A DNA stretch of 64,000 bases, taken from NCBI RefSeq assembly GCF_000739715.2, contig NZ_BBJC02000002.1, positions 274,731 through 338,730 on the forward strand. The letters are read 5' to 3'. Shown one piece after another: positions 1 to 64,000 of this stretch (its first letter is position 1; each line of letters starts with the position of its first letter). The stretch comes from Falsirhodobacter sp. alg1 (GTDB lineage Bacteria; Pseudomonadota; Alphaproteobacteria; Rhodobacterales; Rhodobacteraceae). The notes under the pieces are model-generated. The model did no database searches. It was not told the origin of the DNA and saw nothing but the letters and a program-made list of their open reading frames with translations. The translations under genes and the position numbers were made by a program.

Positions 1-1
1 G

Positions 2-826
2 GTGATCCTGCCGACCCCATGGTATTTCAACCATGCGATGTGGCTCAACATGAATTCGATCCGCCCTGTGCCCTTGCCCACAGGCCCCGATCTGCTGCCG
101 GACCCCGAACTGGCGCAAACCCTGATTACAGACCGCACCCGTGCCATAGTGCTGGTCAGCCCCAACAATCCGGGTGGCGTGGAATATCCGGCCACCCTGA
201 TCGAGCGCTTCCGTGACCTTGCCCGCAGCAAGGGCATCGCCCTCATCGTGGATGAAACCTACCGCGATTTCGATTCGCGTGATGGTGCCCCCCATCCGCT
301 TTTCCAGGATCCGGACTGGGCGGATACCTTCATCCACCTCTATTCCTTCTCCAAGGTCTTCCGCCTGACAGGCCACCGCGTAGGGGCCATCGTCGCAGGC
401 GCCGCCCGCATGGTGGAGATAGAGAAGTTCCTTGATTGCGTATCCATCAGCGCCTCGCAGATGGGACAAATCGGCGCGCTTTGGGGGCTCCGGAATCTGG
501 GCGACTGGGTCGCGTCGGAACGGGCCGAAATCCTTGCCCGCCGTGCCGCCATGGTAGAAGGATTGCAGTCCCTGCCGGGTTGGAAAATGCTGGGCTGCGG
601 GGCCTATTTTACCTATGTGCAACACCCTCAGGGCATGTCCTCCCCGGCATTCTGCCAGCATCTTGTCCAGACCGCAGGCATCCTGATGCTTCCCGGAACC
701 ATGTTCCATCCGCCCGGACAGGGGGACGGAACGGCCCGCATCGCCTTTGCGAATATCGACATGGCGGGGATCAACACCCTGTTCACACGATTGCACGCGC
801 TTGCCCCATCTGCGCCAAAGCCGTAG
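2..826 (+). CDS. PLP-dependent aminotransferase, class I/II fold (5'-truncated by window)
   Basis: Fold-type I aminotransferase that moves an amino group using pyridoxal phosphate; the substrate cannot be told. The 274 visible residues begin inside the large domain, so the N-terminal part lies outside the window and the apparent GTG start at base 2 is only the edge. Visible family marks are the SPNNPGG loop (about residue 53), DETYRDF (84-90, cofactor-ring Asp and Tyr), the Schiff-base lysine in YSFSKVF (K118) and the following GHRVGA (phosphate-binding Arg). It ends 34 bases before the ppiD-like gene on the same strand, so the two may be co-transcribed. Family assignment is firm; specificity is open. 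Confidence 0.85.
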   Translation: MILPTPWYFNHAMWLNMNSIRPVPLPTGPDLLPDPELAQTLITDRTRAIVLVSPNNPGGVEYPATLIERFRDLARSKGIALIVDETYRDFDSRDGAPHPLFQDPDWADTFIHLYSFSKVFRLTGHRVGAIVAGAARMVEIEKFLDCVSISASQMGQIGALWGLRNLGDWVASERAEILARRAAMVEGLQSLPGWKMLGCGAYFTYVQHPQGMSSPAFCQHLVQTAGILMLPGTMFHPPGQGDGTARIAFANIDMAGINTLFTRLHALAPSAPKP

Positions 827-860
827 GAAGGCGCGGAACATTCCATAAAGGGGCTGGGGT

Positions 861-2711
861 ATGGCTAGGGACAAATCACGCGGCAGCAAGATCATGTCGG
901 GCATTGTCTGGGTGCTGGTCGGCATGCTTGTCCTGGGCCTGGGCGGCTTCGGTGTCACGAACTTCGGCACCACCAGCACCTCCATCGCCTCGGTCGGGGA
1001 TGAGGAGATCAGCTCCGATACCTACTTCAATGCACTGCAGCAAAGCATCCAGTCCATTTCGCAACAGGCCGGTCAGGCGATCACCATCGCCGAGGCCCAA
1101 CAGTTCGGCCTTGATGCGCAAGTTCGCCAGCAATTGATCTCGGCCGCGGCCATGAAGTCCGAGGCTGATGATATCGGTCTGTCGGTGGGCAATGCTGCCG
1201 TGGCGGATGAATTGCGCCAGAATTCCAATTTCTTCGGCCCGACAGGCGCGTTCGATCGCAACACCTATGAACTGGTTCTGCGCCAGAACAACCTGACCCC
1301 CGCGGAATACGAGCGTGAATTGCGTGACGGCATTGCCCGGTCGCTGCTGGTCGGTGCGGTTTCCGGCGGGTTCGTGGCCCCTGCCGCCGTAACGGATACG
1401 CTGTACAACTATGTTGCCGAACGTCGTGCCGTCTCGGTCCTGCAGGTTACGCCCGACAGCCTTCAGACACCAATCGCTGAACCTGACGAAGACATGCTGC
1501 GCGCCTATTATGACGCGCATATCGATCAGTTCCAGACGCCGGAAACCCGCACGATCACCTATGCAGCCCTGCTGCCGGAGGCTGTCGCCCCCACCCTGCC
1601 GATTGCCGAGGATGATCTGCGCGAGATCTACCAGAGCCGGAGCAGCGAGTTCAACCAGCCGGAGCGTCGCCTTGTTGAACGCCTTGTCTTTCCCGACCCC
1701 GAAACGGCACAGGCCGCCAAGGACCGGATCGATGCCGGTGCCAGCTTTGAGGATATTGTAGCAGAGCGCGGGCTGGAAATTGCCGACACCGATCTTGGCG
1801 ATGTGGCAAAGGCCGATTTGGGTGAGGCCGGCGATGCCGTCTTTGCCATGACGGAACCGGGCGTCACCGGTCCCTTCACCTCGAATTTCGGTCCAGCCCT
1901 GTTCCGGATGAATGGCGTCCTTTCGGCGCATGAGGTGCCGTTTGAGGATGTGCGTGACGATCTGGCACAGGAATACCAAGCGGATGCCGCCCGTCAGGCC
2001 ATCGCCGACCGGCGCAGCGCCCTGGATGACCTGCTGGCCTCCGGCGCCACCATTGAGGATCTGGGCAAGGAGCCGCAGGTTCAGGTCGCCACATTCGATT
2101 ACAGCGCGAATTCGGACAATCCGATGGTCGGCTTCCCCAGCTTTCGTGAGGCGGCCGAAGCGGCGCAGGTCGGTGATTTCCCCGAACTTCTGGACCTGAA
2201 CGACGGAGGTATTGCGGCGCTGCGTCTGGATGCCATCACGCCCCCGGCCCCCATCCCCTTCGATCAGGCCCGTGATCAGGTTGCCGAAGCATGGCGTGCC
2301 GACGCACTGCAGACGGCCATGATCGACCGTGCCACCGAAATTGCGCAGCAGACCACCAATGGTGCGGCGCTCGACAGCTTCGGTGCCGTGCAGAGCACCG
2401 CCGAAATCGCCCGTGATGGCGTGATCAACAATGCGCCGGCGCAGGCTGTTTCCGTGGCCTTCGGGCAGGATGCGGGTGCTGCGCAGATGGTACAGGGGCC
2501 GAACTGGATCGGCGTCATACGCACCGATGCCATCCTGCCTGCCGCCACCGAGGGCGATGGCCCCGCAGCGCTTCGCAGCCAGCTTGCGGCACAGCTTGAA
2601 GGTGCCTTTGCCGACGACGCGCGCAACCTGTTCACGCAATCGGTCTCCAATCAGGCCGGTGTGCGGATCAGCCAATCGGCAATCGACGCCGTCCACTCGC
2701 AACTGCCCTGA
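861..2711 (+). CDS. ppiD: PpiD-like membrane-anchored periplasmic peptidyl-prolyl isomerase / chaperone (SurA-N type)
   Basis: Protein of 616 residues that should sit in the inner membrane and help fold exported outer-membrane proteins. It has a short basic N-terminus, one membrane segment at about 11-33, a SurA-N-like chaperone region at about 45-160, and a parvulin-like rotamase region at about 225-360 that is divergent (recognisable by its DLGDVAKADL and GPFTSNFGPALFRM stretches). The rest is periplasmic and helical. The length and topology fit PpiD of Proteobacteria. It lies 6 bases upstream of trpE on the same strand, so trpE may be read from a promoter ahead of this gene; no attenuator fits between them. 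A catalytically weak parvulin domain is common in PpiD. Confidence 0.85.
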   Translation: MARDKSRGSKIMSGIVWVLVGMLVLGLGGFGVTNFGTTSTSIASVGDEEISSDTYFNALQQSIQSISQQAGQAITIAEAQQFGLDAQVRQQLISAAAMKSEADDIGLSVGNAAVADELRQNSNFFGPTGAFDRNTYELVLRQNNLTPAEYERELRDGIARSLLVGAVSGGFVAPAAVTDTLYNYVAERRAVSVLQVTPDSLQTPIAEPDEDMLRAYYDAHIDQFQTPETRTITYAALLPEAVAPTLPIAEDDLREIYQSRSSEFNQPERRLVERLVFPDPETAQAAKDRIDAGASFEDIVAERGLEIADTDLGDVAKADLGEAGDAVFAMTEPGVTGPFTSNFGPALFRMNGVLSAHEVPFEDVRDDLAQEYQADAARQAIADRRSALDDLLASGATIEDLGKEPQVQVATFDYSANSDNPMVGFPSFREAAEAAQVGDFPELLDLNDGGIAALRLDAITPPAPIPFDQARDQVAEAWRADALQTAMIDRATEIAQQTTNGAALDSFGAVQSTAEIARDGVINNAPAQAVSVAFGQDAGAAQMVQGPNWIGVIRTDAILPAATEGDGPAALRSQLAAQLEGAFADDARNLFTQSVSNQAGVRISQSAIDAVHSQLP

Positions 2712-2717
2712 GGGATC

Positions 2718-4223
2718 ATGAATCTTCACCCTTCCTACGAGACATTCGAGAAACTTTGGGCAGAAGGACGCAATCAGGTCGTTTACGCGCGGCTGGCGGC
2801 TGATCTGGACACGCCGGTTTCGCTGATGATGAAACTGACGGAAACGCGGGCCGATACCTTCCTTTTGGAATCCGTTACCGGCGGTGAGGTGCGTGGCCGT
2901 TATTCCGTCATCGGAATGAAACCGGATCTGATCTGGCGGTGCGAGGGGGATCAGGTTGCGATCAACCGCGAGGCGCGGCTTGACCGTGACGCCTTCCGCC
3001 CCGATCCGGCCCCGCCCCTTGAAAGCCTGCGCGCCCTGATCGCCGAAAGCCGGATCGATATGCCGGCCGAACTGCCACCGATCGCCTCCGGGCTATACGG
3101 CTATCTGGGTTACGACATGATCCGGCTGGTAGAGCATCTGCCGAATATCAATCCGGACACCATAGGCGCCCCCGATGCGGTTCTGCTGCGCCCCTCGGTG
3201 GTGGCGGTTCTGGATGGGGTGAAGGGGGAGGTAACGGTAGTTGCCCCGGCCTGGGCCTCCTCGGGGCTTTCGGCGCGCGCGGCCTATGCCCAGGCTGCTG
3301 AACGTGTGTCGGACGCGCTGCGCGATCTGGATCGGACCCCGGCCACCCATGCATTGGGCAGCGTCCAGCCCGCCCCGGAGGTGACGTCGAACTTTACCCC
3401 CCAAGGGTTCCGTGATGCCGTCGATGCAGCCAAGAATTATATCCGCGCCGGAGACATCTTTCAGGTTGTGCCCTCCCAACGGTTCAGCCAGCCGTTCACC
3501 CTGCCGCCGTTTTCGCTGTACCGCAGTTTGCGTCGCACGAATCCCTCGCCTTTCATGTTCTTTTTCAACCATGGCAATTTCCAGATCATCGGGGCCAGCC
3601 CCGAAATTCTGGTCCGGTTGCGCGATGGCGAGGTGACCATCCGCCCGGTTGCAGGCACGCGCAAGCGTGGGGCGACACCTGCGGAGGATCAGGCGCTGGC
3701 AGATGATCTTCTGGCCGACCCCAAGGAGCTGGCCGAACATTTGATGTTGCTGGATCTGGGTCGCAACGATGTGGGCCGCGTTGCGAAAATAGGCACGGTT
3801 CGCCCGACCGAGCAGTTCATCATCGAACGCTACAGCCATGTCATGCACATCGTCTCCAACGTCGTGGGTGAACTGGCGGACGGCGAGGACGCGCTATCCG
3901 CCCTGCTGGCCGGGCTGCCTGCCGGAACCGTATCCGGCGCGCCCAAGGTACGCGCAATGGAAATCATCGATGAACTGGAGCCGAACAAACGCGGCGTCTA
4001 TGGCGGCGGTGTCGGCTATTTTGCGGCCAACGGGGAAATGGACTTCTGCATCGCACTGCGCACGGCTGTCCTGAAGGATGAGGTTCTGCATATCCAGTCC
4101 GGTGCAGGCATCGTCTATGACAGTGATCCAGAAAGCGAATTTCAGGAAACGGTCAACAAGGCCATGGCCTTGCAGCGTGCCGCCGAAGATGCCGGCCTGT
4201 TTTCAGGACGCGGCAACTCTTAG
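2718..4223 (+). CDS. trpE: Anthranilate synthase component I
   Basis: Makes anthranilate from chorismate using ammonia delivered by TrpG; first committed step of tryptophan synthesis. The 501 residues match the family length. The N-terminal domain carries the LLES motif (49-52), which in known TrpE proteins forms the tryptophan feedback site. The C-terminal chorismate-binding domain has the GTRKRG, LDLGRNDVGRV and PAGTVSGAPKVRAME motifs. It follows the ppiD-like gene by 6 bases. Its TAG stop interlocks by 4 bases with the stop of the opposite-strand deacetylase gene, which separates it from trpG. Confidence 0.97.
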   Translation: MNLHPSYETFEKLWAEGRNQVVYARLAADLDTPVSLMMKLTETRADTFLLESVTGGEVRGRYSVIGMKPDLIWRCEGDQVAINREARLDRDAFRPDPAPPLESLRALIAESRIDMPAELPPIASGLYGYLGYDMIRLVEHLPNINPDTIGAPDAVLLRPSVVAVLDGVKGEVTVVAPAWASSGLSARAAYAQAAERVSDALRDLDRTPATHALGSVQPAPEVTSNFTPQGFRDAVDAAKNYIRAGDIFQVVPSQRFSQPFTLPPFSLYRSLRRTNPSPFMFFFNHGNFQIIGASPEILVRLRDGEVTIRPVAGTRKRGATPAEDQALADDLLADPKELAEHLMLLDLGRNDVGRVAKIGTVRPTEQFIIERYSHVMHIVSNVVGELADGEDALSALLAGLPAGTVSGAPKVRAMEIIDELEPNKRGVYGGGVGYFAANGEMDFCIALRTAVLKDEVLHIQSGAGIVYDSDPESEFQETVNKAMALQRAAEDAGLFSGRGNS

Positions 4224-5053
4224 TGCAATACCGCCGTAACCGGCGCTAATGCCACGCCCTGTGCCTGGGGCGTGGCAACCCATTGGCGAAGCGCCTCTAC
4301 CGTTTCAGCCCGAGCCCGACCGATCACAACCGATTGCCCCCGCACTTTTGCGTCCAGCGCAGCACGGCCCAGTGCGGCCATGACACTGGCCCGATCCTCG
4401 CCCCTGCCATCCAGTTCGGCAAAAACGCTGGCGCTATGCACAGGCTCTTCTGCCGGATGGGCAGCCAGATCCGACGTCCTTCCCCACAACACGACGCCGC
4501 GCCCCTGACGGGCTACTGCAGCCGGCATCGCATCATCAAGCACACCGTGCCGCCCGATCGCCGCCACGGCCTTGGGCAAGGCCCTTTCCGCGAATGCCAT
4601 GGTCGCCTCGTCGGAATGGTCCAGCAGCATCATCACCTCCTTATGGCCGCGAAGGTATTCATCCGCCACAGCCGTCACCCCCTCCACACGCACAGGCAAG
4701 GCGATAGTCAGAGGAAACGGCAAGGCGGCAATTGCCTCAGCATCTGCAGACCCCTGATCCAGCAGGATCACCGATAGAACCGGCAGATTTCGCGCATTCG
4801 CAAAAGGAACAGCAAATGCCTCCATCGGTTTGCGACCATGGTGGGCTGCTGGTGCCCCTGTTTCCGGCACAGCCTCCACTCCGGAAAGGGCAGGAACGGT
4901 TTCGGGTGCGGGTGGAACCAGCGCCACCGGCGGTGCGACCGGAATATCAGGCCCCGGTCCGGGCGGCAGCGGCAGGGATTGCGACAGAATGCTGATCCCC
5001 AGCAAACCGACCATTGCCCCGCAGACAAACCCCGAAAACACCCCTGAACCCAT
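4220..5053 (-). CDS. Divergent polysaccharide deacetylase family protein (YibQ/DUF610-like)
   Basis: Envelope protein of 277 residues from the divergent polysaccharide deacetylase family; the biochemical role is not established. It has a membrane anchor at about 9-27, a proline/alanine-rich linker to about 75, and a C-terminal catalytic-fold domain from about 90 (LPVLSVILLDQGSADAEAIAALPFP region, then VMMLLDHS and a terminal GVALAPVTAVL). It is on the strand opposite to trpE and trpG and sits exactly between them, a gene order I recognise from Rhodobacterales. Its stop overlaps the trpE stop by 4 bases. Family assignment is good; function is inference. Confidence 0.75.
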   Translation of the reverse strand: MGSGVFSGFVCGAMVGLLGISILSQSLPLPPGPGPDIPVAPPVALVPPAPETVPALSGVEAVPETGAPAAHHGRKPMEAFAVPFANARNLPVLSVILLDQGSADAEAIAALPFPLTIALPVRVEGVTAVADEYLRGHKEVMMLLDHSDEATMAFAERALPKAVAAIGRHGVLDDAMPAAVARQGRGVVLWGRTSDLAAHPAEEPVHSASVFAELDGRGEDRASVMAALGRAALDAKVRGQSVVIGRARAETVEALRQWVATPQAQGVALAPVTAVLH

Positions 5054-5172
5054 GATCCTGCCCGTCCCGCCTTGTGATTTGGCCAGCTACCCTTGACGCC
5101 CGCCTGCCGCAGGGTCCATCTATACCCCGACCCGCGCCGCGGTTCACCCCATTAACGACGGTGCTGACGCGC

Positions 5173-5760
5173 ATGCTGCTGCTTATCGATAACTACGACA
5201 GTTTCACCTACAATCTGGTGCATTACCTTGGCGAATTGGGGGCCGACGTCGTCGTGCGCCGCAATGACGCGCTGGACGTGCAAGAGGCGATGGGAATGAA
5301 CCCGTCCGCCATCGTCCTTTCTCCGGGGCCCTGCGATCCGGCGGCGGCCGGCATCTGCCTGGCGCTGACCGAGGCTGCCGCCGAAACGAGCACGCCCCTT
5401 CTGGGCGTCTGCCTTGGCCATCAGACCATCGGTCAGGCCTTTGGCGGCAAGGTTATCCGTTGCCACGAAATCGTCCATGGCAAGATGGGCGTGATGCACC
5501 ATAACGACAAAGGCATGTTTGCGGGCCTGCCGAACCCGTTCTCTGCCACCCGCTACCATTCGCTGGTCGTGGAACGTGAAAGCCTGCCCGACTGTCTGGA
5601 AGTGACGGCATGGCTGGAAGACGGCACGATCATGGGGCTGCGCCACCGAGATCTGCCGATCGAGGGGGTGCAGTTCCATCCCGAAAGCATCGCTTCCGAG
5701 CATGGTCACCGGATGATGCGCACCTTCCTTGAGGGTGCAAAGGTCCCGCTGACGGCATGA
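5173..5760 (+). CDS. trpG: Anthranilate synthase component II (glutamine amidotransferase)
   Basis: Hydrolyses glutamine and passes ammonia to TrpE. The frame is open from 5074, but the conserved family start [14 protein letters not shown] places the start at 5173, giving 195 residues, the usual length. A GTG four codons upstream is the only close alternative. The class I amidotransferase triad is visible: nucleophile C80 in GVCLGHQ and the His-Glu pair in FHPES near residue 171. The stop overlaps the trpD start (ATGA), showing translational coupling in the trpG-trpD-trpC-moaC-moeA series. In some bacteria this subunit also serves as PabA; the sequence does not say whether it does here. Confidence 0.95.
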
Positions 5761-6776
5761 GCGCTCTTAAACCGCTGATCGGCATCGCCGCAACCCGACC
5801 GCTAACCCGTGAAGAAGCCGACGCCGCCTTTGCCGATCTGTTCGAAGGACAGGCGTCCCCGGCGCAAATGGGCGGATTTCTCATGGCACTTCGCACACGG
5901 GGCGAAACGGTTGACGAATATGCCGCCGCCGCCGCTGCCATGCGCGCCAAATGTGTGCCGGTGCATGCCCCCGAAGGGGCGATGGACATTGTCGGAACCG
6001 GTGGTGACGGCAAGGGAACACTGAACATCTCCACCGCGACCGCCTTTGTCGTGGCCGGTGCCGGCGTACCGGTCGCAAAACATGGAAACCGAAATCTATC
6101 ATCGAAATCAGGTGCTTCTGATGCGTTGTCCGCGCTTGGCATCAATGTGATGGTCAATGCCGACGTGGTGGAGGATTGCCTGTCCACCATCGGCATCGGC
6201 TTCATGATGGCACCGATGCACCACCCGGCAACGCGGCATGTAATGCCTGTGCGTGTCGAACTGGGCACGCGTACGTTGTTCAATATCCTGGGGCCGCTGA
6301 CCAATCCGGCAGGCGTGAAACGCCAGTTGACCGGTGCCTATTCGCCGGACCTGATCCGCCCCATGGCCGAGGTCCTGCAGCAACTGGGGACAACCAATGC
6401 CTGGCTGGTCCATGGCGGTGACGGCACCGACGAACTCGCGATTTCTGCACCGTCCCGCGTTGCTGCCCTGTCGGGCGGTGTGATCCGTGAATTCGAGGTG
6501 GCCCCCGAAAGCGCAGGTCTTCCGAACCACCCGTTCGAAAGCATTCTCGGCGGCTCACCCCAAGAGAATGCCCGCGCGCTGACCGGCCTTCTACAAGGAG
6601 AGCCGGGTGCCTACCGGGATGCCGTCCTTCTGAACTCCGCGGCAGCCCTACTGGTGGCCGGGCGGGCATCAAGCCTGATTGAAGGCGTGGAAATTGCCCG
6701 CGAGAGCATTGATAGCGGTGCCGCCCGCACCAAATTGGCCTCATTGGCCGCACGTACGAACAAGGTCTCCGCATGA
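5757..6776 (+). CDS. trpD: Anthranilate phosphoribosyltransferase
   Basis: Joins anthranilate to phosphoribosyl pyrophosphate, second step of the tryptophan branch. The 339 residues match the family. Visible motifs are GTGGDG (80-85), the [12 protein letters not shown] stretch (108-119) that binds PRPP phosphates, and the [18 protein letters not shown] stretch further on. It overlaps trpG by 4 bases upstream and trpC by 4 bases downstream (ATGA at both), so the three genes are almost certainly read from one messenger. Confidence 0.97.
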
Positions 6777-7561
6777 CAATTCTGGACCGCATCAAAGCCT
6801 ACAAGCTGGAACATATTGCCGCTTGTAAAGCCGCACGCCCCCTGGCGCAGATCGAACAAGCTGCAAAGGAAGCGCCGGCACCCCGCGGCTTTCAGAAGGC
6901 ATTGGCCACGGCCCAGGGATACGGTCTGATTGCCGAAATCAAGAAGGCCAGCCCCTCCAAAGGGCTGATCCGTGCAGACTTCGATCCACCCTCTCTGGCC
7001 CGCGCCTATGAAGACGGTGGCGCAACCTGCCTGTCCGTTCTGACTGACGGTCCAAGCTTTCAGGGGGATGACGCATTCCTGACGGCTGCCCATGATGCGG
7101 TAAAGCTGCCCTGCCTGCGTAAGGACTTCCTTTACGATACCTATCAGGTTGCAGAAGCGCGCGCGCTGAAGGCGGATTGCATCCTTATCATCATGGCCTC
7201 GGTCTCGGACATGCAGGCAGCCGAGCTGGAAGACTCAGCCCGCCACTGGGGTATGGATGCCCTGATCGAGGTTCATAACGCGCCGGAGCTGGAGCGGGCA
7301 CTGAAGCTGAAAAGCGGGATGATCGGGATAAATAACCGTAACCTCAATACGTTCGAGGTAACACTTGATGTTACGCGGGAACTGGCTAGTCATGTTCCTG
7401 CCGACCGGATGATCGTTTCTGAAAGCGGGCTTTACACCAATGCCGATCTGGCAGCGATGGCCGAACATGGCGCGCGGGCGTTCCTGATCGGCGAAAGCCT
7501 GATGCGGCAGGCTGATGTGACCACCGCCACCCGCAATCTTTTGCAGCGGCAGGCCGCCTGA
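6773..7561 (+). CDS. trpC: Indole-3-glycerol-phosphate synthase
   Basis: TIM-barrel enzyme that closes the indole ring. At 262 residues it is a stand-alone IGPS and not fused to TrpF. Catalytic motifs are present: [11 protein letters not shown] with the paired lysines at 57-58, the LRKDFL lysine near 118, [10 protein letters not shown] near 184, and the ESG segment near 213. It overlaps trpD by 4 bases and moaC by one base. The remaining tryptophan genes (trpF, trpB, trpA) are not in the window, the usual split arrangement in this group. Confidence 0.97.
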
Positions 7562-8025
7562 TGCTGACGCATTTTGATGGCAAGGGCGCGGCCCATATGG
7601 TCGATGTTTCGGAAAAACCCGAAACTGCACGTATTGCCACGGCAATCGGCCATGTCAGGATGAATGCGACCACGCTGGAGCATTTGCACAATGCCAAAAA
7701 GGGGGACGTTCTGGGCGTTGCCCGCCTTGCCGGTATCATGGGGGCCAAGAAAACGGCCGATCTGATTCCGCTTTGCCACCCGCTGCCGCTGACCAAGGTC
7801 GCGGTGGAGCTGGAGCAGGATGCGACGCTGCCCGGTGTGCGCATCAGCGCGACCGTCCGCACCTCCGGCCCGACCGGGGTGGAGATGGAGGCCCTGACAG
7901 CCGTCTCCACCGCCGCGCTGACCGTGTTCGATATGTTGAAGGCCGTTGACAAGTCCATGGAAATTGGTGGAATTCGCGTTACGCTCAAAGATGGCGGCGC
8001 ATCAGGCCGGTTTGAGGCGCCATGA
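7561..8025 (+). CDS. moaC: Cyclic pyranopterin monophosphate synthase
   Basis: Second step of molybdenum-cofactor synthesis: rearranges the MoaA product to cyclic pyranopterin monophosphate. The 154 residues fit the family. The LCHPLPL motif (about 71-77) and the [12 protein letters not shown] motif near 127, which hold active-site His, Asp and Lys, are intact. Its ATG shares one base with the trpC stop and its stop overlaps moeA by 4 bases, so a Moco gene pair is coupled to the tryptophan genes. Confidence 0.96.
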
Positions 8026-9182
8026 TCGCGGTTGAAGACGCCCAGAAACGGGTTCTGTCGCTTGCAACGCCGATCGGGACCGAATTCGTACCGCTGGCAG
8101 ACGCATCCGGACGGGTTCTGGCGCGGCCCGTATCGGCACGGCGGGCGCAGCCACCGTTCAATGCCTCGGCAATGGACGGCTATGCGACCTGTGGCGAGGC
8201 AGCCGTCGGAACCACCTTGACCCTTATTGGCGAATCCCGCGCTGGACACGGGTTCGATGGAACTCTTGGCCCGCATGAGGCTATCCGTATCTCAACCGGC
8301 GCCCCCGTCCCGGACAGCGCCACCCATGTGGTGATGCAGGAAAACACCCGGAGATCCGGTGACCGCATTACCATTACCGAACCCTCTCGGGGGACGAATA
8401 TACGGCTGCGGGGTCAGGATTTCGCCGCAGGCCAATCTATCGGACCGCGGCGTCTGCGCCCTGCGGATCTGGCGCTTCTGGCAGCGATGGATGTCGCTGA
8501 CGTTCCTGTCTTTTGCCGCCCCCGGGTCGCCTTGATCTCTACCGGGGATGAACTGGCGGTACCGGGCACGCCCATGCGGGATGACCAGATCCCCTCCAGC
8601 AATGCCTTTGCCCTCAAGGCCCTGATTGAAGAAGCCGGCGGCATCGCCCGTATCCTGCCCATCGCAACGGATAACGCCGAAGATATTCGCGCCGTGTTCG
8701 AACTGGCCGAAAATGCCGATATCGTGGTGACCATTGGTGGGGCATCGGTCGGCGATCATGACCTGATCGGGCCGATGGCTGCCGAACTGGGGCTGACGCT
8801 CGATTTCCACAAGATCGCCATGCGCCCCGGCAAGCCGCTGATGGCGGGCCGGATCGGCGCACGCCCCATGCTGGGCCTTCCAGGCAACCCGGTATCGGCG
8901 TTCGTCTGCGCCCAGTTGTTCCTGCTGCCTCTGATCCGCTCCATGACCGGGCTGCCACCAATTTCCAGCCCTCTCTATGCCCGCGTGGCCCAAACGGTGC
9001 CCGCCAACGGCGCCCGCACCCATTACATGCGCGCGCATCTGGCTGATGGAAAGCTGACGGCGTTTTCCGAACAGGATTCCTCCTTGATGCTGCGGCTGAC
9101 AGAAGCGAATGCCCTGCTGATCCGCCCCATTGATGCGCCTGCCCTTGCCAAGGGGGATCTGGCCCCTTTCCTTCCGATCTGA
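8022..9182 (+). CDS. moeA: Molybdopterin molybdenumtransferase
   Basis: Inserts molybdate into adenylylated molybdopterin. The 386 residues cover the usual domains, with [11 protein letters not shown] near 45, the STGDE segment of the MogA-like domain near 173, the GGASVGDHD loop near 240, and the PGKPLMAG and [10 protein letters not shown] segments further on. A beta-barrel C-terminal domain completes it. It begins inside the moaC stop (ATGA). I recall lexA following moeA in many Rhodobacterales; here the next gene, after about 30 bases, is an ABC transporter ATPase. Confidence 0.95.
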
Positions 9183-9211
9183 CCGACATGTAACCTTCAC
9201 GCAATCCGGTT

Positions 9212-10300
9212 ATGGACACGCTTATGGCTGAAATAACCTGTACGAATCTTTCGTTGCATTTCGGGCCCACTGCTGCGGTGGATGACATTTCGCTGTCAGT
9301 TCCCTCGGGGGCATTCTTTGCGCTTCTTGGGCCTTCGGGAAGCGGGAAAACCTCTCTTCTCCGGCTGCTGGCCGGACTGGAGCGCCCGACACACGGCAAG
9401 ATCACCCTTGGCGAAAGGACGGTTGCCGCCAGCGGAACCTTTGTGGAGCCCGGTGCCAGAAATCTGGGAATGGTATTCCAATCCTATGCCCTGTGGCCGC
9501 ATATGACCGTGGCCGCAAATGTGGCCTTCGGGTTGGAGATGCAGCAGATTGATAAGGCAGCCCGGACGGTTCGCGTGGCCGAGGCATTGAAAACCGTGGG
9601 CTTGGGCCATCTTGGTCATCGCAAGCCTCACGAGCTTTCCGGCGGGCAACGGCAGCGCGTGGCCCTTGCGCGGGCACTGGCAGTACGCCCCGCGCTTATC
9701 CTTCTGGATGAACCGCTTGCGAACCTTGATGCCCACCTGCGCCAGACCATGCTGGCCGAGTTTCGTCGCATCCATCGTGAAACCGGGGCTACATTCGTCT
9801 TCGTAACCCATGACCAGAACGAGGCAATGGCCGTTGCGACCCATGTAGGGGTCATGAACGACGGCAGGTTGGAACAGATTGCGGCCCCTGATACCCTGTT
9901 CGACCGCCCCGCGACGCCAATGGTTGCCCGCTTTATCGGACATGGGCGGACGCTGCCCGTCATCTGTAGGGCGGATGGCATGGTCGATCTGCCGCATGGC
10001 ACGCTGCGGTTACAGGGCCATGCCGGTCCCGGCCCCGCATGGCTCTGCTTGCGACCACGCGATGTTGCCGTTGCGGAAAACGGCCCCATCCGGGGGCGCG
10101 TGGTTGACCGGCGGCTGGAGAACGGACTGTCCATGCTGTCCATCCTGCCCGAAGGTTTGGGCGATGTGGCGCTGGACGTCCCGCATCCCCAGGCCCTGCC
10201 CGTCGGAGCGATGGTCCATCTGCATGTACGATCAGGTTGGCTGCTGCCCCGTGAAGGGGCTGCCGTCTGGGACGATCACAGGATCGCTGCCTTGGCCTGA
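9212..10300 (+). CDS. ABC transporter ATP-binding protein, ferric-iron (FbpC/PotA) type
   Basis: Energising subunit of an importer; the next two genes supply the binding protein and permease. The 362 residues contain Walker A GPSGSGKT (40-47), the LSGGQRQRV signature near 139, Walker B LILLDEP near 160, and a C-terminal TOBE-like domain, the layout of FbpC, PotA and MalK-like ATPases. An internal ATG four codons in (9224) is an equally good start; neither has a clear ribosome-binding site. Ferric iron is the likeliest substrate from the family of the neighbours, but 2-aminoethylphosphonate and thiamine importers share the architecture. I see no convincing Fur- or RirA-type operator in the short space after moeA. 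Confidence 0.88.
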   Translation: MDTLMAEITCTNLSLHFGPTAAVDDISLSVPSGAFFALLGPSGSGKTSLLRLLAGLERPTHGKITLGERTVAASGTFVEPGARNLGMVFQSYALWPHMTVAANVAFGLEMQQIDKAARTVRVAEALKTVGLGHLGHRKPHELSGGQRQRVALARALAVRPALILLDEPLANLDAHLRQTMLAEFRRIHRETGATFVFVTHDQNEAMAVATHVGVMNDGRLEQIAAPDTLFDRPATPMVARFIGHGRTLPVICRADGMVDLPHGTLRLQGHAGPGPAWLCLRPRDVAVAENGPIRGRVVDRRLENGLSMLSILPEGLGDVALDVPHPQALPVGAMVHLHVRSGWLLPREGAAVWDDHRIAALA

Positions 10301-10403
10301 TGCCTTGCCAGTATCCGGGTGCGGCAGGTTGCATCGATTGTCACCGGAATGTCGCAGCACTGTCGTACCACAACCCGAACGACCATCTGACAGGAATATG
10401 GAT

Positions 10404-11387
10404 ATGCTGCGCCCTATCACTCTCGGCCTTCTGGGTATGACCGCCACCGCAGGCTTTGCCCATGCGGATGCCACGGGAACGATTACCGTCTATACCTCGC
10501 AGCCCTCGGACCAGATGGCTGCCGTGGTCGAAGCGTTCAACGCCGACCACCCCGAGGTGACTGTCGAGATTTTCCGCTCGGGCACAACCGAACTGATGTC
10601 CAAGATGCAGGCCGAATTCGCAGCGGGCCAATCGCCTGCCGATGTGGTGCTGATTGCAGACGCGGTTGCCATGACGCAGCTGAAGAATGACGATCGCCTG
10701 TATGCCTTTGAGGATGCCGAAACCGATGGCATTCCCGCAGCATTGATCGACCCTGATCATACGTTCTTCGGGACCAAGCTGCTGACCACGGGAATCATTT
10801 ACAATACCGACAAGGTCGCCACACCGCCCACCAGCTGGCACGATCTGGAAACACCCGAAATTGCGGCCGAGACAATCATGCCCTCCCCGCTCTATTCGGG
10901 GGCCGCGGCAATCCATGTGGCCACGATGGTCCAGCAAGAGGGCTTCGGCTGGCCGTATTACGAGACGCTGGCCGATGAGGGCGCTGTTGCCGGTCAGGGG
11001 AACGGAACCGTTCTGGAGGCGGTTGCACGTGGCGAGAAAGCCTATGGGATCATCGTCGATTACATGGCGCTGAACGCGAAAAAGGACGGCTCGCCGGTTG
11101 ATTTCGTCTTTCCCGAAGAAGGCGTTTCCACCATCACCCAGCCCATCGCTATCCTGCAGGCCAGCGATAATATCGAAGCGGCGGAGCTGTTCGTGAACTG
11201 GCAGCTGGGACAGGCCGCACAGGAGCAGTCGGTGGCGCAGGGCTATTTCCCTGTACGTGCCGATATGTCCGCCCCCGAAGGATACCCGGAGCCGTCTACG
11301 CTGACCATTCTTCCGGCAGATCCGGCCGTGATGCTGGAAGAGGATCAGGCATTGAAGATGGAGTTCGCAGATCTCTTCGGCGGCTGA
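10404..11387 (+). CDS. ABC transporter periplasmic substrate-binding protein, FbpA-like
   Basis: Captures the substrate in the periplasm for the adjacent importer. The frame is open from 9879, but a signal peptide starts at 10404 (MLRPITLGLLG, cleavage after FAHA), with an AGGA ribosome-binding site 8 bases upstream; ATG 10398 is the alternative and too close to that site. The mature part has the extracellular solute-binding fold of the FbpA group (ITVYTSQPSDQM at the start, GTKLLTTGIIYNTDKV in mid-protein). The adjacent tyrosine pair that binds iron in classical FbpA is not clear (YGIIVDYMAL is seen), so the substrate remains an inference. Confidence 0.85.
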   Translation: MLRPITLGLLGMTATAGFAHADATGTITVYTSQPSDQMAAVVEAFNADHPEVTVEIFRSGTTELMSKMQAEFAAGQSPADVVLIADAVAMTQLKNDDRLYAFEDAETDGIPAALIDPDHTFFGTKLLTTGIIYNTDKVATPPTSWHDLETPEIAAETIMPSPLYSGAAAIHVATMVQQEGFGWPYYETLADEGAVAGQGNGTVLEAVARGEKAYGIIVDYMALNAKKDGSPVDFVFPEEGVSTITQPIAILQASDNIEAAELFVNWQLGQAAQEQSVAQGYFPVRADMSAPEGYPEPSTLTILPADPAVMLEEDQALKMEFADLFGG

Positions 11388-11430
11388 CATTCGGCGCGTT
11401 CCGCGGTCGGGCGGAAAGATCGGTCAGCAC

Positions 11431-13050
11431 ATGCTGGCCGGTCTTTTGCTGGTTTATGTCGGTGTGCAGGCGCTCTGGCCGCTTGCGCGGTTGTTTGCAA
11501 CGGGCTTTTCCGCGGATGATGATGGCCAGATTCTGGGGGTCATGCGCGATGTCCTGTCCAGCAGATCCACCCTGCGGGCATTGGAAAATACCATAGCGGC
11601 CTCGTCAGCCTCGGTCCTGATTTCGGTCCTGATGGGCGTGGTCCTCGCCGTTCTGATAGGATGTCTGGATCTGCGCAATCGCGCGGCGATGACGTTCATG
11701 GTTCTGTCCCCCCTGCTCATCCCCTCGCAGATCATGGCGCTGGCATGGATCCAGATGGCCGGCTATCTGCCGTTGGGCGGGGGAAATCCGATCTATTCGG
11801 GCAGCGGCATCGCCCTGCTGATGGGGATAGAGCATATGCCGCTGGTGTATATCGCTGCCCGTGCGGCGATCATGGCAATTCCTGCCGATCTGATCGAGGC
11901 CGCCCGCCTAAGCGGGGCAACACGCCCGAGGATCCTGCGACGGATCGTTTTCCCGCTGATCCTGCCCGCCATAGCGGCAGGCGGTGCCTTGTCCTTTGCG
12001 GCCGCCATCGGCAACTTCGGCGTTCCGGCATTGCTGGGAATTCCGGGCCGGTTTCCGATGCTGACGACCCTTATCTATCAACGGCTGAACGGGTTCGGAC
12101 CATCGGTCATCGGGCAGGTCGCCGTGTTGGCCCTGTTGCTGGTGGCCCTTTCCGCAGTGGCCTTCGGCCTCCGGCAGCTGGCGATGCGCCGCGCGGTGCC
12201 GGTTCCGTCGGGCCAACCCTTTCCCCGCATGGCCATTGGTCAGGCCCGCCCGTGGATCGAGATTGCGATCTGGGCGGTTCTTTTCGTGACGATGATCCTG
12301 CCCTGTATGGCGCTATTGGCAACGGCCCTGTCCCCGGCGCTCGGGGTGGCATTGCGGCCGTCGAACGCCACGCTGGCCCCCATTCTGGAGACATTGGCAA
12401 ATCCGGCAATCCAGCGGGCCATCATGAATTCGCTGGCCCTTGCCTCGGTAACTGCAATCCTGTCGGCCATCGTGGCAATTCTGTTTGCCTGGCTGACGGT
12501 AGTCGCCCGGAATCCCGTGGCGCGGCGGCTTGATCCCTTTGCCGACATCGCATTCATCGTGCCGGGTACGGTGCTGGCGCTGGCGATGATCCTTGTGTTC
12601 CTGCCGCCGCTACCGCTCCTGAACCAGTCCCTTTATGGTACGGCGGGCATTCTGCTGGTCGCCTATCTGGCCCGCTTTCTGCCGCTCGTGCTGCGCCCTG
12701 TAACGGCCGCCGCGACTGCCGATGATCCGTCACTGGATGAAGCGGCGCAGGTTTTCGGTGCCGGACTATGGGCGCGCATAGGCCGCATATTCACCCCACG
12801 CATGATGCCGGCTGCCATTGCAGGGGCCGTGCTGGTGGTGATGACGGCAATCAACGAACTGACGCTGTCGTCGCTGCTGTGGTCCAGCGGCAATGAGACC
12901 CTGGGCGTCATGATTTTCTCGATGCAGTATGAGGGGAATTCGACGGGCGCGGCCGCTCTGTCCGTCATCGCTTTGGGCCTGATGTTGGTTCTGGCACTGC
13001 TGGCTGACAGGATATGCCGCCGGACGCCGCACATCCTGCCATGGCGATAG
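11431..13050 (+). CDS. ABC transporter permease, FbpB-like double-length
   Basis: Membrane channel of the importer, 539 residues with about 12 hydrophobic segments. It is a fused permease with two binding-protein-dependent transport domains, each showing the EAA loop that docks on the ATPase: EAARLSGATRPR near 155 and DEAAQVFGAGLWAR near 435. ATG 11431 is the first usual start codon after an in-frame stop at 11353. The residues encoded just upstream (RRVPRSGGK) look like a cytoplasmic basic N-terminus, so a rare start codon upstream is possible. It ends 3 bases before the opposite-strand protease gene. Confidence 0.88.
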   Translation: MLAGLLLVYVGVQALWPLARLFATGFSADDDGQILGVMRDVLSSRSTLRALENTIAASSASVLISVLMGVVLAVLIGCLDLRNRAAMTFMVLSPLLIPSQIMALAWIQMAGYLPLGGGNPIYSGSGIALLMGIEHMPLVYIAARAAIMAIPADLIEAARLSGATRPRILRRIVFPLILPAIAAGGALSFAAAIGNFGVPALLGIPGRFPMLTTLIYQRLNGFGPSVIGQVAVLALLLVALSAVAFGLRQLAMRRAVPVPSGQPFPRMAIGQARPWIEIAIWAVLFVTMILPCMALLATALSPALGVALRPSNATLAPILETLANPAIQRAIMNSLALASVTAILSAIVAILFAWLTVVARNPVARRLDPFADIAFIVPGTVLALAMILVFLPPLPLLNQSLYGTAGILLVAYLARFLPLVLRPVTAAATADDPSLDEAAQVFGAGLWARIGRIFTPRMMPAAIAGAVLVVMTAINELTLSSLLWSSGNETLGVMIFSMQYEGNSTGAAALSVIALGLMLVLALLADRICRRTPHILPWR

Positions 13051-13053
13051 CGC

Positions 13054-13770
13054 TCAATATCCCAATTGTGCCGCCCGTGCGCGAACCGCGGCGATACGGT
13101 CGGCATTGGCCGGATGGCTGCCAAGGAACTGATCACCCGGATCGGGCAGGCGCGAGAAAAAGCCGATCCCCTTGACGGGATCATATCCGGCCTTGATCGC
13201 GATTTCCGTCCCGAGGCTGTCAGCCTGCAACTCGTAGTTTTTCGAATAGACCCGACCCCCGATCCCTGCCCCGAACTGGCTGAGCGTACTTTCATCCAGT
13301 CCGCCAAGCTGCGCGGCAAGGCTGCCGGCAATCGCCCCCAACGTCGCGGTTTGCGCCTGCTGGTCAAGGTGGCCAAGGATGTGGTGCGCTGCCTCGTGCC
13401 CCATGACAAAGGCCAGCTCATCCGTGTTGCGTGCATCATTGATCAGCGCCGAGGTAAAGGTGATCTGCGGGCGACCCTGCGAATCCCTTGACTGGTAGGC
13501 ATTTGCCACATCGCCCTGTGTCGTATCGATTGAGATCAAAAAGTCACAGTTGGCACCGCGTGTACGTTCCCGGCAAATCTGCTCCGCCACGGGTTCCACC
13601 CGCGCCTCGGCAGTGTAGAAGGCGCTGCGCGCAGCAGCCGGGCTCAGCTTCGGGCCCGGCTCTGCCACGACAGGTGCCGTTGTTGTGGCAGAGGGATATT
13701 GCGATGACTGGGGGAGCGGTTCGCATGCGGCCAACGCAAACAGGCCTGCCGCCATCATCACCTTCTGCAT
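13054..13770 (-). CDS. M48-family zinc metalloprotease, lipoprotein
   Basis: Predicted lipid-anchored protease for envelope quality control, related to the Peptidase_M48 domain of BepA/LoiP. The start at 13770 is preferred because a GGGGGAG ribosome-binding site lies at good spacing; an upstream ATG at 13788 lacks one. A short signal peptide ends in the lipobox LAAC (C16). The zinc site HEAAH is at 125-129, and the third ligand is probably a Glu in the ELQADSLG stretch further on. At 238 residues it has the protease domain only, with no TPR region. It is convergent with the ABC permease. Confidence 0.87.
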   Translation of the reverse strand: MQKVMMAAGLFALAACEPLPQSSQYPSATTTAPVVAEPGPKLSPAAARSAFYTAEARVEPVAEQICRERTRGANCDFLISIDTTQGDVANAYQSRDSQGRPQITFTSALINDARNTDELAFVMGHEAAHHILGHLDQQAQTATLGAIAGSLAAQLGGLDESTLSQFGAGIGGRVYSKNYELQADSLGTEIAIKAGYDPVKGIGFFSRLPDPGDQFLGSHPANADRIAAVRARAAQLGY

Positions 13771-13857
13771 TCGCCCGCTCCCCCGCATCCTGCAAACAAT
13801 TTGTATCGTCTAGATATTTCTGTGGCGTCGCTTGTCCAGCCGCAATAGCGTCGGATC

Positions 13858-14094
13858 ATGTTTACAATCGAACACGAATTTGACGCGACAGTGATCACCC
13901 TGATCGACGAGGGGACCGCCCATCTTGAAGAGGATGTGGTGATCCAGGCGTTCGAGGATCAGGTGACGCTGGAACAGGGAAATCCCGAAACCGGAGAGGT
14001 CGCGCGCATCGTGCTTTCGATCGCCCAGATCCACGATCTGACTGCCGCGCTGAACCTGCCCGAAGGAAGTTATCGACGGACTGCGAAGTCCTGA
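13858..14094 (+). CDS. Conserved hypothetical protein, 78 residues
   Basis: I do not recognise a named family. The product is acidic, soluble, without signal peptide or membrane segment, and is predicted to be beta strands followed by a helix (IARIVLSIAQ-type region, then HDLTAALNLPEGSYRR). It is divergent from the M48 gene across 87 bases and is followed by a secreted hypothetical protein 34 bases later on the same strand. Codon use looks like that of its neighbours, and the antisense frames are poor, so I take it as a real gene. Confidence 0.65.
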   Translation: MFTIEHEFDATVITLIDEGTAHLEEDVVIQAFEDQVTLEQGNPETGEVARIVLSIAQIHDLTAALNLPEGSYRRTAKS

Positions 14095-14128
14095 TTGAAG
14101 GGCGTTTGGGCCGGCTGTATGAGGTCTT

Positions 14129-14746
14129 ATGAAATGGATTCTCGTCGCCCTTGCCCTGCTGGTTCCATCGGTCGTCATGGCCGATACGCAAAGCTGCACG
14201 ACCTCGGTCGGGGGGCAGCGCATGGCCCTGTTCTATGAGGCGGATGATGATCAGGTTTCGGCCAACCGCAGCCGCCGGGAGGCGCTGCTGGGCGGCTGGG
14301 GCGACGTCGATTGCCCGGGTTATGTCACGCTGCGCTATCTGACGCCGGATCTGGATGATGAACAGCGCCAGCCCTTCTGCCTGCAGTGGGAAAAGGATAC
14401 GGACACCTATTCCGGCTATTCCGAGGGTCCGCGCGATGCCTATCTGCGATGTCGCGCCCCGAAAAAGACGTTCTGTGAACGTGTGAACACCTCGACCCAG
14501 ACGGCCCTTGCCGTGGCCGGTCTGGCGGAGGCACCGCCCGAGACCGAGGCCGCTGTCAGTGGTGTTCATGCCGTGACCAAACCCGGTGGGGCGGTCGTTC
14601 TGTCGGGGGCAAGCACGGCCGTGCAACAAACCATCGCCTCGGCCAGCACCAGCGCAGGCGCGGCACTGGCCACGCCGATCGGGCTTGCTGCAGCAGCGGT
14701 GTCGGTTGTGGCCGTCGGTGGGGCGGTCTATCTGTGCAGCGAGTGA
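14129..14746 (+). CDS. Hypothetical exported protein with C-terminal hydrophobic segment
   Basis: Not assigned to a family. The 205 residues start with a signal peptide (MKWILVALALLVPSVVMA, cleavage about 18). The middle part has several cysteines (SCTTSVGG, DVDCPGY, PFCLQW, YLRCRAP, TFCERV) that could form disulfides in the periplasm. The last 60 residues are Ala/Ser/Thr-rich and end in a hydrophobic stretch (about 180-202) that may anchor it to a membrane and closes with YLCSE. It follows the 78-residue gene and precedes the nitroreductase on the same strand. Confidence 0.65.
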   Translation: MKWILVALALLVPSVVMADTQSCTTSVGGQRMALFYEADDDQVSANRSRREALLGGWGDVDCPGYVTLRYLTPDLDDEQRQPFCLQWEKDTDTYSGYSEGPRDAYLRCRAPKKTFCERVNTSTQTALAVAGLAEAPPETEAAVSGVHAVTKPGGAVVLSGASTAVQQTIASASTSAGAALATPIGLAAAAVSVVAVGGAVYLCSE

Positions 14747-14797
14747 CCTGACCGCGCAGGTGCGACACCGCCTCCTGCGCACACCAAGGAGAGATGG

Positions 14798-15364
14798 ATG
14801 CCCAGCCCGAACCCCGCCGCAACCGAATTCCTGAACAACCGTCGTTCACGACCTGCAAAGACATTGGGCGCCCCCTTTCCCGACCGCAACGTGCTGGAAA
14901 AGGTGCTGGAAACCGCCGCCCGTACGCCCGACCATGGAATGCTGGTGCCGTGGCGCTTTGTTGTGCTTGATCCTGCCAGCATGCCGCGGTTGGCCGGTCT
15001 GGCTGAAAGCCATGCACATGATGCTGGTGCCGATCCGAAAAAGGCGCGCAAACAGTTCGATTTGGGCAATCTGGTCGTGATGGTCGTCGCCAGCCCGAAA
15101 CCATCCGAAAAGGTGCCGGAGCTTGAGCAGATCCTATCGGCCGGAAGCTTGTGCCTGTCACTGGTCAATGCCGCAGAGGCCGCAGGCTGGGGGGCAAACT
15201 GGCTGAGCGGTTGGCCGTCGCACAATCGCGGGTTCATGACTGACCTCGGCCTGAAGGATCACGAATTCATTGCAGGGTTGATCCATCTCGGCACCGAACG
15301 CATGGCCCCTGCCGAACGCCCGCGTCCCGACATGGCCGAAATCACCGACTGGGTTTCTGAATGA
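14798..15364 (+). CDS. Nitroreductase family protein
   Basis: FMN-dependent NAD(P)H oxidoreductase of 188 residues in the small YdjA-like branch of the family. Visible features are the RRSRPAKTLG-type FMN-phosphate region near the N-terminus (NNRRSRPAK), AARTPDHGMLVPWRF near 45-60, and the GWGANWLSGW segment near 130. The start has an AAGGAGAG ribosome-binding site. The stop overlaps the next gene's ATG by 4 bases. The natural substrate cannot be read from sequence. Confidence 0.88.
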   Translation: MPSPNPAATEFLNNRRSRPAKTLGAPFPDRNVLEKVLETAARTPDHGMLVPWRFVVLDPASMPRLAGLAESHAHDAGADPKKARKQFDLGNLVVMVVASPKPSEKVPELEQILSAGSLCLSLVNAAEAAGWGANWLSGWPSHNRGFMTDLGLKDHEFIAGLIHLGTERMAPAERPRPDMAEITDWVSE

Positions 15365-16047
15365 TCTTCGGCGCTTTCTATCGTGCCCTGTCCCAGGTCT
15401 TTGACCGGAGGTTCCGCTCGGTTCTACTGCGCGGAATAGGCCTGACGGTGCTGCTGCTGGTGGCACTGACGGGTATTTTCCTGTGGGGGCTGGAAACGAT
15501 CGTACCCGATACAGTGACCCTGCCATGGATCGGGCCTGTCGGGGGGCTGGACTGGCTGGCGGGCGCCGGTGGCATTGCCGTGATGCTGGTGGCCTCGGTC
15601 TTTCTCATGGTGCCCGTGGCCTCGGCCTTTACCGGCTTGTTCCTTGAAGAAATTGCCGAAGCGGTGGAGCATCGCCATTACCCCAGTTTGCCGGATGCCG
15701 CACCACTGCCGTGGCGCGAACAGCTTGCGGAATCAGCCAGTGCCTTTGCCTTGCTGATCGGGGCAAACATTCTGGCGCTGGCGGTATATGCCTTTGCCGG
15801 CCCGTTGGCCCCCGTCCTATTCGTGGCGCTGAACGGATACCTGCTGGGCAGAGAGTTCTTCACACTGGTGGCGATGCGTCGTGTCGGACGTGCGGCAGCA
15901 AAACGACTACACCGCAAGCATGTGGCGGTGATCTGGGTTGCCGGCGCCCTGATGGCCGCACCGCTTTCGGTGCCGCTGGTCAACCTTGTGATACCGGTTC
16001 TGGGCGTGGCTACCTTTACCCATATCTATCACCGGCTCGTCCGCTAA
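15361..16047 (+). CDS. EI24 / CysZ-like integral membrane protein
   Basis: Membrane protein of 228 residues with about four to six hydrophobic segments (about 23-45, 60-85, 125-160 and 185-220) and the EI24 domain pattern, including a GLFLEEIAEAVE stretch and NGYLLGREFF. CysZ of enterobacteria, a sulfate channel, is the best-studied relative; a sulfate role is inference only. It is translationally coupled to the nitroreductase gene. Its stop interlocks by 4 bases with that of the opposite-strand acetyltransferase. Confidence 0.8.
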   Translation: MIFGAFYRALSQVFDRRFRSVLLRGIGLTVLLLVALTGIFLWGLETIVPDTVTLPWIGPVGGLDWLAGAGGIAVMLVASVFLMVPVASAFTGLFLEEIAEAVEHRHYPSLPDAAPLPWREQLAESASAFALLIGANILALAVYAFAGPLAPVLFVALNGYLLGREFFTLVAMRRVGRAAAKRLHRKHVAVIWVAGALMAAPLSVPLVNLVIPVLGVATFTHIYHRLVR

Positions 16048-16745
16048 ACGGTCGGGTCCGAAGCCACACGCACGGGCGCCGTCAGATCGCCAAGACGTTG
16101 TATCTGGCGGCCATCCTGATCGAAATTGGCCGGGGCAAACCATGTCAGGAAGGCTTGCTTCAATGCCGGCCACTCCTTGTCGATGGTGGCGAACCACGCA
16201 GTATCACGGTTCCGGCCCTTGTAGACACGGGCTTGCCGGAACACACCTTCATAGCTGAATCCCAGCCGTTGTGCCGCGCGCCGCGAGGGCACATTCAGCG
16301 AATCGCATTTCCATTCGTAGCGTCGATACCCGACAGTGAATGCCCATTCCATCATCAGGAACATCGCCTCGGTCGTGACCGGGGTCCGCTGGATGGATGG
16401 GGCGAAGATGATGTTGCCCACCTCGATCGATCCGACATCGGGCTCGATCCGCAGAAAGGATACCAGCCCGGCGGGACGATCCGTGCTGTGGTCAATGACG
16501 GTGTAATAGAACGGATCGGTGCTGTTACAAGCCTTGTCGATCCAGCCCCGAAACGCTTCTTCCTCCATCGGCCCCGTGGGCAGGTAGGTCCAGAGGTCCG
16601 GCCCGCCTTCGGCAAAGGCTGCAAACAAAGGGCCGGCATGATGGGGTTCCAGCTTTACCAGGGTCGCAAAGCGCCCCGGCATCTCTTCTCCCCATGGAAT
16701 GGTGGGCGCGGTCCAGTCAGGTACATCAAACCCTACTTGCTGCAT
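16044..16745 (-). CDS. GNAT family N-acetyltransferase (RimJ/RimL type)
   Basis: Acetyl-CoA-dependent transferase of 233 residues. The GNAT core is visible from about 30 to 195, with GNIIFAPSIQRTPVTTEA carrying the acetyl-CoA loop region, and the typical C-terminal NVPSRRAAQRLGFSYEG helix-turn motif of the RimJ/RimL branch. The target amine is unknown. It lies 17 bases downstream of aspS on the same strand, so both may share a transcript. Confidence 0.87.
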   Translation of the reverse strand: MQQVGFDVPDWTAPTIPWGEEMPGRFATLVKLEPHHAGPLFAAFAEGGPDLWTYLPTGPMEEEAFRGWIDKACNSTDPFYYTVIDHSTDRPAGLVSFLRIEPDVGSIEVGNIIFAPSIQRTPVTTEAMFLMMEWAFTVGYRRYEWKCDSLNVPSRRAAQRLGFSYEGVFRQARVYKGRNRDTAWFATIDKEWPALKQAFLTWFAPANFDQDGRQIQRLGDLTAPVRVASDPTV

Positions 16746-16762
16746 GATCCGCGCCCTTTGCC

Positions 16763-18541
16763 TTATGCGTCTTTGGGTATCACACGCAGGCGCAAATCAC
16801 GCAGCTGCTCGTTTGTCGCTTCGGATGGTGCATTCATCAGCATATCCTCGGCGCGCTGGTTCATCGGGAACATGATGACCTCACGGATGTTCGGCTCGTC
16901 GGCCAGCAGCATCACGATCCGGTCGATCCCTGCCGCACACCCCCCGTGGGGCGGCGCGCCATAACGGAAGGCCTTGACCATGCCGCCAAAACGCTTCTCC
17001 ACCTCGGAGTTGGGATAGCCTGCAATCTCGAACGCCTTGAACATGATCTCCGGCTTGTGGTTACGGATACCACCCGAGATCAGTTCGTAGCCGTTGCACG
17101 CCAGATCGTACTGATATGCATAGACTTTCAAGGGATCGCCCATCAGCGCATCCATTCCGCCCTGCGGCATGGAGAACGGGTTGTGGCTGAAGTCCAGCTT
17201 GCCCTCGTCATCCTTTTCGAACATCGGGAAATCGACGATCCACGCAAAGCGGAATGTATCTTTTTCCGTCAGACCCAGCTCTTCGCCGATCACGTTACGG
17301 GCGCGGCCAGCGACACCTTGGAATGCCTCGGGTTTGCCGCCAAGGAAAAAGGCGGCGTCGCCCTCACCCAGACCCAGCTGCTGACGGATAGCCTCAGTCC
17401 GCTTGGGGCCGATGTTTTTCGCCAGCGGGCCCGCAGGCTCCATCGAGCCATCCTCAGCCTTGCGCCAGAAGATATAGCCCATTCCCGGAAGCCCCTGTTC
17501 CTGGGCAAATTTGTTCATCCGGTCACAGAATTTGCGGCTGCCGCCCGTGGGGGCCGGAATCGCACGGATTTCCGTACCTTCCTGCTGCAACAGGTTGGCA
17601 AAGATGGCAAAGCCCGATCCGGCAAAATGCTCAGATACGGCCTGCATCTTGATCGGGTTCCTCAGGTCCGGCTTATCCGAGCCGTACCATGCGAGGGCGT
17701 CCTCATAGGCAATCAGAGGCCAATCCTTGGCCACCGTCTTGTCTGGGGCAAACTCTTCGAACAGCCCCTGGATCACAGGCTGGACGGTTGCGAACACGTC
17801 CTCCTGTTCCACGAACGACATCTCGATATCCAGCTGGTAGAAATCGGTGGGCGAACGGTCGGCGCGCGGATCTTCATCCCGGAAACAGGGGGCGATCTGG
17901 AAATACTTGTCGAATCCCGACACCATGATCAGCTGCTTGAACTGCTGCGGGGCCTGCGGCAGGGCATAGAATTTGCCCGGATGCAGACGGCTCGGCACCA
18001 GAAAGTCACGCGCACCCTCGGGAGAGGAGGCCGTAATGATCGGAGTCTGGAATTCGTTGAAACCCTGGTCCCACATCCGGTTGCGGATAGAGCGGACGAC
18101 ATTGGACCGCATCATCATGTTGCGGTGCAGCTTCTCGCGGCGCAGGTCCAGGAAACGATAGGTCAGGCGCGTTTCCTCGGGGTAATCCACCTCACCGAAA
18201 ACGGGCATCGGCAGTTCGGCCGCTTCCCCCAGTACCGTCAGCTCACGCGCATATACTTCGATTGCACCGGTCGGCAGCTTGGGGTTCACAAGGCTTGCGT
18301 CACGCGCCAGAACATTGCCGTCGATACGGATCACCCATTCCGCACGCACCTTTTCCAGCGCGGCAAAGGCGGCGCTGTCGCTGTCACAGATCACCTGCGT
18401 GATGCCGTAATGGTCGCGAAGGTCGATGAACAGGACGCCGCCATGGTCGCGAACGCGGTGGACCCATCCAGACAGGCGTACGTCCTGCCCCACGTTCGAG
18501 GTGTTCAGGTCCGCACAGGTGTGGCTACGATAGGCGTGCAT
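16763..18541 (-). CDS. aspS: Aspartate--tRNA ligase
   Basis: Charges tRNA with aspartate. The 592 residues contain the anticodon-binding OB domain (N-terminal 110 residues), class II catalytic motifs ([24 protein letters not shown] split across motif 2 and surrounding sequence), the bacterial GAD insert, and [18 protein letters not shown] for motif 3. The ATG at 18541 fits the family start MHAYRSHTC; a GTG directly before it is the alternative. An AAGGGGAG ribosome-binding site precedes it. Whether it also makes Asp-tRNA(Asn) cannot be read here. Confidence 0.96.
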
Positions 18542-18579
18542 CACGCTCCCCTTTTCCGAGGCTTCATTTGATTGCCATG

Positions 18580-18608
18580 GATCAATACCGCCTTGAGGCC
18601 GGTGTCAA
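18580..18608 (-). promoter_or_regulatory. Possible aspS promoter
   Basis: On the minus strand a perfect -35 TTGACA (18603-18608) is followed after 17 bases by TTGATC (18580-18585), a poor -10, about 40 bases before the aspS start. Only the -35 is strong. Confidence 0.3.
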
Positions 18609-18619
18609 GCCAAAGAGGG

Positions 18620-18647
18620 TTGCGCGAGGGGCCCTGCTCACTATACA
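18620..18647 (+). promoter_or_regulatory. Possible carB promoter
   Basis: TTGCGC (18620-18625), 16 bases, then TATACA (18642-18647), 81 bases upstream of the carB start. It is divergent from the aspS candidate in the same short region. Confidence 0.4.
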
Positions 18648-18727
18648 CCCGCGACAATTTGCGTAAACCAGCCCCCCGAATCCAGCCGTTGCCGTTTGGC
18701 CTCGGGGGCAGCCACATGGGGCCGGAC

Positions 18728-21700
18728 ATGCCGAAAAGAACCGATATCAAATCCATCATGATCATCGGCGCGGGCCCAATTGTCATCGGGCAAGCCTGCG
18801 AATTCGATTATTCCGGCGCACAAGCCTGCAAGGCGCTGCGCGAGGAAGGCTACCGTGTCATCCTGGTGAACTCCAACCCCGCCACCATCATGACCGATCC
18901 GCAGCTGGCGGATGCCACCTACATCGAGCCGATTACCCCGGATGTCGTTGCCAAGATCATCGAGGCCGAACGCCCCGATGCCCTGCTGCCGACCATGGGC
19001 GGGCAGACCGGCCTGAACACCGCCTTGGCCCTGGCCGATATGGGCGTGCTGGAAAAGTTCAACGTGCAGCTGATCGGCGCGAACCGCAACGCGATCGAGA
19101 TGGCCGAGGACCGCAAGCTGTTCCGTGAGGCGATGGACCGCTTGGGCATCGAGAACCCCAAGGCCACGATCATCGCCGCCCCGAAGCTGGCAAACGGCAA
19201 ATACGATATCAACGCAGGCGTGGCCGAGGCGATAGCCGCAATCGAGTATGTCGGCCTTCCTGCAATCATCCGTCCCGCCTTTACGCTTGGCGGTACGGGC
19301 GGTGGCGTTGCCTATAACCGCGACGATTACGAGCGTATCGTACGCTCGGGGCTTGATGCGTCGCCTATGGCACAGGTCCTGATCGATGAGTCGCTTCTCG
19401 GATGGAAAGAATTCGAGATGGAGGTTGTCCGCGACCGCAAGGACAACGCCATCATCGTCTGCGCGATCGAGAACGTGGATCCGATGGGCGTCCACACGGG
19501 CGACAGTATCACCGTCGCCCCTGCCCTGACGCTGACGGATCGTGAATATCAGGAAATGCGGAACGGCTCCATCGCCGTGCTGCGCGAGATTGGCGTCGAG
19601 ACCGGTGGATCGAACGTCCAATGGGCAATCAACCCTGCCGATGGCCGCATGGTCGTGATCGAGATGAACCCGCGGGTGTCGCGCTCTTCGGCGCTGGCGT
19701 CCAAGGCCACAGGCTTCCCCATCGCGAAAATTGCGGCCAAACTGGCGGTTGGCTACACGCTGGACGAGCTGGACAACGACATCACCAAGGTGACCCCCGC
19801 CTCCTTCGAGCCGAGCATTGATTACGTTGTCACCAAGATCCCGCGCTTTGCCTTTGAGAAATTCCCGGGGTCGAAGCCCGAACTGACCACCGCCATGAAA
19901 TCGGTGGGTGAGGTCATGGCCATCGGCCGGACCTTCCACGAATCGATGCAGAAGGCGCTGGCGTCACTGGAAACCGGGCTCTCCGGCTTTGACGAAATTG
20001 CAATCGAAGGTGCGCCGGAAACATCCGCCATCATCAAGGCCATCAGCGCCCAGACCCCGGACCGTATCCGCCTGATCGCGCAAGCCATGCGCCACGGCCT
20101 GACGGATGATGCAATCCAGGCGGCGACCAGCTTCGACCCCTGGTTCCTTGCCCGTATCCGCGAAATCATCGACGAAGAGGCCAAGATCATCGAGAATGGT
20201 CTTCCGACCAGCGCCGATGGCCTGCGCCGCCTGAAGATGTACGGCTTTACCGATGCCCGTCTGGCCATGCTGACCAAGCAATCCGAAACGCACATCCGCA
20301 CCACACGCCGCAATCTGGGTGTGACCGCGGTGTTCAAGCGCATCGATACCTGCGCCGCCGAGTTCGAGGCGCAGACCCCCTACATGTATTCGACCTATGA
20401 AACGCCCGTCATGGGCGATGTAGAGGATGAAGCCCGCCCGACCGATGCCAAGAAGGTCGTCATCCTTGGTGGTGGTCCGAACCGTATCGGCCAGGGAATC
20501 GAGTTTGATTATTGCTGCTGCCACGCCTGTTTCGCGCTGACCGAAGCCGGTTACGAAACGATCATGATCAACTGCAACCCCGAAACGGTTTCTACGGATT
20601 ATGACACCTCGGATCGTCTGTACTTCGAACCGCTGACGCTGGAACACGTGCTCGAAATCCTGCGGGTAGAGCAGGAAAACGGCACCCTGCACGGGGTTAT
20701 CGTGCAGTTCGGCGGGCAGACCCCGCTGAAACTGGCAAACGCATTGGAGGCGGAGGGCATTCCGATCCTTGGCACCACCCCGGATGCCATCGATCTGGCC
20801 GAGGATCGGGAGCGGTTCCAGAAACTGCTGAACGATCTGGATCTGAAGCAGCCGGTCAATGGAATTGCATCCTCGGACGAACAGGCTCTGGCCATTGCCG
20901 AACGCGTCGGTTTCCCGCTGGTGATCCGCCCCTCTTATGTTCTGGGCGGCCGGGCGATGGAAATCGTGCGCGATATGGATCAGCTGAAGCGCTACATCAC
21001 CAGCGCGGTGGATGTGTCGGGCAAGAACCCTGTCCTGCTGGACAGCTACCTTTCCGGCGCCATCGAGGTGGACGTGGACTGCCTGTCGGACGGGACCAAT
21101 GTGCATGTCGCAGGCATCATGGAGCATATCGAAGAGGCGGGCGTTCACTCCGGTGACAGCGCTTGCTGCCTGCCGCCCCACTCGCTGAGCGTCGAGGTGA
21201 TCAAGGAACTGAAGCGCCAGTCGGTGGCCATGGCCCGTGCCTTGCACGTCGTTGGCCTGATGAACGTCCAGTACGCCATCAAGGATGGTGTGATCTATGT
21301 GCTGGAGGTGAATCCGCGCGCCAGCCGTACCGTGCCTTTCGTCGCCAAGGCCACGGATAGCGCAATCGCATCCATCGCGTCGCGGCTGATGGCCGGCGAA
21401 CCGCTGTCGAACTTCCCGCTACGCGCGGCCTATCCTGCCGGTGTCGGTCCGGATACCGCACTGCCCCTGGCAGATTCGATGACGCTGGCCGATCCGATCA
21501 CGCCATGGTTCTCGGTCAAGGAATCGGTGCTTCCCTTCGCCCGTTTCCCGGGCGTGGACACACTGCTCGGGCCGGAAATGCGCTCCACCGGAGAGGTCAT
21601 GGGCTGGGATCGGACCTTCGCGCTGGCCTTCCTGAAGGCACAGATGGGTGCAGGCGTCCACCTGCCCGAGTCCGGGCGCGTCTTCCTGTCGGTTCGGGAT

Positions 21701-22057
21701 GCGGACAAGACCGAGGCACTGGCCCAAGCCGCACGCGATCTGCTGACCCTCGGCTTCGAGATTGTCGCCACACGTGGTACAGCCGCATGGCTGACCGAGC
21801 AGGGTGTTCATTCGACGCTGGTGAACAAGGTTTATGAAGGCCGCCCGAATATCACGGATCGCCTGAAGAACGGGGATATCGCGTTGGTGATGAACACGAC
21901 CGAAGGCACCCAGGCGGTGGCTGACAGCCGTGAAATCCGCTCGGTTGCGCTATATGAAAAGATCCCGTATTTCACGACCGCTGCCGGCTCCATCGCCGCC
22001 GTGGCCGCAATGTTGGCACGGGGCGAAGGAATTGGCGTCCGGACGCTTCAGGGCTGA
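18728..22057 (+). CDS. carB: Carbamoyl-phosphate synthase large subunit
   Basis: Makes carbamoyl phosphate for arginine and pyrimidines from bicarbonate, ATP and ammonia delivered by CarA. The frame is open from 18572, but the family start [20 protein letters not shown] sets the start at 18728 and gives 1109 residues. Two homologous ATP-grasp halves are visible ([17 protein letters not shown] near 14 and [17 protein letters not shown] near 580), each with a [14 protein letters not shown] / [13 protein letters not shown]-type ATP loop, then a C-terminal MGS-like allosteric domain. The carA gene lies 17 kb away, so the subunits are encoded separately. The 3' end overlaps the opposite-strand sulfotransferase-like gene by 10 bases. 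Confidence 0.97.
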
Positions 22058-22953
22058 TAGGCCAGATCGGTTGCAAAGGTCTCCCGGATCTTTGCAAGCA
22101 TCTCCGGGGAAAAGGCGGGCTTTGGAATCGCCTTTTCCTCATCCGTTTCCGGGCGGGCAGCCATGACGGCACGCCGGGATGATTTCAGGGGTGCGCCCGC
22201 CTTTACCTCATTGTGCAGGCGGCGTGCCATCTCGGCCTGATACCCGCCAAATGCGGCATTCACCTTACGCTCGGGCAGAACCAGCGTTCCGCGCGGCAGA
22301 TCGGCCCAATCCTCCACATCGGCGACAAAACCTGCAGGATCGGCGATCAGGTTCTCGAACAGCATCGTCCGCACATGATCGACCCCGAATTGCGCGATCC
22401 ATGGTGCGATAAGGCTATCGAAGCGCAGCTTTTCCGGGCCGGTTTCAAACAGCATCTCGGCAAACCGATCAAGCGAGATATCATAGCGCAACCACCGAAG
22501 CCCATCCATGTAGTGGCTGGAATAAAGGGTTTCCTGCTTGCGCAGGACAAACATGACCTCGGTATCATATCCTTCGGTCGCGGCACGCAGAACCTCGGCC
22601 GTCTGCCCCGAAAAGCGATAGAACCATGCCCGCCCGCTGGTACTGATATGGAACGACGCAGGATGGCCCAGAAAATTCTCGTCCGAGATGATCAGTGATT
22701 TCGTTCCCGCCTCGGCAGCACGACCGATCAGTTCACGGGTTTTCCGGATCAGCGGTTCGGCCTTGCGGGTTTTGAAATTGTTATTCAGGGCCACGAAGCC
22801 CCATCGCAGATCCCGAAACACCCCGCGTTCGGATTCAGAGCTTCGTGCATCGACCACGCCCTGTTCCGACAGTCGGGACTTGGCGGTGGCCAGCATCGAC
22901 TGCAGCATTGTCGATGCTGTCTTGTGAAAGCCGAGGTGGAGATAGATTTTCAT
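22048..22953 (-). CDS. Sulfotransferase-like P-loop protein
   Basis: Protein of 301 residues beginning with [15 protein letters not shown], which matches the 5'-phosphosulfate-binding P-loop seen at the N-terminus of PAPS-dependent sulfotransferases. Further family-like segments are [11 protein letters not shown] (about 80) and the [16 protein letters not shown] region (about 135-150), comparable to the 3'-phosphate-binding motif. An in-frame extension to 23007 exists but has no support. Likely acts on a cell-surface glycan or small molecule; the acceptor is unknown. It ends convergently inside the carB stop region. Confidence 0.65.
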
Positions 22954-23032
22954 ATGGCGATATCCAGGTTTTTTATGACCTTGGACGCTATCGTCCCCGA
23001 CGGGCAAGAATTTTCGACATTGCTGCGGCAGA

Positions 23033-24895
23033 TTATCCTTTCGTTTCCTGCGGTTTCATCCGTACGGCCTGATTGATGATCGCCATATGGGTAAAGGCCT
23101 GGGGGAAATTGCCCCTGTGCTCTCCACTGGAAACATCGATCTCTTCGGCGAACAGCCCGACGTCATTCCCCCGATCCAGCAGGCGCCGGAACAGGGATGC
23201 CGCGGGTTCATCCTCACCAGCAAGGGTCATCACACCGACCCTCCAAAAGGCACAGGCAGTAAATGTTCCCTCATCGCCCTCCAGACCGTCATCCATGCGG
23301 TACCGCCATGTCAGATCCCCTGCGCTGATCTCGCGTTCAATCGCCCGCAGGGTGGAAACAGTGCGCGGATTTCTGGCGTCCAATGCCTCGAACAAAACCG
23401 TCCGCAGCAAAGAGGCGTCCAGTTCATCGCTTTCGTAGGACTGCGTGTAGCTCTGAAGCTTCTCGGACCACGTCCGCTCTTCATATTCCGCGCGCAGCTT
23501 TATGGCCGCATCGCGCCATTCATCAATCTTGGCGGGGTCAAAACCATCCATATTCTCGGCAATTCGGACGGCATGGGTCAAAGCGACCCAGATCATCGCC
23601 TTGGCATATTGGAAATTCTCTTTGCGATCTCGGAATTCCCAGATCCCGTGATCTTTCTTGTCCCGGTTTGACAGCGCACGGTCGGCAAGGGTGGTAACCA
23701 GCTCGGGAAGCCTATTGCTGATCCTTGCATTGGGGCGGTAATCGACCGCCTTCAGGTAGCAGTTCAATGCCACCAGAAATTCACCGAACATATCGAATTG
23801 CGTCTGGTCTGAGGCCGCATTGCCAATCCTGACAGGCCCGACACCCCGCCAACCCGGCAGGTTTTCCAGTTCTGTTTCTGGCGGAATTTCCCCGTCGATC
23901 CCGTATAACAGTTTCAGATCTCGGCCATTCGTTCCATCGGCGTTCCGTAGAAACCGCAGATACTCCTCGGCCTCACGGTGAAGGCCCAGATTACAGAATG
24001 CAGTGATTGTGAAACCGGCATCCCGCACCCAGCTGTACCGGTAATCGAAATTGCGATTGCCCGGAATTGCCTCTGGCAGGCTGGTCGTAGCTGCAGCCAC
24101 AATCCCCCCTGTCGGGGAATAGGTCAGCAGCTTCATGACCAAGGCCCCCCGCTCCACTTCGGCACGGTACGGCCCCTCATAGCTGATCTGCTTTGTCCAG
24201 CCTTCCCAGTAGGATTTGCATTTCTCAATGTCCGCGTCAGCGTCCTGAAGCGAGGTGATTGCCGCAACTTCGGGTACGCCTTCACACCCGATGGAAATGA
24301 AGGCTCGCTCTCCGGCCTTCAGGGCAAAATTCAATCTCACGATCTCACCCTCTATGCTCAGCGGACCAGATGCCCGGATACGCAGGTCCAGATCGGGCAC
24401 ATGGGCCATGACGCCGTCATCGGCTGCCTCTAACCGCACTTTGGCACGCCCATAATCGGGGGTGATATGAAGCCCTGCCTCACCATTGGCAGTGCCCTTG
24501 TTGCAAGTGATCAGGCGCAAGATGCGGCTTTGTACCGCCCCGTCCGGGCCCTCATCGCTATGGACCGGTGGCGGATGAACGGGCATCAGATCCGTGACGA
24601 CCAGTTCCCCTTCGGGGCCGGACAGCCGGGTCTCCAGAATATTGGTGGCGGGAATGTACCGGCGTGAAGTTGCCTTCATCCTTTCTGCCTGCACCCACGC
24701 ATGGCCACCGTTTTCAGCATCCAGCAGTTTGGTGAACAGTGCAGGGCTGTCGTGACGCGGCAGGCAAAGCCAGTCTATCGACGCCTCGTTGCAGATCAGG
24801 GCTGTAGAATGAGTGTCACCGATCAGGGCGTAATCTTCGATCAGCTTTGATTTGGTCTCTCTGTCTTCAGCCACAATCTTCTCCTTGTTTTGCAA
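23033..24895 (-). CDS. Glycoside hydrolase family 15 protein (glucoamylase/trehalase-like)
   Basis: Cytoplasmic-looking enzyme of 620 residues without signal peptide. It has an N-terminal beta-sandwich domain (to about 250; IEDYALIGDTHSTALI and SIDWLCLPRHDSPALF are typical) and a C-terminal (alpha/alpha)6 barrel with FDYRYSWVRDAGFT near 290 and LYGIDGEIPPE near 340, where the catalytic acids of GH15 are expected. Relatives include glucoamylases and the GH15 trehalases of actinobacteria; glucan or trehalose turnover is therefore an inference. It is transcribed divergently from the copper operon. Confidence 0.85.
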   Translation of the reverse strand: MQNKEKIVAEDRETKSKLIEDYALIGDTHSTALICNEASIDWLCLPRHDSPALFTKLLDAENGGHAWVQAERMKATSRRYIPATNILETRLSGPEGELVVTDLMPVHPPPVHSDEGPDGAVQSRILRLITCNKGTANGEAGLHITPDYGRAKVRLEAADDGVMAHVPDLDLRIRASGPLSIEGEIVRLNFALKAGERAFISIGCEGVPEVAAITSLQDADADIEKCKSYWEGWTKQISYEGPYRAEVERGALVMKLLTYSPTGGIVAAATTSLPEAIPGNRNFDYRYSWVRDAGFTITAFCNLGLHREAEEYLRFLRNADGTNGRDLKLLYGIDGEIPPETELENLPGWRGVGPVRIGNAASDQTQFDMFGEFLVALNCYLKAVDYRPNARISNRLPELVTTLADRALSNRDKKDHGIWEFRDRKENFQYAKAMIWVALTHAVRIAENMDGFDPAKIDEWRDAAIKLRAEYEERTWSEKLQSYTQSYESDELDASLLRTVLFEALDARNPRTVSTLRAIEREISAGDLTWRYRMDDGLEGDEGTFTACAFWRVGVMTLAGEDEPAASLFRRLLDRGNDVGLFAEEIDVSSGEHRGNFPQAFTHMAIINQAVRMKPQETKG

Positions 24896-24965
24896 CCAAA
24901 CACCCCCTGCGGAAATAAAGTTTCGTGCAGCTCTTCACATAACTGTAAGGTTGCTGCGCGTTGTC

Positions 24966-24992
24966 GCAGGGTGTTTATCCTGCTTGCAGGAT
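24966..24992. promoter_or_regulatory. Palindrome between GH15 gene and copper operon (candidate operator)
   Basis: ATCCTGC-TT-GCAGGAT is a perfect inverted repeat at 24977-24992. An additional GCAGG at 24966-24970 can pair with the same CCTGC. It lies 12 bases before the start of the DUF2946-like gene. No matching metal-regulator consensus was recognised. Confidence 0.4.
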
Positions 24993-25003
24993 CACGCGGA
25001 CTG

Positions 25004-25372
25004 ATGCACGAACAGCGCATGCGTGGTTTTCGCCCCCTGACTCTTGCCATTCTGATGGCCTTCACCCTTGCCATGGGGGTGATGGGGTCCGCGCATGCCA
25101 CGCCAAGTGTTTCTGATCCGGCGCTTGAGGCTTATCTGCTGTCCGGCGGTTCCATGGATGATCTGTGCCCTGCCGGCCACCATGACGGAATGGCAATGCA
25201 CGATTGCCCCGTCTGCCATCTGGCGGGCACTGTACTGCCCACGAGCACACCGCAGATTTCCTTTCACCCGGAACTTCTGGTCCTGACACTACGTGCGGCG
25301 GTTCCGCCAAATGTGGTGCGCAAGACGACCGATCCAGCCCATTTTGCCCGGGGTCCTCCGGAACAGGTCTGA
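25004..25372 (+). CDS. DUF2946-like exported protein, copper-operon associated
   Basis: Small protein of 122 residues with a hydrophobic N-terminal signal or anchor (about 10-30, FRPLTLAILMAFTLAMG) and a cysteine/histidine cluster near 62-75 (LCPAGHHDGMAMHDCPVCH), the hallmark of DUF2946-type proteins found beside copper genes. His, Met and Cys residues could bind copper. A second ATG at 25019 is an alternative start. It precedes the YcnI-PCuAC fusion by 41 bases, so it is probably the first gene of a copper-delivery operon. Function is inference from motif and neighbours. Confidence 0.72.
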   Translation: MHEQRMRGFRPLTLAILMAFTLAMGVMGSAHATPSVSDPALEAYLLSGGSMDDLCPAGHHDGMAMHDCPVCHLAGTVLPTSTPQISFHPELLVLTLRAAVPPNVVRKTTDPAHFARGPPEQV

Positions 25373-25413
25373 TCCACCTGCTTCTTACCCTCATTCAAAA
25401 TGGACGATCACTC

Positions 25414-26283
25414 ATGATCCGTATTATTGCCCTTGGCACCGCTATCTTGGCGGGCGCACCGGCCTTTGCCCATGTTTCCTTCGATCAATCCGAGGCCCCT
25501 GCCGGCGCCAGTACCGTTCTGAAACTGCGCGTGCCGCATGGCTGCGACGGCGCGGCCACCACCGGCCTGCATGTCGAGGTTCCGGAAGGTGTCAGCATGG
25601 TAAAACCTATGCCGAAACCCGGCTGGACTGTTGAAACCGAAATGGATGGCGATCGCGTATCTGCCATCACATGGTCCGGCGGCTCCCTTCCCGATGCCTA
25701 TTATGACGAATTCGGTCTTCGCGCATCTGTGGAGGATCTTCCGGCCAGAACCCAACTTGCCTTTCAGACCACGCAGATGTGCGGTGATGCGACCGAGGAA
25801 TGGACCGGCGATCATGCGCCACAGGTCAGCGTGACATCCAATGCACCACAGCATCACCACGGGCATGCCGATGCATCGGCCACATCGCCGATTACGGTGG
25901 AAGGCGCTTTTGCACGGGCCACACTGCCTGGGGCACCTGTTGGCGGCGGCTACCTGACGGTCAAGAATACCGGCAGTACAGATGACCGTCTGGTCAGCGC
26001 CAGTTCGGACATTGCGGAAAGCACATCGATCCACGAAATGATCATGTCCGGTGATACGATGCGGATGAGCCCGCTGCCGGACGGGATCGTTGTGCCCGCC
26101 GGAGGGGGGATTTCCTTGGCCCCGGCGACCAACCACCTTATGTTCGATGGCCTGAAGGGGCCACTGACCGAAGGCGATACCATAACCGTGACCCTGCAGT
26201 TCGAAAATGCAGGTGAGGTAGAGGTCTCCATGCCTGTCATGGCGATCAATGCCGACGGCGCCATGCACCATCACAACCACTGA
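25414..26283 (+). CDS. YcnI (DUF1775) - PCuAC fusion, periplasmic copper chaperone
   Basis: One polypeptide of 289 residues combining two copper-binding modules. After the signal peptide the mature chain would start with His20 (PAFA/HVSF), the N-terminal His used for copper binding in YcnI. The YcnI domain runs to about 143, with a possible disulfide between C44 and C123 and Trp candidates W71 and W87. A His-rich linker (HHHGH, 147-151) leads to a PCuAC domain from about 158, whose Met/His site is H207, M218, H241, M243. A second His cluster ends the protein. The frame is open from 25204, but the signal peptide fixes the start. Likely role: feeding copper to the CuA or CuB site together with the next gene's SCO protein. 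Confidence 0.88.
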   Translation: MIRIIALGTAILAGAPAFAHVSFDQSEAPAGASTVLKLRVPHGCDGAATTGLHVEVPEGVSMVKPMPKPGWTVETEMDGDRVSAITWSGGSLPDAYYDEFGLRASVEDLPARTQLAFQTTQMCGDATEEWTGDHAPQVSVTSNAPQHHHGHADASATSPITVEGAFARATLPGAPVGGGYLTVKNTGSTDDRLVSASSDIAESTSIHEMIMSGDTMRMSPLPDGIVVPAGGGISLAPATNHLMFDGLKGPLTEGDTITVTLQFENAGEVEVSMPVMAINADGAMHHHNH

Positions 26284-26297
26284 AAAGGAGGTCTGCC

Positions 26298-26882
26298 ATG
26301 AAGATGCTCAACCTATTCTTGCCGGTCGTCGGAGCGGTCGCGGCCATTCTCGTGGCAGCCGCCCTTTGGTTCGTTCTGGCCCCACGCATCTCAGAACGGG
26401 CCGACACGGGGCTCGGCCGTGGCGATTACGTGCTGCAATCCACCGATGGCACGACATTCACCCAAAGCTCGCTTGAGGGGAAACCGACGGCCGTTTTCTT
26501 CGGGTTCACCCATTGCCCCGACGTATGCCCCACGACCTTGGGCGATATGATGGGCTGGCAGGAGCGGCTGGGTGCGGATGCCGAAAAACTGCGTATCCTG
26601 TTCGTGACGGTGGACCCCGAGCGTGACAGCCTTGATATGCTGCGCGATTATGTAACCTGGTTGCCGAATGCACAGGCCCTGACCGGCACGCAGTCCGATG
26701 TGACCAAAGCCGAAAACGCGTTCCGGGTCTTTACCCGCAAAGTGGAGCTGGGCGACGGGGATTACACGATGGAGCATACCTCCAAGGTGATGCTGTTCAA
26801 CACCGATGGCACTTTCAGCGAGGCGATTTCCTATCAGGAAGATCCTGACAGCGCGGTCGCCAAGATCCGCAAGGTTCTGTAG
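26298..26882 (+). CDS. SCO1/SenC family copper chaperone
   Basis: Thioredoxin-fold protein for copper insertion into cytochrome oxidase. The 194 residues have an N-terminal membrane anchor at about 9-28 and then a periplasmic domain with the CPDVC motif (C73, C77) and the conserved copper-ligand histidine H160 in EHTSK. An AAAGGAGG ribosome-binding site precedes the ATG; the gene follows the YcnI-PCuAC fusion by 14 bases. A strong hairpin terminator closes the operon. Confidence 0.93.
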   Translation: MKMLNLFLPVVGAVAAILVAAALWFVLAPRISERADTGLGRGDYVLQSTDGTTFTQSSLEGKPTAVFFGFTHCPDVCPTTLGDMMGWQERLGADAEKLRILFVTVDPERDSLDMLRDYVTWLPNAQALTGTQSDVTKAENAFRVFTRKVELGDGDYTMEHTSKVMLFNTDGTFSEAISYQEDPDSAVAKIRKVL

Positions 26883-26915
26883 AAACCGGCAGGGAATACA
26901 GCCATCTGCATAATG

Positions 26916-26946
26916 AAAAACGGGGCCATCACGGCCCCGTTTTTTT
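26916..26946. terminator. Bidirectional intrinsic terminator between SCO gene and lepA
   Basis: Seven-pair GC stem CGGGGCC / GGCCCCG (26921-26927 and 26933-26939) flanked by an A run on the left and a T run on the right, so it can act on both strands. Its T run touches the lepA stop codon. Confidence 0.9.
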
Positions 26947-28744
26947 AATTGTCCATTTTCAGCGCGCTGATGAAGGCTTCCTGTGGAATCTCCACCTTGC
27001 CGAACTGGCGCATCTTTTTCTTACCGGCCTTCTGCTTGTCCAGCAGCTTCCGCTTACGGCTGGCATCGCCGCCATAACATTTTGCGGTCACATCCTTGCG
27101 CATGGCCGAAAGGGTTTCACGCGCAATGACACGCCCGCCGATCGCGGCCTGGATCGGAATCTTGAACATGTGCCGCGGGATCAGGTCCTTCAGCTTTTCA
27201 ACCATCGCACGGCCACGGCTCTCGGCCCGATCACGGTGGACCATGATCGACAGCGCATCCACAGGCTCGTCGTTCACGAGGATCGACATCTTCACAAGGA
27301 AGTCTTCCCGGTATTCGCTGATCTGGTAATCGAAGCTGGCGTAGCCCTTGGTCACCGATTTCAAGCGGTCATAGAAATCGAAGACGACCTCGGCCAGCGG
27401 CAGATCATAGACAACCATCGCCCGCGAACCGGCATAGGACAGATCCAGCTGGATGCCCCGACGGTCCTGGCACAGTTTCAGAATGTCACCGAGGTATTCG
27501 TCAGGCACCATGATGGTCGCCTTGATCCGCGGCTCTTCGATATGGTCCACATAGGTCAGGTCCGGCATATCGGCAGGATTGTGCAGTTCACGCACCTCTC
27601 CGTCCTTCATGAACAGCTTGAAGACCACCGATGGCGCGGTGGTGATCAGGTCCATATCGTATTCGCGCTCCAGACGATCGCGGATCACTTCGAGGTGCAG
27701 CAGGCCGAGGAAACCGCAACGGAACCCGAAGCCAAGCGCAGCCGAGGTTTCCATTTCGAAGCTGAAGGAAGCGTCGTTCAGTGCCAGCTTTTCGATCGCA
27801 TCCCGCAAATCCTCGAAGTCGTTCGCATCGACCGGGAACAGTCCGCAGAAAACAACCGGCTGCGCGGGTTTGAAGCCCGGCAGGGGTTTATCCGTGCCCT
27901 TGCGTTCATGGGTGATGGTATCACCGACGCGCGTATCGCGCACCTGCTTGATCGAGGCCGTCAGAACGCCGATCTCACCCGGTCCCAGTTCGGGAATATC
28001 GATCATCGCCGGCTTCAGGACTGCCAGCTTGTCGATTCCGTAGATAGCGCCTGTCTGCATCATTTTGACGCGGTCGCCCTTGCGGACCACACCGTCCATC
28101 ACGCGGATCATGACGACAACGCCCAGATAGGGATCGTACCACGAATCAACCAGCATTGCCTTGAGCGGTGCATCGCGGTCGCCGGTCGGGGCCGGCAGTC
28201 GGGTCACGATCGCCTCCAGCACATCGGGAATACCCAAGCCGGATTTGGCTGAAATCGGAATGGCATCCTGCGCATCGATGCCGATCACATCCTCGATCTG
28301 CGCCTTCACGCGATCGGGTTCGGCAGCGGGCAGATCGATCTTGTTCAGGACCGGCACGATCTCGTGTCCGGCATCAATGGCCTGATACACGTTGGCCAGC
28401 GTCTGCGCCTCAACCCCTTGGCTGGCATCAACAACCAGCAAGGAGCCCTCCACCGCGCGCATGGAACGGCTGACCTCATAGGCGAAGTCAACGTGCCCGG
28501 GGGTGTCGATCAGGTTCAGCACATAGGTGTGCCCGTCCTTGGCCGGATAATCGATGCGGACCGTGTTGGCCTTGATCGTGATTCCACGTTCACGCTCGAT
28601 ATCCATGCTATCAAGCATCTGGGCCTTCATGTCGCGTTCGGCGACAGTCCCCGTCAGCTGGATCAGCCGGTCGGCGAGCGTGGATTTACCGTGGTCGATA
28701 TGCGCCACGATGGAGAAGTTGCGAATGCGATCAAGCTGGGTCAT
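26945..28744 (-). CDS. lepA: Elongation factor 4 (LepA), ribosome back-translocase GTPase
   Basis: Translational GTPase. With the family start [20 protein letters not shown] at 28744 the product is 599 residues, the standard LepA length; a longer frame to 28768 is unlikely. GTPase motifs are AHIDHGKST (G1), RERGITIKA (G2), [10 protein letters not shown] (G3) and LNKIDLP (G4). The LepA-specific C-terminal domain ends with [14 protein letters not shown]. It is preceded by no tightly linked gene and is terminated by the bidirectional hairpin shared with the copper operon. Confidence 0.97.
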
Positions 28745-28856
28745 GCGCGCATATGACCACGAACGCATGGGGGGTCAATGCCCTTTGATCGTCAGCCGTC
28801 AACGTCACATCCGCGCGAGGCCGCCTGAAGGATCAGGATCCCGCTCTTTGCGCGCG

Positions 28857-28884
28857 TTGAAAATTTTATGCGATTGTGCATACT
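28857..28884 (+). promoter_or_regulatory. Possible promoter of the 104-residue exported protein
   Basis: TTGAAA (28857-28862), 16 bases, CATACT (28879-28884), 57 bases before the ATG. Moderate match to the sigma-70 consensus. Confidence 0.35.
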
Positions 28885-28940
28885 CGATCCACGGCAACCA
28901 CAATGGCGGCATAAGACCGCCCGGATATCGAGGCAGACAG

Positions 28941-29255
28941 ATGAAACCCACGACGCGTGCTGCGGCGCTCTTTGCGCTGACCCTTACCCTATTTCCCGCC
29001 ACCAGTTTTGCAGGTCCGGTAGAACAGGCCTGCATGCGATCGGATCGCGGCTCTCCCAATGCGCGCACCTGCGCCTGCATCCAGGGGGCGGCAGATGCCA
29101 CGCTCAGCAATGCGGACCAGCGCCGCGCGGCACGGCTTTTCGCCAACCCGGATGACGCACAGGCAATCCGCGTTTCCAAAGGGGCGGCAGATAACGCGTT
29201 CTGGGCACGCTACAAATCATTCGGCGCAACAGCCGTGGCCTATTGCGGCGGCTGA
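28941..29255 (+). CDS. Small exported protein, conserved in Rhodobacterales, function unknown
   Basis: The frame is open from far upstream, but a signal peptide (MKPTTRAAALFALTLTLFPATSFA) and an AGGCAGACAG-type leader place the start at 28941, giving 104 residues. The mature part of about 80 residues carries four cysteines (ACMRSD, RTCACIQ, AYCGG), probably paired by disulfides, and no membrane segment. Similar small cysteine-containing periplasmic proteins of this group carry misleading transporter names in some annotations; I assign no function. It is monocistronic, with its own candidate promoter and terminator. Confidence 0.7.
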   Translation: MKPTTRAAALFALTLTLFPATSFAGPVEQACMRSDRGSPNARTCACIQGAADATLSNADQRRAARLFANPDDAQAIRVSKGAADNAFWARYKSFGATAVAYCGG

Positions 29256-29262
29256 TACAGAT

Positions 29263-29290
29263 GGGCGGGTCATCCCGCCCCACCTTTTTC
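29263..29290 (+). terminator. Intrinsic terminator of the 104-residue protein gene
   Basis: Stem GGGCGGG / CCCGCCC (29263-29269 with 29274-29280), TCAT loop, followed by CACC and a run of five T. Confidence 0.75.
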
Positions 29291-29307
29291 CACCCGGCCC
29301 CACAAAT

Positions 29308-29340
29308 GCAAAAAGCCCCGCCGAATGGCGAGGCTTTTGC
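29308..29340 (-). terminator. Intrinsic terminator of rpmB
   Basis: Imperfect stem between GCAAAAAGCCCCGCC and GGCGAGGCTTTTGC; read on the minus strand it ends in a T run 18 bases after the rpmB stop. Confidence 0.8.
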
Positions 29341-29357
29341 AACGGATCAGCGCAAAA

Positions 29358-29648
29358 TCAGACAGCCGCTACTTGAGCTTTGGCGATGTCTTTTTTCACT
29401 TTCAGTGCTTTTTCCGACAATTCCGCATCCTTGGATTTCGCCAGGAACGCATCCAGACCACCGCGGTGATCAACAGTGCGCAGGGCCGCAGCCGAAACGC
29501 GGAACTTGAACGACTGACCCAATACGTCGGAGATCAGTGTGACATCGTTCAGGTTCGGCAGGAAACGACGACGTGCCTTGTTGTTGGCGTGGGATACCGT
29601 GTTGCCCGTCATAGGGCCTTTACCGCTCAGTTCGCAGACGCGCGACAT
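29358..29648 (-). CDS. rpmB: 50S ribosomal protein L28
   Basis: Structural protein of the large ribosomal subunit, 96 residues, with the family N-terminus [16 protein letters not shown] and the [12 protein letters not shown] segment. A GAAGGAAG ribosome-binding site precedes it. This form has only the first cysteine region and no zinc-ribbon pair of cysteines. Own promoter and terminator are visible, so it is probably transcribed alone. Confidence 0.97.
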
Positions 29649-29714
29649 GATGTTCTTCCTTCAAACATGATGGCACCGCCCAAATAGGCAGAGCGCCAAT
29701 AAACCGTTGCGCGG

Positions 29715-29743
29715 TCCTTAGGCGCTTTACACGGCCCCGTCAA
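29715..29743 (-). promoter_or_regulatory. rpmB promoter
   Basis: On the minus strand TTGACG (29738-29743), 17-base spacer, TAAGGA (29715-29720), about 70 bases before the rpmB start. The same arrangement, TTGACG-17-TAAG, occurs ahead of metZ. Confidence 0.55.
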
Positions 29744-29811
29744 GCGCTTTGCAAGGGTCGTCCCGGATCAGGGCCACTATATATAGGGTCTGAACGTAAA
29801 AGGATTATGAT

Positions 29812-30534
29812 ATGCGCAAGATCCTCACCCTTTGCTTTGCGGCCGCGATCACGCTGGGTCCGCTTCCGGCCGTTCCGCAGACCGCGGGGCCGGCGCTCTA
29901 TTCCCTCACGATACGGGGGGTCACGGCGGGATCACTGCGCGTCAGTGGCCAGATAGAAAGCGGTCGCTATGCCATCAGCGGCATGCTGCAAAGTGGTGGG
30001 CTGGTCGGTATATTGCGCAGCATCCGCTATGATGCCGCCACCCAGGGGCGGTTCGCCGCTGACAGGTTCACCCCCGAAAGCTATTCCGAGCGCTCCGACA
30101 ACAATGGCCGCCAGCGTTCGGCCACGATGACCTACCGCGCAGGCGTCCCGCAGGTCAAAGCCTACACTCCACCCCGCGCAGCCAATGAAAACGACGTGGA
30201 CCCCGCCACGCAGGGTGGTTCCGTCGATCCGCTGACAGCGCTTTATGCAACGCTGCGCGATGTGCCGGCGGGTGAGGAATGCAGCCGCTCCCTCCGCATC
30301 TTCGATGGGCGGCGCAGCACGGAACTGGCGCTGTCACGCCCCGTCAGGCGGGGCGATACCGTCACCTGCAACGGCGAATACCGCCGGGTGGACGGATATT
30401 CCCCGCAAGAGATGGCAGAGAAAACCACCTTTCCCTTTACCCTGCAGTATGAGGCCATTCCCGGCAACATGATGCGCGTCACGCAGGTCACGACCGACAC
30501 CATCTATGGTGCCGCGCGCCTGACACGACGCTGA
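29812..30534 (+). CDS. DUF3108 domain-containing exported protein
   Basis: Periplasmic protein of 240 residues with a signal peptide (MRKILTLCFAAAITLGPLPA) and the DUF3108 pattern: a beta-rich domain beginning YSLTIRGVTAGSLRVSG near 28 and a later TFPFTLQYEAIPGNM segment. The family has no settled biochemical role; members are found near envelope genes. An AAAAGGA ribosome-binding site lies upstream, and the region before it holds a TATATATA stretch that may serve as -10. It is followed by hisD after 54 bases on the same strand. Confidence 0.78.
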   Translation: MRKILTLCFAAAITLGPLPAVPQTAGPALYSLTIRGVTAGSLRVSGQIESGRYAISGMLQSGGLVGILRSIRYDAATQGRFAADRFTPESYSERSDNNGRQRSATMTYRAGVPQVKAYTPPRAANENDVDPATQGGSVDPLTALYATLRDVPAGEECSRSLRIFDGRRSTELALSRPVRRGDTVTCNGEYRRVDGYSPQEMAEKTTFPFTLQYEAIPGNMMRVTQVTTDTIYGAARLTRR

Positions 30535-30588
30535 ACGCTTGAGCGGGTGCAAAGCAGTTGCTATGCCATCGCCAAGAAGGAGATCGCG

Positions 30589-31899
30589 ATGCCACAGACC
30601 CTTTCCACCCAAGACGCCGGATTTGAGGCCGCGTTCACCGCCCTGCTGGGGATGAAGCGTGAGGACAGCCCCGATGTGGATGCTGTCGTGGCGGATATCA
30701 TCGCCGATGTCCGCAATCGTGGCGATGCCGCCGTGATCGAGCTGACCAGCCGCTTCGACCATCTGGACCTGACGCCGGAAACCATGGCGTTCACCCCCGA
30801 AGAGATCGAGGCCGAATGTGCCCGCGTCACCCTCGAGGACCGCGCCGCATTGGAACTGGCCGCGGAACGTATCCGGGCCTATCACGCGCGTCAGATGCCC
30901 GAGGATGCCCAATGGACCGATGCCTCGGGCGCGACCCTCGGTTGGCGTTGGACCCCCGTTTCGGCGGCGGGGCTATATGTGCCGGGCGGGTTGGCCTCCT
31001 ACCCCTCCTCGGTGCTGATGAATGCGATCCCGGCCAAGGTGGCGGGTGTGGAGCGTCTGGTCGTGGCCTGCCCTACCCCCAATGGCGTAGTGAACCCGCT
31101 GGTCCTGTTGGCGGCGCGGATCTCGGGCGTGGACAGGGTGTACCGCATCGGTGGCGCGCAGGCCGTGGCGGCACTGGCCTATGGCACCGACACCATCCAG
31201 CCGGTCGACAAGATCACCGGCCCCGGTAATGCCTTTGTCGCCGCGGCCAAGCGGCGGGTATTCGGCAAGGTCGGCATCGACATGATTGCCGGCCCTTCGG
31301 AAATTCTGGTCATTGCCGATGGGGACAACGATCCGGACTGGATCGCGCTGGACCTGCTGAGCCAGGCCGAGCATGACGAAAGCGCCCAATCCATATTGAT
31401 CACCACCGACCCCGCGTTCGGCGAGGCAGTTGCCCGCGCCGTCGAGGCGCGCCTGCTGACGCTGGAACGCAAGGCGATTGCCGCCGCAAGCTGGCAGGAT
31501 TTTGGCGCCATCATCGTGGTGCGTGATCTTGAAGAGGCCGCCACCCTTTCGAACCGTATCGCCCCCGAGCATCTGGAGCTGTGCGTGGCCGACCCTGACG
31601 CGCTTGCGGCACGGATCACCCACGCCGGGGCTATCTTCATGGGGTCTTGGACGCCCGAAGCGATCGGGGATTACGTCGGCGGACCGAACCATGTGCTGCC
31701 CACAGCCCGCTCTGCCCGGTTTTCCTCGGGCCTGTCGGTGATGGATTTCATCAAGCGCACCACAATTGCCCGGATGACGCCCGAGGCGCTACGGGCGATC
31801 GGACCGTCAGCCGAACGTCTGGCAATTTCCGAAAGCCTTGAGGCCCATGGCCTGTCTGTCCGCGCGCGACTGGACCGCCTGAACGGACCCGGATCATGA
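30589..31899 (+). CDS. hisD: Histidinol dehydrogenase
   Basis: Last two oxidations of histidine synthesis, zinc-dependent and NAD-linked. The start at 30589 has an AGAAGGAG ribosome-binding site and yields 436 residues; the frame opens 14 codons earlier without support. Family motifs are GLYVPGGLASYPSSVLMN near 125, GPGNAFVAAAKR near 210, the IAGPSEILVIAD stretch, and the zinc-ligand region SQAEHDESAQS near 250. The stop overlaps the next gene by 4 bases. Confidence 0.97.
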   Translation: MPQTLSTQDAGFEAAFTALLGMKREDSPDVDAVVADIIADVRNRGDAAVIELTSRFDHLDLTPETMAFTPEEIEAECARVTLEDRAALELAAERIRAYHARQMPEDAQWTDASGATLGWRWTPVSAAGLYVPGGLASYPSSVLMNAIPAKVAGVERLVVACPTPNGVVNPLVLLAARISGVDRVYRIGGAQAVAALAYGTDTIQPVDKITGPGNAFVAAAKRRVFGKVGIDMIAGPSEILVIADGDNDPDWIALDLLSQAEHDESAQSILITTDPAFGEAVARAVEARLLTLERKAIAAASWQDFGAIIVVRDLEEAATLSNRIAPEHLELCVADPDALAARITHAGAIFMGSWTPEAIGDYVGGPNHVLPTARSARFSSGLSVMDFIKRTTIARMTPEALRAIGPSAERLAISESLEAHGLSVRARLDRLNGPGS

Positions 31900-32348
31900 A
31901 CAATCTGGTTCGTGTAGAGGTTGAATGCGAAAGCGGCCTTGCCGATGAACGCCGCGCCGCCATCCGCGACCTGTGCGAGGAAAACAGCTTTGCGCTAGTC
32001 AACCCGGCTGCCCCTTCCGGACCGTACCAGCTGGCGCTGGCCATACGTGAAGGGCGGATCGTATTTGCCCTGCGGGTGGCCGAAAGCCCCGCTGCCGAAT
32101 TCCACCTGTCGGTCGGGCCGTTCCGACAGGTGATCAAGGATTACTTCCAGATCTGCGCCGCCCATGCCGAAGGGGTCAAGAGCCTGCCCCCCGCCCGGAT
32201 CGAGGCAATCGACATGGCGCGGCGCGGCATCCACAACGAAGGTGCGCGCATCCTGCAGGAACGGCTGACAAACAAGGCGCTGGTCGATCTGGATACGGCA
32301 CGGCGCCTGTTCACGTTGATCTGCGCCATGCAGAAGGGATCGTCATGA
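31896..32348 (+). CDS. UPF0262 family protein
   Basis: Protein of 150 residues of unknown function, with the family's signature stretches LSVGPFRQVIKDYFQIC near 70 and IDMARRGIHNEGARILQERL near 105. It is soluble, without signal peptide. It is coupled by ATGA overlaps to hisD upstream and to the phosphatase-like gene downstream. I know this three-gene order from alphaproteobacteria, which suggests a role linked to histidine or to the following phosphatase, but nothing in the sequence defines it. Confidence 0.85.
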   Translation: MNNLVRVEVECESGLADERRAAIRDLCEENSFALVNPAAPSGPYQLALAIREGRIVFALRVAESPAAEFHLSVGPFRQVIKDYFQICAAHAEGVKSLPPARIEAIDMARRGIHNEGARILQERLTNKALVDLDTARRLFTLICAMQKGSS

Positions 32349-32794
32349 CCGGCCTTCCCCATTCGGTTCTGTTCTGCTGCGACCACAACGCCGTCCGCTC
32401 TCCGATGGCCGAAGGGCTGATGAAGCAGATGTACGGTACGCGCAGCTACGTCCAATCCGCGGGCGTCAAAAGCGATCTGGAAGTGGACGGCTTTTCCATC
32501 GCTGTGTGCCGCGAGATCGGGATAGAGCTGGAACGCCACCGCGCCCGTTCGTTCGAGGATATGCGCGAGATGGGAGAGGAACTGTCAGGGTTCGATCTGG
32601 TCGTGGCCCTTTCGCCCGCCAGCCACAAGCTGGCAAAGGATCTGACGCGCCATTACGATCTGGAGATCGATTACTGGCCAATTCTCGACCCCACCGCGCA
32701 GGGCGAATCACGCGAGGCACGGCTCGAATCATACCGTCAGGCCCGCGACCAGATCCGTGACCGGATGCTGGTACGCTTTGGACCACCCGCCTAA
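32345..32794 (+). CDS. Low-molecular-weight phosphatase / arsenate-reductase-like protein
   Basis: Protein of 149 residues with the low-molecular-weight tyrosine phosphatase fold. The P-loop is CDHNAVRS (C12 to R18), and the general acid is expected in WPILDPTAQG near 115. Family members are protein-tyrosine phosphatases or thioredoxin-type arsenate reductases. Coupling to hisD and the UPF0262 gene, instead of arsenic genes, makes arsenate an unlikely main substrate. Its stop interlocks by 4 bases with the opposite-strand GFA gene. Confidence 0.82.
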   Translation: MTGLPHSVLFCCDHNAVRSPMAEGLMKQMYGTRSYVQSAGVKSDLEVDGFSIAVCREIGIELERHRARSFEDMREMGEELSGFDLVVALSPASHKLAKDLTRHYDLEIDYWPILDPTAQGESREARLESYRQARDQIRDRMLVRFGPPA

Positions 32795-33201
32795 CGTCGC
32801 TGGAAAACAACCGTTCCGATGACGCCGTTGCTTTGCCCGTCCGCCGGATGCTGCACACCGTCCATGACCGGTACTTCGGCCAGATCGAATGGGCTCATAC
32901 CCTTCAGGCAGGCCAGATTCACACCGTATTGCGTCGGATCCGACCGGCGTTGGTGGTGGGTGTAGATACCGCAGCGCGAACAGAAATAATGCCGCGCCTG
33001 CCCGGTATTGAATTGATATAACGTCAACAATTCCTCACCCGACTGGAAATGGATACCATCGAGAGACGCCGATACCGCAACCGCCCCGCGCATCCGGCAC
33101 AGCGAACAGTTGCAACGACGCGCCGTTCCAAGACCGTCGGTAAGGGCAACGGTGAACGTAACGCCCCCGCAATGGCATGAAGCATGGTGTATTTCCGTCA
33201 T
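32791..33201 (-). CDS. GFA family zinc-binding protein (Gfa/CENP-V fold)
   Basis: Small zinc protein of 136 residues. The zinc ligands are in CHCGG (9-13), CNCSLC (about 30-35) and [12 protein letters not shown] (about 71-82), the standard GFA pattern. Relatives include glutathione-dependent formaldehyde-activating enzyme; most, however, have no proven activity. It is oriented against the flanking genes, which otherwise form the hisD and infA groups. Confidence 0.88.
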
Positions 33202-33340
33202 CCGAACGCCTTTCTTTGCAACACTCGGTGTTTACATGTTGGACAATGCTGCTTTTGCACTTGAAAAAAGTACCGCACAGGCGCATTTACCGCCCACGCC
33301 GCGCCGATTTGTGCGTGGCATGACCCTACTCGGAGACAAC

Positions 33341-33559
33341 ATGGCCAAGGAAGACATTCTCGAATTCCCCGGTGTCGTAAAGGAACTCCTGCCCAACGCG
33401 ACATTCAAGGTCGAACTCGATAATGGCCATGAATTGATCGCAACTATGGCGGGCAAGATGCGGAAAAACCGCATCCGTGTTCTGGCTGGTGACAAGGTTC
33501 AGGTGGAAATGACCCCCTATGACCTGTCCAAGGGACGCATCAACTACCGCTTCAAATAA
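33341..33559 (+). CDS. infA: Translation initiation factor IF-1
   Basis: Essential small OB-fold protein, 72 residues, start [19 protein letters not shown] and end KGRINYRFK, both standard. The frame is open from 33110, but nothing upstream resembles the family. It opens the infA-maf-RNase E/G-yacG-tRNA-Phe group. A short hairpin (GGGCC-GCAA-GGCCC, 33564-33577) without a T run lies between infA and maf and may adjust expression of the downstream genes. Confidence 0.97.
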
Positions 33560-33593
33560 CGGTGGGCCGCAAGGCCCCCGCAAAGGACCGATA

Positions 33594-34169
33594 ATGCGCC
33601 TGATCCTCGGCTCGGCAAGTCCCCGGCGCAAGGAGCTGCTTGCGCAGCTTGGCGTCATTCCGGACGCCATCCTCCCCCCCGATATCGACGAGACACCGCA
33701 CAAGGCGGAATTGCCCCGCCCGTATTGCGCGCGCATCGCCCGCGCCAAGGCCGAAGTTGTTCCGGCCGGTCCGGGTGATGTGATTCTCTGCGCCGATACG
33801 ACCGTGGCCCTTGGTCGGCGTATCATGGGCAAACCTGCCGACAAGGCCGAGGCGGCGCAGTTCCTGCTGGCCTTGGGTGGTCGTCGTCATCAGGTCATCA
33901 CCTCCGTCGTCGTACGGCGCGATGATCGCTACTGGTCGCGTGATGTGATCAGCGATGTGAAGATGAAGCGCCTGTCCGACATCGAACTGAATGCCTATCT
34001 TGATTCGAATGACTGGCAGGGCAAAGCGGGCGGCTACGGCATCCAGGGCGCGGCGAGTGCGTTTATTCCATGGATGCAGGGGTCGTTTACAGGCATCGTT
34101 GGCCTTCCCCTGGCCGAAACGGCAGCCCTGCTTGCAGCAGCCGGCTGGCCAATGTGGAGAGAACAATGA
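33594..34169 (+). CDS. maf: Maf-family nucleoside triphosphate pyrophosphatase
   Basis: House-cleaning hydrolase for non-canonical nucleotides such as dTTP/UTP derivatives. The start [20 protein letters not shown] is typical and has an AAAGGA ribosome-binding site, giving 191 residues. The SASPRR motif (about 7-12) and the CADTTVALG and KAGGYGIQG segments are conserved. It overlaps the RNase E/G gene by 4 bases. Confidence 0.93.
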
Positions 34170-35200
34170 CAGTGCGGCTTATTCATCTGGACCAGATCCG
34201 CGGCCGCGAAGCAGCCGCCCTAATCGTTGACGGCTTGCTGGAAGATCTGCTGATTGCCGCAGATAATGACCAGCCCCTGCCCGGTGCCATCTACCGGGTT
34301 GTGGTGGATCGCCAGATGAAGGGCCAGGGCGGCGTTTTCGTCCGGATGCCCAATGGTTCGGGATTCCTGCGGCAGGCAAGCGGCCTGCGCCCGGGCCAGA
34401 CGATTCTGGTGCAGGTCACCGGTGCGGCCGAGGGGAGCAAAGCCACGCCCGTCACAACACGCCTGCTGTTCAAAAGCCGCCTCTGCATCGTCACCCCCGG
34501 TGCGCCGGGCATCAATATCTCGCGGCGCATCCGTGACGAGGGCCTGCGGGCCGAACTGACCATCATCGCCCAAGGCCTGATGGCCGGTATCGAAGAGGAT
34601 ACGGGTCTGATTCTCCGCTCGGCCTGCGAAGAAGCCGACGATGGTGCGATTGCCGATGATATTGCCGCAACCCGTGCCTTGGCCGAGGCTGTGGCTGCCG
34701 ATATCAACGGCGGGCCGGAGCTGTTGCTCGATGCCCCCGCCCCGCATGAGGCGGCTTGGCGCGACTGGTCGGATCAGCCCGTTGACGAAGTTATAGAAAA
34801 CGGTTTCGCCAGCCACGGCGTTCTGGAACAGATTGATGATTTCCTGCGCGCGCGCGTCGATTTCCCATCGGGTGGCCATATGATGATCGAGGCCACCAGT
34901 GCCCTGATTGCCGTCGATGTAAACACGGGCCCCGATACAACCCCTGCCGCAGGGCTGAAGGCGAATATCGCCGCAGCACGCGACTTGCCACGTCAGCTGC
35001 GCCTGCGTGGCCTTGGCGGACAGATCGTCGTGGATTTTGCCCCCATGGTCAAACGGGACCGTGCCACGCTGGATCAGGTTCTGCGCGCCGCGTTCCGTGG
35101 AGAGGCATCGGAAACGAGCCTTGTCGGCTGGACCGGTTTGGGTCTGTACGAACTTGTCCGCAAACGGGATCGGCTGCCACTGGCCGACGTGCTTGCATGA
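34166..35200 (+). CDS. Ribonuclease E/G family protein, short form
   Basis: Endoribonuclease for RNA processing, 344 residues, shorter than E. coli RNase G (about 490). The catalytic metal-binding region is intact: AVDVNTG near 250 and [11 protein letters not shown] near 292 each provide an Asp. The S1 RNA-binding region is compact, and the CPxCxG zinc-link that holds dimers of RNase E/G together is missing. It is coupled by ATGA overlaps to maf and yacG. A full-length RNase E probably exists elsewhere in the genome. Confidence 0.88.
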
Positions 35201-35361
35201 GCTGCCCGATCTGCTCCAAACCAAGCGACGACAAGTATCGTCCATTCTGCTCGAAACGGTGCGCCGATGTCGATTTGGCGCGCTGGTTCAACGAAAGTTA
35301 TGCAGTGCCCGCGTCAGACGAGACACCGACGATCCCCGACGACGATCCAACGCAACATTAA
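35197..35361 (+). CDS. yacG: DNA gyrase inhibitor YacG (small zinc protein)
   Basis: Protein of 54 residues whose ATG overlaps the RNase E/G stop. The four zinc cysteines are in CPIC (3-6) and FCSKRC (17-22), followed by the ADVDLARWF segment that defines YacG; the tail is acidic. YacG binds GyrB and inhibits gyrase in E. coli. It is the last protein gene before tRNA-Phe. Confidence 0.9.
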   Translation: MSCPICSKPSDDKYRPFCSKRCADVDLARWFNESYAVPASDETPTIPDDDPTQH

Positions 35362-35445
35362 CGTCATTTTTTCAAAAATCCCTCTGGACACCCCCCACCC
35401 CCTCCCGTATCAGAGCGCCACGAAGCGGCAAACGCCGCACAGCGT

Positions 35446-35521
35446 GCCCGGATAGCTCAGTTGGTAGAGCAGCGGATTGAAAATCCGCGTGTCGGCGGTT
35501 CAAATCCGTCTCCGGGCACCA
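35446..35521 (+). tRNA. tRNA-Phe (GAA)
   Basis: Full cloverleaf of 76 bases including encoded CCA. Acceptor GCCCGGA pairs with TCCGGGC; the anticodon loop TTGAAAA carries GAA; the T arm is GGCGG-TTCAAAT-CCGTC. It lies 84 bases after yacG. Confidence 0.97.
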
Positions 35522-35662
35522 CTAAAAAACCTTCTGATCAGTGTGCCGGTTTATATCACCATCTTGTCAGTCTGGCATATGGCCCTTCGCCATTCGGAAC
35601 AAACAGCGTAGCTGCCACCTTGTTGTTATGACGTGAAATACATCAACAAGAATGAGCCTCTC

Positions 35663-36358
35663 ATGACTAAAAAGCCGGTTTTGATATTCGACGTCAATGA
35701 GACATTGCTGGACCTCGATCACGTGGCCCCGCTGTTCGAGGATACGTTCGGAGATCCTGCTGTTCTGCGAGAGTGGTTCGCGCAGCTGATCCTGTATTCG
35801 CAGACCATGTCGCTTGCGGGTCAGCCAGCCGATTTTGCCAATCTGGCTGGCGGCGTTCTGCGAATGACCGGGGCAATCCGGAATGTCGCGATTACGGATG
35901 ATCATGTCGCAGATCTGAAAGAAGCCATTGGCACCATGCCCGCGCATCCCGACGCGGCCTCGTCCTTGCAGATGTTGCGGGAAAAAGGGTTCCGTCTTGC
36001 CACGCTTACGAACTCCGCCCCCTCAGGCAAGCCGTCGGCGCTCGATCTGGCTGGCCTCGGTGATTTCTTCGAGCAAAAGCTGAGCGTCGCGCCGACAGGC
36101 CGATTCAAGCCACATCCAGCCACCTATCAGATGGCCTCGACCAAATTGCAGGTCCCGCTGGAACAGATGTGCTTGGTAGCCTGCCATGTCTGGGATACGA
36201 TCGGCCTCCAGTCGCTCGGCGGTAAGGGGGCCCTTGTCACCCACGGGGTGAATGCGCCGATCCATGCTGACGGTGTCCCCCTGCCCGATCTTGTTGCACC
36301 GACACTGGGCGAACTGGTGCAAATGGTTGATCAGGCCTGGGGCGACCTGCAGGACTGA
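35663..36358 (+). CDS. Haloacid dehalogenase type II (L-2-haloacid dehalogenase-like)
   Basis: HAD-superfamily hydrolase of 231 residues. Motif I is FDVNETLLDL (nucleophile Asp near 10; the DVNET form is typical of type II haloacid dehalogenases), motif II is LTNSAP near 118, the lysine is in GRFKPHPATY near 148, and motif IV is VACHVWDTIGLQSLG near 172. An upstream in-frame GTG (35633) would add ten residues. It sits just after tRNA-Phe with no visible integration scar. Haloacid activity is the family expectation and is not proven. Confidence 0.85.
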   Translation: MTKKPVLIFDVNETLLDLDHVAPLFEDTFGDPAVLREWFAQLILYSQTMSLAGQPADFANLAGGVLRMTGAIRNVAITDDHVADLKEAIGTMPAHPDAASSLQMLREKGFRLATLTNSAPSGKPSALDLAGLGDFFEQKLSVAPTGRFKPHPATYQMASTKLQVPLEQMCLVACHVWDTIGLQSLGGKGALVTHGVNAPIHADGVPLPDLVAPTLGELVQMVDQAWGDLQD

Positions 36359-36510
36359 CGCAGTTCAGGGATGATTCCCGCAAACGAACGCAGGGAATCA
36401 TCCGGATACGGCCAAACAGGCATGCAGACAGCCGCGCAAAATTCTGCGTTACGGATCGGAATCATCAATTCTGGATGTTTTTCAATTGTCTATTTTTGCT
36501 TTCGCAAAAA

Positions 36511-36597
36511 TGGTGCGGTCGAGAGGACTCGAACCTCCACGGGAGTTACCCCACAGCGACCTCAACGCTGCGCGTCTACCAATTCCGCCACGACCGC
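36511..36597 (-). tRNA. tRNA-Leu (GAG)
   Basis: Minus strand, 87 bases including encoded CCA. The acceptor stem is GCGGTCG / CGACCGC, the anticodon stem-loop is CAGCG-TTGAGGT-CGCTG (anticodon GAG), and a long variable arm is present as expected for a class II tRNA. Confidence 0.95.
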
Positions 36598-36731
36598 ACT
36601 GTCTTGACTTGGTGTAGCGGGCTTCTAGCCGAGCCTGCAACCAAAGGAAAGAAGTATTTTGCACCTTTTCGACGATTGTATCCGAACGGCATTTCACCCA
36701 TTTTCAGGGCAAGAAGTGAAAGGCCCCGTTC

Positions 36732-37403
36732 ATGGAATGGTCCCATCTACCCGGCGAAGCCGATTATATCAAAACCCTGGCAGCAATGGAGGATCGGGTG
36801 GCGCGTATCGCCACCGGCACCGCTGATGAAGCCGTCTGGCTGCTGGAACACCCGCCGCTCTATACCTCCGGCACCTCGGCAAATCCTGCCGATCTGGTGG
36901 CCCCGGATCGGTTTCCTGTGCATGTGGCGGGGCGCGGGGGCCAATACACCTATCATGGGCCGGGCCAACGGGTTGCCTATGTGATGCTGAAACTTGATGC
37001 ACGCGGTCGCGATGTCCGCAAATTTGTCTGCGCGCTGGAGGATTGGGTGATCGACACGCTGGCCGAATTCGGCGTCCGCGGCGAACGCCGCACCGGGCGG
37101 GTCGGTGTATGGGTTACACGACCGGACAAGGAACCGAACCTTGACGGAACTGTCCGGGAGGACAAGATTGCCGCCATCGGGGTCAAGCTCCGCCGCTGGG
37201 TCAGCTTTCACGGAATTTCCATCAACGTCGAACCGGATCTGTCGCATTTCGAGGGAATCGTTCCCTGCGGCATACGGGAACATGGCGTGACCAGTCTGGT
37301 GGACCTCGGGCTGCCTGTTACGATGTCGGATGTGGATGCAGCACTGGTTGCCACCTTTCCGCGGCATTTTCCGGCGTTGGACAGAACGCCCGCCACGTTA
37401 TAA
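36732..37403 (+). CDS. lipB: Lipoyl(octanoyl) transferase
   Basis: Moves octanoyl groups from acyl carrier protein to lipoate-dependent enzymes. The 223 residues include [11 protein letters not shown] near 38, [18 protein letters not shown] near 70, the lysine segment [16 protein letters not shown] near 145, and the catalytic cysteine in VPCGIREHG near 177. Its last codons and stop overlap a consensus promoter that appears to serve the next gene. Confidence 0.96.
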
Positions 37404-37404
37404 T
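37377..37404 (+). promoter_or_regulatory. Promoter of the cytochrome oxidase subunit I-like gene
   Basis: TTGGAC (37377-37382), 16-base spacer, perfect TATAAT (37399-37404), overlapping the lipB stop codon and lying 31 bases ahead of the TTG start of the next gene. Confidence 0.6.
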
Positions 37405-37435
37405 AAAGCACGACACTGCCAGACCGGAGATCAGC

Positions 37436-38683
37436 TTGACCCGCGCAGCCCCCCTGTTGTTTGCAACCGATCCACGGCGGCTCGGTATCCTGTTTATCGC
37501 CACCGCCATGATTGCAGGGCTGGTGACGCTTGGCGTCACGGCAGTCATGAGCCTTGGCACAGGGCCTGCCAGTCTGGGAACGGCACATGGCGTGCTGATC
37601 ACACTGTTCGTCCTTATTCCCGTCCTGCTTGGCGGATTCGGCAATGCCCTGCTGCCTACCCGGATCGGGGCGAAGGGGCTTGCCTTTCCCCGCCTCTCGA
37701 ACCTGACCTGGTGGCTTTATATTCTGGCGCTTGGCTGTGCGATGACTGCGCTTTTCAGCGGCACCGTCTGGCCATGGGGATTGATAGCGCTTGTCCTGAT
37801 CGGCATTTCCCAGATCCTGGGCGCCATCATAGCGTTGACCACATTCATCAACATGCGCGCCATGCCTATGGCACAGGCGCCGGTTTTCGCCTGGGCCGTC
37901 GCATTGGCTTCGGCCGTCATTCTGGTATCGACTCCTGTCGTTGCCGCGGCGTCGCTTGTCTTGATGGCGGAAACCACAGCACCGGAAACGGAAACGCTGC
38001 GGCGGATCCTGTGGATCATCGGGCAGCCACAGATGGTCATCCTTGCCCTGCCCGCCCTTGGCCTGTTGGCCGAGATCGGAGCATCTGAAAAACACTGGCC
38101 CCGTCAGGCCATGGTCACGGTGTTGGGTCTGATGGCCCTGGTAGGCACAGTCCTCTGGATGGACCGTGCGATGAATGCACCTGCCCTGCCGGATGCTGAT
38201 GCGATGTTCCGCCTGTCGGCAGCCATCATCACGCCTGCCGGAATCTGTATTGCGGGTCTATGGTTGGCCTTCTGGCGCAATGCCACCTTGGCGCCCGGAA
38301 TACTGGGGGGCGGAATCGTTACTGCGACATTGATCGGCACCGCCCTTGCAATGAGTTCGAATATCGGGGCCGATCGTTTGCATGCCATGCTCGGCATCGC
38401 ATCCATCTTTGCGGCCTATGCCGGTTTCCAGATGTGGTTCGGGATTTTCACCGGCCGTGCCATGGCCCCGCGGGCGGGCGCTGTTCAGGCCGCGCTGGCA
38501 GTGGCAGGGGGCATGTTGACCCTGTGGACCAACGCGCCTTTGGCGCTTCACGCAGGTCTGGTCATCTCGTTTATCGGATTTGCGGCGCTGATCGTGATTG
38601 CCATCCACGCCGCGATCCATGGCCCTGCCGTAACATCACAGGGCCATATTCTTCCGGATCAGCCCAGCCGTGCCTTGACCTGA
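37436..38683 (+). CDS. Degenerate cytochrome c oxidase subunit I (CtaD)-like membrane protein
   Basis: Membrane protein of 415 residues with about 12 hydrophobic helices, colinear with haem-copper oxidase subunit I. Family stretches survive: TAHGVLITLFVLIPVLLGGF (49-68), GAKGLAFPRLSNLTWWL (78-94) and a helix-X-like LHAMLGIASIFAAYAGF (315-331). H51 and H316 align with the two low-spin haem ligands. The oxygen-reducing site is lost: the GHPEVY helix reads GQPQMV (196-201), the His-His copper pair is absent, and the first His of HFH is Arg (R314). The start is TTG, with a GGAG site 6 bases before. It may bind one bis-His haem and move electrons, but cannot be a normal terminal oxidase. Its 3' end overlaps yqeY by 25 bases on the other strand. 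Confidence 0.8.
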   Translation: MTRAAPLLFATDPRRLGILFIATAMIAGLVTLGVTAVMSLGTGPASLGTAHGVLITLFVLIPVLLGGFGNALLPTRIGAKGLAFPRLSNLTWWLYILALGCAMTALFSGTVWPWGLIALVLIGISQILGAIIALTTFINMRAMPMAQAPVFAWAVALASAVILVSTPVVAAASLVLMAETTAPETETLRRILWIIGQPQMVILALPALGLLAEIGASEKHWPRQAMVTVLGLMALVGTVLWMDRAMNAPALPDADAMFRLSAAIITPAGICIAGLWLAFWRNATLAPGILGGGIVTATLIGTALAMSSNIGADRLHAMLGIASIFAAYAGFQMWFGIFTGRAMAPRAGAVQAALAVAGGMLTLWTNAPLALHAGLVISFIGFAALIVIAIHAAIHGPAVTSQGHILPDQPSRALT

Positions 38684-39114
38684 GGGCCGACTGCCGCGAA
38701 ATCCATCTGTCCGGTATATTTACCCTTCAGCTCTGCCATCACGCGGCCCATGTCCCGCAGGGATGTGGCGCCTGCCGCCTCGATTGCGGCATCGATGGCA
38801 GCATTCACTTCGTCAACGCTCAGTCGACGGGGAAGGAATGCCTCGATCACCTTGATCTCTGCCTTTTCCTTGGCAGCCAGATCGACACGTCCGCCTTCTT
38901 CGTACATCCGGCTGCTTTCCTGGCGCTGTTTTACCATGCGGCTCAGGATTGCCAGAATCTCGTCATCCCCCACAGCCTCCTGACCTTCGGCACGGACGGC
39001 GATGTCACGATCCTTGATGGCGGCATTGATCAGGCGCAGGGTAGACAGGCGATCTGCTTCCTTCGCGCGCATCGCGTCTTTCAGTGCGGATTGCAGTGTG
39101 TCGCGAATGGCCAT
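38659..39114 (-). CDS. GatB/YqeY domain-containing protein
   Basis: Protein of 151 residues matching YqeY, a domain also found at the C-terminus of GatB. The start MAIRDTLQSALKDAMRAKE has a GGGAG ribosome-binding site. Conserved segments are LSTLRLINAAIKDRDIA near 28, EIKVIEAFLPRRLS near 88, and RDMGRVMAELKGKYTGQMD near 125. It may help tRNA-dependent amidation or another aminoacyl-tRNA process; its role alone is not known. It is divergent from carA. Confidence 0.92.
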   Translation of the reverse strand: MAIRDTLQSALKDAMRAKEADRLSTLRLINAAIKDRDIAVRAEGQEAVGDDEILAILSRMVKQRQESSRMYEEGGRVDLAAKEKAEIKVIEAFLPRRLSVDEVNAAIDAAIEAAGATSLRDMGRVMAELKGKYTGQMDFAAVGPQVKARLG

Positions 39115-39205
39115 CAAAAGCTCCCTTATAACAAACCAGCACATTACCCTTTGCATTCCGCCGGAGCAATCGACCTTGGCGGCACAAATGATTTACTGCC
39201 GCACC

Positions 39206-39234
39206 TTGACCCTGCACCCGCAAAAAGCATAGGT
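39206..39234 (+). promoter_or_regulatory. Possible carA promoter
   Basis: TTGACC (39206-39211), 16-17 bases, CATAGG/ATAGGT (39228-39234), about 30 bases before the carA start; an AAAGGAG ribosome-binding site follows. Confidence 0.45.
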
Positions 39235-39263
39235 TCCGACCGTTTATCAAAAGGAGTCGCGCG

Positions 39264-40415
39264 ATGGAGCCGCAATCGAAACCCACCGCCTGTCTGGCGT
39301 TGGCCGACGGCACGGTCTTCTACGGTCGCGGCTTTGGTGCCGTGGGCGAAACCGTAGCCGAGCTGGTGTTCAACACCGCGATGACCGGCTACCAGGAGAT
39401 CATGACGGACCCGTCCTATGCCGGTCAGATCGTGACATTCACCTTCCCCCATATCGGCAACGTCGGCACCACCGCCGAAGATGACGAGACCGCCGACCCC
39501 GTGGCCGCAGGCATGGTCGTGAAATGGGATCCCACCGAACCGTCGAACTGGCGTGCCACCTCCGACCTGACGAAGTGGCTGGCGGCCAAGGGCCGCATCG
39601 GAATCGGCGGTCTGGACACACGTCGCCTGACGCGGGCCGTACGCCAGCAGGGTGCGCCCCATGCCGCCCTCGCCCATGATCCCGAAGGCAACTTCGATGT
39701 AGAGGCGCTGGTCGCAAAGGCCCGCCAATGGCGCGGTCTAGTCGGCCTTGATCTGGCACGTGACGTGACCTGTGCCCAATCCTATCGCTGGGATGAAATG
39801 CGTTGGGCATGGCCCGACGGCTTCAAAACGCGTGAAGGGGCCGGGCTGAAGGTTGTCGCGATCGATTACGGTGCAAAGCGCAACATCCTGCGCTGCCTTG
39901 CCTCGGCCGGTTGCGACGTGACGGTTCTGCCCGCCACGGCCACGGCGGAGGATGTGCTTGCGCTGAACCCCGAGGGTGTATTCCTGTCGAACGGCCCCGG
40001 AGATCCTGCGGCGACCGGCGAATATGCCGTGCCAATGATCCAGGGCGTATTGGCCAAGGACGTTCCGGTCTTCGGGATCTGTCTTGGACACCAGATGCTG
40101 GCACTGGCGCTTGGCGCACAGACGGTCAAAATGAACCACGGCCATCATGGTGCCAACCACCCCGTAAAGGATGTGGATACCGGCAAGGTGGAAATCACCT
40201 CCATGAACCACGGCTTCACGGTGGATAGCCAGAGCCTGCCCGCAGGCGTCAGCGAAACGCATGTCAGCCTGTTCGACGGTTCGAACTGCGGCATCAAGGT
40301 GGATGGAAAGCCCGTATTTTCCGTACAGTACCACCCGGAGGCCAGCCCCGGCCCGCAGGACAGCTATCACCTGTTCGAACGCTTTGCCGATGCAATGAAG
40401 TCGCGTCGTGCCTGA
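39264..40415 (+). CDS. carA: Carbamoyl-phosphate synthase small subunit
   Basis: Glutaminase subunit that supplies ammonia to CarB. The 383 residues contain the N-terminal CPSase_sm domain (FGAVGETVAELVFNTAMTGYQ near 25) and a class I amidotransferase domain with the nucleophile in VFGICLGHQML near 270 and the His-Glu pair in QYHPEASPGP near 355. carB lies 17 kb away. Expression is probably independent of the following glycosyltransferase, which has its own regulatory region. Confidence 0.97.
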   Translation: MEPQSKPTACLALADGTVFYGRGFGAVGETVAELVFNTAMTGYQEIMTDPSYAGQIVTFTFPHIGNVGTTAEDDETADPVAAGMVVKWDPTEPSNWRATSDLTKWLAAKGRIGIGGLDTRRLTRAVRQQGAPHAALAHDPEGNFDVEALVAKARQWRGLVGLDLARDVTCAQSYRWDEMRWAWPDGFKTREGAGLKVVAIDYGAKRNILRCLASAGCDVTVLPATATAEDVLALNPEGVFLSNGPGDPAATGEYAVPMIQGVLAKDVPVFGICLGHQMLALALGAQTVKMNHGHHGANHPVKDVDTGKVEITSMNHGFTVDSQSLPAGVSETHVSLFDGSNCGIKVDGKPVFSVQYHPEASPGPQDSYHLFERFADAMKSRRA

Positions 40416-40456
40416 ATGGCAGCGGAGGCACAACCTCATGGTTAACAGTCTCCGAA

Positions 40457-40473
40457 TTAATGCCTGATTAACC
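40457..40473 (+). promoter_or_regulatory. CtrA-type binding site upstream of the GT2 gene
   Basis: TTAA (40457-40460), exactly 7 bases, TTAACC (40468-40473), matching the alphaproteobacterial CtrA box TTAA-N7-TTAAC. A third TTAA lies at 40442-40445. The box overlaps the -35 position of a TATAAT at 40494-40499, as in CtrA-activated promoters. Confidence 0.55.
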
Positions 40474-40476
40474 TTA

Positions 40477-40515
40477 TCGCGCGAACACTCCCGTATAATC
40501 CGGAGTGTCGCGCGA
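40477..40515. promoter_or_regulatory. Large palindrome over the -10 and start codon of the GT2 gene
   Basis: Left arm TCGCGCGAACACTCC (40477-40491) and right arm GGAGTGTCGCGCGA (40502-40515) are complementary over 14 bases with one bulged A. The loop holds TATAAT. The right arm includes the GGAG ribosome-binding site and the first base of the ATG. It may be a repressor operator or an RNA hairpin. Confidence 0.6.
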
Positions 40516-42362
40516 TGAGCCTTCTGCCTGTTTCCTTTGCCAATACCCGAGCAGAGCGTCCTGCGTCGCATTCCCGACCGTCCTTTGCGTCACTATTGCA
40601 GGACAGTGGGGCCCTGGACCCTGCCGGTATCGCCACAGCGCGCATGTTTGCCGCAGAACGCGGGATCAGCCTGCCCCGTGCCGTCATGGATCTGCGCCTT
40701 GTACCGCAGATGGTTCTTGCACCGCTGCTGGTCCGCCATTTCGGAATGCGCAGGATTGATCCGACGCTGCAACCCCCCGACCCCCGTCTGATTGACAGGC
40801 TCGGCGCCGCATTCTGCACCCGCGAAGGGGTGCTGCCCTGGCGGGACACCGGTGGCATCACTGTCATTCTTGCCCCGCTGCCCGAGGTTTACGAACGGCT
40901 GCACGAGCAGCTGGACCGTTGCTTTGGCCCGGTGGTCTGTGCCTTGGCGGACCCGGAGGCGATCACGGCTGCCCTGCTGGATGCCCGGGGGGCAGCAATG
41001 GCCCAAGCGGCACAATCGGCAGTTCCTGACCGGTTCAGCTGCCGTGGCTGGAACAGTGCCGCCATGCAGGAGCCGGTGATGTTCGGCCTCGTAGCACTTT
41101 TGGGCGCGATTATCCTTTGGCCGGCAGCCATGCTTGGAATAGCGACGGTCTGGGGGATCATCTCGCTGATCCTGTGCATCGGGTTGAAGCTGGTCGCCGC
41201 AATCGCAGCCCATCGCCGTGACAAACCCCGCCCTCCCGAGGCTGCGCCGGCGCATTTGCCCGATGTCTCCATTATCGTGGCCCTTTATCGCGAGGCGGAT
41301 ATTGCGGAACGCCTTGTTACCCGCCTGTCCGCGCTGGATTATCCGCGGGACAAGCTGGAGATCCTTCTGGCAATCGAGGAACGGGATACGCTGACCCGTG
41401 ACGCCCTGCATCGCGCCCGATTGCCCGAATGGATGCGCATTGCCGTGGTGCCGCACGGCAAACTGAAAACCAAGCCCCGCGCATTGAATCATGCCTTGGG
41501 AATGTGCCGCGGGTCCATCGTGGGAATTTTCGATGCCGAGGATGCGCCAGTGCCCGACCAGATCCGCCGTATTGCAGCGCGCTTTGCCGCGGCGGGGCCG
41601 GATCTGGCCTGCCTGCAGGGAATACTGGATTACTACAATCCCCGTACCAACTGGCTCGCACGGTGCTTCACCATCGAATATGCCACGTTGTTCAGGGTGA
41701 TCCTGCCGGGCATCCAACGGCTGGGCATGGCCATCCCCCTTGGCGGCACCACGCTGTATGTCCGCCGCGAGGCGTTGGAACATGTCGGCGCATGGGACGC
41801 GCATAATGTGACCGAAGATGCCGATCTGGGAATCCGGCTGGTTCGCCACGGCTACCGGACAGAAGTGATCGATACCGTCACCTACGAAGAGGCGAACTGC
41901 TTGCCCGTGGCGTGGGTCAAACAACGTTCCCGTTGGCAAAAAGGCTATATGATGACGTGGATCGTTCACATGCGGAATCCGCGCATTCTGCGTGCCGAAA
42001 TCGGCAATCGGGCGTTCTTCGGATTCCAGATCATGTTTTTCTGTGCCCTGTCACAGGCCATTCTGGCACCGGTCCTTTGGTCCTACTGGATGCTTGCACT
42101 CGGCTTTTCGCATCCTGTCACCTCCGGCCTTCCCGGATGGGCGGTCATCGTTCTGATCGCGATGTTCCTGCTGACAGAGGCCATCAATATCACCATAGGA
42201 ATACTCGCCCTGCGCCGCACAGGCCATAAGATGAGCGCGCTATGGGTGCCGACGCTTCTGTTCTATTTTCCGCTGGCCACCTTCTCCGTCTACAAGGCGC
42301 TGTGGGAAATGGTACGCAAGCCGTTCTATTGGGACAAGACCACCCACGGCCATTTCGGTTAG
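40515..42362 (+). CDS. Glycosyltransferase family 2 fused to an N-terminal MshEN/GspE-N-like domain
   Basis: Inner-membrane processive-type glycan synthase of 615 residues. Residues 24-160 resemble the N-terminal domain of type II secretion/pilus ATPases (GspE-N, MshEN: ARMFAAERGISLPRAVMDL, then TREGVLPWRDTGGITVILA). In MshE this domain binds c-di-GMP, but the arginine-led consensus is weak here. Two membrane helices (186-228) precede a GT2 domain with DAED (340-343), TED (433-435) and QRSRW (470-474), the D,D,D,QxxRW pattern of cellulose- and glucan-type synthases. Several C-terminal helices follow. Likely product: a beta-linked exopolysaccharide. The start lies in a palindrome behind a CtrA box. 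Its stop interlocks with that of gntR. Confidence 0.85.
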   Translation: MSLLPVSFANTRAERPASHSRPSFASLLQDSGALDPAGIATARMFAAERGISLPRAVMDLRLVPQMVLAPLLVRHFGMRRIDPTLQPPDPRLIDRLGAAFCTREGVLPWRDTGGITVILAPLPEVYERLHEQLDRCFGPVVCALADPEAITAALLDARGAAMAQAAQSAVPDRFSCRGWNSAAMQEPVMFGLVALLGAIILWPAAMLGIATVWGIISLILCIGLKLVAAIAAHRRDKPRPPEAAPAHLPDVSIIVALYREADIAERLVTRLSALDYPRDKLEILLAIEERDTLTRDALHRARLPEWMRIAVVPHGKLKTKPRALNHALGMCRGSIVGIFDAEDAPVPDQIRRIAARFAAAGPDLACLQGILDYYNPRTNWLARCFTIEYATLFRVILPGIQRLGMAIPLGGTTLYVRREALEHVGAWDAHNVTEDADLGIRLVRHGYRTEVIDTVTYEEANCLPVAWVKQRSRWQKGYMMTWIVHMRNPRILRAEIGNRAFFGFQIMFFCALSQAILAPVLWSYWMLALGFSHPVTSGLPGWAVIVLIAMFLLTEAINITIGILALRRTGHKMSALWVPTLLFYFPLATFSVYKALWEMVRKPFYWDKTTHGHFG

Positions 42363-42994
42363 CGCAGGGGCAATTCTCCGGCATCTACCAGCAGGCGCGT
42401 TTCGAAAGCACGGGAAATATGGCTGCGCAGCGCCTCGTCGGCGGCATCGCCATCGCGCGCCTCGATTGCCCGCACGATGGTGTCATGCTCGGCAATGGCC
42501 ACTTCGTCCCGCCCCTTGGCCGCCAATGACGTACCCGCCATCAGGGCCATGGACCGTTGCAACAGGCCAAGCTGCTGCACCAGAAACCGGTTGTGCGAGG
42601 CCAGATGGATCTGCTTGTGAAACCTGCGGTTGGCACGGCTCAATACCTGCGGATCGGCCCCGATCAGATTCTTGTCGTCCTCGACCATGCGGCGGAGAAC
42701 GGCAACTTCCTCATCCCGCGCATGGTGGGCTGCAAGGCGGGCGGCCAGCCCCTCCAGTTCCGAACGGACGGCGTAGAATTCCGCAAGCTGTGTGTGATCC
42801 AGCGAAGCGACAATCAGGCTACGTCCGTCCCGCACGACCATCGATTGCGTTTCCAACCGCTGCAACGCCTCGCGCACGGGGGTCCGTGAAACGCCTAGGC
42901 GTTCGGCCAGCTCGGATTCCACCAGCCGGTCACCCGGCTTGTAAACCCGTGTCTCGATCGCTTCGATGATGAGCGAGTAGGCGTCCTTCTGCAT
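42359..42994 (-). CDS. GntR-family transcriptional regulator, FadR/FCD subfamily
   Basis: DNA-binding repressor or activator of 211 residues. The winged-helix domain (about 5-70) has VYKPGDRLVESELAERLGVSRTPVREALQRLE, the canonical GntR recognition stretch. The C-terminal FCD domain (about 80-205) should bind an organic acid with a metal: Asp/His candidates lie in RANRRFHKQIHLASHN and AIAEHDTIVRAIEARD. The ligand is unknown. It is divergent from the pyrimidine nucleotidase gene, with a palindrome between them as a possible operator. Confidence 0.9.
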   Translation of the reverse strand: MQKDAYSLIIEAIETRVYKPGDRLVESELAERLGVSRTPVREALQRLETQSMVVRDGRSLIVASLDHTQLAEFYAVRSELEGLAARLAAHHARDEEVAVLRRMVEDDKNLIGADPQVLSRANRRFHKQIHLASHNRFLVQQLGLLQRSMALMAGTSLAAKGRDEVAIAEHDTIVRAIEARDGDAADEALRSHISRAFETRLLVDAGELPLR

Positions 42995-43085
42995 TCCGGC
43001 CCTTTCCTGCGGGCAAGGCCGCCCTGAAAGCTTAGCGTCATTCCCACCCCGGATACAACCGATTGCCGCCCGAAGGTCCGAAGGT

Positions 43086-43103
43086 TATCATGCCGTTATG
43101 ATA
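43086..43103. promoter_or_regulatory. 18-base palindrome between gntR and the pyrimidine nucleotidase gene
   Basis: TATCAT-GCCGTT-ATGATA, perfect 6-base arms. The right arm includes the ATG of the nucleotidase gene. A natural candidate for a site bound by the adjacent GntR regulator. Confidence 0.4.
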
Positions 43104-43745
43104 CCAGACAGTTTTCGCCATGTGCGCGCATGGGTGTTCGATCTTGATAACACCCTCTATCACCCCTCGGCCCGTCTTTTCGACCAGATCGAGGTGCGGA
43201 TGACCGATTGGGTCATGCGGACCCTCTCCGTCACCCGCGATCATGCCGACCACCTGCGGGCCACCTACTGGCGCCTTCACGGAACGACGCTTGCAGGCCT
43301 GATGCGGGAACACGGGGTCGACCCCGTTCCCTATCTGGAAGATGTGCACGACATTTCCCTTACCCATCTGACCCCGGACGCAGAGCTTGCCCGGGGAATT
43401 GCAAATCTGCCGGGGCGGCGCTTTGTCTATACCAACGGATCGGCCCCCTATGCCGAACGGGTGCTTGCAGCGCGAGGGCTTTCGGGGTTGTTCGACGGCA
43501 TCTACGGCGTGGAGAATGCCGATTTCCAACCCAAGCCGGATGAAACGGCCTATCGTACCGTATTTGCCAAAGCGGGCATCGATCCCGCCGAAGGCGCGAT
43601 GTTCGAGGACGATCCCCGCAACCTTCTGGTGCCGCACGCCATGGGCATGCAAACCGTTCATGTGGCTGGTCTTGCGACACATGAATCCCATATCCATTAT
43701 CATACCGACGATTTGAGCGGATTTCTGGCTCGTATTCTGGAATAA
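43098..43745 (+). CDS. Pyrimidine 5'-nucleotidase (HAD superfamily, SDT1-like)
   Basis: Hydrolyses pyrimidine nucleotides by family assignment; 215 residues. Motif I is FDLDNTLYHPS near 14 (FDLDNTLY is diagnostic of this branch), motif II is VYTNGSAPYAE near 110, the lysine is in FQPKPDETAY near 148, and motif IV is FEDDPRNLLVPH near 172. It is followed by the UbiH-family gene after 4 bases, so both are probably co-transcribed. Confidence 0.88.
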   Translation: MIPDSFRHVRAWVFDLDNTLYHPSARLFDQIEVRMTDWVMRTLSVTRDHADHLRATYWRLHGTTLAGLMREHGVDPVPYLEDVHDISLTHLTPDAELARGIANLPGRRFVYTNGSAPYAERVLAARGLSGLFDGIYGVENADFQPKPDETAYRTVFAKAGIDPAEGAMFEDDPRNLLVPHAMGMQTVHVAGLATHESHIHYHTDDLSGFLARILE

Positions 43746-43749
43746 GCGC

Positions 43750-44925
43750 ATGGACACAGACATCTTGATTTCGGGCGGCGGAATCGCCGGCATGATTGCG
43801 GCGGCGGCATTCGGATCCGCCGGATTCACGGTTGTCTGTGTGGACCCCGCCTCTGGAAAGGCGGCTGCGGATGAGCGTTCGACCGCCTTCCTGCAACCCG
43901 CGCGCGACGTTCTGCGGCGGGCGGGCCTGTGGGACACCCTGCTGCCGCATGCGGCCCCATTGCAAGTCATGCGGATCATCGATGCCGGTGGTCCCGAAGG
44001 CGAGGCGCGCCAGAACGCCTCATTCGATGCTTCCGAGATTTCTGATCAGCCCTTCGGCTGGAACTTTCCCAACCGGCTGCTGCGCGATGTCTTGCCACAA
44101 CGACTGGCAGAGATGGCAAATGTCTCCTTCCTGCAGAACATCACCACCACCGCTCTGAACACACGCGAGACAGAGGCGCGGGTTACGCTGTCAGATGGCC
44201 AGCGTATCCGGGCAAAGCTGGTCATTGCCGCAGATGGCCGCGATTCACCCATGCGCCGCGCGGCAGGTATTGCCGTTCGTACAACCCGGTTCGGGCAGAA
44301 GGCGCTGAGTTTCAGCGTATCGCATACCATTCCGCATGATAACATCTCTACCGAACTGCACCGTAGCGGCGGGCCCTTTACGCTGGTGCCGCTTCCGGAT
44401 CGCGATGGCACCCCCGCATCGGCCGTCGTCTGGATGGAGCGCGGCCCCGAGGCAGAGCGTTTGCGTGCCCTGCCCCGAGAAGCTTTTGAAGACGCCATCA
44501 ACGAACGGTCCTGCGGTGTTCTGGGCCAGTTGCGCCTCATAACGGAGATCGGAATTTTTCCGATCATCGCCCAACGCGCCGAACGGATGGCCGGGCAGCG
44601 TATCGCCCTGATGGCCGAGGCCGCACATGTGCTGCCCCCGATCGGGGCACAGGGCCTGAATACATCCTTGGCCGATCTGGCAGCGCTGCTGGATCTGGCT
44701 ATCGCCCGCCCTGAAGGATTGGGGGATGCGACAATGCTTACCGCCTATCATACCGCCCGGCACAACGATATCCGCCTACGCTCTTTGGGGATCGAGATGC
44801 TGAACCGTGCCTCCATGATGGCTCCGGCCCCCTTACGAGATTTGCGATCGGCCATGTTGGGGCTGCTGCATGGCGCGCCGCCCGTTCGCCGCGCACTGAT
44901 GCGGGCAGGATTGGGCGCGCGCTAG
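43750..44925 (+). CDS. UbiH/UbiF-family FAD-dependent hydroxylase (ubiquinone biosynthesis)
   Basis: Flavin monooxygenase of 391 residues, likely hydroxylating the ubiquinone ring. The FAD-binding GGGIAGMIAAAAFG motif is at 9-22 and the DG motif is AADGRDSP near 160. The second FAD motif, normally GDAAH, reads MAEAAHVLPPIGAQGLNTS near 293, where Ala-Glu replaces Gly-Asp; I recall this form from related alphaproteobacterial proteins. Which ring position it modifies cannot be told. Its TAG stop interlocks by 4 bases with that of the opposite-strand Lrp gene. Confidence 0.85.
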   Translation: MDTDILISGGGIAGMIAAAAFGSAGFTVVCVDPASGKAAADERSTAFLQPARDVLRRAGLWDTLLPHAAPLQVMRIIDAGGPEGEARQNASFDASEISDQPFGWNFPNRLLRDVLPQRLAEMANVSFLQNITTTALNTRETEARVTLSDGQRIRAKLVIAADGRDSPMRRAAGIAVRTTRFGQKALSFSVSHTIPHDNISTELHRSGGPFTLVPLPDRDGTPASAVVWMERGPEAERLRALPREAFEDAINERSCGVLGQLRLITEIGIFPIIAQRAERMAGQRIALMAEAAHVLPPIGAQGLNTSLADLAALLDLAIARPEGLGDATMLTAYHTARHNDIRLRSLGIEMLNRASMMAPAPLRDLRSAMLGLLHGAPPVRRALMRAGLGAR

Positions 44926-45377
44926 ATCGGGCCGGGCCGGTGCTCTTCGGTCAGCAGGACATTGGCTTCCACCTGCCCCACGGCTGGCAACGTCATGATC
45001 CGGCGGCGCAGGATGCGTTCGAAATCGGCGATATCGCGCGCCACGACCCGCAGCCTGTAATCGAACAGGCCCAGCACGTGTTGCACGATCTGCACCTCGG
45101 GGATGGCAGTGGCAGCGCGTTCGAAATCCTCAAGGCTGACACGCCCCTTGGTCGCCAGCTTGATCCCCAGAAATACCGTCACCCCATAACCAAGCGCGTC
45201 CCGATCCACGCTGATCCGGCGGCCGGCCAGGATCCCCGCCTCTTCCAGCCGGCGGATGCGCCGCCACGCTGCGGGCTGGGACAGCCCCACCCTGCGGCCA
45301 AGCGCCCCGGCCGATAATGTCGCATCGGCTGCCAATGACCGCAGGATGGCACGGTCGGTTTCATCCAGATCGATCAT
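44922..45377 (-). CDS. Lrp/AsnC-family transcriptional regulator (second of tandem pair)
   Basis: Amino-acid-responsive regulator of 151 residues. It has an N-terminal helix-turn-helix (LGRRVGLSQPAAWRRIRRLEEAGIL, about 25-50) and the RAM ligand/oligomerisation domain (VTVFLGIKLATKG onwards). Its ATG overlaps the stop of the upstream paralogue by 4 bases, so the two are translated together and could form mixed oligomers. It is likely to act on branched-chain or other amino acid genes such as the divergent ilvC. Confidence 0.92.
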   Translation of the reverse strand: MIDLDETDRAILRSLAADATLSAGALGRRVGLSQPAAWRRIRRLEEAGILAGRRISVDRDALGYGVTVFLGIKLATKGRVSLEDFERAATAIPEVQIVQHVLGLFDYRLRVVARDIADFERILRRRIMTLPAVGQVEANVLLTEEHRPGPI

Positions 45378-45829
45378 ATCGGCAAAGCCTCGGCATTCTT
45401 GATGGTTGAAATCAGCATCAACGCCTCGATATCGGTGATATGCGGCAGCGTCAGGATACGGCTGCGATAGATTTCCTGATAATGGCGCATGTCCCGGGCA
45501 ATCACGTTCAGCCGCACGTCCACACGGCCAAGGAATGTCTCGATGTTCAGCACTTCGGGCACCGAGCGGGCGGCAGCGATGAAGGCATCAAAGGCACGCG
45601 GCTCGGTCTTATCCAGGGTAAATCGCAGCGACACTTCCACCTCGTACCCAAGGGCGCGCCAATCGATGATCGCTTCCTGTGCGCGGATAATCCCCTGCTC
45701 GGTCATCCGCTCCAACCGCCGCCACGCCGTTGCAGCGGCAACCCCTGACCGTTCCGCTATGTCCGCCGTTCCTGCCGATGGGTCCGCCAGAAGCTGCCGA
45801 AGCAAACGGCGGTCAGTATCATCAAGCAT
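45374..45829 (-). CDS. Lrp/AsnC-family transcriptional regulator (first of tandem pair)
   Basis: Also 151 residues, with DNA-binding domain ERSGVAAATAWRRLERMTEQGII and a RAM domain from about 65. It is a diverged paralogue of the next gene and not a recent duplicate: identity is mostly limited to the helix-turn-helix and scattered RAM positions. It is divergent from ilvC across 131 bases of unusually AT-rich DNA with nested inverted repeats, the likely operator for autoregulation and for ilvC. Confidence 0.92.
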   Translation of the reverse strand: MLDDTDRRLLRQLLADPSAGTADIAERSGVAAATAWRRLERMTEQGIIRAQEAIIDWRALGYEVEVSLRFTLDKTEPRAFDAFIAAARSVPEVLNIETFLGRVDVRLNVIARDMRHYQEIYRSRILTLPHITDIEALMLISTIKNAEALPI

Positions 45830-45836
45830 GATTCAT

Positions 45837-46983
<1,147 letters not shown>

Positions 46984-46988
46984 TAAAG

Positions 46989-47016
46989 AAAGGGCGCCCC
47001 ACCGGGCGCCCTTTTC
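46989..47016 (+). terminator. Intrinsic terminator of ilvC (possibly bidirectional)
   Basis: GGGCGCCC (46992-46999) pairs with GGGCGCCC (47004-47011), followed by TTTT. Read on the other strand, the stem is followed by TTTCTTT, so it may also end the miniprotein transcript. Confidence 0.85.
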
Positions 47017-47119
47017 ATTTGCGGGCCGTGGCCCTGATCCGCGCAGGCTTGTTATGGGCCCGGAGCAGCACCACGACAGACAGCATCATGGCCAATATTA
47101 CATAGGTTTCGATCTGCAT
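47015..47119 (-). CDS. Putative 34-residue single-pass membrane miniprotein
   Basis: An open frame with an AAAAGGA ribosome-binding site 6 bases before its ATG. The product starts MQIETYVILAMMLSVVVLLR and has a basic tail of about 14 residues (AHNKPARIR and on), a topology with the short N-terminus outside and the basic tail in the cytoplasm. It lies 57 bases after the glmM stop on the same strand and just before a terminator-like hairpin. It was too short for ordinary gene finding. No family recognised; coding status is inference from start signal, composition and position. Confidence 0.5.
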   Translation of the reverse strand: MQIETYVILAMMLSVVVLLRAHNKPARIRATARK

Positions 47120-47176
47120 GGCGCGGTCCTTTTGTAATTGCCTGTCCTCAACCGCCCCCGGCAGACGTTGGTTCCC

Positions 47177-48517
47177 CTACCCGGCCGCCTCCACTGCGGC
47201 GACGACATCATCCACCACCTGCGCCAGCAGGGCCGGATCCTCGGATTCAGCCATTACACGGATCAGGGGTTCGGTGCCCGATTTGCGGATCAACAAACGG
47301 CCAGACCCAACCAGCTTTGCCTCGGCCCCCGCAATTGCCGCTTGGACCCGCGTGTCCGACAACGGTTCCTGCCCGGCCCGATAGCGGACATTCTTCAGCA
47401 TCTGCGGTACGGTTTCAAAGCTTTGCGTCAGATCGGACGCCGCCCGGCCCGACCGCGCCATTTCTGCCAGAAACTGCAGACCCGCCACCAGTCCATCGCC
47501 CGTGGTGGTATAATCGGTCATCACGATATGGCCTGACTGTTCGCCGCCAAGATTGAATCCGCCCGCGCGCATCCGCTCCACGACATATCGATCGCCTACG
47601 GGCGTCCGTTCCAGCCGCAGGCCCCGGCCTTCCAGAAACCGCTCCAGCCCGAGGTTCGACATGACCGTGGCCACCAAGGCACCTCCGGCCAACCGCCCTT
47701 CGTCGGCCCAACGGGCCGCCAACAGCGCCATGATCTGATCACCGTCGGCAACACGCCCGTTCTGATCCAGAATCATCATCCGGTCCGCATCCCCGTCCAG
47801 AGAAATGCCGACATCTGCACCATGCGCCACCACGGCCTCGGCCGCAGCATCAGGATTGGTCGAGCCGCAGCGCAGATTGATGTTCTTGCCGTTTGGCGAG
47901 GTGCCGACGGGAATGACATCGGCCCCCAACTCCCACAGCACCTCGGGGGCAGCACGATAGGCCGCACCGTTTGCACAGTCGATGACCACCTTCAGGCCGT
48001 CCAGCCGCAAACCCTGCGGGAAGGTCGTCTTGGCATATTCCTGATAGCGCCCGCGCCCGTCCTCGATCCGCCGGGCACGGCCGATATCGGCCGCATCCGC
48101 CAGTGGAATATCGGCCCCCAGCAACTCTTCTATCTCCGCCTCGGCCGCATCCGACAGTTTGAAACCGTCGGGGCCAAAGAACTTTATGCCATTGTCCTGA
48201 TGCGGGTTATGGCTGGCAGAGATCATCACCCCCAGATCGGCCCGCATCGAGCGCGTCAGATATCCGACCGCCGGTGTGGGAACAGGCCCCAGAAGCAGCA
48301 CATTCATCCCCATGGAAGTCAGGCCCGCCGTTAGCGCGTTTTCCAGCATATAACCAGAAAGCCGCGTATCCTTGCCAATCACCACACGCGGCAGAACGGA
48401 TTTACGCTGGAAATACTTGCCTGCCGCCAACCCGAGGCGCAGCGCGATTTCGGCCGTCATCGGTGCCGTATTGGCGGTGCCGCGCACCCCGTCGGTGCCA
48501 AAAAGCTTGCGTGTCAT
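47177..48517 (-). CDS. glmM: Phosphoglucosamine mutase
   Basis: Converts glucosamine-6-phosphate to glucosamine-1-phosphate for peptidoglycan and lipopolysaccharide. The family start [16 protein letters not shown] with a GGGGGG ribosome-binding site at 48517 gives 446 residues. The phosphoserine loop [13 protein letters not shown] is near 100, the metal loop DGDADR near 241, the sugar-binding EQSGH near 322, and the phosphate-binding [12 protein letters not shown] near 412. The start overlaps the folP stop by 4 bases. Confidence 0.97.
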
Positions 48518-49500
48518 TGCATCCCCCCGATCGTAGCTACTTGCCAAAGCCGCAGCGCCTGCCGCGTTTCGGCCACATCATGCACGCGCAGCACCTGAAC
48601 GCCCTGCGCAACGCCGGCCAGGGCCAGCGCAACCGACCCCGGCATCCGTGCGGCAGGCACATCTGCCCCGCCGATCGTGCCGATGAACCGCTTTCTCGAA
48701 ACGCCCAGCAATATCGGGCACCCTAAGCCGTGAAACAGCGCCAGCCCCCGGATCAGGGCCAGATTATGATCCTGCGTCTTGCCGAAACCGATGCCCGGAT
48801 CAACAATGATCCGCCCCCGCGAAATGCCCGCAGCTTCGGCAACGGCAATACGTGCGGCCAGATGGTCATACACATCAAGCAGTACGTCGCCATAGCGCGG
48901 ATCCCGCTGCATCGTTTCGGGCACACCCTGCGCATGCATCAGACAGACGGCAGCCCCCGTATCGGCAACTGCCGCCGCCATACCGGTATCATAGGTCATG
49001 GCAGAAACATCATTCACCAGATCGGCCCGCCCCGCCCGCGCCACCACTGCCTTGCGTGTATCCAGCGAGAGGGGGCCAATACCTTCGTCCCGCAGGGCCG
49101 CGATCAGCGGTGCAGTCCTGTCGATCTCTTCCGCGGCGGCCACATCGACAGCCCCGGGCCGCGTGCTTTCGCCGCCGATATCCAGAATGTCGGAAAACGG
49201 TGCGATGGCGCGCGCATGCTGCAACGGATCATGCGCACCGCCATCGGAAAAACTGTCGGGTGTGGCATTGACGATCCCCATGATCCGCGGGGCCGACCAA
49301 TCCAGCCCGCAAATATCCGGGCGGGGTGCTGTCAGCCGCTTGCGCATATCATCAGGCAGGTCAGAGGCCGCAACGACAACAGGCGCGGCAGTCCGCGACA
49401 ATACTTCCACACGGTCAAACCAGCACCAGCCACCTGCCAGCGGCAAGGCGTTCATCGGGCGGGCAGCATCCGTCATCGCAATAGGGCGGTAATATTCCAT
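48514..49500 (-). CDS. folP: Dihydropteroate synthase
   Basis: Condenses 7,8-dihydropterin pyrophosphate with p-aminobenzoate in folate synthesis; the sulfonamide target. The 328 residues include an N-terminal extension of about 70 residues before the TIM barrel, as I recall from Rhodobacterales. Motifs: [16 protein letters not shown] (about 73), [11 protein letters not shown] (about 106), DPGIGFGKT (about 236), and GVSRKRFIG (about 266). An upstream gap of 35 bases separates it from folB. Confidence 0.96.
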
Positions 49501-49535
49501 TACGGTGTTCTACAGATGCAGTGCGGCGTGACAAG

Positions 49536-50306
49536 TCAGCCCTGACGCACCGCAATGCGGCTTTCCGCCGACAATGTGTCGAATGCCGTGATCGTCCCGA
49601 CGCCGAATTGCCCGGCCAGCCACAATAAAAGAGCCTCGGGCTTCATGCTGGCAGGCGGTTGGGCCGCATCCAGCACCATGCGTGACGGCGCCCAGACAAC
49701 GGCCTGCCCCTGACGCACGGCCCAATCTATTTCGGTCCGTGATGCCCCGACCGCCACATCTTCGTGCGTATCAGCCAGTTTCCAGGCCGCCATGTCCATG
49801 GCCAGCAGATCAAGCCGGTCCTGAACACGCTGTGCCGAGGGGGCGGAGGCTGCAATCACATTCAACGCGCCGCGGACCGGCGACTTGCCCGACGCGCCCA
49901 ACCAGACAAGGTGCGGCGTGGCAGCTGTCTGCATCTGCTGTGGGGAAATCGCATTACTGCCGGCCTGCCGGACGATCCGAACCCCCAGAACGAAAGGTCC
50001 GCGATCCAGCTTCTCGATCTCTATCTGGACCCGATGGGCCTGCCTATGCGCCAGAATGCGCGCAGCCACGCCTTCGGCCAATGTTTCCAGCAGGTTGACA
50101 CGGGCCGAAGCCAGCTCGTCGGTGATCGCCTCCACAATCCGGTCGTACGACAGGATCCTGTCCACATTATCGCCCGCCGCCACGGCCAGAACCTCCACCT
50201 CAACGGCAAAACGCAGACGTTGCGACAGATGACGTTCTATTTCAAACGCGCCGATCTCTACATCGACCACGTGATCCCGAAGGAAGATGATATCACTGGC
50301 AATCAT
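49536..50306 (-). CDS. folB: Dihydroneopterin aldolase with C-terminal extension
   Basis: Folate-pathway aldolase. The start at 50306 (MIASDIIFLRDHVVDVEIGA) gives 256 residues, about twice a minimal FolB of 120. The first 115 residues hold the FolB fold: VEIGAFEIERHLSQRLRFAVEVEV, SYDRIVEAI, NLLETLAEGVA and VQIEIEKLDRGP. The remaining 140 residues have a hydrophobic DLLAMDMAAWKLADTHED stretch and no motif I can name. Linked to folP and glmM on the same strand. Confidence 0.9.
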   Translation of the reverse strand: MIASDIIFLRDHVVDVEIGAFEIERHLSQRLRFAVEVEVLAVAAGDNVDRILSYDRIVEAITDELASARVNLLETLAEGVAARILAHRQAHRVQIEIEKLDRGPFVLGVRIVRQAGSNAISPQQMQTAATPHLVWLGASGKSPVRGALNVIAASAPSAQRVQDRLDLLAMDMAAWKLADTHEDVAVGASRTEIDWAVRQGQAVVWAPSRMVLDAAQPPASMKPEALLLWLAGQFGVGTITAFDTLSAESRIAVRQG

Positions 50307-50364
50307 GGCACGACCCTTATCCGCGGCTTGGTGGAATTGCGCGGAACGGCACGCCGCGCAACAT

Positions 50365-50988
50365 TTACTCGCGGTAGAACAGATGTTCACCAATTGTAAC
50401 CGTATGCGGCAGTTTGCTGGCCCAATTCGGGTTCACAGCCGAGGTATGGAAGTGCGTTGCACCCAATGTCAGCGTGCGGGGACCGTCATCCAGCATGATT
50501 TCCGCAATCTTCTCCAGCTCATCATAGACGCGTGTGTTGTTGATTGTTTCAGGTTTCCCGTCGCAGGCAAAGGAAAACTGGCAACCGGAGCTGCTTGCGC
50601 CCTGCATCACCACATCACAGACTGAATCAGGGTAGCTGGTGGCATCAACCCGGTTCAGGATCACCTCGGCCACGGCAAACTGCCCCTTGATGGATTCGCC
50701 CCGCGCCTCAAAATAAAGCGCTTCTGCCAGGCAGGCCGCCTGCTCGTTATCCACCGGCGCCGGTTTTTGCGCGTCGATCCAGCTTGCCTCGTAACGGATC
50801 AGGGGCAACGCATCGCGCAGGGTCGGTGCCTTTGGCGCATGGCTGGCGGGGGGTGCAGTATAGGATGCAAGGTACAAACCCGCCTGTGGTGCCGTAGGAA
50901 AGATCCGCATACCGGGATCAGCCCAAGACATTCCCGACATTGCGAAATACCCTGCGAGACACCCCAGTCCCAAACCAATTTTCAGCAT
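50365..50988 (-). CDS. Cell wall hydrolase, SleB domain
   Basis: Exported peptidoglycan lytic enzyme of 207 residues. The start at 50988 gives a signal or anchor (MLKIGLGLGCLAGYFAMSG), then a proline-rich spacer, and the SleB-type domain from about 85: EALYFEARGES with the catalytic Glu, FAVAEVILNRVDATSYPDSVCDVV, CQFSFACDGK and a final THFHTSAVNPNW. A longer frame to 51030 has no added support. Non-sporulating alphaproteobacteria use such proteins in wall remodelling. Confidence 0.88.
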   Translation of the reverse strand: MLKIGLGLGCLAGYFAMSGMSWADPGMRIFPTAPQAGLYLASYTAPPASHAPKAPTLRDALPLIRYEASWIDAQKPAPVDNEQAACLAEALYFEARGESIKGQFAVAEVILNRVDATSYPDSVCDVVMQGASSSGCQFSFACDGKPETINNTRVYDELEKIAEIMLDDGPRTLTLGATHFHTSAVNPNWASKLPHTVTIGEHLFYRE

Positions 50989-51075
50989 GACATCCGTTCC
51001 GCTTTTTCCAACGTCGTGCGGTCGGGACACCCTTTTCAGCCCTGATCCACACGAAAGCCGGCGTATCTAACGGAT

Positions 51076-53682
51076 TTATATGGCGGAGTCCAGCACAGGC
51101 TCCTGACCCACGGCAGGGTCCGGCCTGCAGCGCCGCAATTCGCCTGTTCGCCAGTCACGTTCACCCACCGGCGTCTGCCTTTCGCGCAGGGCAAGATGGG
51201 CCGCAGCCAAACGTGCCATCGGCACGCGGAATGGCGAACAGGAAATGTAGTTGAACCCCGCCTTGCGGCAGAATGCGATGGATTCGGGATCCCCCCCATG
51301 CTCGCCGCAAAGCGCCAGCGTCAGATCCGGGCGTGTGGATCTGCCCCGTTCCGCCCCGATCAGCAACAGCTCTCCCACGCCCTCGGTATCCAGCACGTGA
51401 AAGGGGTCCTCGGGGAAAACCTGGCTTTGGATATACGCCCCCATGAAACGCCCGGAATCGTCGCGGGACAAACCATAGGTCATTTGTGTCAGATCATTGG
51501 TTCCGAACGATAAAAATGCCGCATTCGCCGTCAGTTCGGCCGCGCGCAGCGCCGCGCGCGGGGTTTCGACCATCACGCCCAAGCGATAATCGAAGGCCCC
51601 GCCCCGATGCGTCCGCACCGCCGAAGCGATCGCGTCCAGACGCGTCCGGACCAGTTCCACCTCCCGCCGTGCAGAAACCAGCGGGATCATGATTTCGGGC
51701 ACGATCTCTATGCCCAAGGCGGCGCAGTCCAATGTTGCCTCGAAAATTGCGCGGGCCTGCATTTCATAGATTTCGGGCCAGGCGATCCCCAGGCGCACGC
51801 CACGCATCCCCAGCATCGGGTTGAACTCCGACAGCGCCTCGGCCCGGCGGATGATATCGGACAGCGGGCGATCCAATGCTTCGGCCAGCTCGCGCAATCC
51901 TTCACGGGTCTGGGGCAAAAATTCGTGAAGAGGCGGATCAAGCAGCCGGATACAGACGGGCCGCCCCGCCATGATCTGGAAAAGACGCACGAAATCGGCC
52001 CGCTGCATGGGCAACAGCCGTGCCAGTACCGCCGCCCGGTCGGGGGGGGTATCGGCAAAGATCATCTCCCGCATCACGGTCAGGCGGCCTTCGTCAAAGA
52101 ACATATGTTCGGTCCGGCATAGGCCGATGCCTTCGGCATCGAACTTATGCGCGATCTCGGCATCCGACGGTGTATCGGCATTGGCCCGCACACCGATATC
52201 CCGCGCGGCATCGGCCCAATCCAGCAGCGTCCGGAACTCACCATCCAGCGAGGGGGCCTGCATCGGCAGGGCGCCAACCAGCGCCTCCCCCGACGAACCA
52301 TCCAGTGTGATCAGATCCCCTTCGCGCAGCACCCGCCCCGAGGGAAGCGTCAGGGTTCCCTCACGCACGTCGATCCGCATATCTCCGGCTCCGACCACGC
52401 AGGGTACCCCCAATCCGCGGGCAATTACGGCCGCATGGCTGGTAACGCCGCCCCGCTCGGTCAGCACGCCAGCCGCGGAATGCATGCCACGCACGTCCTC
52501 GGGCGAGGTTTCGCGCCGCACCAGAATAGACGGCTCTCCGCGCGCCACGAAGGTCTGCGCGGCAAGAGAGCTTAGCGCAACACGACCCGCCGCGGCCCCC
52601 GGGGATGCCGGAATGCCGCGCAGAATGGGATCGCGCACTGCATTTGGATCGACCTGCGGGTGCAGTACCTCCGACAGGGCACGTGGTTCGATCCGCAGCA
52701 GCGCCTCCTGACGCGGGATGATGCCATCCTCGACCAAGGCCACGGCAATCCGTACGGCAGCCCGCGCCGTACGCTGCACCTTGACGGCATCCAGCACCGA
52801 AAGCGCGCCGTTCTCGACGGTAAATTCGATCTGCATCTCCTCTCGCAGGTGGCTGCGACAGCGCGCACCATGCCGCAACAGGTCGGCGAACACCTGCGGA
52901 TTGGCATCCTCCAGCGCAGGACCTCGCGGATCGCGGGTCAGGAACAACGCCTTTTCCTCGCGCAGCGCCGTTCGTCCCTGCGCCTGATTCCGGTAGCGGC
53001 CGGTAATACGCGGCTCTCCGGTGGTGCCACTGACAAACTGGATCGCGCCGGTGCCCGACAGGCCCTGTCCGATGCCCTGCGCCATTTTTTGCACCAGAAG
53101 GCCCAGGCCCGCCCCCTCGGGCGCCCCCTTTGCCTGACGCAGCAGCCGGGCCGTGGTTCCCTCCCATGCCCGCGCCATGGAGCGCAGCACATCGGTCAAC
53201 TGACGGGCGGGGTCTTCGGGAAACGGTTCGTCCGTCTCTTCACGATAGGCACGCAGCGCTTCGCCCAGATCCGTACCGTCAAACATGTCGGGATCAAGAC
53301 GGGCCACATGGATGGCGTAGGATTGAACGAACCGCAGATACAGACGGTCCGCAGCCTCGGCCCCGTGGCTCTGGACCAGTTCGGCATGTCTGCGGCTGTT
53401 GATCCCGACATTCAGCACCGTGGCCGGCCCGCCCCATTCCGGGTTTTCGGCACTGGGCCGAACAGACACCAACGGGGCATCCCCGAATTGTGCCAGAACG
53501 ATGCTGCTGTCGAAGGGCTGCCCCTGCGCAATCTGCCTGACGGTGGTGATGGGCAGCGCCACCGTCAGGGGAACCGGAATATCCAGCCGGATCAAGCGCT
53601 GCAGGCATTTTGCCCGCCAGCCGTGGGTGCTGGCAGAAATGGTTTCGGTCGGGGTGATCTGCGCGATGCTTGATACGGTCAT
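51076..53682 (-). CDS. Pyruvate, phosphate dikinase-like protein with divergent ATP-grasp half
   Basis: Protein of 868 residues, close to PPDK length. The phosphohistidine domain is intact (ETSPEDVRGMHSA then RGGVTSHAAVIARG; His at about 416), as is the PEP-binding TIM barrel (CRTEHMFF, LGVMVETPRAAL, FGTNDLTQMTYG, and CGEHGGDPESIAFC with the catalytic Cys). The N-terminal ATP-grasp half aligns but lacks key features: the GGKGANL start, the SMPGMMDT loop (PEWGGPATVL instead), and the GEF/QGED acidic pair (GRYR and QGRT instead). Start uncertain: 53682, 53700 and 53781 are possible. Downstream of glyS on the same strand, probably co-transcribed. Confidence 0.82.
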   Translation of the reverse strand: MTVSSIAQITPTETISASTHGWRAKCLQRLIRLDIPVPLTVALPITTVRQIAQGQPFDSSIVLAQFGDAPLVSVRPSAENPEWGGPATVLNVGINSRRHAELVQSHGAEAADRLYLRFVQSYAIHVARLDPDMFDGTDLGEALRAYREETDEPFPEDPARQLTDVLRSMARAWEGTTARLLRQAKGAPEGAGLGLLVQKMAQGIGQGLSGTGAIQFVSGTTGEPRITGRYRNQAQGRTALREEKALFLTRDPRGPALEDANPQVFADLLRHGARCRSHLREEMQIEFTVENGALSVLDAVKVQRTARAAVRIAVALVEDGIIPRQEALLRIEPRALSEVLHPQVDPNAVRDPILRGIPASPGAAAGRVALSSLAAQTFVARGEPSILVRRETSPEDVRGMHSAAGVLTERGGVTSHAAVIARGLGVPCVVGAGDMRIDVREGTLTLPSGRVLREGDLITLDGSSGEALVGALPMQAPSLDGEFRTLLDWADAARDIGVRANADTPSDAEIAHKFDAEGIGLCRTEHMFFDEGRLTVMREMIFADTPPDRAAVLARLLPMQRADFVRLFQIMAGRPVCIRLLDPPLHEFLPQTREGLRELAEALDRPLSDIIRRAEALSEFNPMLGMRGVRLGIAWPEIYEMQARAIFEATLDCAALGIEIVPEIMIPLVSARREVELVRTRLDAIASAVRTHRGGAFDYRLGVMVETPRAALRAAELTANAAFLSFGTNDLTQMTYGLSRDDSGRFMGAYIQSQVFPEDPFHVLDTEGVGELLLIGAERGRSTRPDLTLALCGEHGGDPESIAFCRKAGFNYISCSPFRVPMARLAAAHLALRERQTPVGERDWRTGELRRCRPDPAVGQEPVLDSAI

Positions 53683-53734
53683 GACACGCAGGATAACCAT
53701 GCCCGCCGCCCGCGCAATGGGCGACGGGCACGGA

Positions 53735-55855
53735 TCATTCGGCGATACGCGACAGATCGGCCACCCGCATGCAGGCTGCACGGATCCGGTGCAGCAGGTT
53801 CAGACGGTTCCGGCGCAACACCTGATTGTCCACGTTGACCTGAACGGCGGTAAAGAACGCATCCGTCGGGGCGCGAAGATCGGCCAGAGCCGCCATTGCC
53901 GCCCCGAAATCCTCGGCCTGCAACGCGGGATCAATACGGGCCTCGGCATCGTCCAGTGCCGCGAACAGGGCACGTTCCGTGTCATCCTCGGCGAATTTGG
54001 CATCTGCGCCAAAGGAATATTCGACGCCATCCTTTGCTTCGGCCTGCCCCACGATATTGTTCGCGCGACGGAAGCCCTGCAGCAGGTTCGTTCCATCCTC
54101 GGTCGTCAGGAATGCCTGCAATGCAGAAGCGCGTTTGACCAGCAGCACCAGATCGTCATTGCCGGGCATTGCCAGACAGGCATCGATCACATCGTGGCGG
54201 ACCCCCTGATCGCGCAGGTATACCTTCAGCCGGTCATGGAAGAACGACACGAGGTTGTCGGAAACCTCTTCTGTCAAACCGGCGGGCAAAGCGGTCCGCA
54301 ACGGCAGGCGCGCATCATTGGCCAGCATCAGGCGTGTCACGCCCAATGCGGCCCGGCGCAGGGCAAAGGGATCCTTCGAGCCGGTCGGCTTCTCGTCAAT
54401 CGACCAGAACCCTGCCAGCGTATCCAGCTTGTCCGCCAGCGCCACGGCCACCGAAACCGGAGCCGAGGGCACATCATCGGACGGGCCAAGCGGCGAGTAA
54501 TGTTCCTGCGACGCGGCCGCCACCGCCTCGGGCAAGCCGGCAGCCGTTGCATAATAACGGCCCATCAGCCCCTGAAGTTCGGGAAATTCGCCGACCATGG
54601 CCGATTGCAGATCCGCCTTGGCAATCCGGGCCGCTTGCGCCGCCTGATCAGGATCGGCCCCAAGGGCGGGCGCCAGATCACGGGCCAGAGCCGCAATGCG
54701 GGCAACACGGTCGGCCTGGCTGCCCAACTTGTTATGGAAGGTCACCTGCGACAGCCCTTCGGCCATCCCTTCCAGCCCCTTATCGGCAACCGCCCGCAGA
54801 TCGTTGTCCCAGAAGAACTTTGCATCCGACAGGCGCGCCGACAGCACCTTCAGGTTGCCCTTCAGAATTGTTGCCCCGTCATCAGCGGTCGTGCGGTTGG
54901 CCACGGTCACGAATTGCTCGATCCGGCCGGTCGCCGCATTCTTCACCGAAAAGAACTTCTGGTGTTCCCGCATGGAGGTCTGCAGCACCTCGGGCGGCAA
55001 GCCGAGAAACGTATCTTCGATCGCGCCCATCAGCACCACCGGCCATTCGACCAGCCCGGCCACCTCGGTCAGCAAGGCGGCATCCGGCACCACCTCTAGC
55101 CCCACGGCAAAGGCGGCGGTGGTGGCGTCATGCCAGATGATCGCCTCGCGTTCTGCCGCGTCCAGCACGACATGTGCCCGCTTCAGCTTGGCGGCGTAAT
55201 CGTCGAACCCGTGCACGGCAAAGCGTCCGGGGGCCATGAAACGGTGCCCTTCGGTGGTATTGCCCGACGTCAGGTGATCCACGGCCAGCGGCACCACTTC
55301 CGATCCAGCCTCTGTGGTCAACTGGCACAGGATCGAATGAAGGGGGCGGACCCAACGCAGGGCCCCCGTGCCCCAACGCATGGATTTCGGCCAGGGGAAG
55401 GTGCGGATTGCACGCTCCACGACCTCGGCAATGATTTCCGGCGCGGGGCGGCCCGGTTTGGTCAGCGTCGCGAACAACAACTGCCCTTTCTTGTCATCCC
55501 GGACAGTGATCGTCACACCACCTAGATGCACATGCGCCCCCGAAGGCTGTCCTGCCAGCGCCATAACGGGTGCCGCATCCTCGATCCCCAGACCGCGCAG
55601 AAAGCCGGCCAGCGCCTGCTGGGGGGCATCGGCCTTGGGGCCCTTGCGCTCTTCACGGGTGGTGGGCGATTCCGCGGTCAGATCCTCGATCGCCAGCACC
55701 AGCCGGCGCGGCGTGGAAAACGCCCCGGCCGAGGCATAGGTCAATCCAGCCTCCACCAGCCCATCCGTGACCAGCTTGCGCAGGTCCTCACGGGCGCGGG
55801 CCTGCATACGGGCAGGAATTTCTTCGGAGAAAAGTTCAAGCAACAGATCGGGCAT
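53735..55855 (-). CDS. glyS: Glycine--tRNA ligase beta subunit
   Basis: tRNA-binding subunit of the alpha2-beta2 bacterial glycyl-tRNA synthetase. The start MPDLLLELFSEEIPARMQ at 55855 with a GGGGGA ribosome-binding site gives 706 residues, standard for GlyS. Conserved segments include FSTPRRLV near 46, GKTLFWPKSMRWG-type FPWPKSMRWG near 145, and the HD-like and C-terminal DALR-type anticodon regions. It follows glyQ by 13 bases. Confidence 0.97.
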   Translation of the reverse strand: MPDLLLELFSEEIPARMQARAREDLRKLVTDGLVEAGLTYASAGAFSTPRRLVLAIEDLTAESPTTREERKGPKADAPQQALAGFLRGLGIEDAAPVMALAGQPSGAHVHLGGVTITVRDDKKGQLLFATLTKPGRPAPEIIAEVVERAIRTFPWPKSMRWGTGALRWVRPLHSILCQLTTEAGSEVVPLAVDHLTSGNTTEGHRFMAPGRFAVHGFDDYAAKLKRAHVVLDAAEREAIIWHDATTAAFAVGLEVVPDAALLTEVAGLVEWPVVLMGAIEDTFLGLPPEVLQTSMREHQKFFSVKNAATGRIEQFVTVANRTTADDGATILKGNLKVLSARLSDAKFFWDNDLRAVADKGLEGMAEGLSQVTFHNKLGSQADRVARIAALARDLAPALGADPDQAAQAARIAKADLQSAMVGEFPELQGLMGRYYATAAGLPEAVAAASQEHYSPLGPSDDVPSAPVSVAVALADKLDTLAGFWSIDEKPTGSKDPFALRRAALGVTRLMLANDARLPLRTALPAGLTEEVSDNLVSFFHDRLKVYLRDQGVRHDVIDACLAMPGNDDLVLLVKRASALQAFLTTEDGTNLLQGFRRANNIVGQAEAKDGVEYSFGADAKFAEDDTERALFAALDDAEARIDPALQAEDFGAAMAALADLRAPTDAFFTAVQVNVDNQVLRRNRLNLLHRIRAACMRVADLSRIAE

Positions 55856-55868
55856 ATCTTTTTCCCCC

Positions 55869-56783
55869 TCAGTTCGCAGCGTCGGTGGTGACAAAGGCAT
55901 CGGCACAGCGTTTGGCCAGCGCACGTACCCGCCCGATGTAGGCCTGCCGTTCCGTCACCGAGATGACGCCACGCGCATCCATCAGATTGAACAGATGGCT
56001 GGCCTTGATACATTGATCGTAGGCAGGCTGCGCCATGATGATACGGCGCCCGGCGCCATCGGTTTCAGGGGCATCCAGTGTGCGGTTGCACTCCGCCTCG
56101 GCATCCATGAAATGCTGCAGCAGCGTTGCCGTATCCGCCTGATCGAAATTCCAGCGGCTGTATTCCCGTTCCGTCTGCAGGAACACATCACCATAGGTCA
56201 GCGGGATCGGGCTGTCAGGATCGTTGAACGGCATGTCCATCACATGATCCACGCCCAGCACATACATGGCCAGACGCTCCAAGCCATAAGTCAGCTCGCC
56301 CGATACGGGTTTGCAGTCATGTCCGCCGACCTGCTGGAAATAGGTGAACTGGCTTACTTCCATCCCGTCGCACCACACCTCCCAGCCAAGGCCCCAGGCG
56401 CCCAGAGTCGGGCTTTCCCAGTCATCCTCGACAAAGCGGATGTCATGCAGATCCATATCCACACCGATGGCCTGCAGCGAGCCCAGATACAGGGATTGCA
56501 GATCGGGCGGCGACGGTTTCAGGATGACCTGATACTGGTAATAATGCTGCAAGCGGTTGGGGTTTTCCCCATACCGCCCGTCGGTTGGCCGGCGCGATGG
56601 CTGAACGTAGGCAGCAGCCCAAGGACGCGACCCCAAGGAGCGCAGCGTCGTGGCGGGGTGGAACGTTCCGGCCCCCACCTCCATGTCATAAGGTTGAAGG
56701 ACTGCGCAGCCTTTACCGGCCCAATAGGTCATCAGACGCAGAATGATTTCCTGAAAGCTGCGCGGTGCGGCGGTTGCGGTCAT
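55869..56783 (-). CDS. glyQ: Glycine--tRNA ligase alpha subunit
   Basis: Catalytic class II subunit, 304 residues. Typical segments are [20 protein letters not shown] (about 9-28), [22 protein letters not shown] (about 34-55), [28 protein letters not shown] and the [21 protein letters not shown] region near 170-190. Forms an operon with glyS and probably the PPDK-like gene. It is 61 bases from trkH, which is upstream on the same strand. Confidence 0.97.
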
Positions 56784-56843
56784 TGGCGGCCCTTTCCCAA
56801 AGCAGCCTCTCCATAGGCCCGCATCGCGCAGGGGTCAATCGCC

Positions 56844-58292
56844 CTACCCGCGCCAGAACCGCGGCATGAACAGGACAAATACGCTGAGCAGTTCCAGCCG
56901 GCCCAGAAGCATGCCGAAAATCATGATCCATTTGGCAGCCAGCGGAAAGGCCGTAAGGGCCCCGGTCGAGGCGACGCCGCCGCCGAACACCGGCCCGACA
57001 TTGGCAATCGAGGTCCATGCGGCCGTGACAGAGGCGCGGACGTCAAGCCCCGTCAGGGACAGCAGAACCACAAGCACCCCGAAGCTGAGCAGGAACATCG
57101 TGAACAGCAGAATAACCGAATCGATCACGTCACGGCCCACCACCTGCCCGTCATAGCGCACCGAGATTACGGCATTGGGGGAATGCAGACGCTTCATCTG
57201 CACCTTGATCGCCTCGATCAGGATCAGATAGCGGAATACCTTGATCGAACACCCCGTGGAGGAGGTGCAGCCCCCGATGAACCCGACGATGATCAGGATC
57301 AGGAAGGGAAAGGTGCCCCATTGGGACAGATCCACACTGGTGAATCCGGTCCCCGAAAATGCCGAAGCCACGTTGAAAACCGTTTCGCGGATCGAAACGG
57401 CTACGGGCGCATCCTCTACCCAGACATCATAGATGACGATGGCGATGATGGCATACAGGTTCCAGCGCAAATAGGCACGCACCTGCAGATCGCGCCAGAT
57501 CGGCCGGTAATGGCCGTGCATGATCTGGACGTAGCGGATGAACGGCAGCGTGGCCAGCAGCATGAACACTGTTGCCGCATATTCCAGATTGCCGGAAAAC
57601 GCCCCGAAAGAAGCGTCATGCGATGAAAACCCGCCCGTTGATACGGTGGATAACGCATGGATCAGCGCATCCTCTCCCGACATGCCAAGCGCGTTGAACA
57701 CAAGCGCGCAAGCCACCGTCATCGCGACATAAATCTGGATCAGCGCCTTGGAGATATCCAAGGCACGCGGCATGACCTTGCCAAGGGTATCGAACCCTTC
57801 GGATTTGAAGAACTGCATCCCCCCGACCTTCATGACCGGCAGGAACAACATTGCCACGATCACGATCCCCAGACCGCCCAGCCAGTGCAGGATCACACGC
57901 CAGAGGTTGATACCGATGGGCAGATCGTCCAGCCCGATGAACATGGTGGCGCCGGTCGTGGTCATGCCGGAAACCGCCTCGAACATGGCATCGGTCATAT
58001 TGGCATTCGTGGCGCCGATGATGAACGGCAGCGCCCCGAACAGCGGCAATGCCACCCAGACGCCCACCGTCAGCAGGAACACCTGTTGCAGGGTCAGGTT
58101 CTTGCGCGTGGCATTGGCACAGGCAAGGGACACCATAGCCCCGCTGATCGATGTGATCATCGACGACTGGACAAAGACCGGCCACTGGCCGTTCCCCTCC
58201 ATCGCATCAAACAACGCAGGCACCAGCATCGTCACCCCCAGAAAGGTGACAAGCAGGCCGATCACATATCCAACAGGGCGCAGGTCAATCAT
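56844..58292 (-). CDS. trkH: Trk-type potassium uptake membrane protein TrkH
   Basis: Ion-conducting subunit of a Trk potassium channel or symporter, 482 residues with about ten membrane helices. Repeated membrane-pore-membrane filter segments are seen, for example AVSGMTTTGATMF near 112, LSTVSTGGFSSHD near 215, SAFSGTGFTSVDLS near 310, and SIANVGPVFGGG near 425, each with the filter glycine. The regulatory subunit TrkA is not in the window. It is followed by glyQ, but functional linkage is not apparent. Confidence 0.92.
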   Translation of the reverse strand: MIDLRPVGYVIGLLVTFLGVTMLVPALFDAMEGNGQWPVFVQSSMITSISGAMVSLACANATRKNLTLQQVFLLTVGVWVALPLFGALPFIIGATNANMTDAMFEAVSGMTTTGATMFIGLDDLPIGINLWRVILHWLGGLGIVIVAMLFLPVMKVGGMQFFKSEGFDTLGKVMPRALDISKALIQIYVAMTVACALVFNALGMSGEDALIHALSTVSTGGFSSHDASFGAFSGNLEYAATVFMLLATLPFIRYVQIMHGHYRPIWRDLQVRAYLRWNLYAIIAIVIYDVWVEDAPVAVSIRETVFNVASAFSGTGFTSVDLSQWGTFPFLILIIVGFIGGCTSSTGCSIKVFRYLILIEAIKVQMKRLHSPNAVISVRYDGQVVGRDVIDSVILLFTMFLLSFGVLVVLLSLTGLDVRASVTAAWTSIANVGPVFGGGVASTGALTAFPLAAKWIMIFGMLLGRLELLSVFVLFMPRFWRG

Positions 58293-58331
58293 TTGCAGGA
58301 GCGTTGGCTGCGCAGGCTGGCAGTGTCAAGA

Positions 58332-59402
58332 TCAACCGACGTGGAACAGGGTGCCGAACAGTTTCGGATCAAGGCTTTCCTGCGCAAAGGTCTTGCCCTC
58401 GGTCAGCACCGAAACAGCATCATGCGAGTGCAGCGACTCCTGATGGCTGGCCACCACGCGGAAATCGCCGATCCGCGGATCATCCTGCAAGGCGGCGCAG
58501 AAGGACCGTGCGGCATCCTCCACGAAAATCGGGTTGGCGGCATTCAATTCGGCAAAGGCCTGTTCATCCTCGCGCTTGACCATCACCTGCGTTTCCGTCG
58601 GGACGGCGCTGCGCGCGATCTCGATCAGATCCTCGAACCACAGGCGGTCCGGCCCCATCATCTGCACCGACAACCGTGCAACCGATCGTTGGGAATGCGG
58701 GGTCGCCAGTTGCGACCGTGTCTGGCGGGCATGTTCCGACAGTTCCAGCGAACACGGGCAAGTGGAGGAATAGACGTAATCCAGGTGGATCATCTTTTTC
58801 CGCTCTCCGGCAACATCGACCAGCTCCAGCGCCACGTCGTAATACTGCCACCCTTCCAGCCCCGAACGGAGCGATCTGATTTTCACGGGAAAGGAGAACC
58901 GCATCTGGATGCGTGCGTCAAAGCTGTCCAGATCCCGTTTGTAATCATCCAGCGCATGTTCGATCACCTCGATCGAGAAATCACGCTCGGCATGAACATA
59001 GAATGACCGCATGATGCGGCTCATGTTGATGCCCTTCTTTTCCGCCTCAAGGCTGACCGTGCCCGTGACCGAGGTTTCAAGCACTACCTCGCCCCCGGTC
59101 TTCAGCCGGTAACGGATGGGCAAACGGAAATTGGAAATGCCCACATGCTGGATGATGGCCTTTGCCCCCACGATCAGGCTGGAGGGGCCATTCTGCAGGT
59201 CGGGCAGGCTTTCACGATAGGCGGCATCTGCCGAGAAGCCTACGGGATAGGCACGGCTCAGTTCCGGATAGGCCCGAAGGATGGCCGGAAGCTGCAGGGC
59301 CGCAAGGTCGCCCTCGGTGGCCTGGGCCGTGAACTGGCGCAGCACGGCAATGGCCTCTTCAGCTTCCTGACGTGTCGGTTTCATATCCGGGCGAATGTTC
59401 AT
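58332..59402 (-). CDS. folE2: GTP cyclohydrolase FolE2 (type IB)
   Basis: First step of folate synthesis by the metal-flexible type IB enzyme. The start MNIRPDMKPTRQEAEE at 59402 gives 356 residues. The core runs from about 65 (VGISNFRLPIRYRL, SLEAEKKGINMSRIMRSF near 105) with the catalytic-site cysteine in YSSTCPCSLELSEHARQ near 195, and a terminal HQESLHSHDAV segment. In several bacteria folE2 replaces zinc-dependent folE under zinc shortage; I see no clear Zur box here, but an AT-cored palindrome lies upstream. Confidence 0.95.
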   Translation of the reverse strand: MNIRPDMKPTRQEAEEAIAVLRQFTAQATEGDLAALQLPAILRAYPELSRAYPVGFSADAAYRESLPDLQNGPSSLIVGAKAIIQHVGISNFRLPIRYRLKTGGEVVLETSVTGTVSLEAEKKGINMSRIMRSFYVHAERDFSIEVIEHALDDYKRDLDSFDARIQMRFSFPVKIRSLRSGLEGWQYYDVALELVDVAGERKKMIHLDYVYSSTCPCSLELSEHARQTRSQLATPHSQRSVARLSVQMMGPDRLWFEDLIEIARSAVPTETQVMVKREDEQAFAELNAANPIFVEDAARSFCAALQDDPRIGDFRVVASHQESLHSHDAVSVLTEGKTFAQESLDPKLFGTLFHVG

Positions 59403-59424
59403 GATGTTCCCCTTCAGGGTGGTT

Positions 59425-59450
59425 CGCGGGCAATATATAAACCGCCCGCG
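59425..59450. promoter_or_regulatory. GC-armed, AT-cored palindrome between metZ and folE2
   Basis: CGCGGGC (59425-59431) and GCCCGCG (59444-59450) flank a 12-base AT-rich centre, 23 bases before the folE2 start. It could be an operator, a -10 region inside a hairpin, or a terminator for metZ without a T run. Confidence 0.4.
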
Positions 59451-59463
59451 CATCATTCCCAAG

Positions 59464-60645
59464 TCAGATTGCGTCGAGCGCGTTGCGGATATCTGCGATC
59501 AGATCATCGGCATCTTCAAGCCCTATCGAAAGGCGGATCAGACCGGGGCTGATCCCCAGAATAGCCTTCTGTTCATCGGGCAAACGCTGGTGTGTCGTGG
59601 TCGCAGGGTGGGTAGCGATAGATTTAGCATCCCCGAGATTATTCGACATTTTAATTATTTTCAGTCCGTTCAGGAAGCGGAAAGCCGCCTCTTTGCCCGC
59701 GGCCAGTTCGAACGCGATCATCGTGCCGCCTTCGGACATCTGCGCCTTGGCAATGGCCTGTTGCGGATGGTCATCCATGAAGGGGTGGACAACCTTGCCC
59801 AGCCGCGCATCATCTTTCAGGGCCTGCGCCACCTTCCATGCACTGGCTGCCATCGCGGTACACCGCAGGTCCAGTGTCGCCATGCCGTTCAGCATGATCC
59901 AGGCGTTGAACGGGCTCATGGAGCCGCCGGTGTGCTTCATGTAAGGCTCAAGCGTTCCGCGGATGAAATCCTCGGTGCCCAGCACCACACCGCCCAGCGC
60001 ACGCCCCTGCCCATCGATATGCTTGGTGGTGGAATAGATCACCACATCCGCACCGAGGCTGACCACATCCGAGAACATCGGTGTGGCAAAGACGTTGTCC
60101 ACCATGACCAGCGCGCCTGCCGCATGGGCGATGTCTGCCACCGCCTTCACGTCGATCACTTCCAGCGTAGGGTTGGAAACGGTCTCGAAGAACACGGCCT
60201 TGGTGCCCGGCGTCACAGCCGCGCGCCATGCATCGATATCGGTGCCGTCAACCAGCACGACCTCTACGCCAAAGCGGCCAAGGATCCCTTCAAGGATATA
60301 CAGGCAGGACCCGAACAGCGCACGGGCGGCAACGATCCTGTCCCCCGCCTTGCAGACAGACATCAGCGCGCCGTTTACTGCCGCCATTCCGGAGGCCGTT
60401 GCAAAGGCGTCTTCGGTCCCTTCGATTGCGGCAATGCGCTCTTCGAACATGCGGGTCGTCGGGTTGCCGTAGCGGGCATAGATGAACTCGTCACCCTCGA
60501 TGCCGACAAAGCGCTTTTCGGCCTGTTCGGCCGTGTCATAGACAAAGCCTTGGGTCAGGAAAATCGCTTCGGCCATTTCGCCATACTGGCTACGGCGGCT
60601 TCCGGTGTGAACCAGCTTTGTGCGGGGCTTCCAATCCTTGGACAT
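59464..60645 (-). CDS. metZ: O-succinylhomoserine sulfhydrylase
   Basis: Makes homocysteine directly from O-succinylhomoserine and sulfide; PLP enzyme of the Cys/Met metabolism family. The 393 residues begin MSKDWKPRTKLVHTGSRRSQ and carry the SGMAAVNGALM region near 90, the cofactor Asp in VDNVFATP near 180, and the Schiff-base lysine in YSTTKHIDGQG near 205. The start has an AAAGGAAC ribosome-binding site and a promoter of the TTGACG-17-TAAGCC kind. No SAM riboswitch was recognised in the leader. Confidence 0.95.
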   Translation of the reverse strand: MSKDWKPRTKLVHTGSRRSQYGEMAEAIFLTQGFVYDTAEQAEKRFVGIEGDEFIYARYGNPTTRMFEERIAAIEGTEDAFATASGMAAVNGALMSVCKAGDRIVAARALFGSCLYILEGILGRFGVEVVLVDGTDIDAWRAAVTPGTKAVFFETVSNPTLEVIDVKAVADIAHAAGALVMVDNVFATPMFSDVVSLGADVVIYSTTKHIDGQGRALGGVVLGTEDFIRGTLEPYMKHTGGSMSPFNAWIMLNGMATLDLRCTAMAASAWKVAQALKDDARLGKVVHPFMDDHPQQAIAKAQMSEGGTMIAFELAAGKEAAFRFLNGLKIIKMSNNLGDAKSIATHPATTTHQRLPDEQKAILGISPGLIRLSIGLEDADDLIADIRNALDAI

Positions 60646-60672
60646 CGGTGTTCCTTTCGGGTTCTGCGCGCT

Positions 60673-60701
60673 GGCTTAGGCCTGCCATCCAGCCCCGTCA
60701 A
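60673..60701 (-). promoter_or_regulatory. metZ promoter
   Basis: On the minus strand TTGACG (60696-60701), 17-base spacer, TAAGCC (60673-60678), 28 bases before the metZ start, giving a short leader. It resembles the rpmB promoter. Confidence 0.5.
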
Positions 60702-60774
60702 GCCGCGTGGCCTGTGAATACTCCCCACAAGACGCATGCGTGACTGCCCGGACCGCGGCAGGCCACGACTGCCC

Positions 60775-62520
60775 TTAATGGCTGTCCCGCCCCACGGCCG
60801 ATCCCCGGCAGCCACGCAGGAAATCGAAGTCCGCGCCGGTATCCGCCCCTTCGACATGCGCGTGGAAGATATGGGCGTACCCCCCCTCCGGCACAGGTGC
60901 GCGGGAACGGAAATCTGCCAGACGTTCCGCAAGCTCCGTATCGGAGATATCCAGATGCAGGCGACGGGCCTCGACATCCACCTCGATCATATCCCCGCTT
61001 CGCACCACGGCCAGCGGTCCGCCGACGGCAGCTTCGGGCGATGTGTGCAGGATGACCGTGCCATAGGCCGTGCCCGACATGCGGGCATCGGAAATGCGGA
61101 CCATGTCGGTAATTCCCTTGCGCAGCACCTTGGGGGGCAGCCCCATGTTCCCCACCTCGGCCATGCCCGGATAGCCTTTGGGGCCACAGTTCTTCAGGAC
61201 CATGACACAGGTTTCGTCTATATCCAGCGCCTCGTCATTGATCCGTGCCTTGTAGTCGTCAATATCCTCGAACACGACGGCCCGCCCCCTGTGCCGCAAA
61301 AGATGCGGGCTTGCGGCTGATGGTTTGATCACCGCCCCCTTCGGCGCAAGGTTCCCCTTGAGAACGGCAATCCCGCCATGCGAGGCCAAGGCCTGTTCCA
61401 CCGGGCGGATAACGTCCTCATTGTGGTTCTGGACATCCTTCACCTGATCCCATGCGGTCTGGCCCGACACCGTCAGCGCATCCTTGTGCAGCAACCCCGC
61501 CTCTCCCAACCGCCTGATCACGACGGGCAGGCCACCGGCATAGAAGAATTCTTCCATCAGGTATTTCCCCGAGGGCATGAGATTGACAATCGTCGGCACC
61601 TCCCGGCCAAGCCTGTCCCAATCATCCAGCGTGATGTCGATGCCCACCCGACCGGCGATGGCCAGCAGGTGAATGACGGCATTCGTCGATCCCCCGATCG
61701 CGCCATTGGTACGGATGGCATTCTCAAAGGCCTGACGGGTCATGATGTCCGAGGGTTTCAGATCATCCTTGACCATCTGCACGATCCGCCGGCCCGAAAC
61801 CTGCGCCATGGCGCGGCGGCGGCTGTCCACGGCAGGAATTGCCGCATTGCCGGACAGCGCCATGCCCAGCGCCTCGGCCATGCTGGCCATCGTACTGGCC
61901 GTTCCCATCGTATTGCACGATCCGGGGCTGCGGCTCATCGAGGCTTCGGCCTCCAGAAATTCCGCCTGGGTCATCTCACCCGCCTTTACCGCTTCGGAGA
62001 ACTTCCACAAATGGGTTCCGGACCCGACCCGCTCTCCGCGGAAATAGCCGTTCAGCATCGGACCGCCCGTCACGACGATGGAAGGGATATCGCAACTGGC
62101 GGCCCCCATCATCAGGCTGGGCGTGGTCTTGTCACAGCCGACCAGCAGCACGCAGCCATCCATCGGCTGCCCGCGGATCACCTCCTCTACCGCCATGGCC
62201 GCCAGATTGCGGTACATCATTGCCGTGGGGCGAAAGCTGGATTCCGCAGCAGAAAAGACCGGAACCTCTACCGGAAAGCCCCCGGCTTCGTAGATACCGT
62301 GCTTCACCCGTTCGGCCAGATCACGCAGATGGGCGTTGCACGGCGTCAGTTCCGACCATGTGTTGAGGATACCGATCACCGGACGCCCATCGAATACATC
62401 CCCGGGGAACCCTTGGTTCTTCATCCAGCTGCGATGGTAGATGTGATCGCGTGATGTGCCGCCGAACCATTCCTGCGACCGCAGCTTACGTGGCCATTCC
62501 TTCGGAACGAATCCCGTCAT
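60775..62520 (-). CDS. L-arabinonate dehydratase (IlvD/Edd family)
   Basis: Dehydrates a sugar acid, most likely L-arabinonate, to its 2-keto-3-deoxy product in non-phosphorylative pentose breakdown. The start MTGFVPKEWPRKLRSQEWFGG at 62520 gives 581 residues. The N-terminus, the GCDKTTPSLMMGAASCDIPS stretch and the C-terminal KGCRG...GRDSH end agree closely with my memory of Rhizobium L-arabinonate dehydratase. C61, C129 and C202 are placed as the [2Fe-2S] ligands of that enzyme. The branch differs from true IlvD of isoleucine synthesis. The divergent LysR gene probably regulates it. Other pathway genes are not in the window. Confidence 0.88.
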   Translation of the reverse strand: MTGFVPKEWPRKLRSQEWFGGTSRDHIYHRSWMKNQGFPGDVFDGRPVIGILNTWSELTPCNAHLRDLAERVKHGIYEAGGFPVEVPVFSAAESSFRPTAMMYRNLAAMAVEEVIRGQPMDGCVLLVGCDKTTPSLMMGAASCDIPSIVVTGGPMLNGYFRGERVGSGTHLWKFSEAVKAGEMTQAEFLEAEASMSRSPGSCNTMGTASTMASMAEALGMALSGNAAIPAVDSRRRAMAQVSGRRIVQMVKDDLKPSDIMTRQAFENAIRTNGAIGGSTNAVIHLLAIAGRVGIDITLDDWDRLGREVPTIVNLMPSGKYLMEEFFYAGGLPVVIRRLGEAGLLHKDALTVSGQTAWDQVKDVQNHNEDVIRPVEQALASHGGIAVLKGNLAPKGAVIKPSAASPHLLRHRGRAVVFEDIDDYKARINDEALDIDETCVMVLKNCGPKGYPGMAEVGNMGLPPKVLRKGITDMVRISDARMSGTAYGTVILHTSPEAAVGGPLAVVRSGDMIEVDVEARRLHLDISDTELAERLADFRSRAPVPEGGYAHIFHAHVEGADTGADFDFLRGCRGSAVGRDSH

Positions 62521-62703
62521 TTGAAACTCCCGCCCTTTTTTACCGGAAGTCGCCACCAAACCCCGTACGTCCCTTGGGCATGACCTCATGATCATACCGG
62601 AAACGTCATATCACGGCGCAGGGTCGGCCTCCCGAAGCACGCCAACCCTCCCCGGCTGGCGGTTGCAGGAAACACCAAAGCTTGTGCCTGCTGCAAATTA
62701 CAT

Positions 62704-62717
62704 TGATGGTGATCCAT
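62704..62717. promoter_or_regulatory. Candidate LysR operator between the dehydratase and LysR genes
   Basis: ATGG-TGAT-CCAT (62706-62717) is a perfect inverted repeat that overlaps a T-N11-A arrangement (62704-62716), the minimal LysR-type site, 22 bases before the preferred LysR start. Confidence 0.35.
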
Positions 62718-62738
62718 ATACCAAAACGGGTAACCCAA

Positions 62739-63680
62739 ATGTTCGATGCAACGCTCAACCTGAAATTGACGCATTTCCGGCTGATTTCTGCGGTGGCCGA
62801 ACATGGGCAGTTACAGCTTGCCGCCTCGACGCTGGCAATCACCCAGCCTGCTGCTTCCCGGATGCTGGGAGAAATAGAGCGGATTGTCGGCCTGCCGTTA
62901 TTTGATCGCAATCCACGCGGCATGGTCCCGACCGAAATGGGGCGTATTCTGGTCCATCGTGCTCAGGCAATGACGGTGGGAATGCAGGATCTGACGCGCG
63001 AGGTGCAGGATCTGCGGCACGGGCGCGGCGGCAGCCTGCGTGTCGGCTCTGTGACCGGGCCCGCCGTGGGATGTCTGGTTCCCGCCCTGCGCAAGCTGAA
63101 GGCCAACGCCCCGGATGTGCAGGTGGCAATAGAGGTTGCTCCCTCGGCCCGTCTGGTTCAGGGGCTTCTGGGCGGCGAGTTCGATTTCATCATCAGCCGC
63201 CTTCCCCCCGACATGTCCCGCGCGGATTTTGCGATGCACGCAGCGGGGGTGGAAGTCGTCAAATTCCTTGCCCATCGTGACCACCCGCTCGCGGGTGCAA
63301 AAAAAGTACCGCTGACGGCGCTGGGCGGCTATGAGTGGATCATTCAGGATCAGGGCAGTCCCATCCGCCAGGCGGTGGAGGAGGAGTTGGCCCGTATCGG
63401 GGCTTTGCGTCCACCGGGCGTGGTTACCACCAGCTCCCTCATCCTGATGCTGGCACTTTTGGGCGGCTCCACCGCCGTTGCCCCTATGGCCGAAGAAGTC
63501 GCAACCTTAGTCGACACCACCACGGATAATGGCCGCTACACGGTCCTGAATGTGGAGGGGGCTATCGTCCTGCCGCATTATTACATCATCGAGGCGCAGG
63601 GGCGCATGCTGTCAGCGGTTGCGCAACGGCTCAGGACGCTTGTGATGGCGGAATTGGCAGAGACATATGCAATAGAATGA
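62739..63680 (+). CDS. LysR-family transcriptional regulator, GbpR-like
   Basis: DNA-binding regulator of 313 residues. The helix-turn-helix is at about 8-66 (LKLTHFRLISAVAEHGQLQLAASTLAITQPAASRML), followed by a substrate-binding domain starting GGSLRVGSVTGPAVGCLVPAL near 92. This resembles GbpR, the regulator of sugar-binding protein and sugar catabolism genes in Agrobacterium and Azospirillum. Position and divergence point to control of the arabinonate dehydratase gene. Start alternatives are 62706 and 62682; 62739 is preferred because homologues begin close to LKL..F. Confidence 0.87.
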   Translation: MFDATLNLKLTHFRLISAVAEHGQLQLAASTLAITQPAASRMLGEIERIVGLPLFDRNPRGMVPTEMGRILVHRAQAMTVGMQDLTREVQDLRHGRGGSLRVGSVTGPAVGCLVPALRKLKANAPDVQVAIEVAPSARLVQGLLGGEFDFIISRLPPDMSRADFAMHAAGVEVVKFLAHRDHPLAGAKKVPLTALGGYEWIIQDQGSPIRQAVEEELARIGALRPPGVVTTSSLILMLALLGGSTAVAPMAEEVATLVDTTTDNGRYTVLNVEGAIVLPHYYIIEAQGRMLSAVAQRLRTLVMAELAETYAIE

Positions 63681-63681
63681 T

Positions 63682-63706
63682 CGGGGCCGCCAATCCGGCG
63701 ACCCCG
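63682..63706. terminator. Hairpin between convergent LysR and flavin oxidoreductase genes
   Basis: CGGGG-C-CGCC pairs with GGCG-A-CCCCG (63682-63691 with 63697-63706), one mismatch, AATCC loop. No clear T run follows on either strand, so termination is only possible. Confidence 0.4.
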
Positions 63707-63715
63707 CAAGGTTTC

Positions 63716-64000
63716 TCAGACCAGATCCTGCAGATCCGATGCCGAAAAATCTTCCAGCTTGTCCATCTGGCCCTGATGGACCCGCTGGACCCAGTCGGGG
63801 TTGGAGATCATCGCACGACCAACCGCGATCAGGTCGAATTCGTCCCGCTCCATCCGGCCCGTCAGATTGTCCAACGGGGTCGATTTGGAGCTTTCGCCCG
63901 CGAATGCCCCCATGAAATCGGAGCTTAGCCCGACCGAGCCCACACTGATCGTGGTGGCCCCCGTCAGTTTCTTTGCCCAACCGGCAAAGTTCAGGCCCTC
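63716..64000 (-). CDS. NADH:flavin oxidoreductase, Old Yellow Enzyme family (C-terminal part)
   Basis: Only the last 94 residues are inside the window; the frame is open across the right edge. The visible part carries the FMN-phosphate-binding end of the OYE barrel: TISVGSVGLSSDF followed by the FDLIAVGRAMISNPDWVQRV segment, then a C-terminal tail. It is an oxidoreductase that reduces activated alkenes or similar substrates. It converges on the LysR gene. Confidence 0.85.
   Translation of the reverse strand, partial: EGLNFAGWAKKLTGATTISVGSVGLSSDFMGAFAGESSKSTPLDNLTGRMERDEFDLIAVGRAMISNPDWVQRVHQGQMDKLEDFSASDLQDLV

Follow-up and report, generated by a model that had tools for sequence, protein, structure and literature searches.

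Few known membrane proteins are as conserved as subunit I of the haem-copper oxidases; its haem-copper site is its defining part and its low-spin haem serves as the electron entry site. Cytochrome bd, a copper-free oxidase, belongs to a family unrelated to the haem-copper oxidases. Assembly of the aa3-type (A1) enzyme involves Surf1c, which in Paracoccus denitrificans is aa3-specific and binds haem A, probably via a His; a role as the chaperone that delivers haem A to subunit I has been proposed for it (PMC9145763). Surf1c joins subunit I ahead of subunits II and III (PMC5249081), and loss of Surf1 in Rhodobacter sphaeroides mainly costs haem a3 (PMC9145763). In open-access papers (most subscription papers being outside the scope of the search), we found neither a description of an A1 gene reduced in the manner reported here nor any paper on Falsirhodobacter together with a cytochrome; the closest printed notion found is a 'degenerate B family oxidase' lacking Tyr, mentioned in PMC6431628.

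The window, a stretch of 64,000 nucleotides from Falsirhodobacter sp. alg1 (genome G000), carries an eroded version of the gene for cytochrome c oxidase subunit I, CtaD, hereafter called the relict (Table 1). Pfam COX1 matches it with an E-value of 6.3e-23 and 81.8 bits (cut-off 34.8) over profile positions 1-401 of 436, so that it is homologous to the haem-copper oxidase subunit I fold across the 12-helix core. Its PDB relatives are subunit I of R. sphaeroides and P. denitrificans, the former being the best (1.5e-32, phmmer). The predicted structure model has 12 long helices, with a moderate pLDDT of 68.7 overall and 58 around H316. The earlier note on this DNA had described a 415-residue, roughly 12-helix subunit I homologue, and Pfam, the PDB matches and the model bear this out. 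Since the NCBIfam CtaD model gives only 95.7 bits against a cut-off of 670.75, the protein is related to CtaD but is no standard CtaD. Two further COX1 genes are present in G000, one that we take to be CyoB-like and a longer one that is presumably a subunit I+III fusion. In the genome G201, a long oxidase gene that probably encodes a fused subunit I is about 3 kb away from the relict (L054 10122-12668), and its counterpart in G000 is located on another contig.

Table 1. Features of the ctaD site in the window and the eroded surf1 gene of the same genome; positions refer to the window unless a contig (C2) is given.
Feature	Position	Strand	Remark
lipB, upstream flank of the ctaD slot	36732..37403	+	part of the order lipB-X-yqeY-carA
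Possible promoter TTGGAC-16-TATAAT across the lipB end	37377..37404	+	weak; similar site in 2/4 other relict genomes
Eroded CtaD (cytochrome c oxidase subunit I-like), 415 aa	37436..38683	+	TTG start, GGAG 6 bases upstream
H51 codon, low-spin haem His (R. sphaeroides H102)	37586..37588	+	kept in 5/5 relicts
Q197..V201, replaces H284..Y288 (CuB ligand and cross-link Tyr)	38024..38038	+	from alignment
D243-R244, replaces CuB pair H333-H334	38162..38167	+	pair lost in 5/5 relicts
R314 codon, replaces haem a3 His (H419)	38375..38377	+	Arg in 5/5 relicts
H316 codon, low-spin haem His (R. sphaeroides H421)	38381..38383	+	kept in 5/5 relicts
gatB/yqeY-like gene, downstream flank	38659..39156	-	3' end overlaps relict by 25 bp
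carA, member of conserved neighbourhood	39264..40415	+	part of the order lipB-X-yqeY-carA
Eroded surf1 of G000	C2:406661-407275	-	between ctaB and thrC, about 68 kb beyond the window

With the window as query, the order lipB-X-yqeY-carA was found in 7/7 Falsirhodobacter genomes, X being an intact CtaD in two of them (G200 and G202, each with a 583-codon frame and every CtaD motif) and a relict in five. The relicts of the four other genomes (G150, G198, G199 and G201) are proteins of 400-462 aa, 30-37% identical to that of the window (BLAST), and their flanks are 90-93% (carA) and 83-88% (lipB) identical to those of the window. A scan limited by its pattern, in which Marivita and Roseivivax are abundant, gave 28 loci. 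The order lipB-COX1-yqeY-carA is seen in 24 of them, two carrying Falsirhodobacter relicts and 22 an intact CtaD (from Roseivivax, Marivita, Paracoccus, Citreimonas and MAGs); the remaining four of the 28 were short or without a neighbour. Among 28 further CtaD loci of about 4 kb, lipB or yqeY adjoins ctaD in 13, and neither lies within the short flanks in 15. Since the same order recurs across loci of the family, the slot is the old ctaD site, though perhaps not in every genus. The previous statement that no oxidase genes are adjacent holds within the window, but the site itself is that of ctaD. Between ctaD or the relict and yqeY, an ORF of 60-68 aa with an LTxAExEEM motif is present on the opposite strand in G200, G198 and G201 (L056, L055 and L054); none is listed in G199, and the overlap of the relict and yqeY 3' ends in the window leaves no room for it.

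Phylogeny agrees with this arrangement. In the tree of five flanking proteins, the five relict genomes form a clade with G200 and G202 outside it (support 100). The relict proteins are monophyletic (96), their stem being about 1.0 substitutions per site long and their tips 0.57-1.77, the intact CtaD of G200 and G202 having tips of 0.0 in the same tree, and CtaD together with the relicts is separated from the two other oxidases of G000 (100). The placement of G198 conflicts between trees: it groups with G000 and G150 for relict CtaD (100), with G199 for the flanks (76) and with G201 for Surf1 (90). Erosion is graded, the COX1 score falling from 211.7 bits in G199 to 48.4 bits in G150. Position and trees thus show the relict to be a descendant of the aa3 oxidase ctaD, altered at its own site. 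A horizontally acquired or duplicated paralogue is ruled out, given that the slot is the same as that of ctaD and that the other COX1 matches of G000 are the CyoB-like and fused genes only. An origin from the bo3 or the fused oxidase is likewise ruled out, given the grouping with CtaD (100), the attachment point within CtaD being a matter of long branches.

A contig scan with the relict protein alone as query gave no match. Relicts outside the genus were sought in 394 genomes of the family: among the matches listed, the others reach at most 306 bits, against 562 and 510 for two sampled relicts, which are themselves part of the relict profile. The trimmed ctaD has so far been seen only in Falsirhodobacter.

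The promoter proposed in the earlier note, said to be near consensus, proved less convincing. The string TTGGAC-16-TATAAT is indeed at its place across the end of lipB, but TTGGAC agrees with just 3/6 of the sigma-70 -35 hexamer TTGACA. A promoter scan of 36400-39300 listed no site, and a pattern search with that same string returned the place in Table 1 with no mismatch, which is no test of chance. Read by eye, sites at the same place are TTGAAC-16-TATAAC in G199 and TTGAAC-16-TATAAT in G201; the TTGGAC of G198 has no -10 match to go with it. In G150, where the start codon and the lipB stop overlap, nothing comparable was seen. The promoter claim is therefore a weak one.

To see which parts of subunit I stayed, the five relicts were aligned with 56 CtaD proteins picked for intact GHPEVY and HFHY motifs. 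Residue numbers and roles refer to R. sphaeroides subunit I, in which H102 and H421 are the ligands of the low-spin haem. Sixteen columns are at least 90% His in the 56 intact CtaD, and just two of them remain His in 5/5 relicts, namely the low-spin haem pair, H51 and H316 in the protein of the window. These are also the two columns kept among 15 His columns at the level of at least 95%, a choice with a chance of 1/105 if made at random. H316 was aligned by phmmer to the second His of HFHY, and comparison of the relatives' ARFHY with AHFHY settles its placement. The motifs noticed at first, TAHG (H51), GGFGN, AFPRLSNLTWW and the helix-X His H316 (RLH), are all present and aligned as had been claimed. 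The invariance of H51 and H316 among homologues had been set beforehand as a test that could refute the one-haem reading, and every relict keeps both.

The oxygen-reducing site, on the other hand, is gone. The alignment confirmed GQPQMV in place of GHPEVY, the loss of the His-His pair and an Arg for the high-spin haem His, and it supports the view that the protein is a subunit I scaffold without its oxygen-reducing site but with the bis-His site retained. The third CuB His (H284) is lost in 3/5 relicts, including that of the window, and kept only in G199 and G201. The protein of the window further shows Y288 replaced by V, E286 by Q, D132 by G and K362 by C; K362 is absent from 5/5 relicts, D132 and Y288 survive only in G199 and E286 only in G198. 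R481/R482 are deleted in all five, the Mg-site His is gone in all five, and the Mg site as a whole is gone in 4/5 and altered in G150, where E-D is aligned. R52, presumably situated near the haem a formyl, is absent from the protein of the window and present in the other four. No relict carries the set of features that marks an oxygen-reducing A1 oxidase, i.e. the three CuB His, the haem a3 His, the cross-link Tyr and the K and D channels. Loops I-II, III-IV, IX-X and XI-XII consist of 44-95% gaps, and only 30 of 356 columns that are at least 95% conserved in intact CtaD are kept across all five relicts.

Other parts of the oxidase system changed as well. CtaC-grade COX2 (1e-45) was found in G200 and G202 only, weaker COX2 matches adjoining other oxidases, and CtaG/Cox11 (PF04442) is present in the same 2/7 genomes of the genus and absent from G000; CtaA is encoded in 7/7. 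Translations of the G200 operon read in the order ctaC-ctaB-(small gene)-ctaG-ctaE-surf1-thrC, gene names being those that we presume. At the corresponding locus ctaB is kept in 5/5 relict genomes (80-84% identity in G198, G199 and G201, 82% in G000 and 86% in G150), and no ctaC or ctaG match was seen in this old operon of the five. Since the searches of these five genomes gave no intact CtaD, CtaC or Cox11, an 'assembly decoy' for an aa3 oxidase, one of the roles envisaged in the earlier note, is unlikely.

The same locus holds, just before thrC and after ctaB, an eroded surf1 in 5/5 relict genomes. Its product is 38-47% (BLAST) or 41-49% (multiple alignment) identical to Surf1 of G200, and all five copies have in common a deletion of about 17 residues. 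The His at the haem-ligand position is kept in 4/5 copies and lost in G150. The SURF1 model detects the copies of G198, G199 and G201, and those of G000 and G150 were found by BLAST with the G200 protein. In the Surf1 tree the eroded copies form a clade of their own (72) that joins Surf1c of G200 and G202 with support 99, nearer to Surf1c than to Surf1q and apart from the second Surf1 present in every genome. The further a relict CtaD lies from its G200 counterpart, the further the relict Surf1 of that genome does too (r 0.93, n=5); against flank distance, which hardly varies, r is 0.61 and 0.40. With five points this correlation is only suggestive.

In the place of ctaE, between ctaB and surf1, a protein of 194-221 aa is found in G198 and G199 (L183 7774-8439 and L184 7719-8303). 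Neither candidate has a Pfam COX3 match. Against a profile of 31 CtaE, hhalign gives a probability of 51, an E-value of 1.5e-4 and a score of 35.4, compared with 17.9 for the best of 20 shuffles, 20.2 for the reversed sequence, 21.7 for relict CtaD and 12.1 for CtaB. Judging from this profile similarity, the protein is probably an eroded oxidase subunit III.

Is the relict maintained or decaying? Amino-acid change in the relicts is fast and near the neutral rate, relict dN over flanking-gene dS being 0.56-1.23 compared with 0.12-0.23 for the flanks' own ratio; constraint may therefore be relaxed. A codon-model omega of 0.042 was set aside because of saturated branches. This rate and the graded erosion would be expected of a slowly dying remnant, in which ctaD and surf1 were left over after loss of aa3 and drift under weak or no selection, their frames staying open by chance in GC-rich DNA. 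In neutral simulations (nine settings, point changes only, whereas real lineages share some history), the frame stays open in 0.5-15% of runs per lineage, by GC and distance. A single GC-rich frame does so in up to 14.75% of runs in the mildest setting (0.1475, at 0.2 substitutions per site), but the proportion is 0.005-0.05 per lineage in seven of the nine settings, and all five relict frames are open. pN is lower than pS in 10/10 relict pairs. The helix columns of the relicts have a GRAVY of 1.17-1.38 with 5.3-6.5% charged residues, close to the intact means of 1.09 and 5.0%, whereas versions of the G200 gene evolved neutrally in simulation to 35-46% identity fall to about 0.2-0.5 with 13-15% charged. 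This hydrophobicity, far above neutral, is the strongest sign that a membrane protein is being kept. Retention of the low-spin His pair in 5/5, the sole His so kept, also speaks against decay.

Genomes of other genera that lack aa3 provide a further control. In the family, 22 genomes have no match to the relict/CtaD profile, and the 20 listed ones were searched with lipB, which is present in eight, the rest being probably without that stretch. The lipB-yqeY slot is readable in four of these (G111, G344, G257 and G219), the other four loci ending early, and it contains no COX1 trace (E-values of 0.32 at best with the profile and 0.12 with tblastn): in these four, ctaD is simply gone from the slot. 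ORFs with CxxCH c-type cytochrome motifs occupy it there (L167, L168, L169 and L171). Neither sign by which a pseudogene is recognised, a broken frame or neutral evolution, is seen in Falsirhodobacter, where frames are open and hydrophobicity is far from neutral. The check for a decaying pseudogene that the earlier note had called for thus goes against neutral decay by these two measures, though the amino-acid rate is near neutral, and we regard the dying remnant as unlikely.

A protein that is kept need not hold a haem. The scaffold could have been reused as a structural or regulatory partner, for instance of CtaB, bo3 or the fused oxidase, with the His pair serving for packing. Identity between relicts is highest in helices IV (0.49), X (0.47), II (0.45) and V (0.44) and lowest in VIII (0.25) and IX (0.28), within helix limits that we assume. 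Helices IV and V lack the His but are conserved like II and X, so that conservation extends beyond the two helices with the haem ligands. Moreover, nine derived residues are invariant in the five relicts, mostly outside the haem site (K54R, Q293R and Y456W among them, in G200 numbering). It is against this haem-free reuse that the two kept His are exactly the low-spin pair and that the co-kept partner, Surf1, is related to a haem chaperone; such a reuse seems rather improbable. We are equally doubtful about a one-haem electron relay or a quinol/redox sensor in the membrane, which the kept bis-His low-spin site would suit: CtaC, R481/R482 and the long periplasmic loops are missing, the Mg site is lost or altered, and the neighbours in the window, judging from their putative gene names, are not known redox partners. 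A NorB-type NO reductase needs the high-spin haem His and three FeB His plus a Glu; although G199 keeps H284 and Y288, G201 H284 and G198 E286, the Arg at the high-spin haem His and the loss of the HH pair, both in 5/5, make such a reductase, or an oxidase with an alternative metal at a second site still present, very improbable.

Subunit I, Surf1, CtaB and CtaA in all five genomes, without CtaC, Cox11 and the copper ligands, fit a haem-loaded single-site protein. We favour, with moderate confidence and from sequence comparison, the reading that the relict is kept as a membrane protein with a single haem, that a remodelled Surf1 supplies this haem and that oxygen reduction is no longer possible. 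By parsimony, the aa3 oxidase would have been dismantled in the ancestor of the five Falsirhodobacter species: the CuA subunit II (CtaC) and the CuB chaperone Cox11 would have been lost, CtaB and CtaA kept, and subunit I and Surf1 remodelled and retained. The relict presumably still folds as a 12-helix membrane bundle, in which H51 of helix II and H316 of helix X could bind a single low-spin haem between them that the remodelled Surf1 would help to insert; the protein should be unable to reduce oxygen or pump protons by known routes. Several observations count against this reading, namely the near-neutral relict dN, the loss of the Surf1 His in G150, the loss of R52, the conservation of helices IV and V and the moderate quality of the model. 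In addition, since Surf1 loss mainly costs haem a3, which the relict cannot hold, the R. sphaeroides result speaks against a simple loading by Surf1.

As for its use, the likeliest, proposed tentatively, would be to keep haem A or O, or to hand it on, for the oxidases that remain. Haem holding is favoured over an electron relay, given the loss of CtaC, of the propionate arginines and of the periplasmic loops connecting CuA with this haem. Since the old subunit I still looks maintained, the old enzyme may have become something else: it is possible, if somewhat speculative, that in the five species complex IV has turned into a copper-free, one-haem system made of remodelled subunit I and remodelled Surf1 (plus subunit III in two genomes), encoded at inherited loci and devoted to haem A/O handling or sensing.

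Beyond the earlier note, the comparison reveals that the relict is a ctaD eroded in place, that an eroded Surf1 is kept elsewhere and that CtaC and Cox11 are lost. Within one genus and between conserved flanks there is a natural series whose steps are an intact ctaD (G200), a mildly eroded one (G199) and heavily eroded ones (G150 and G000). It amounts to a ready-made test of what subunit I requires in order to fold and to keep just the low-spin haem. Because evolution has removed the haem a3 and CuB ligands, the co-survival of a Surf1 descendant also bears on how haem A reaches subunit I.

Compared with the aa3-type CtaD of R. sphaeroides and P. denitrificans, the relict has homology over most of its length, the gene position, the 12 helices and the low-spin His pair in common, but it lacks the CuB and haem a3 ligands and the K-channel Lys, retains D132 only in G199 and has trimmed loops; its genomes, unlike those of aa3-type hosts, have no CtaC or Cox11 that we could find. 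Surf1c, the haem A chaperone of aa3, has its counterpart in the eroded copy of the old operon in 5/5 genomes, which differs by the 17-residue deletion and the His loss in G150. Cytochrome bd is copper-free like the relict, but has three haems and reduces oxygen. The 'degenerate B family oxidase' of Magnetospirilli, as presented in PMC6431628, is similarly a haem-copper oxidase that is believed to reduce oxygen no longer; it lacks the catalytic Tyr, whereas the relict is an A1 family member lacking the ligands of copper and of the high-spin haem.
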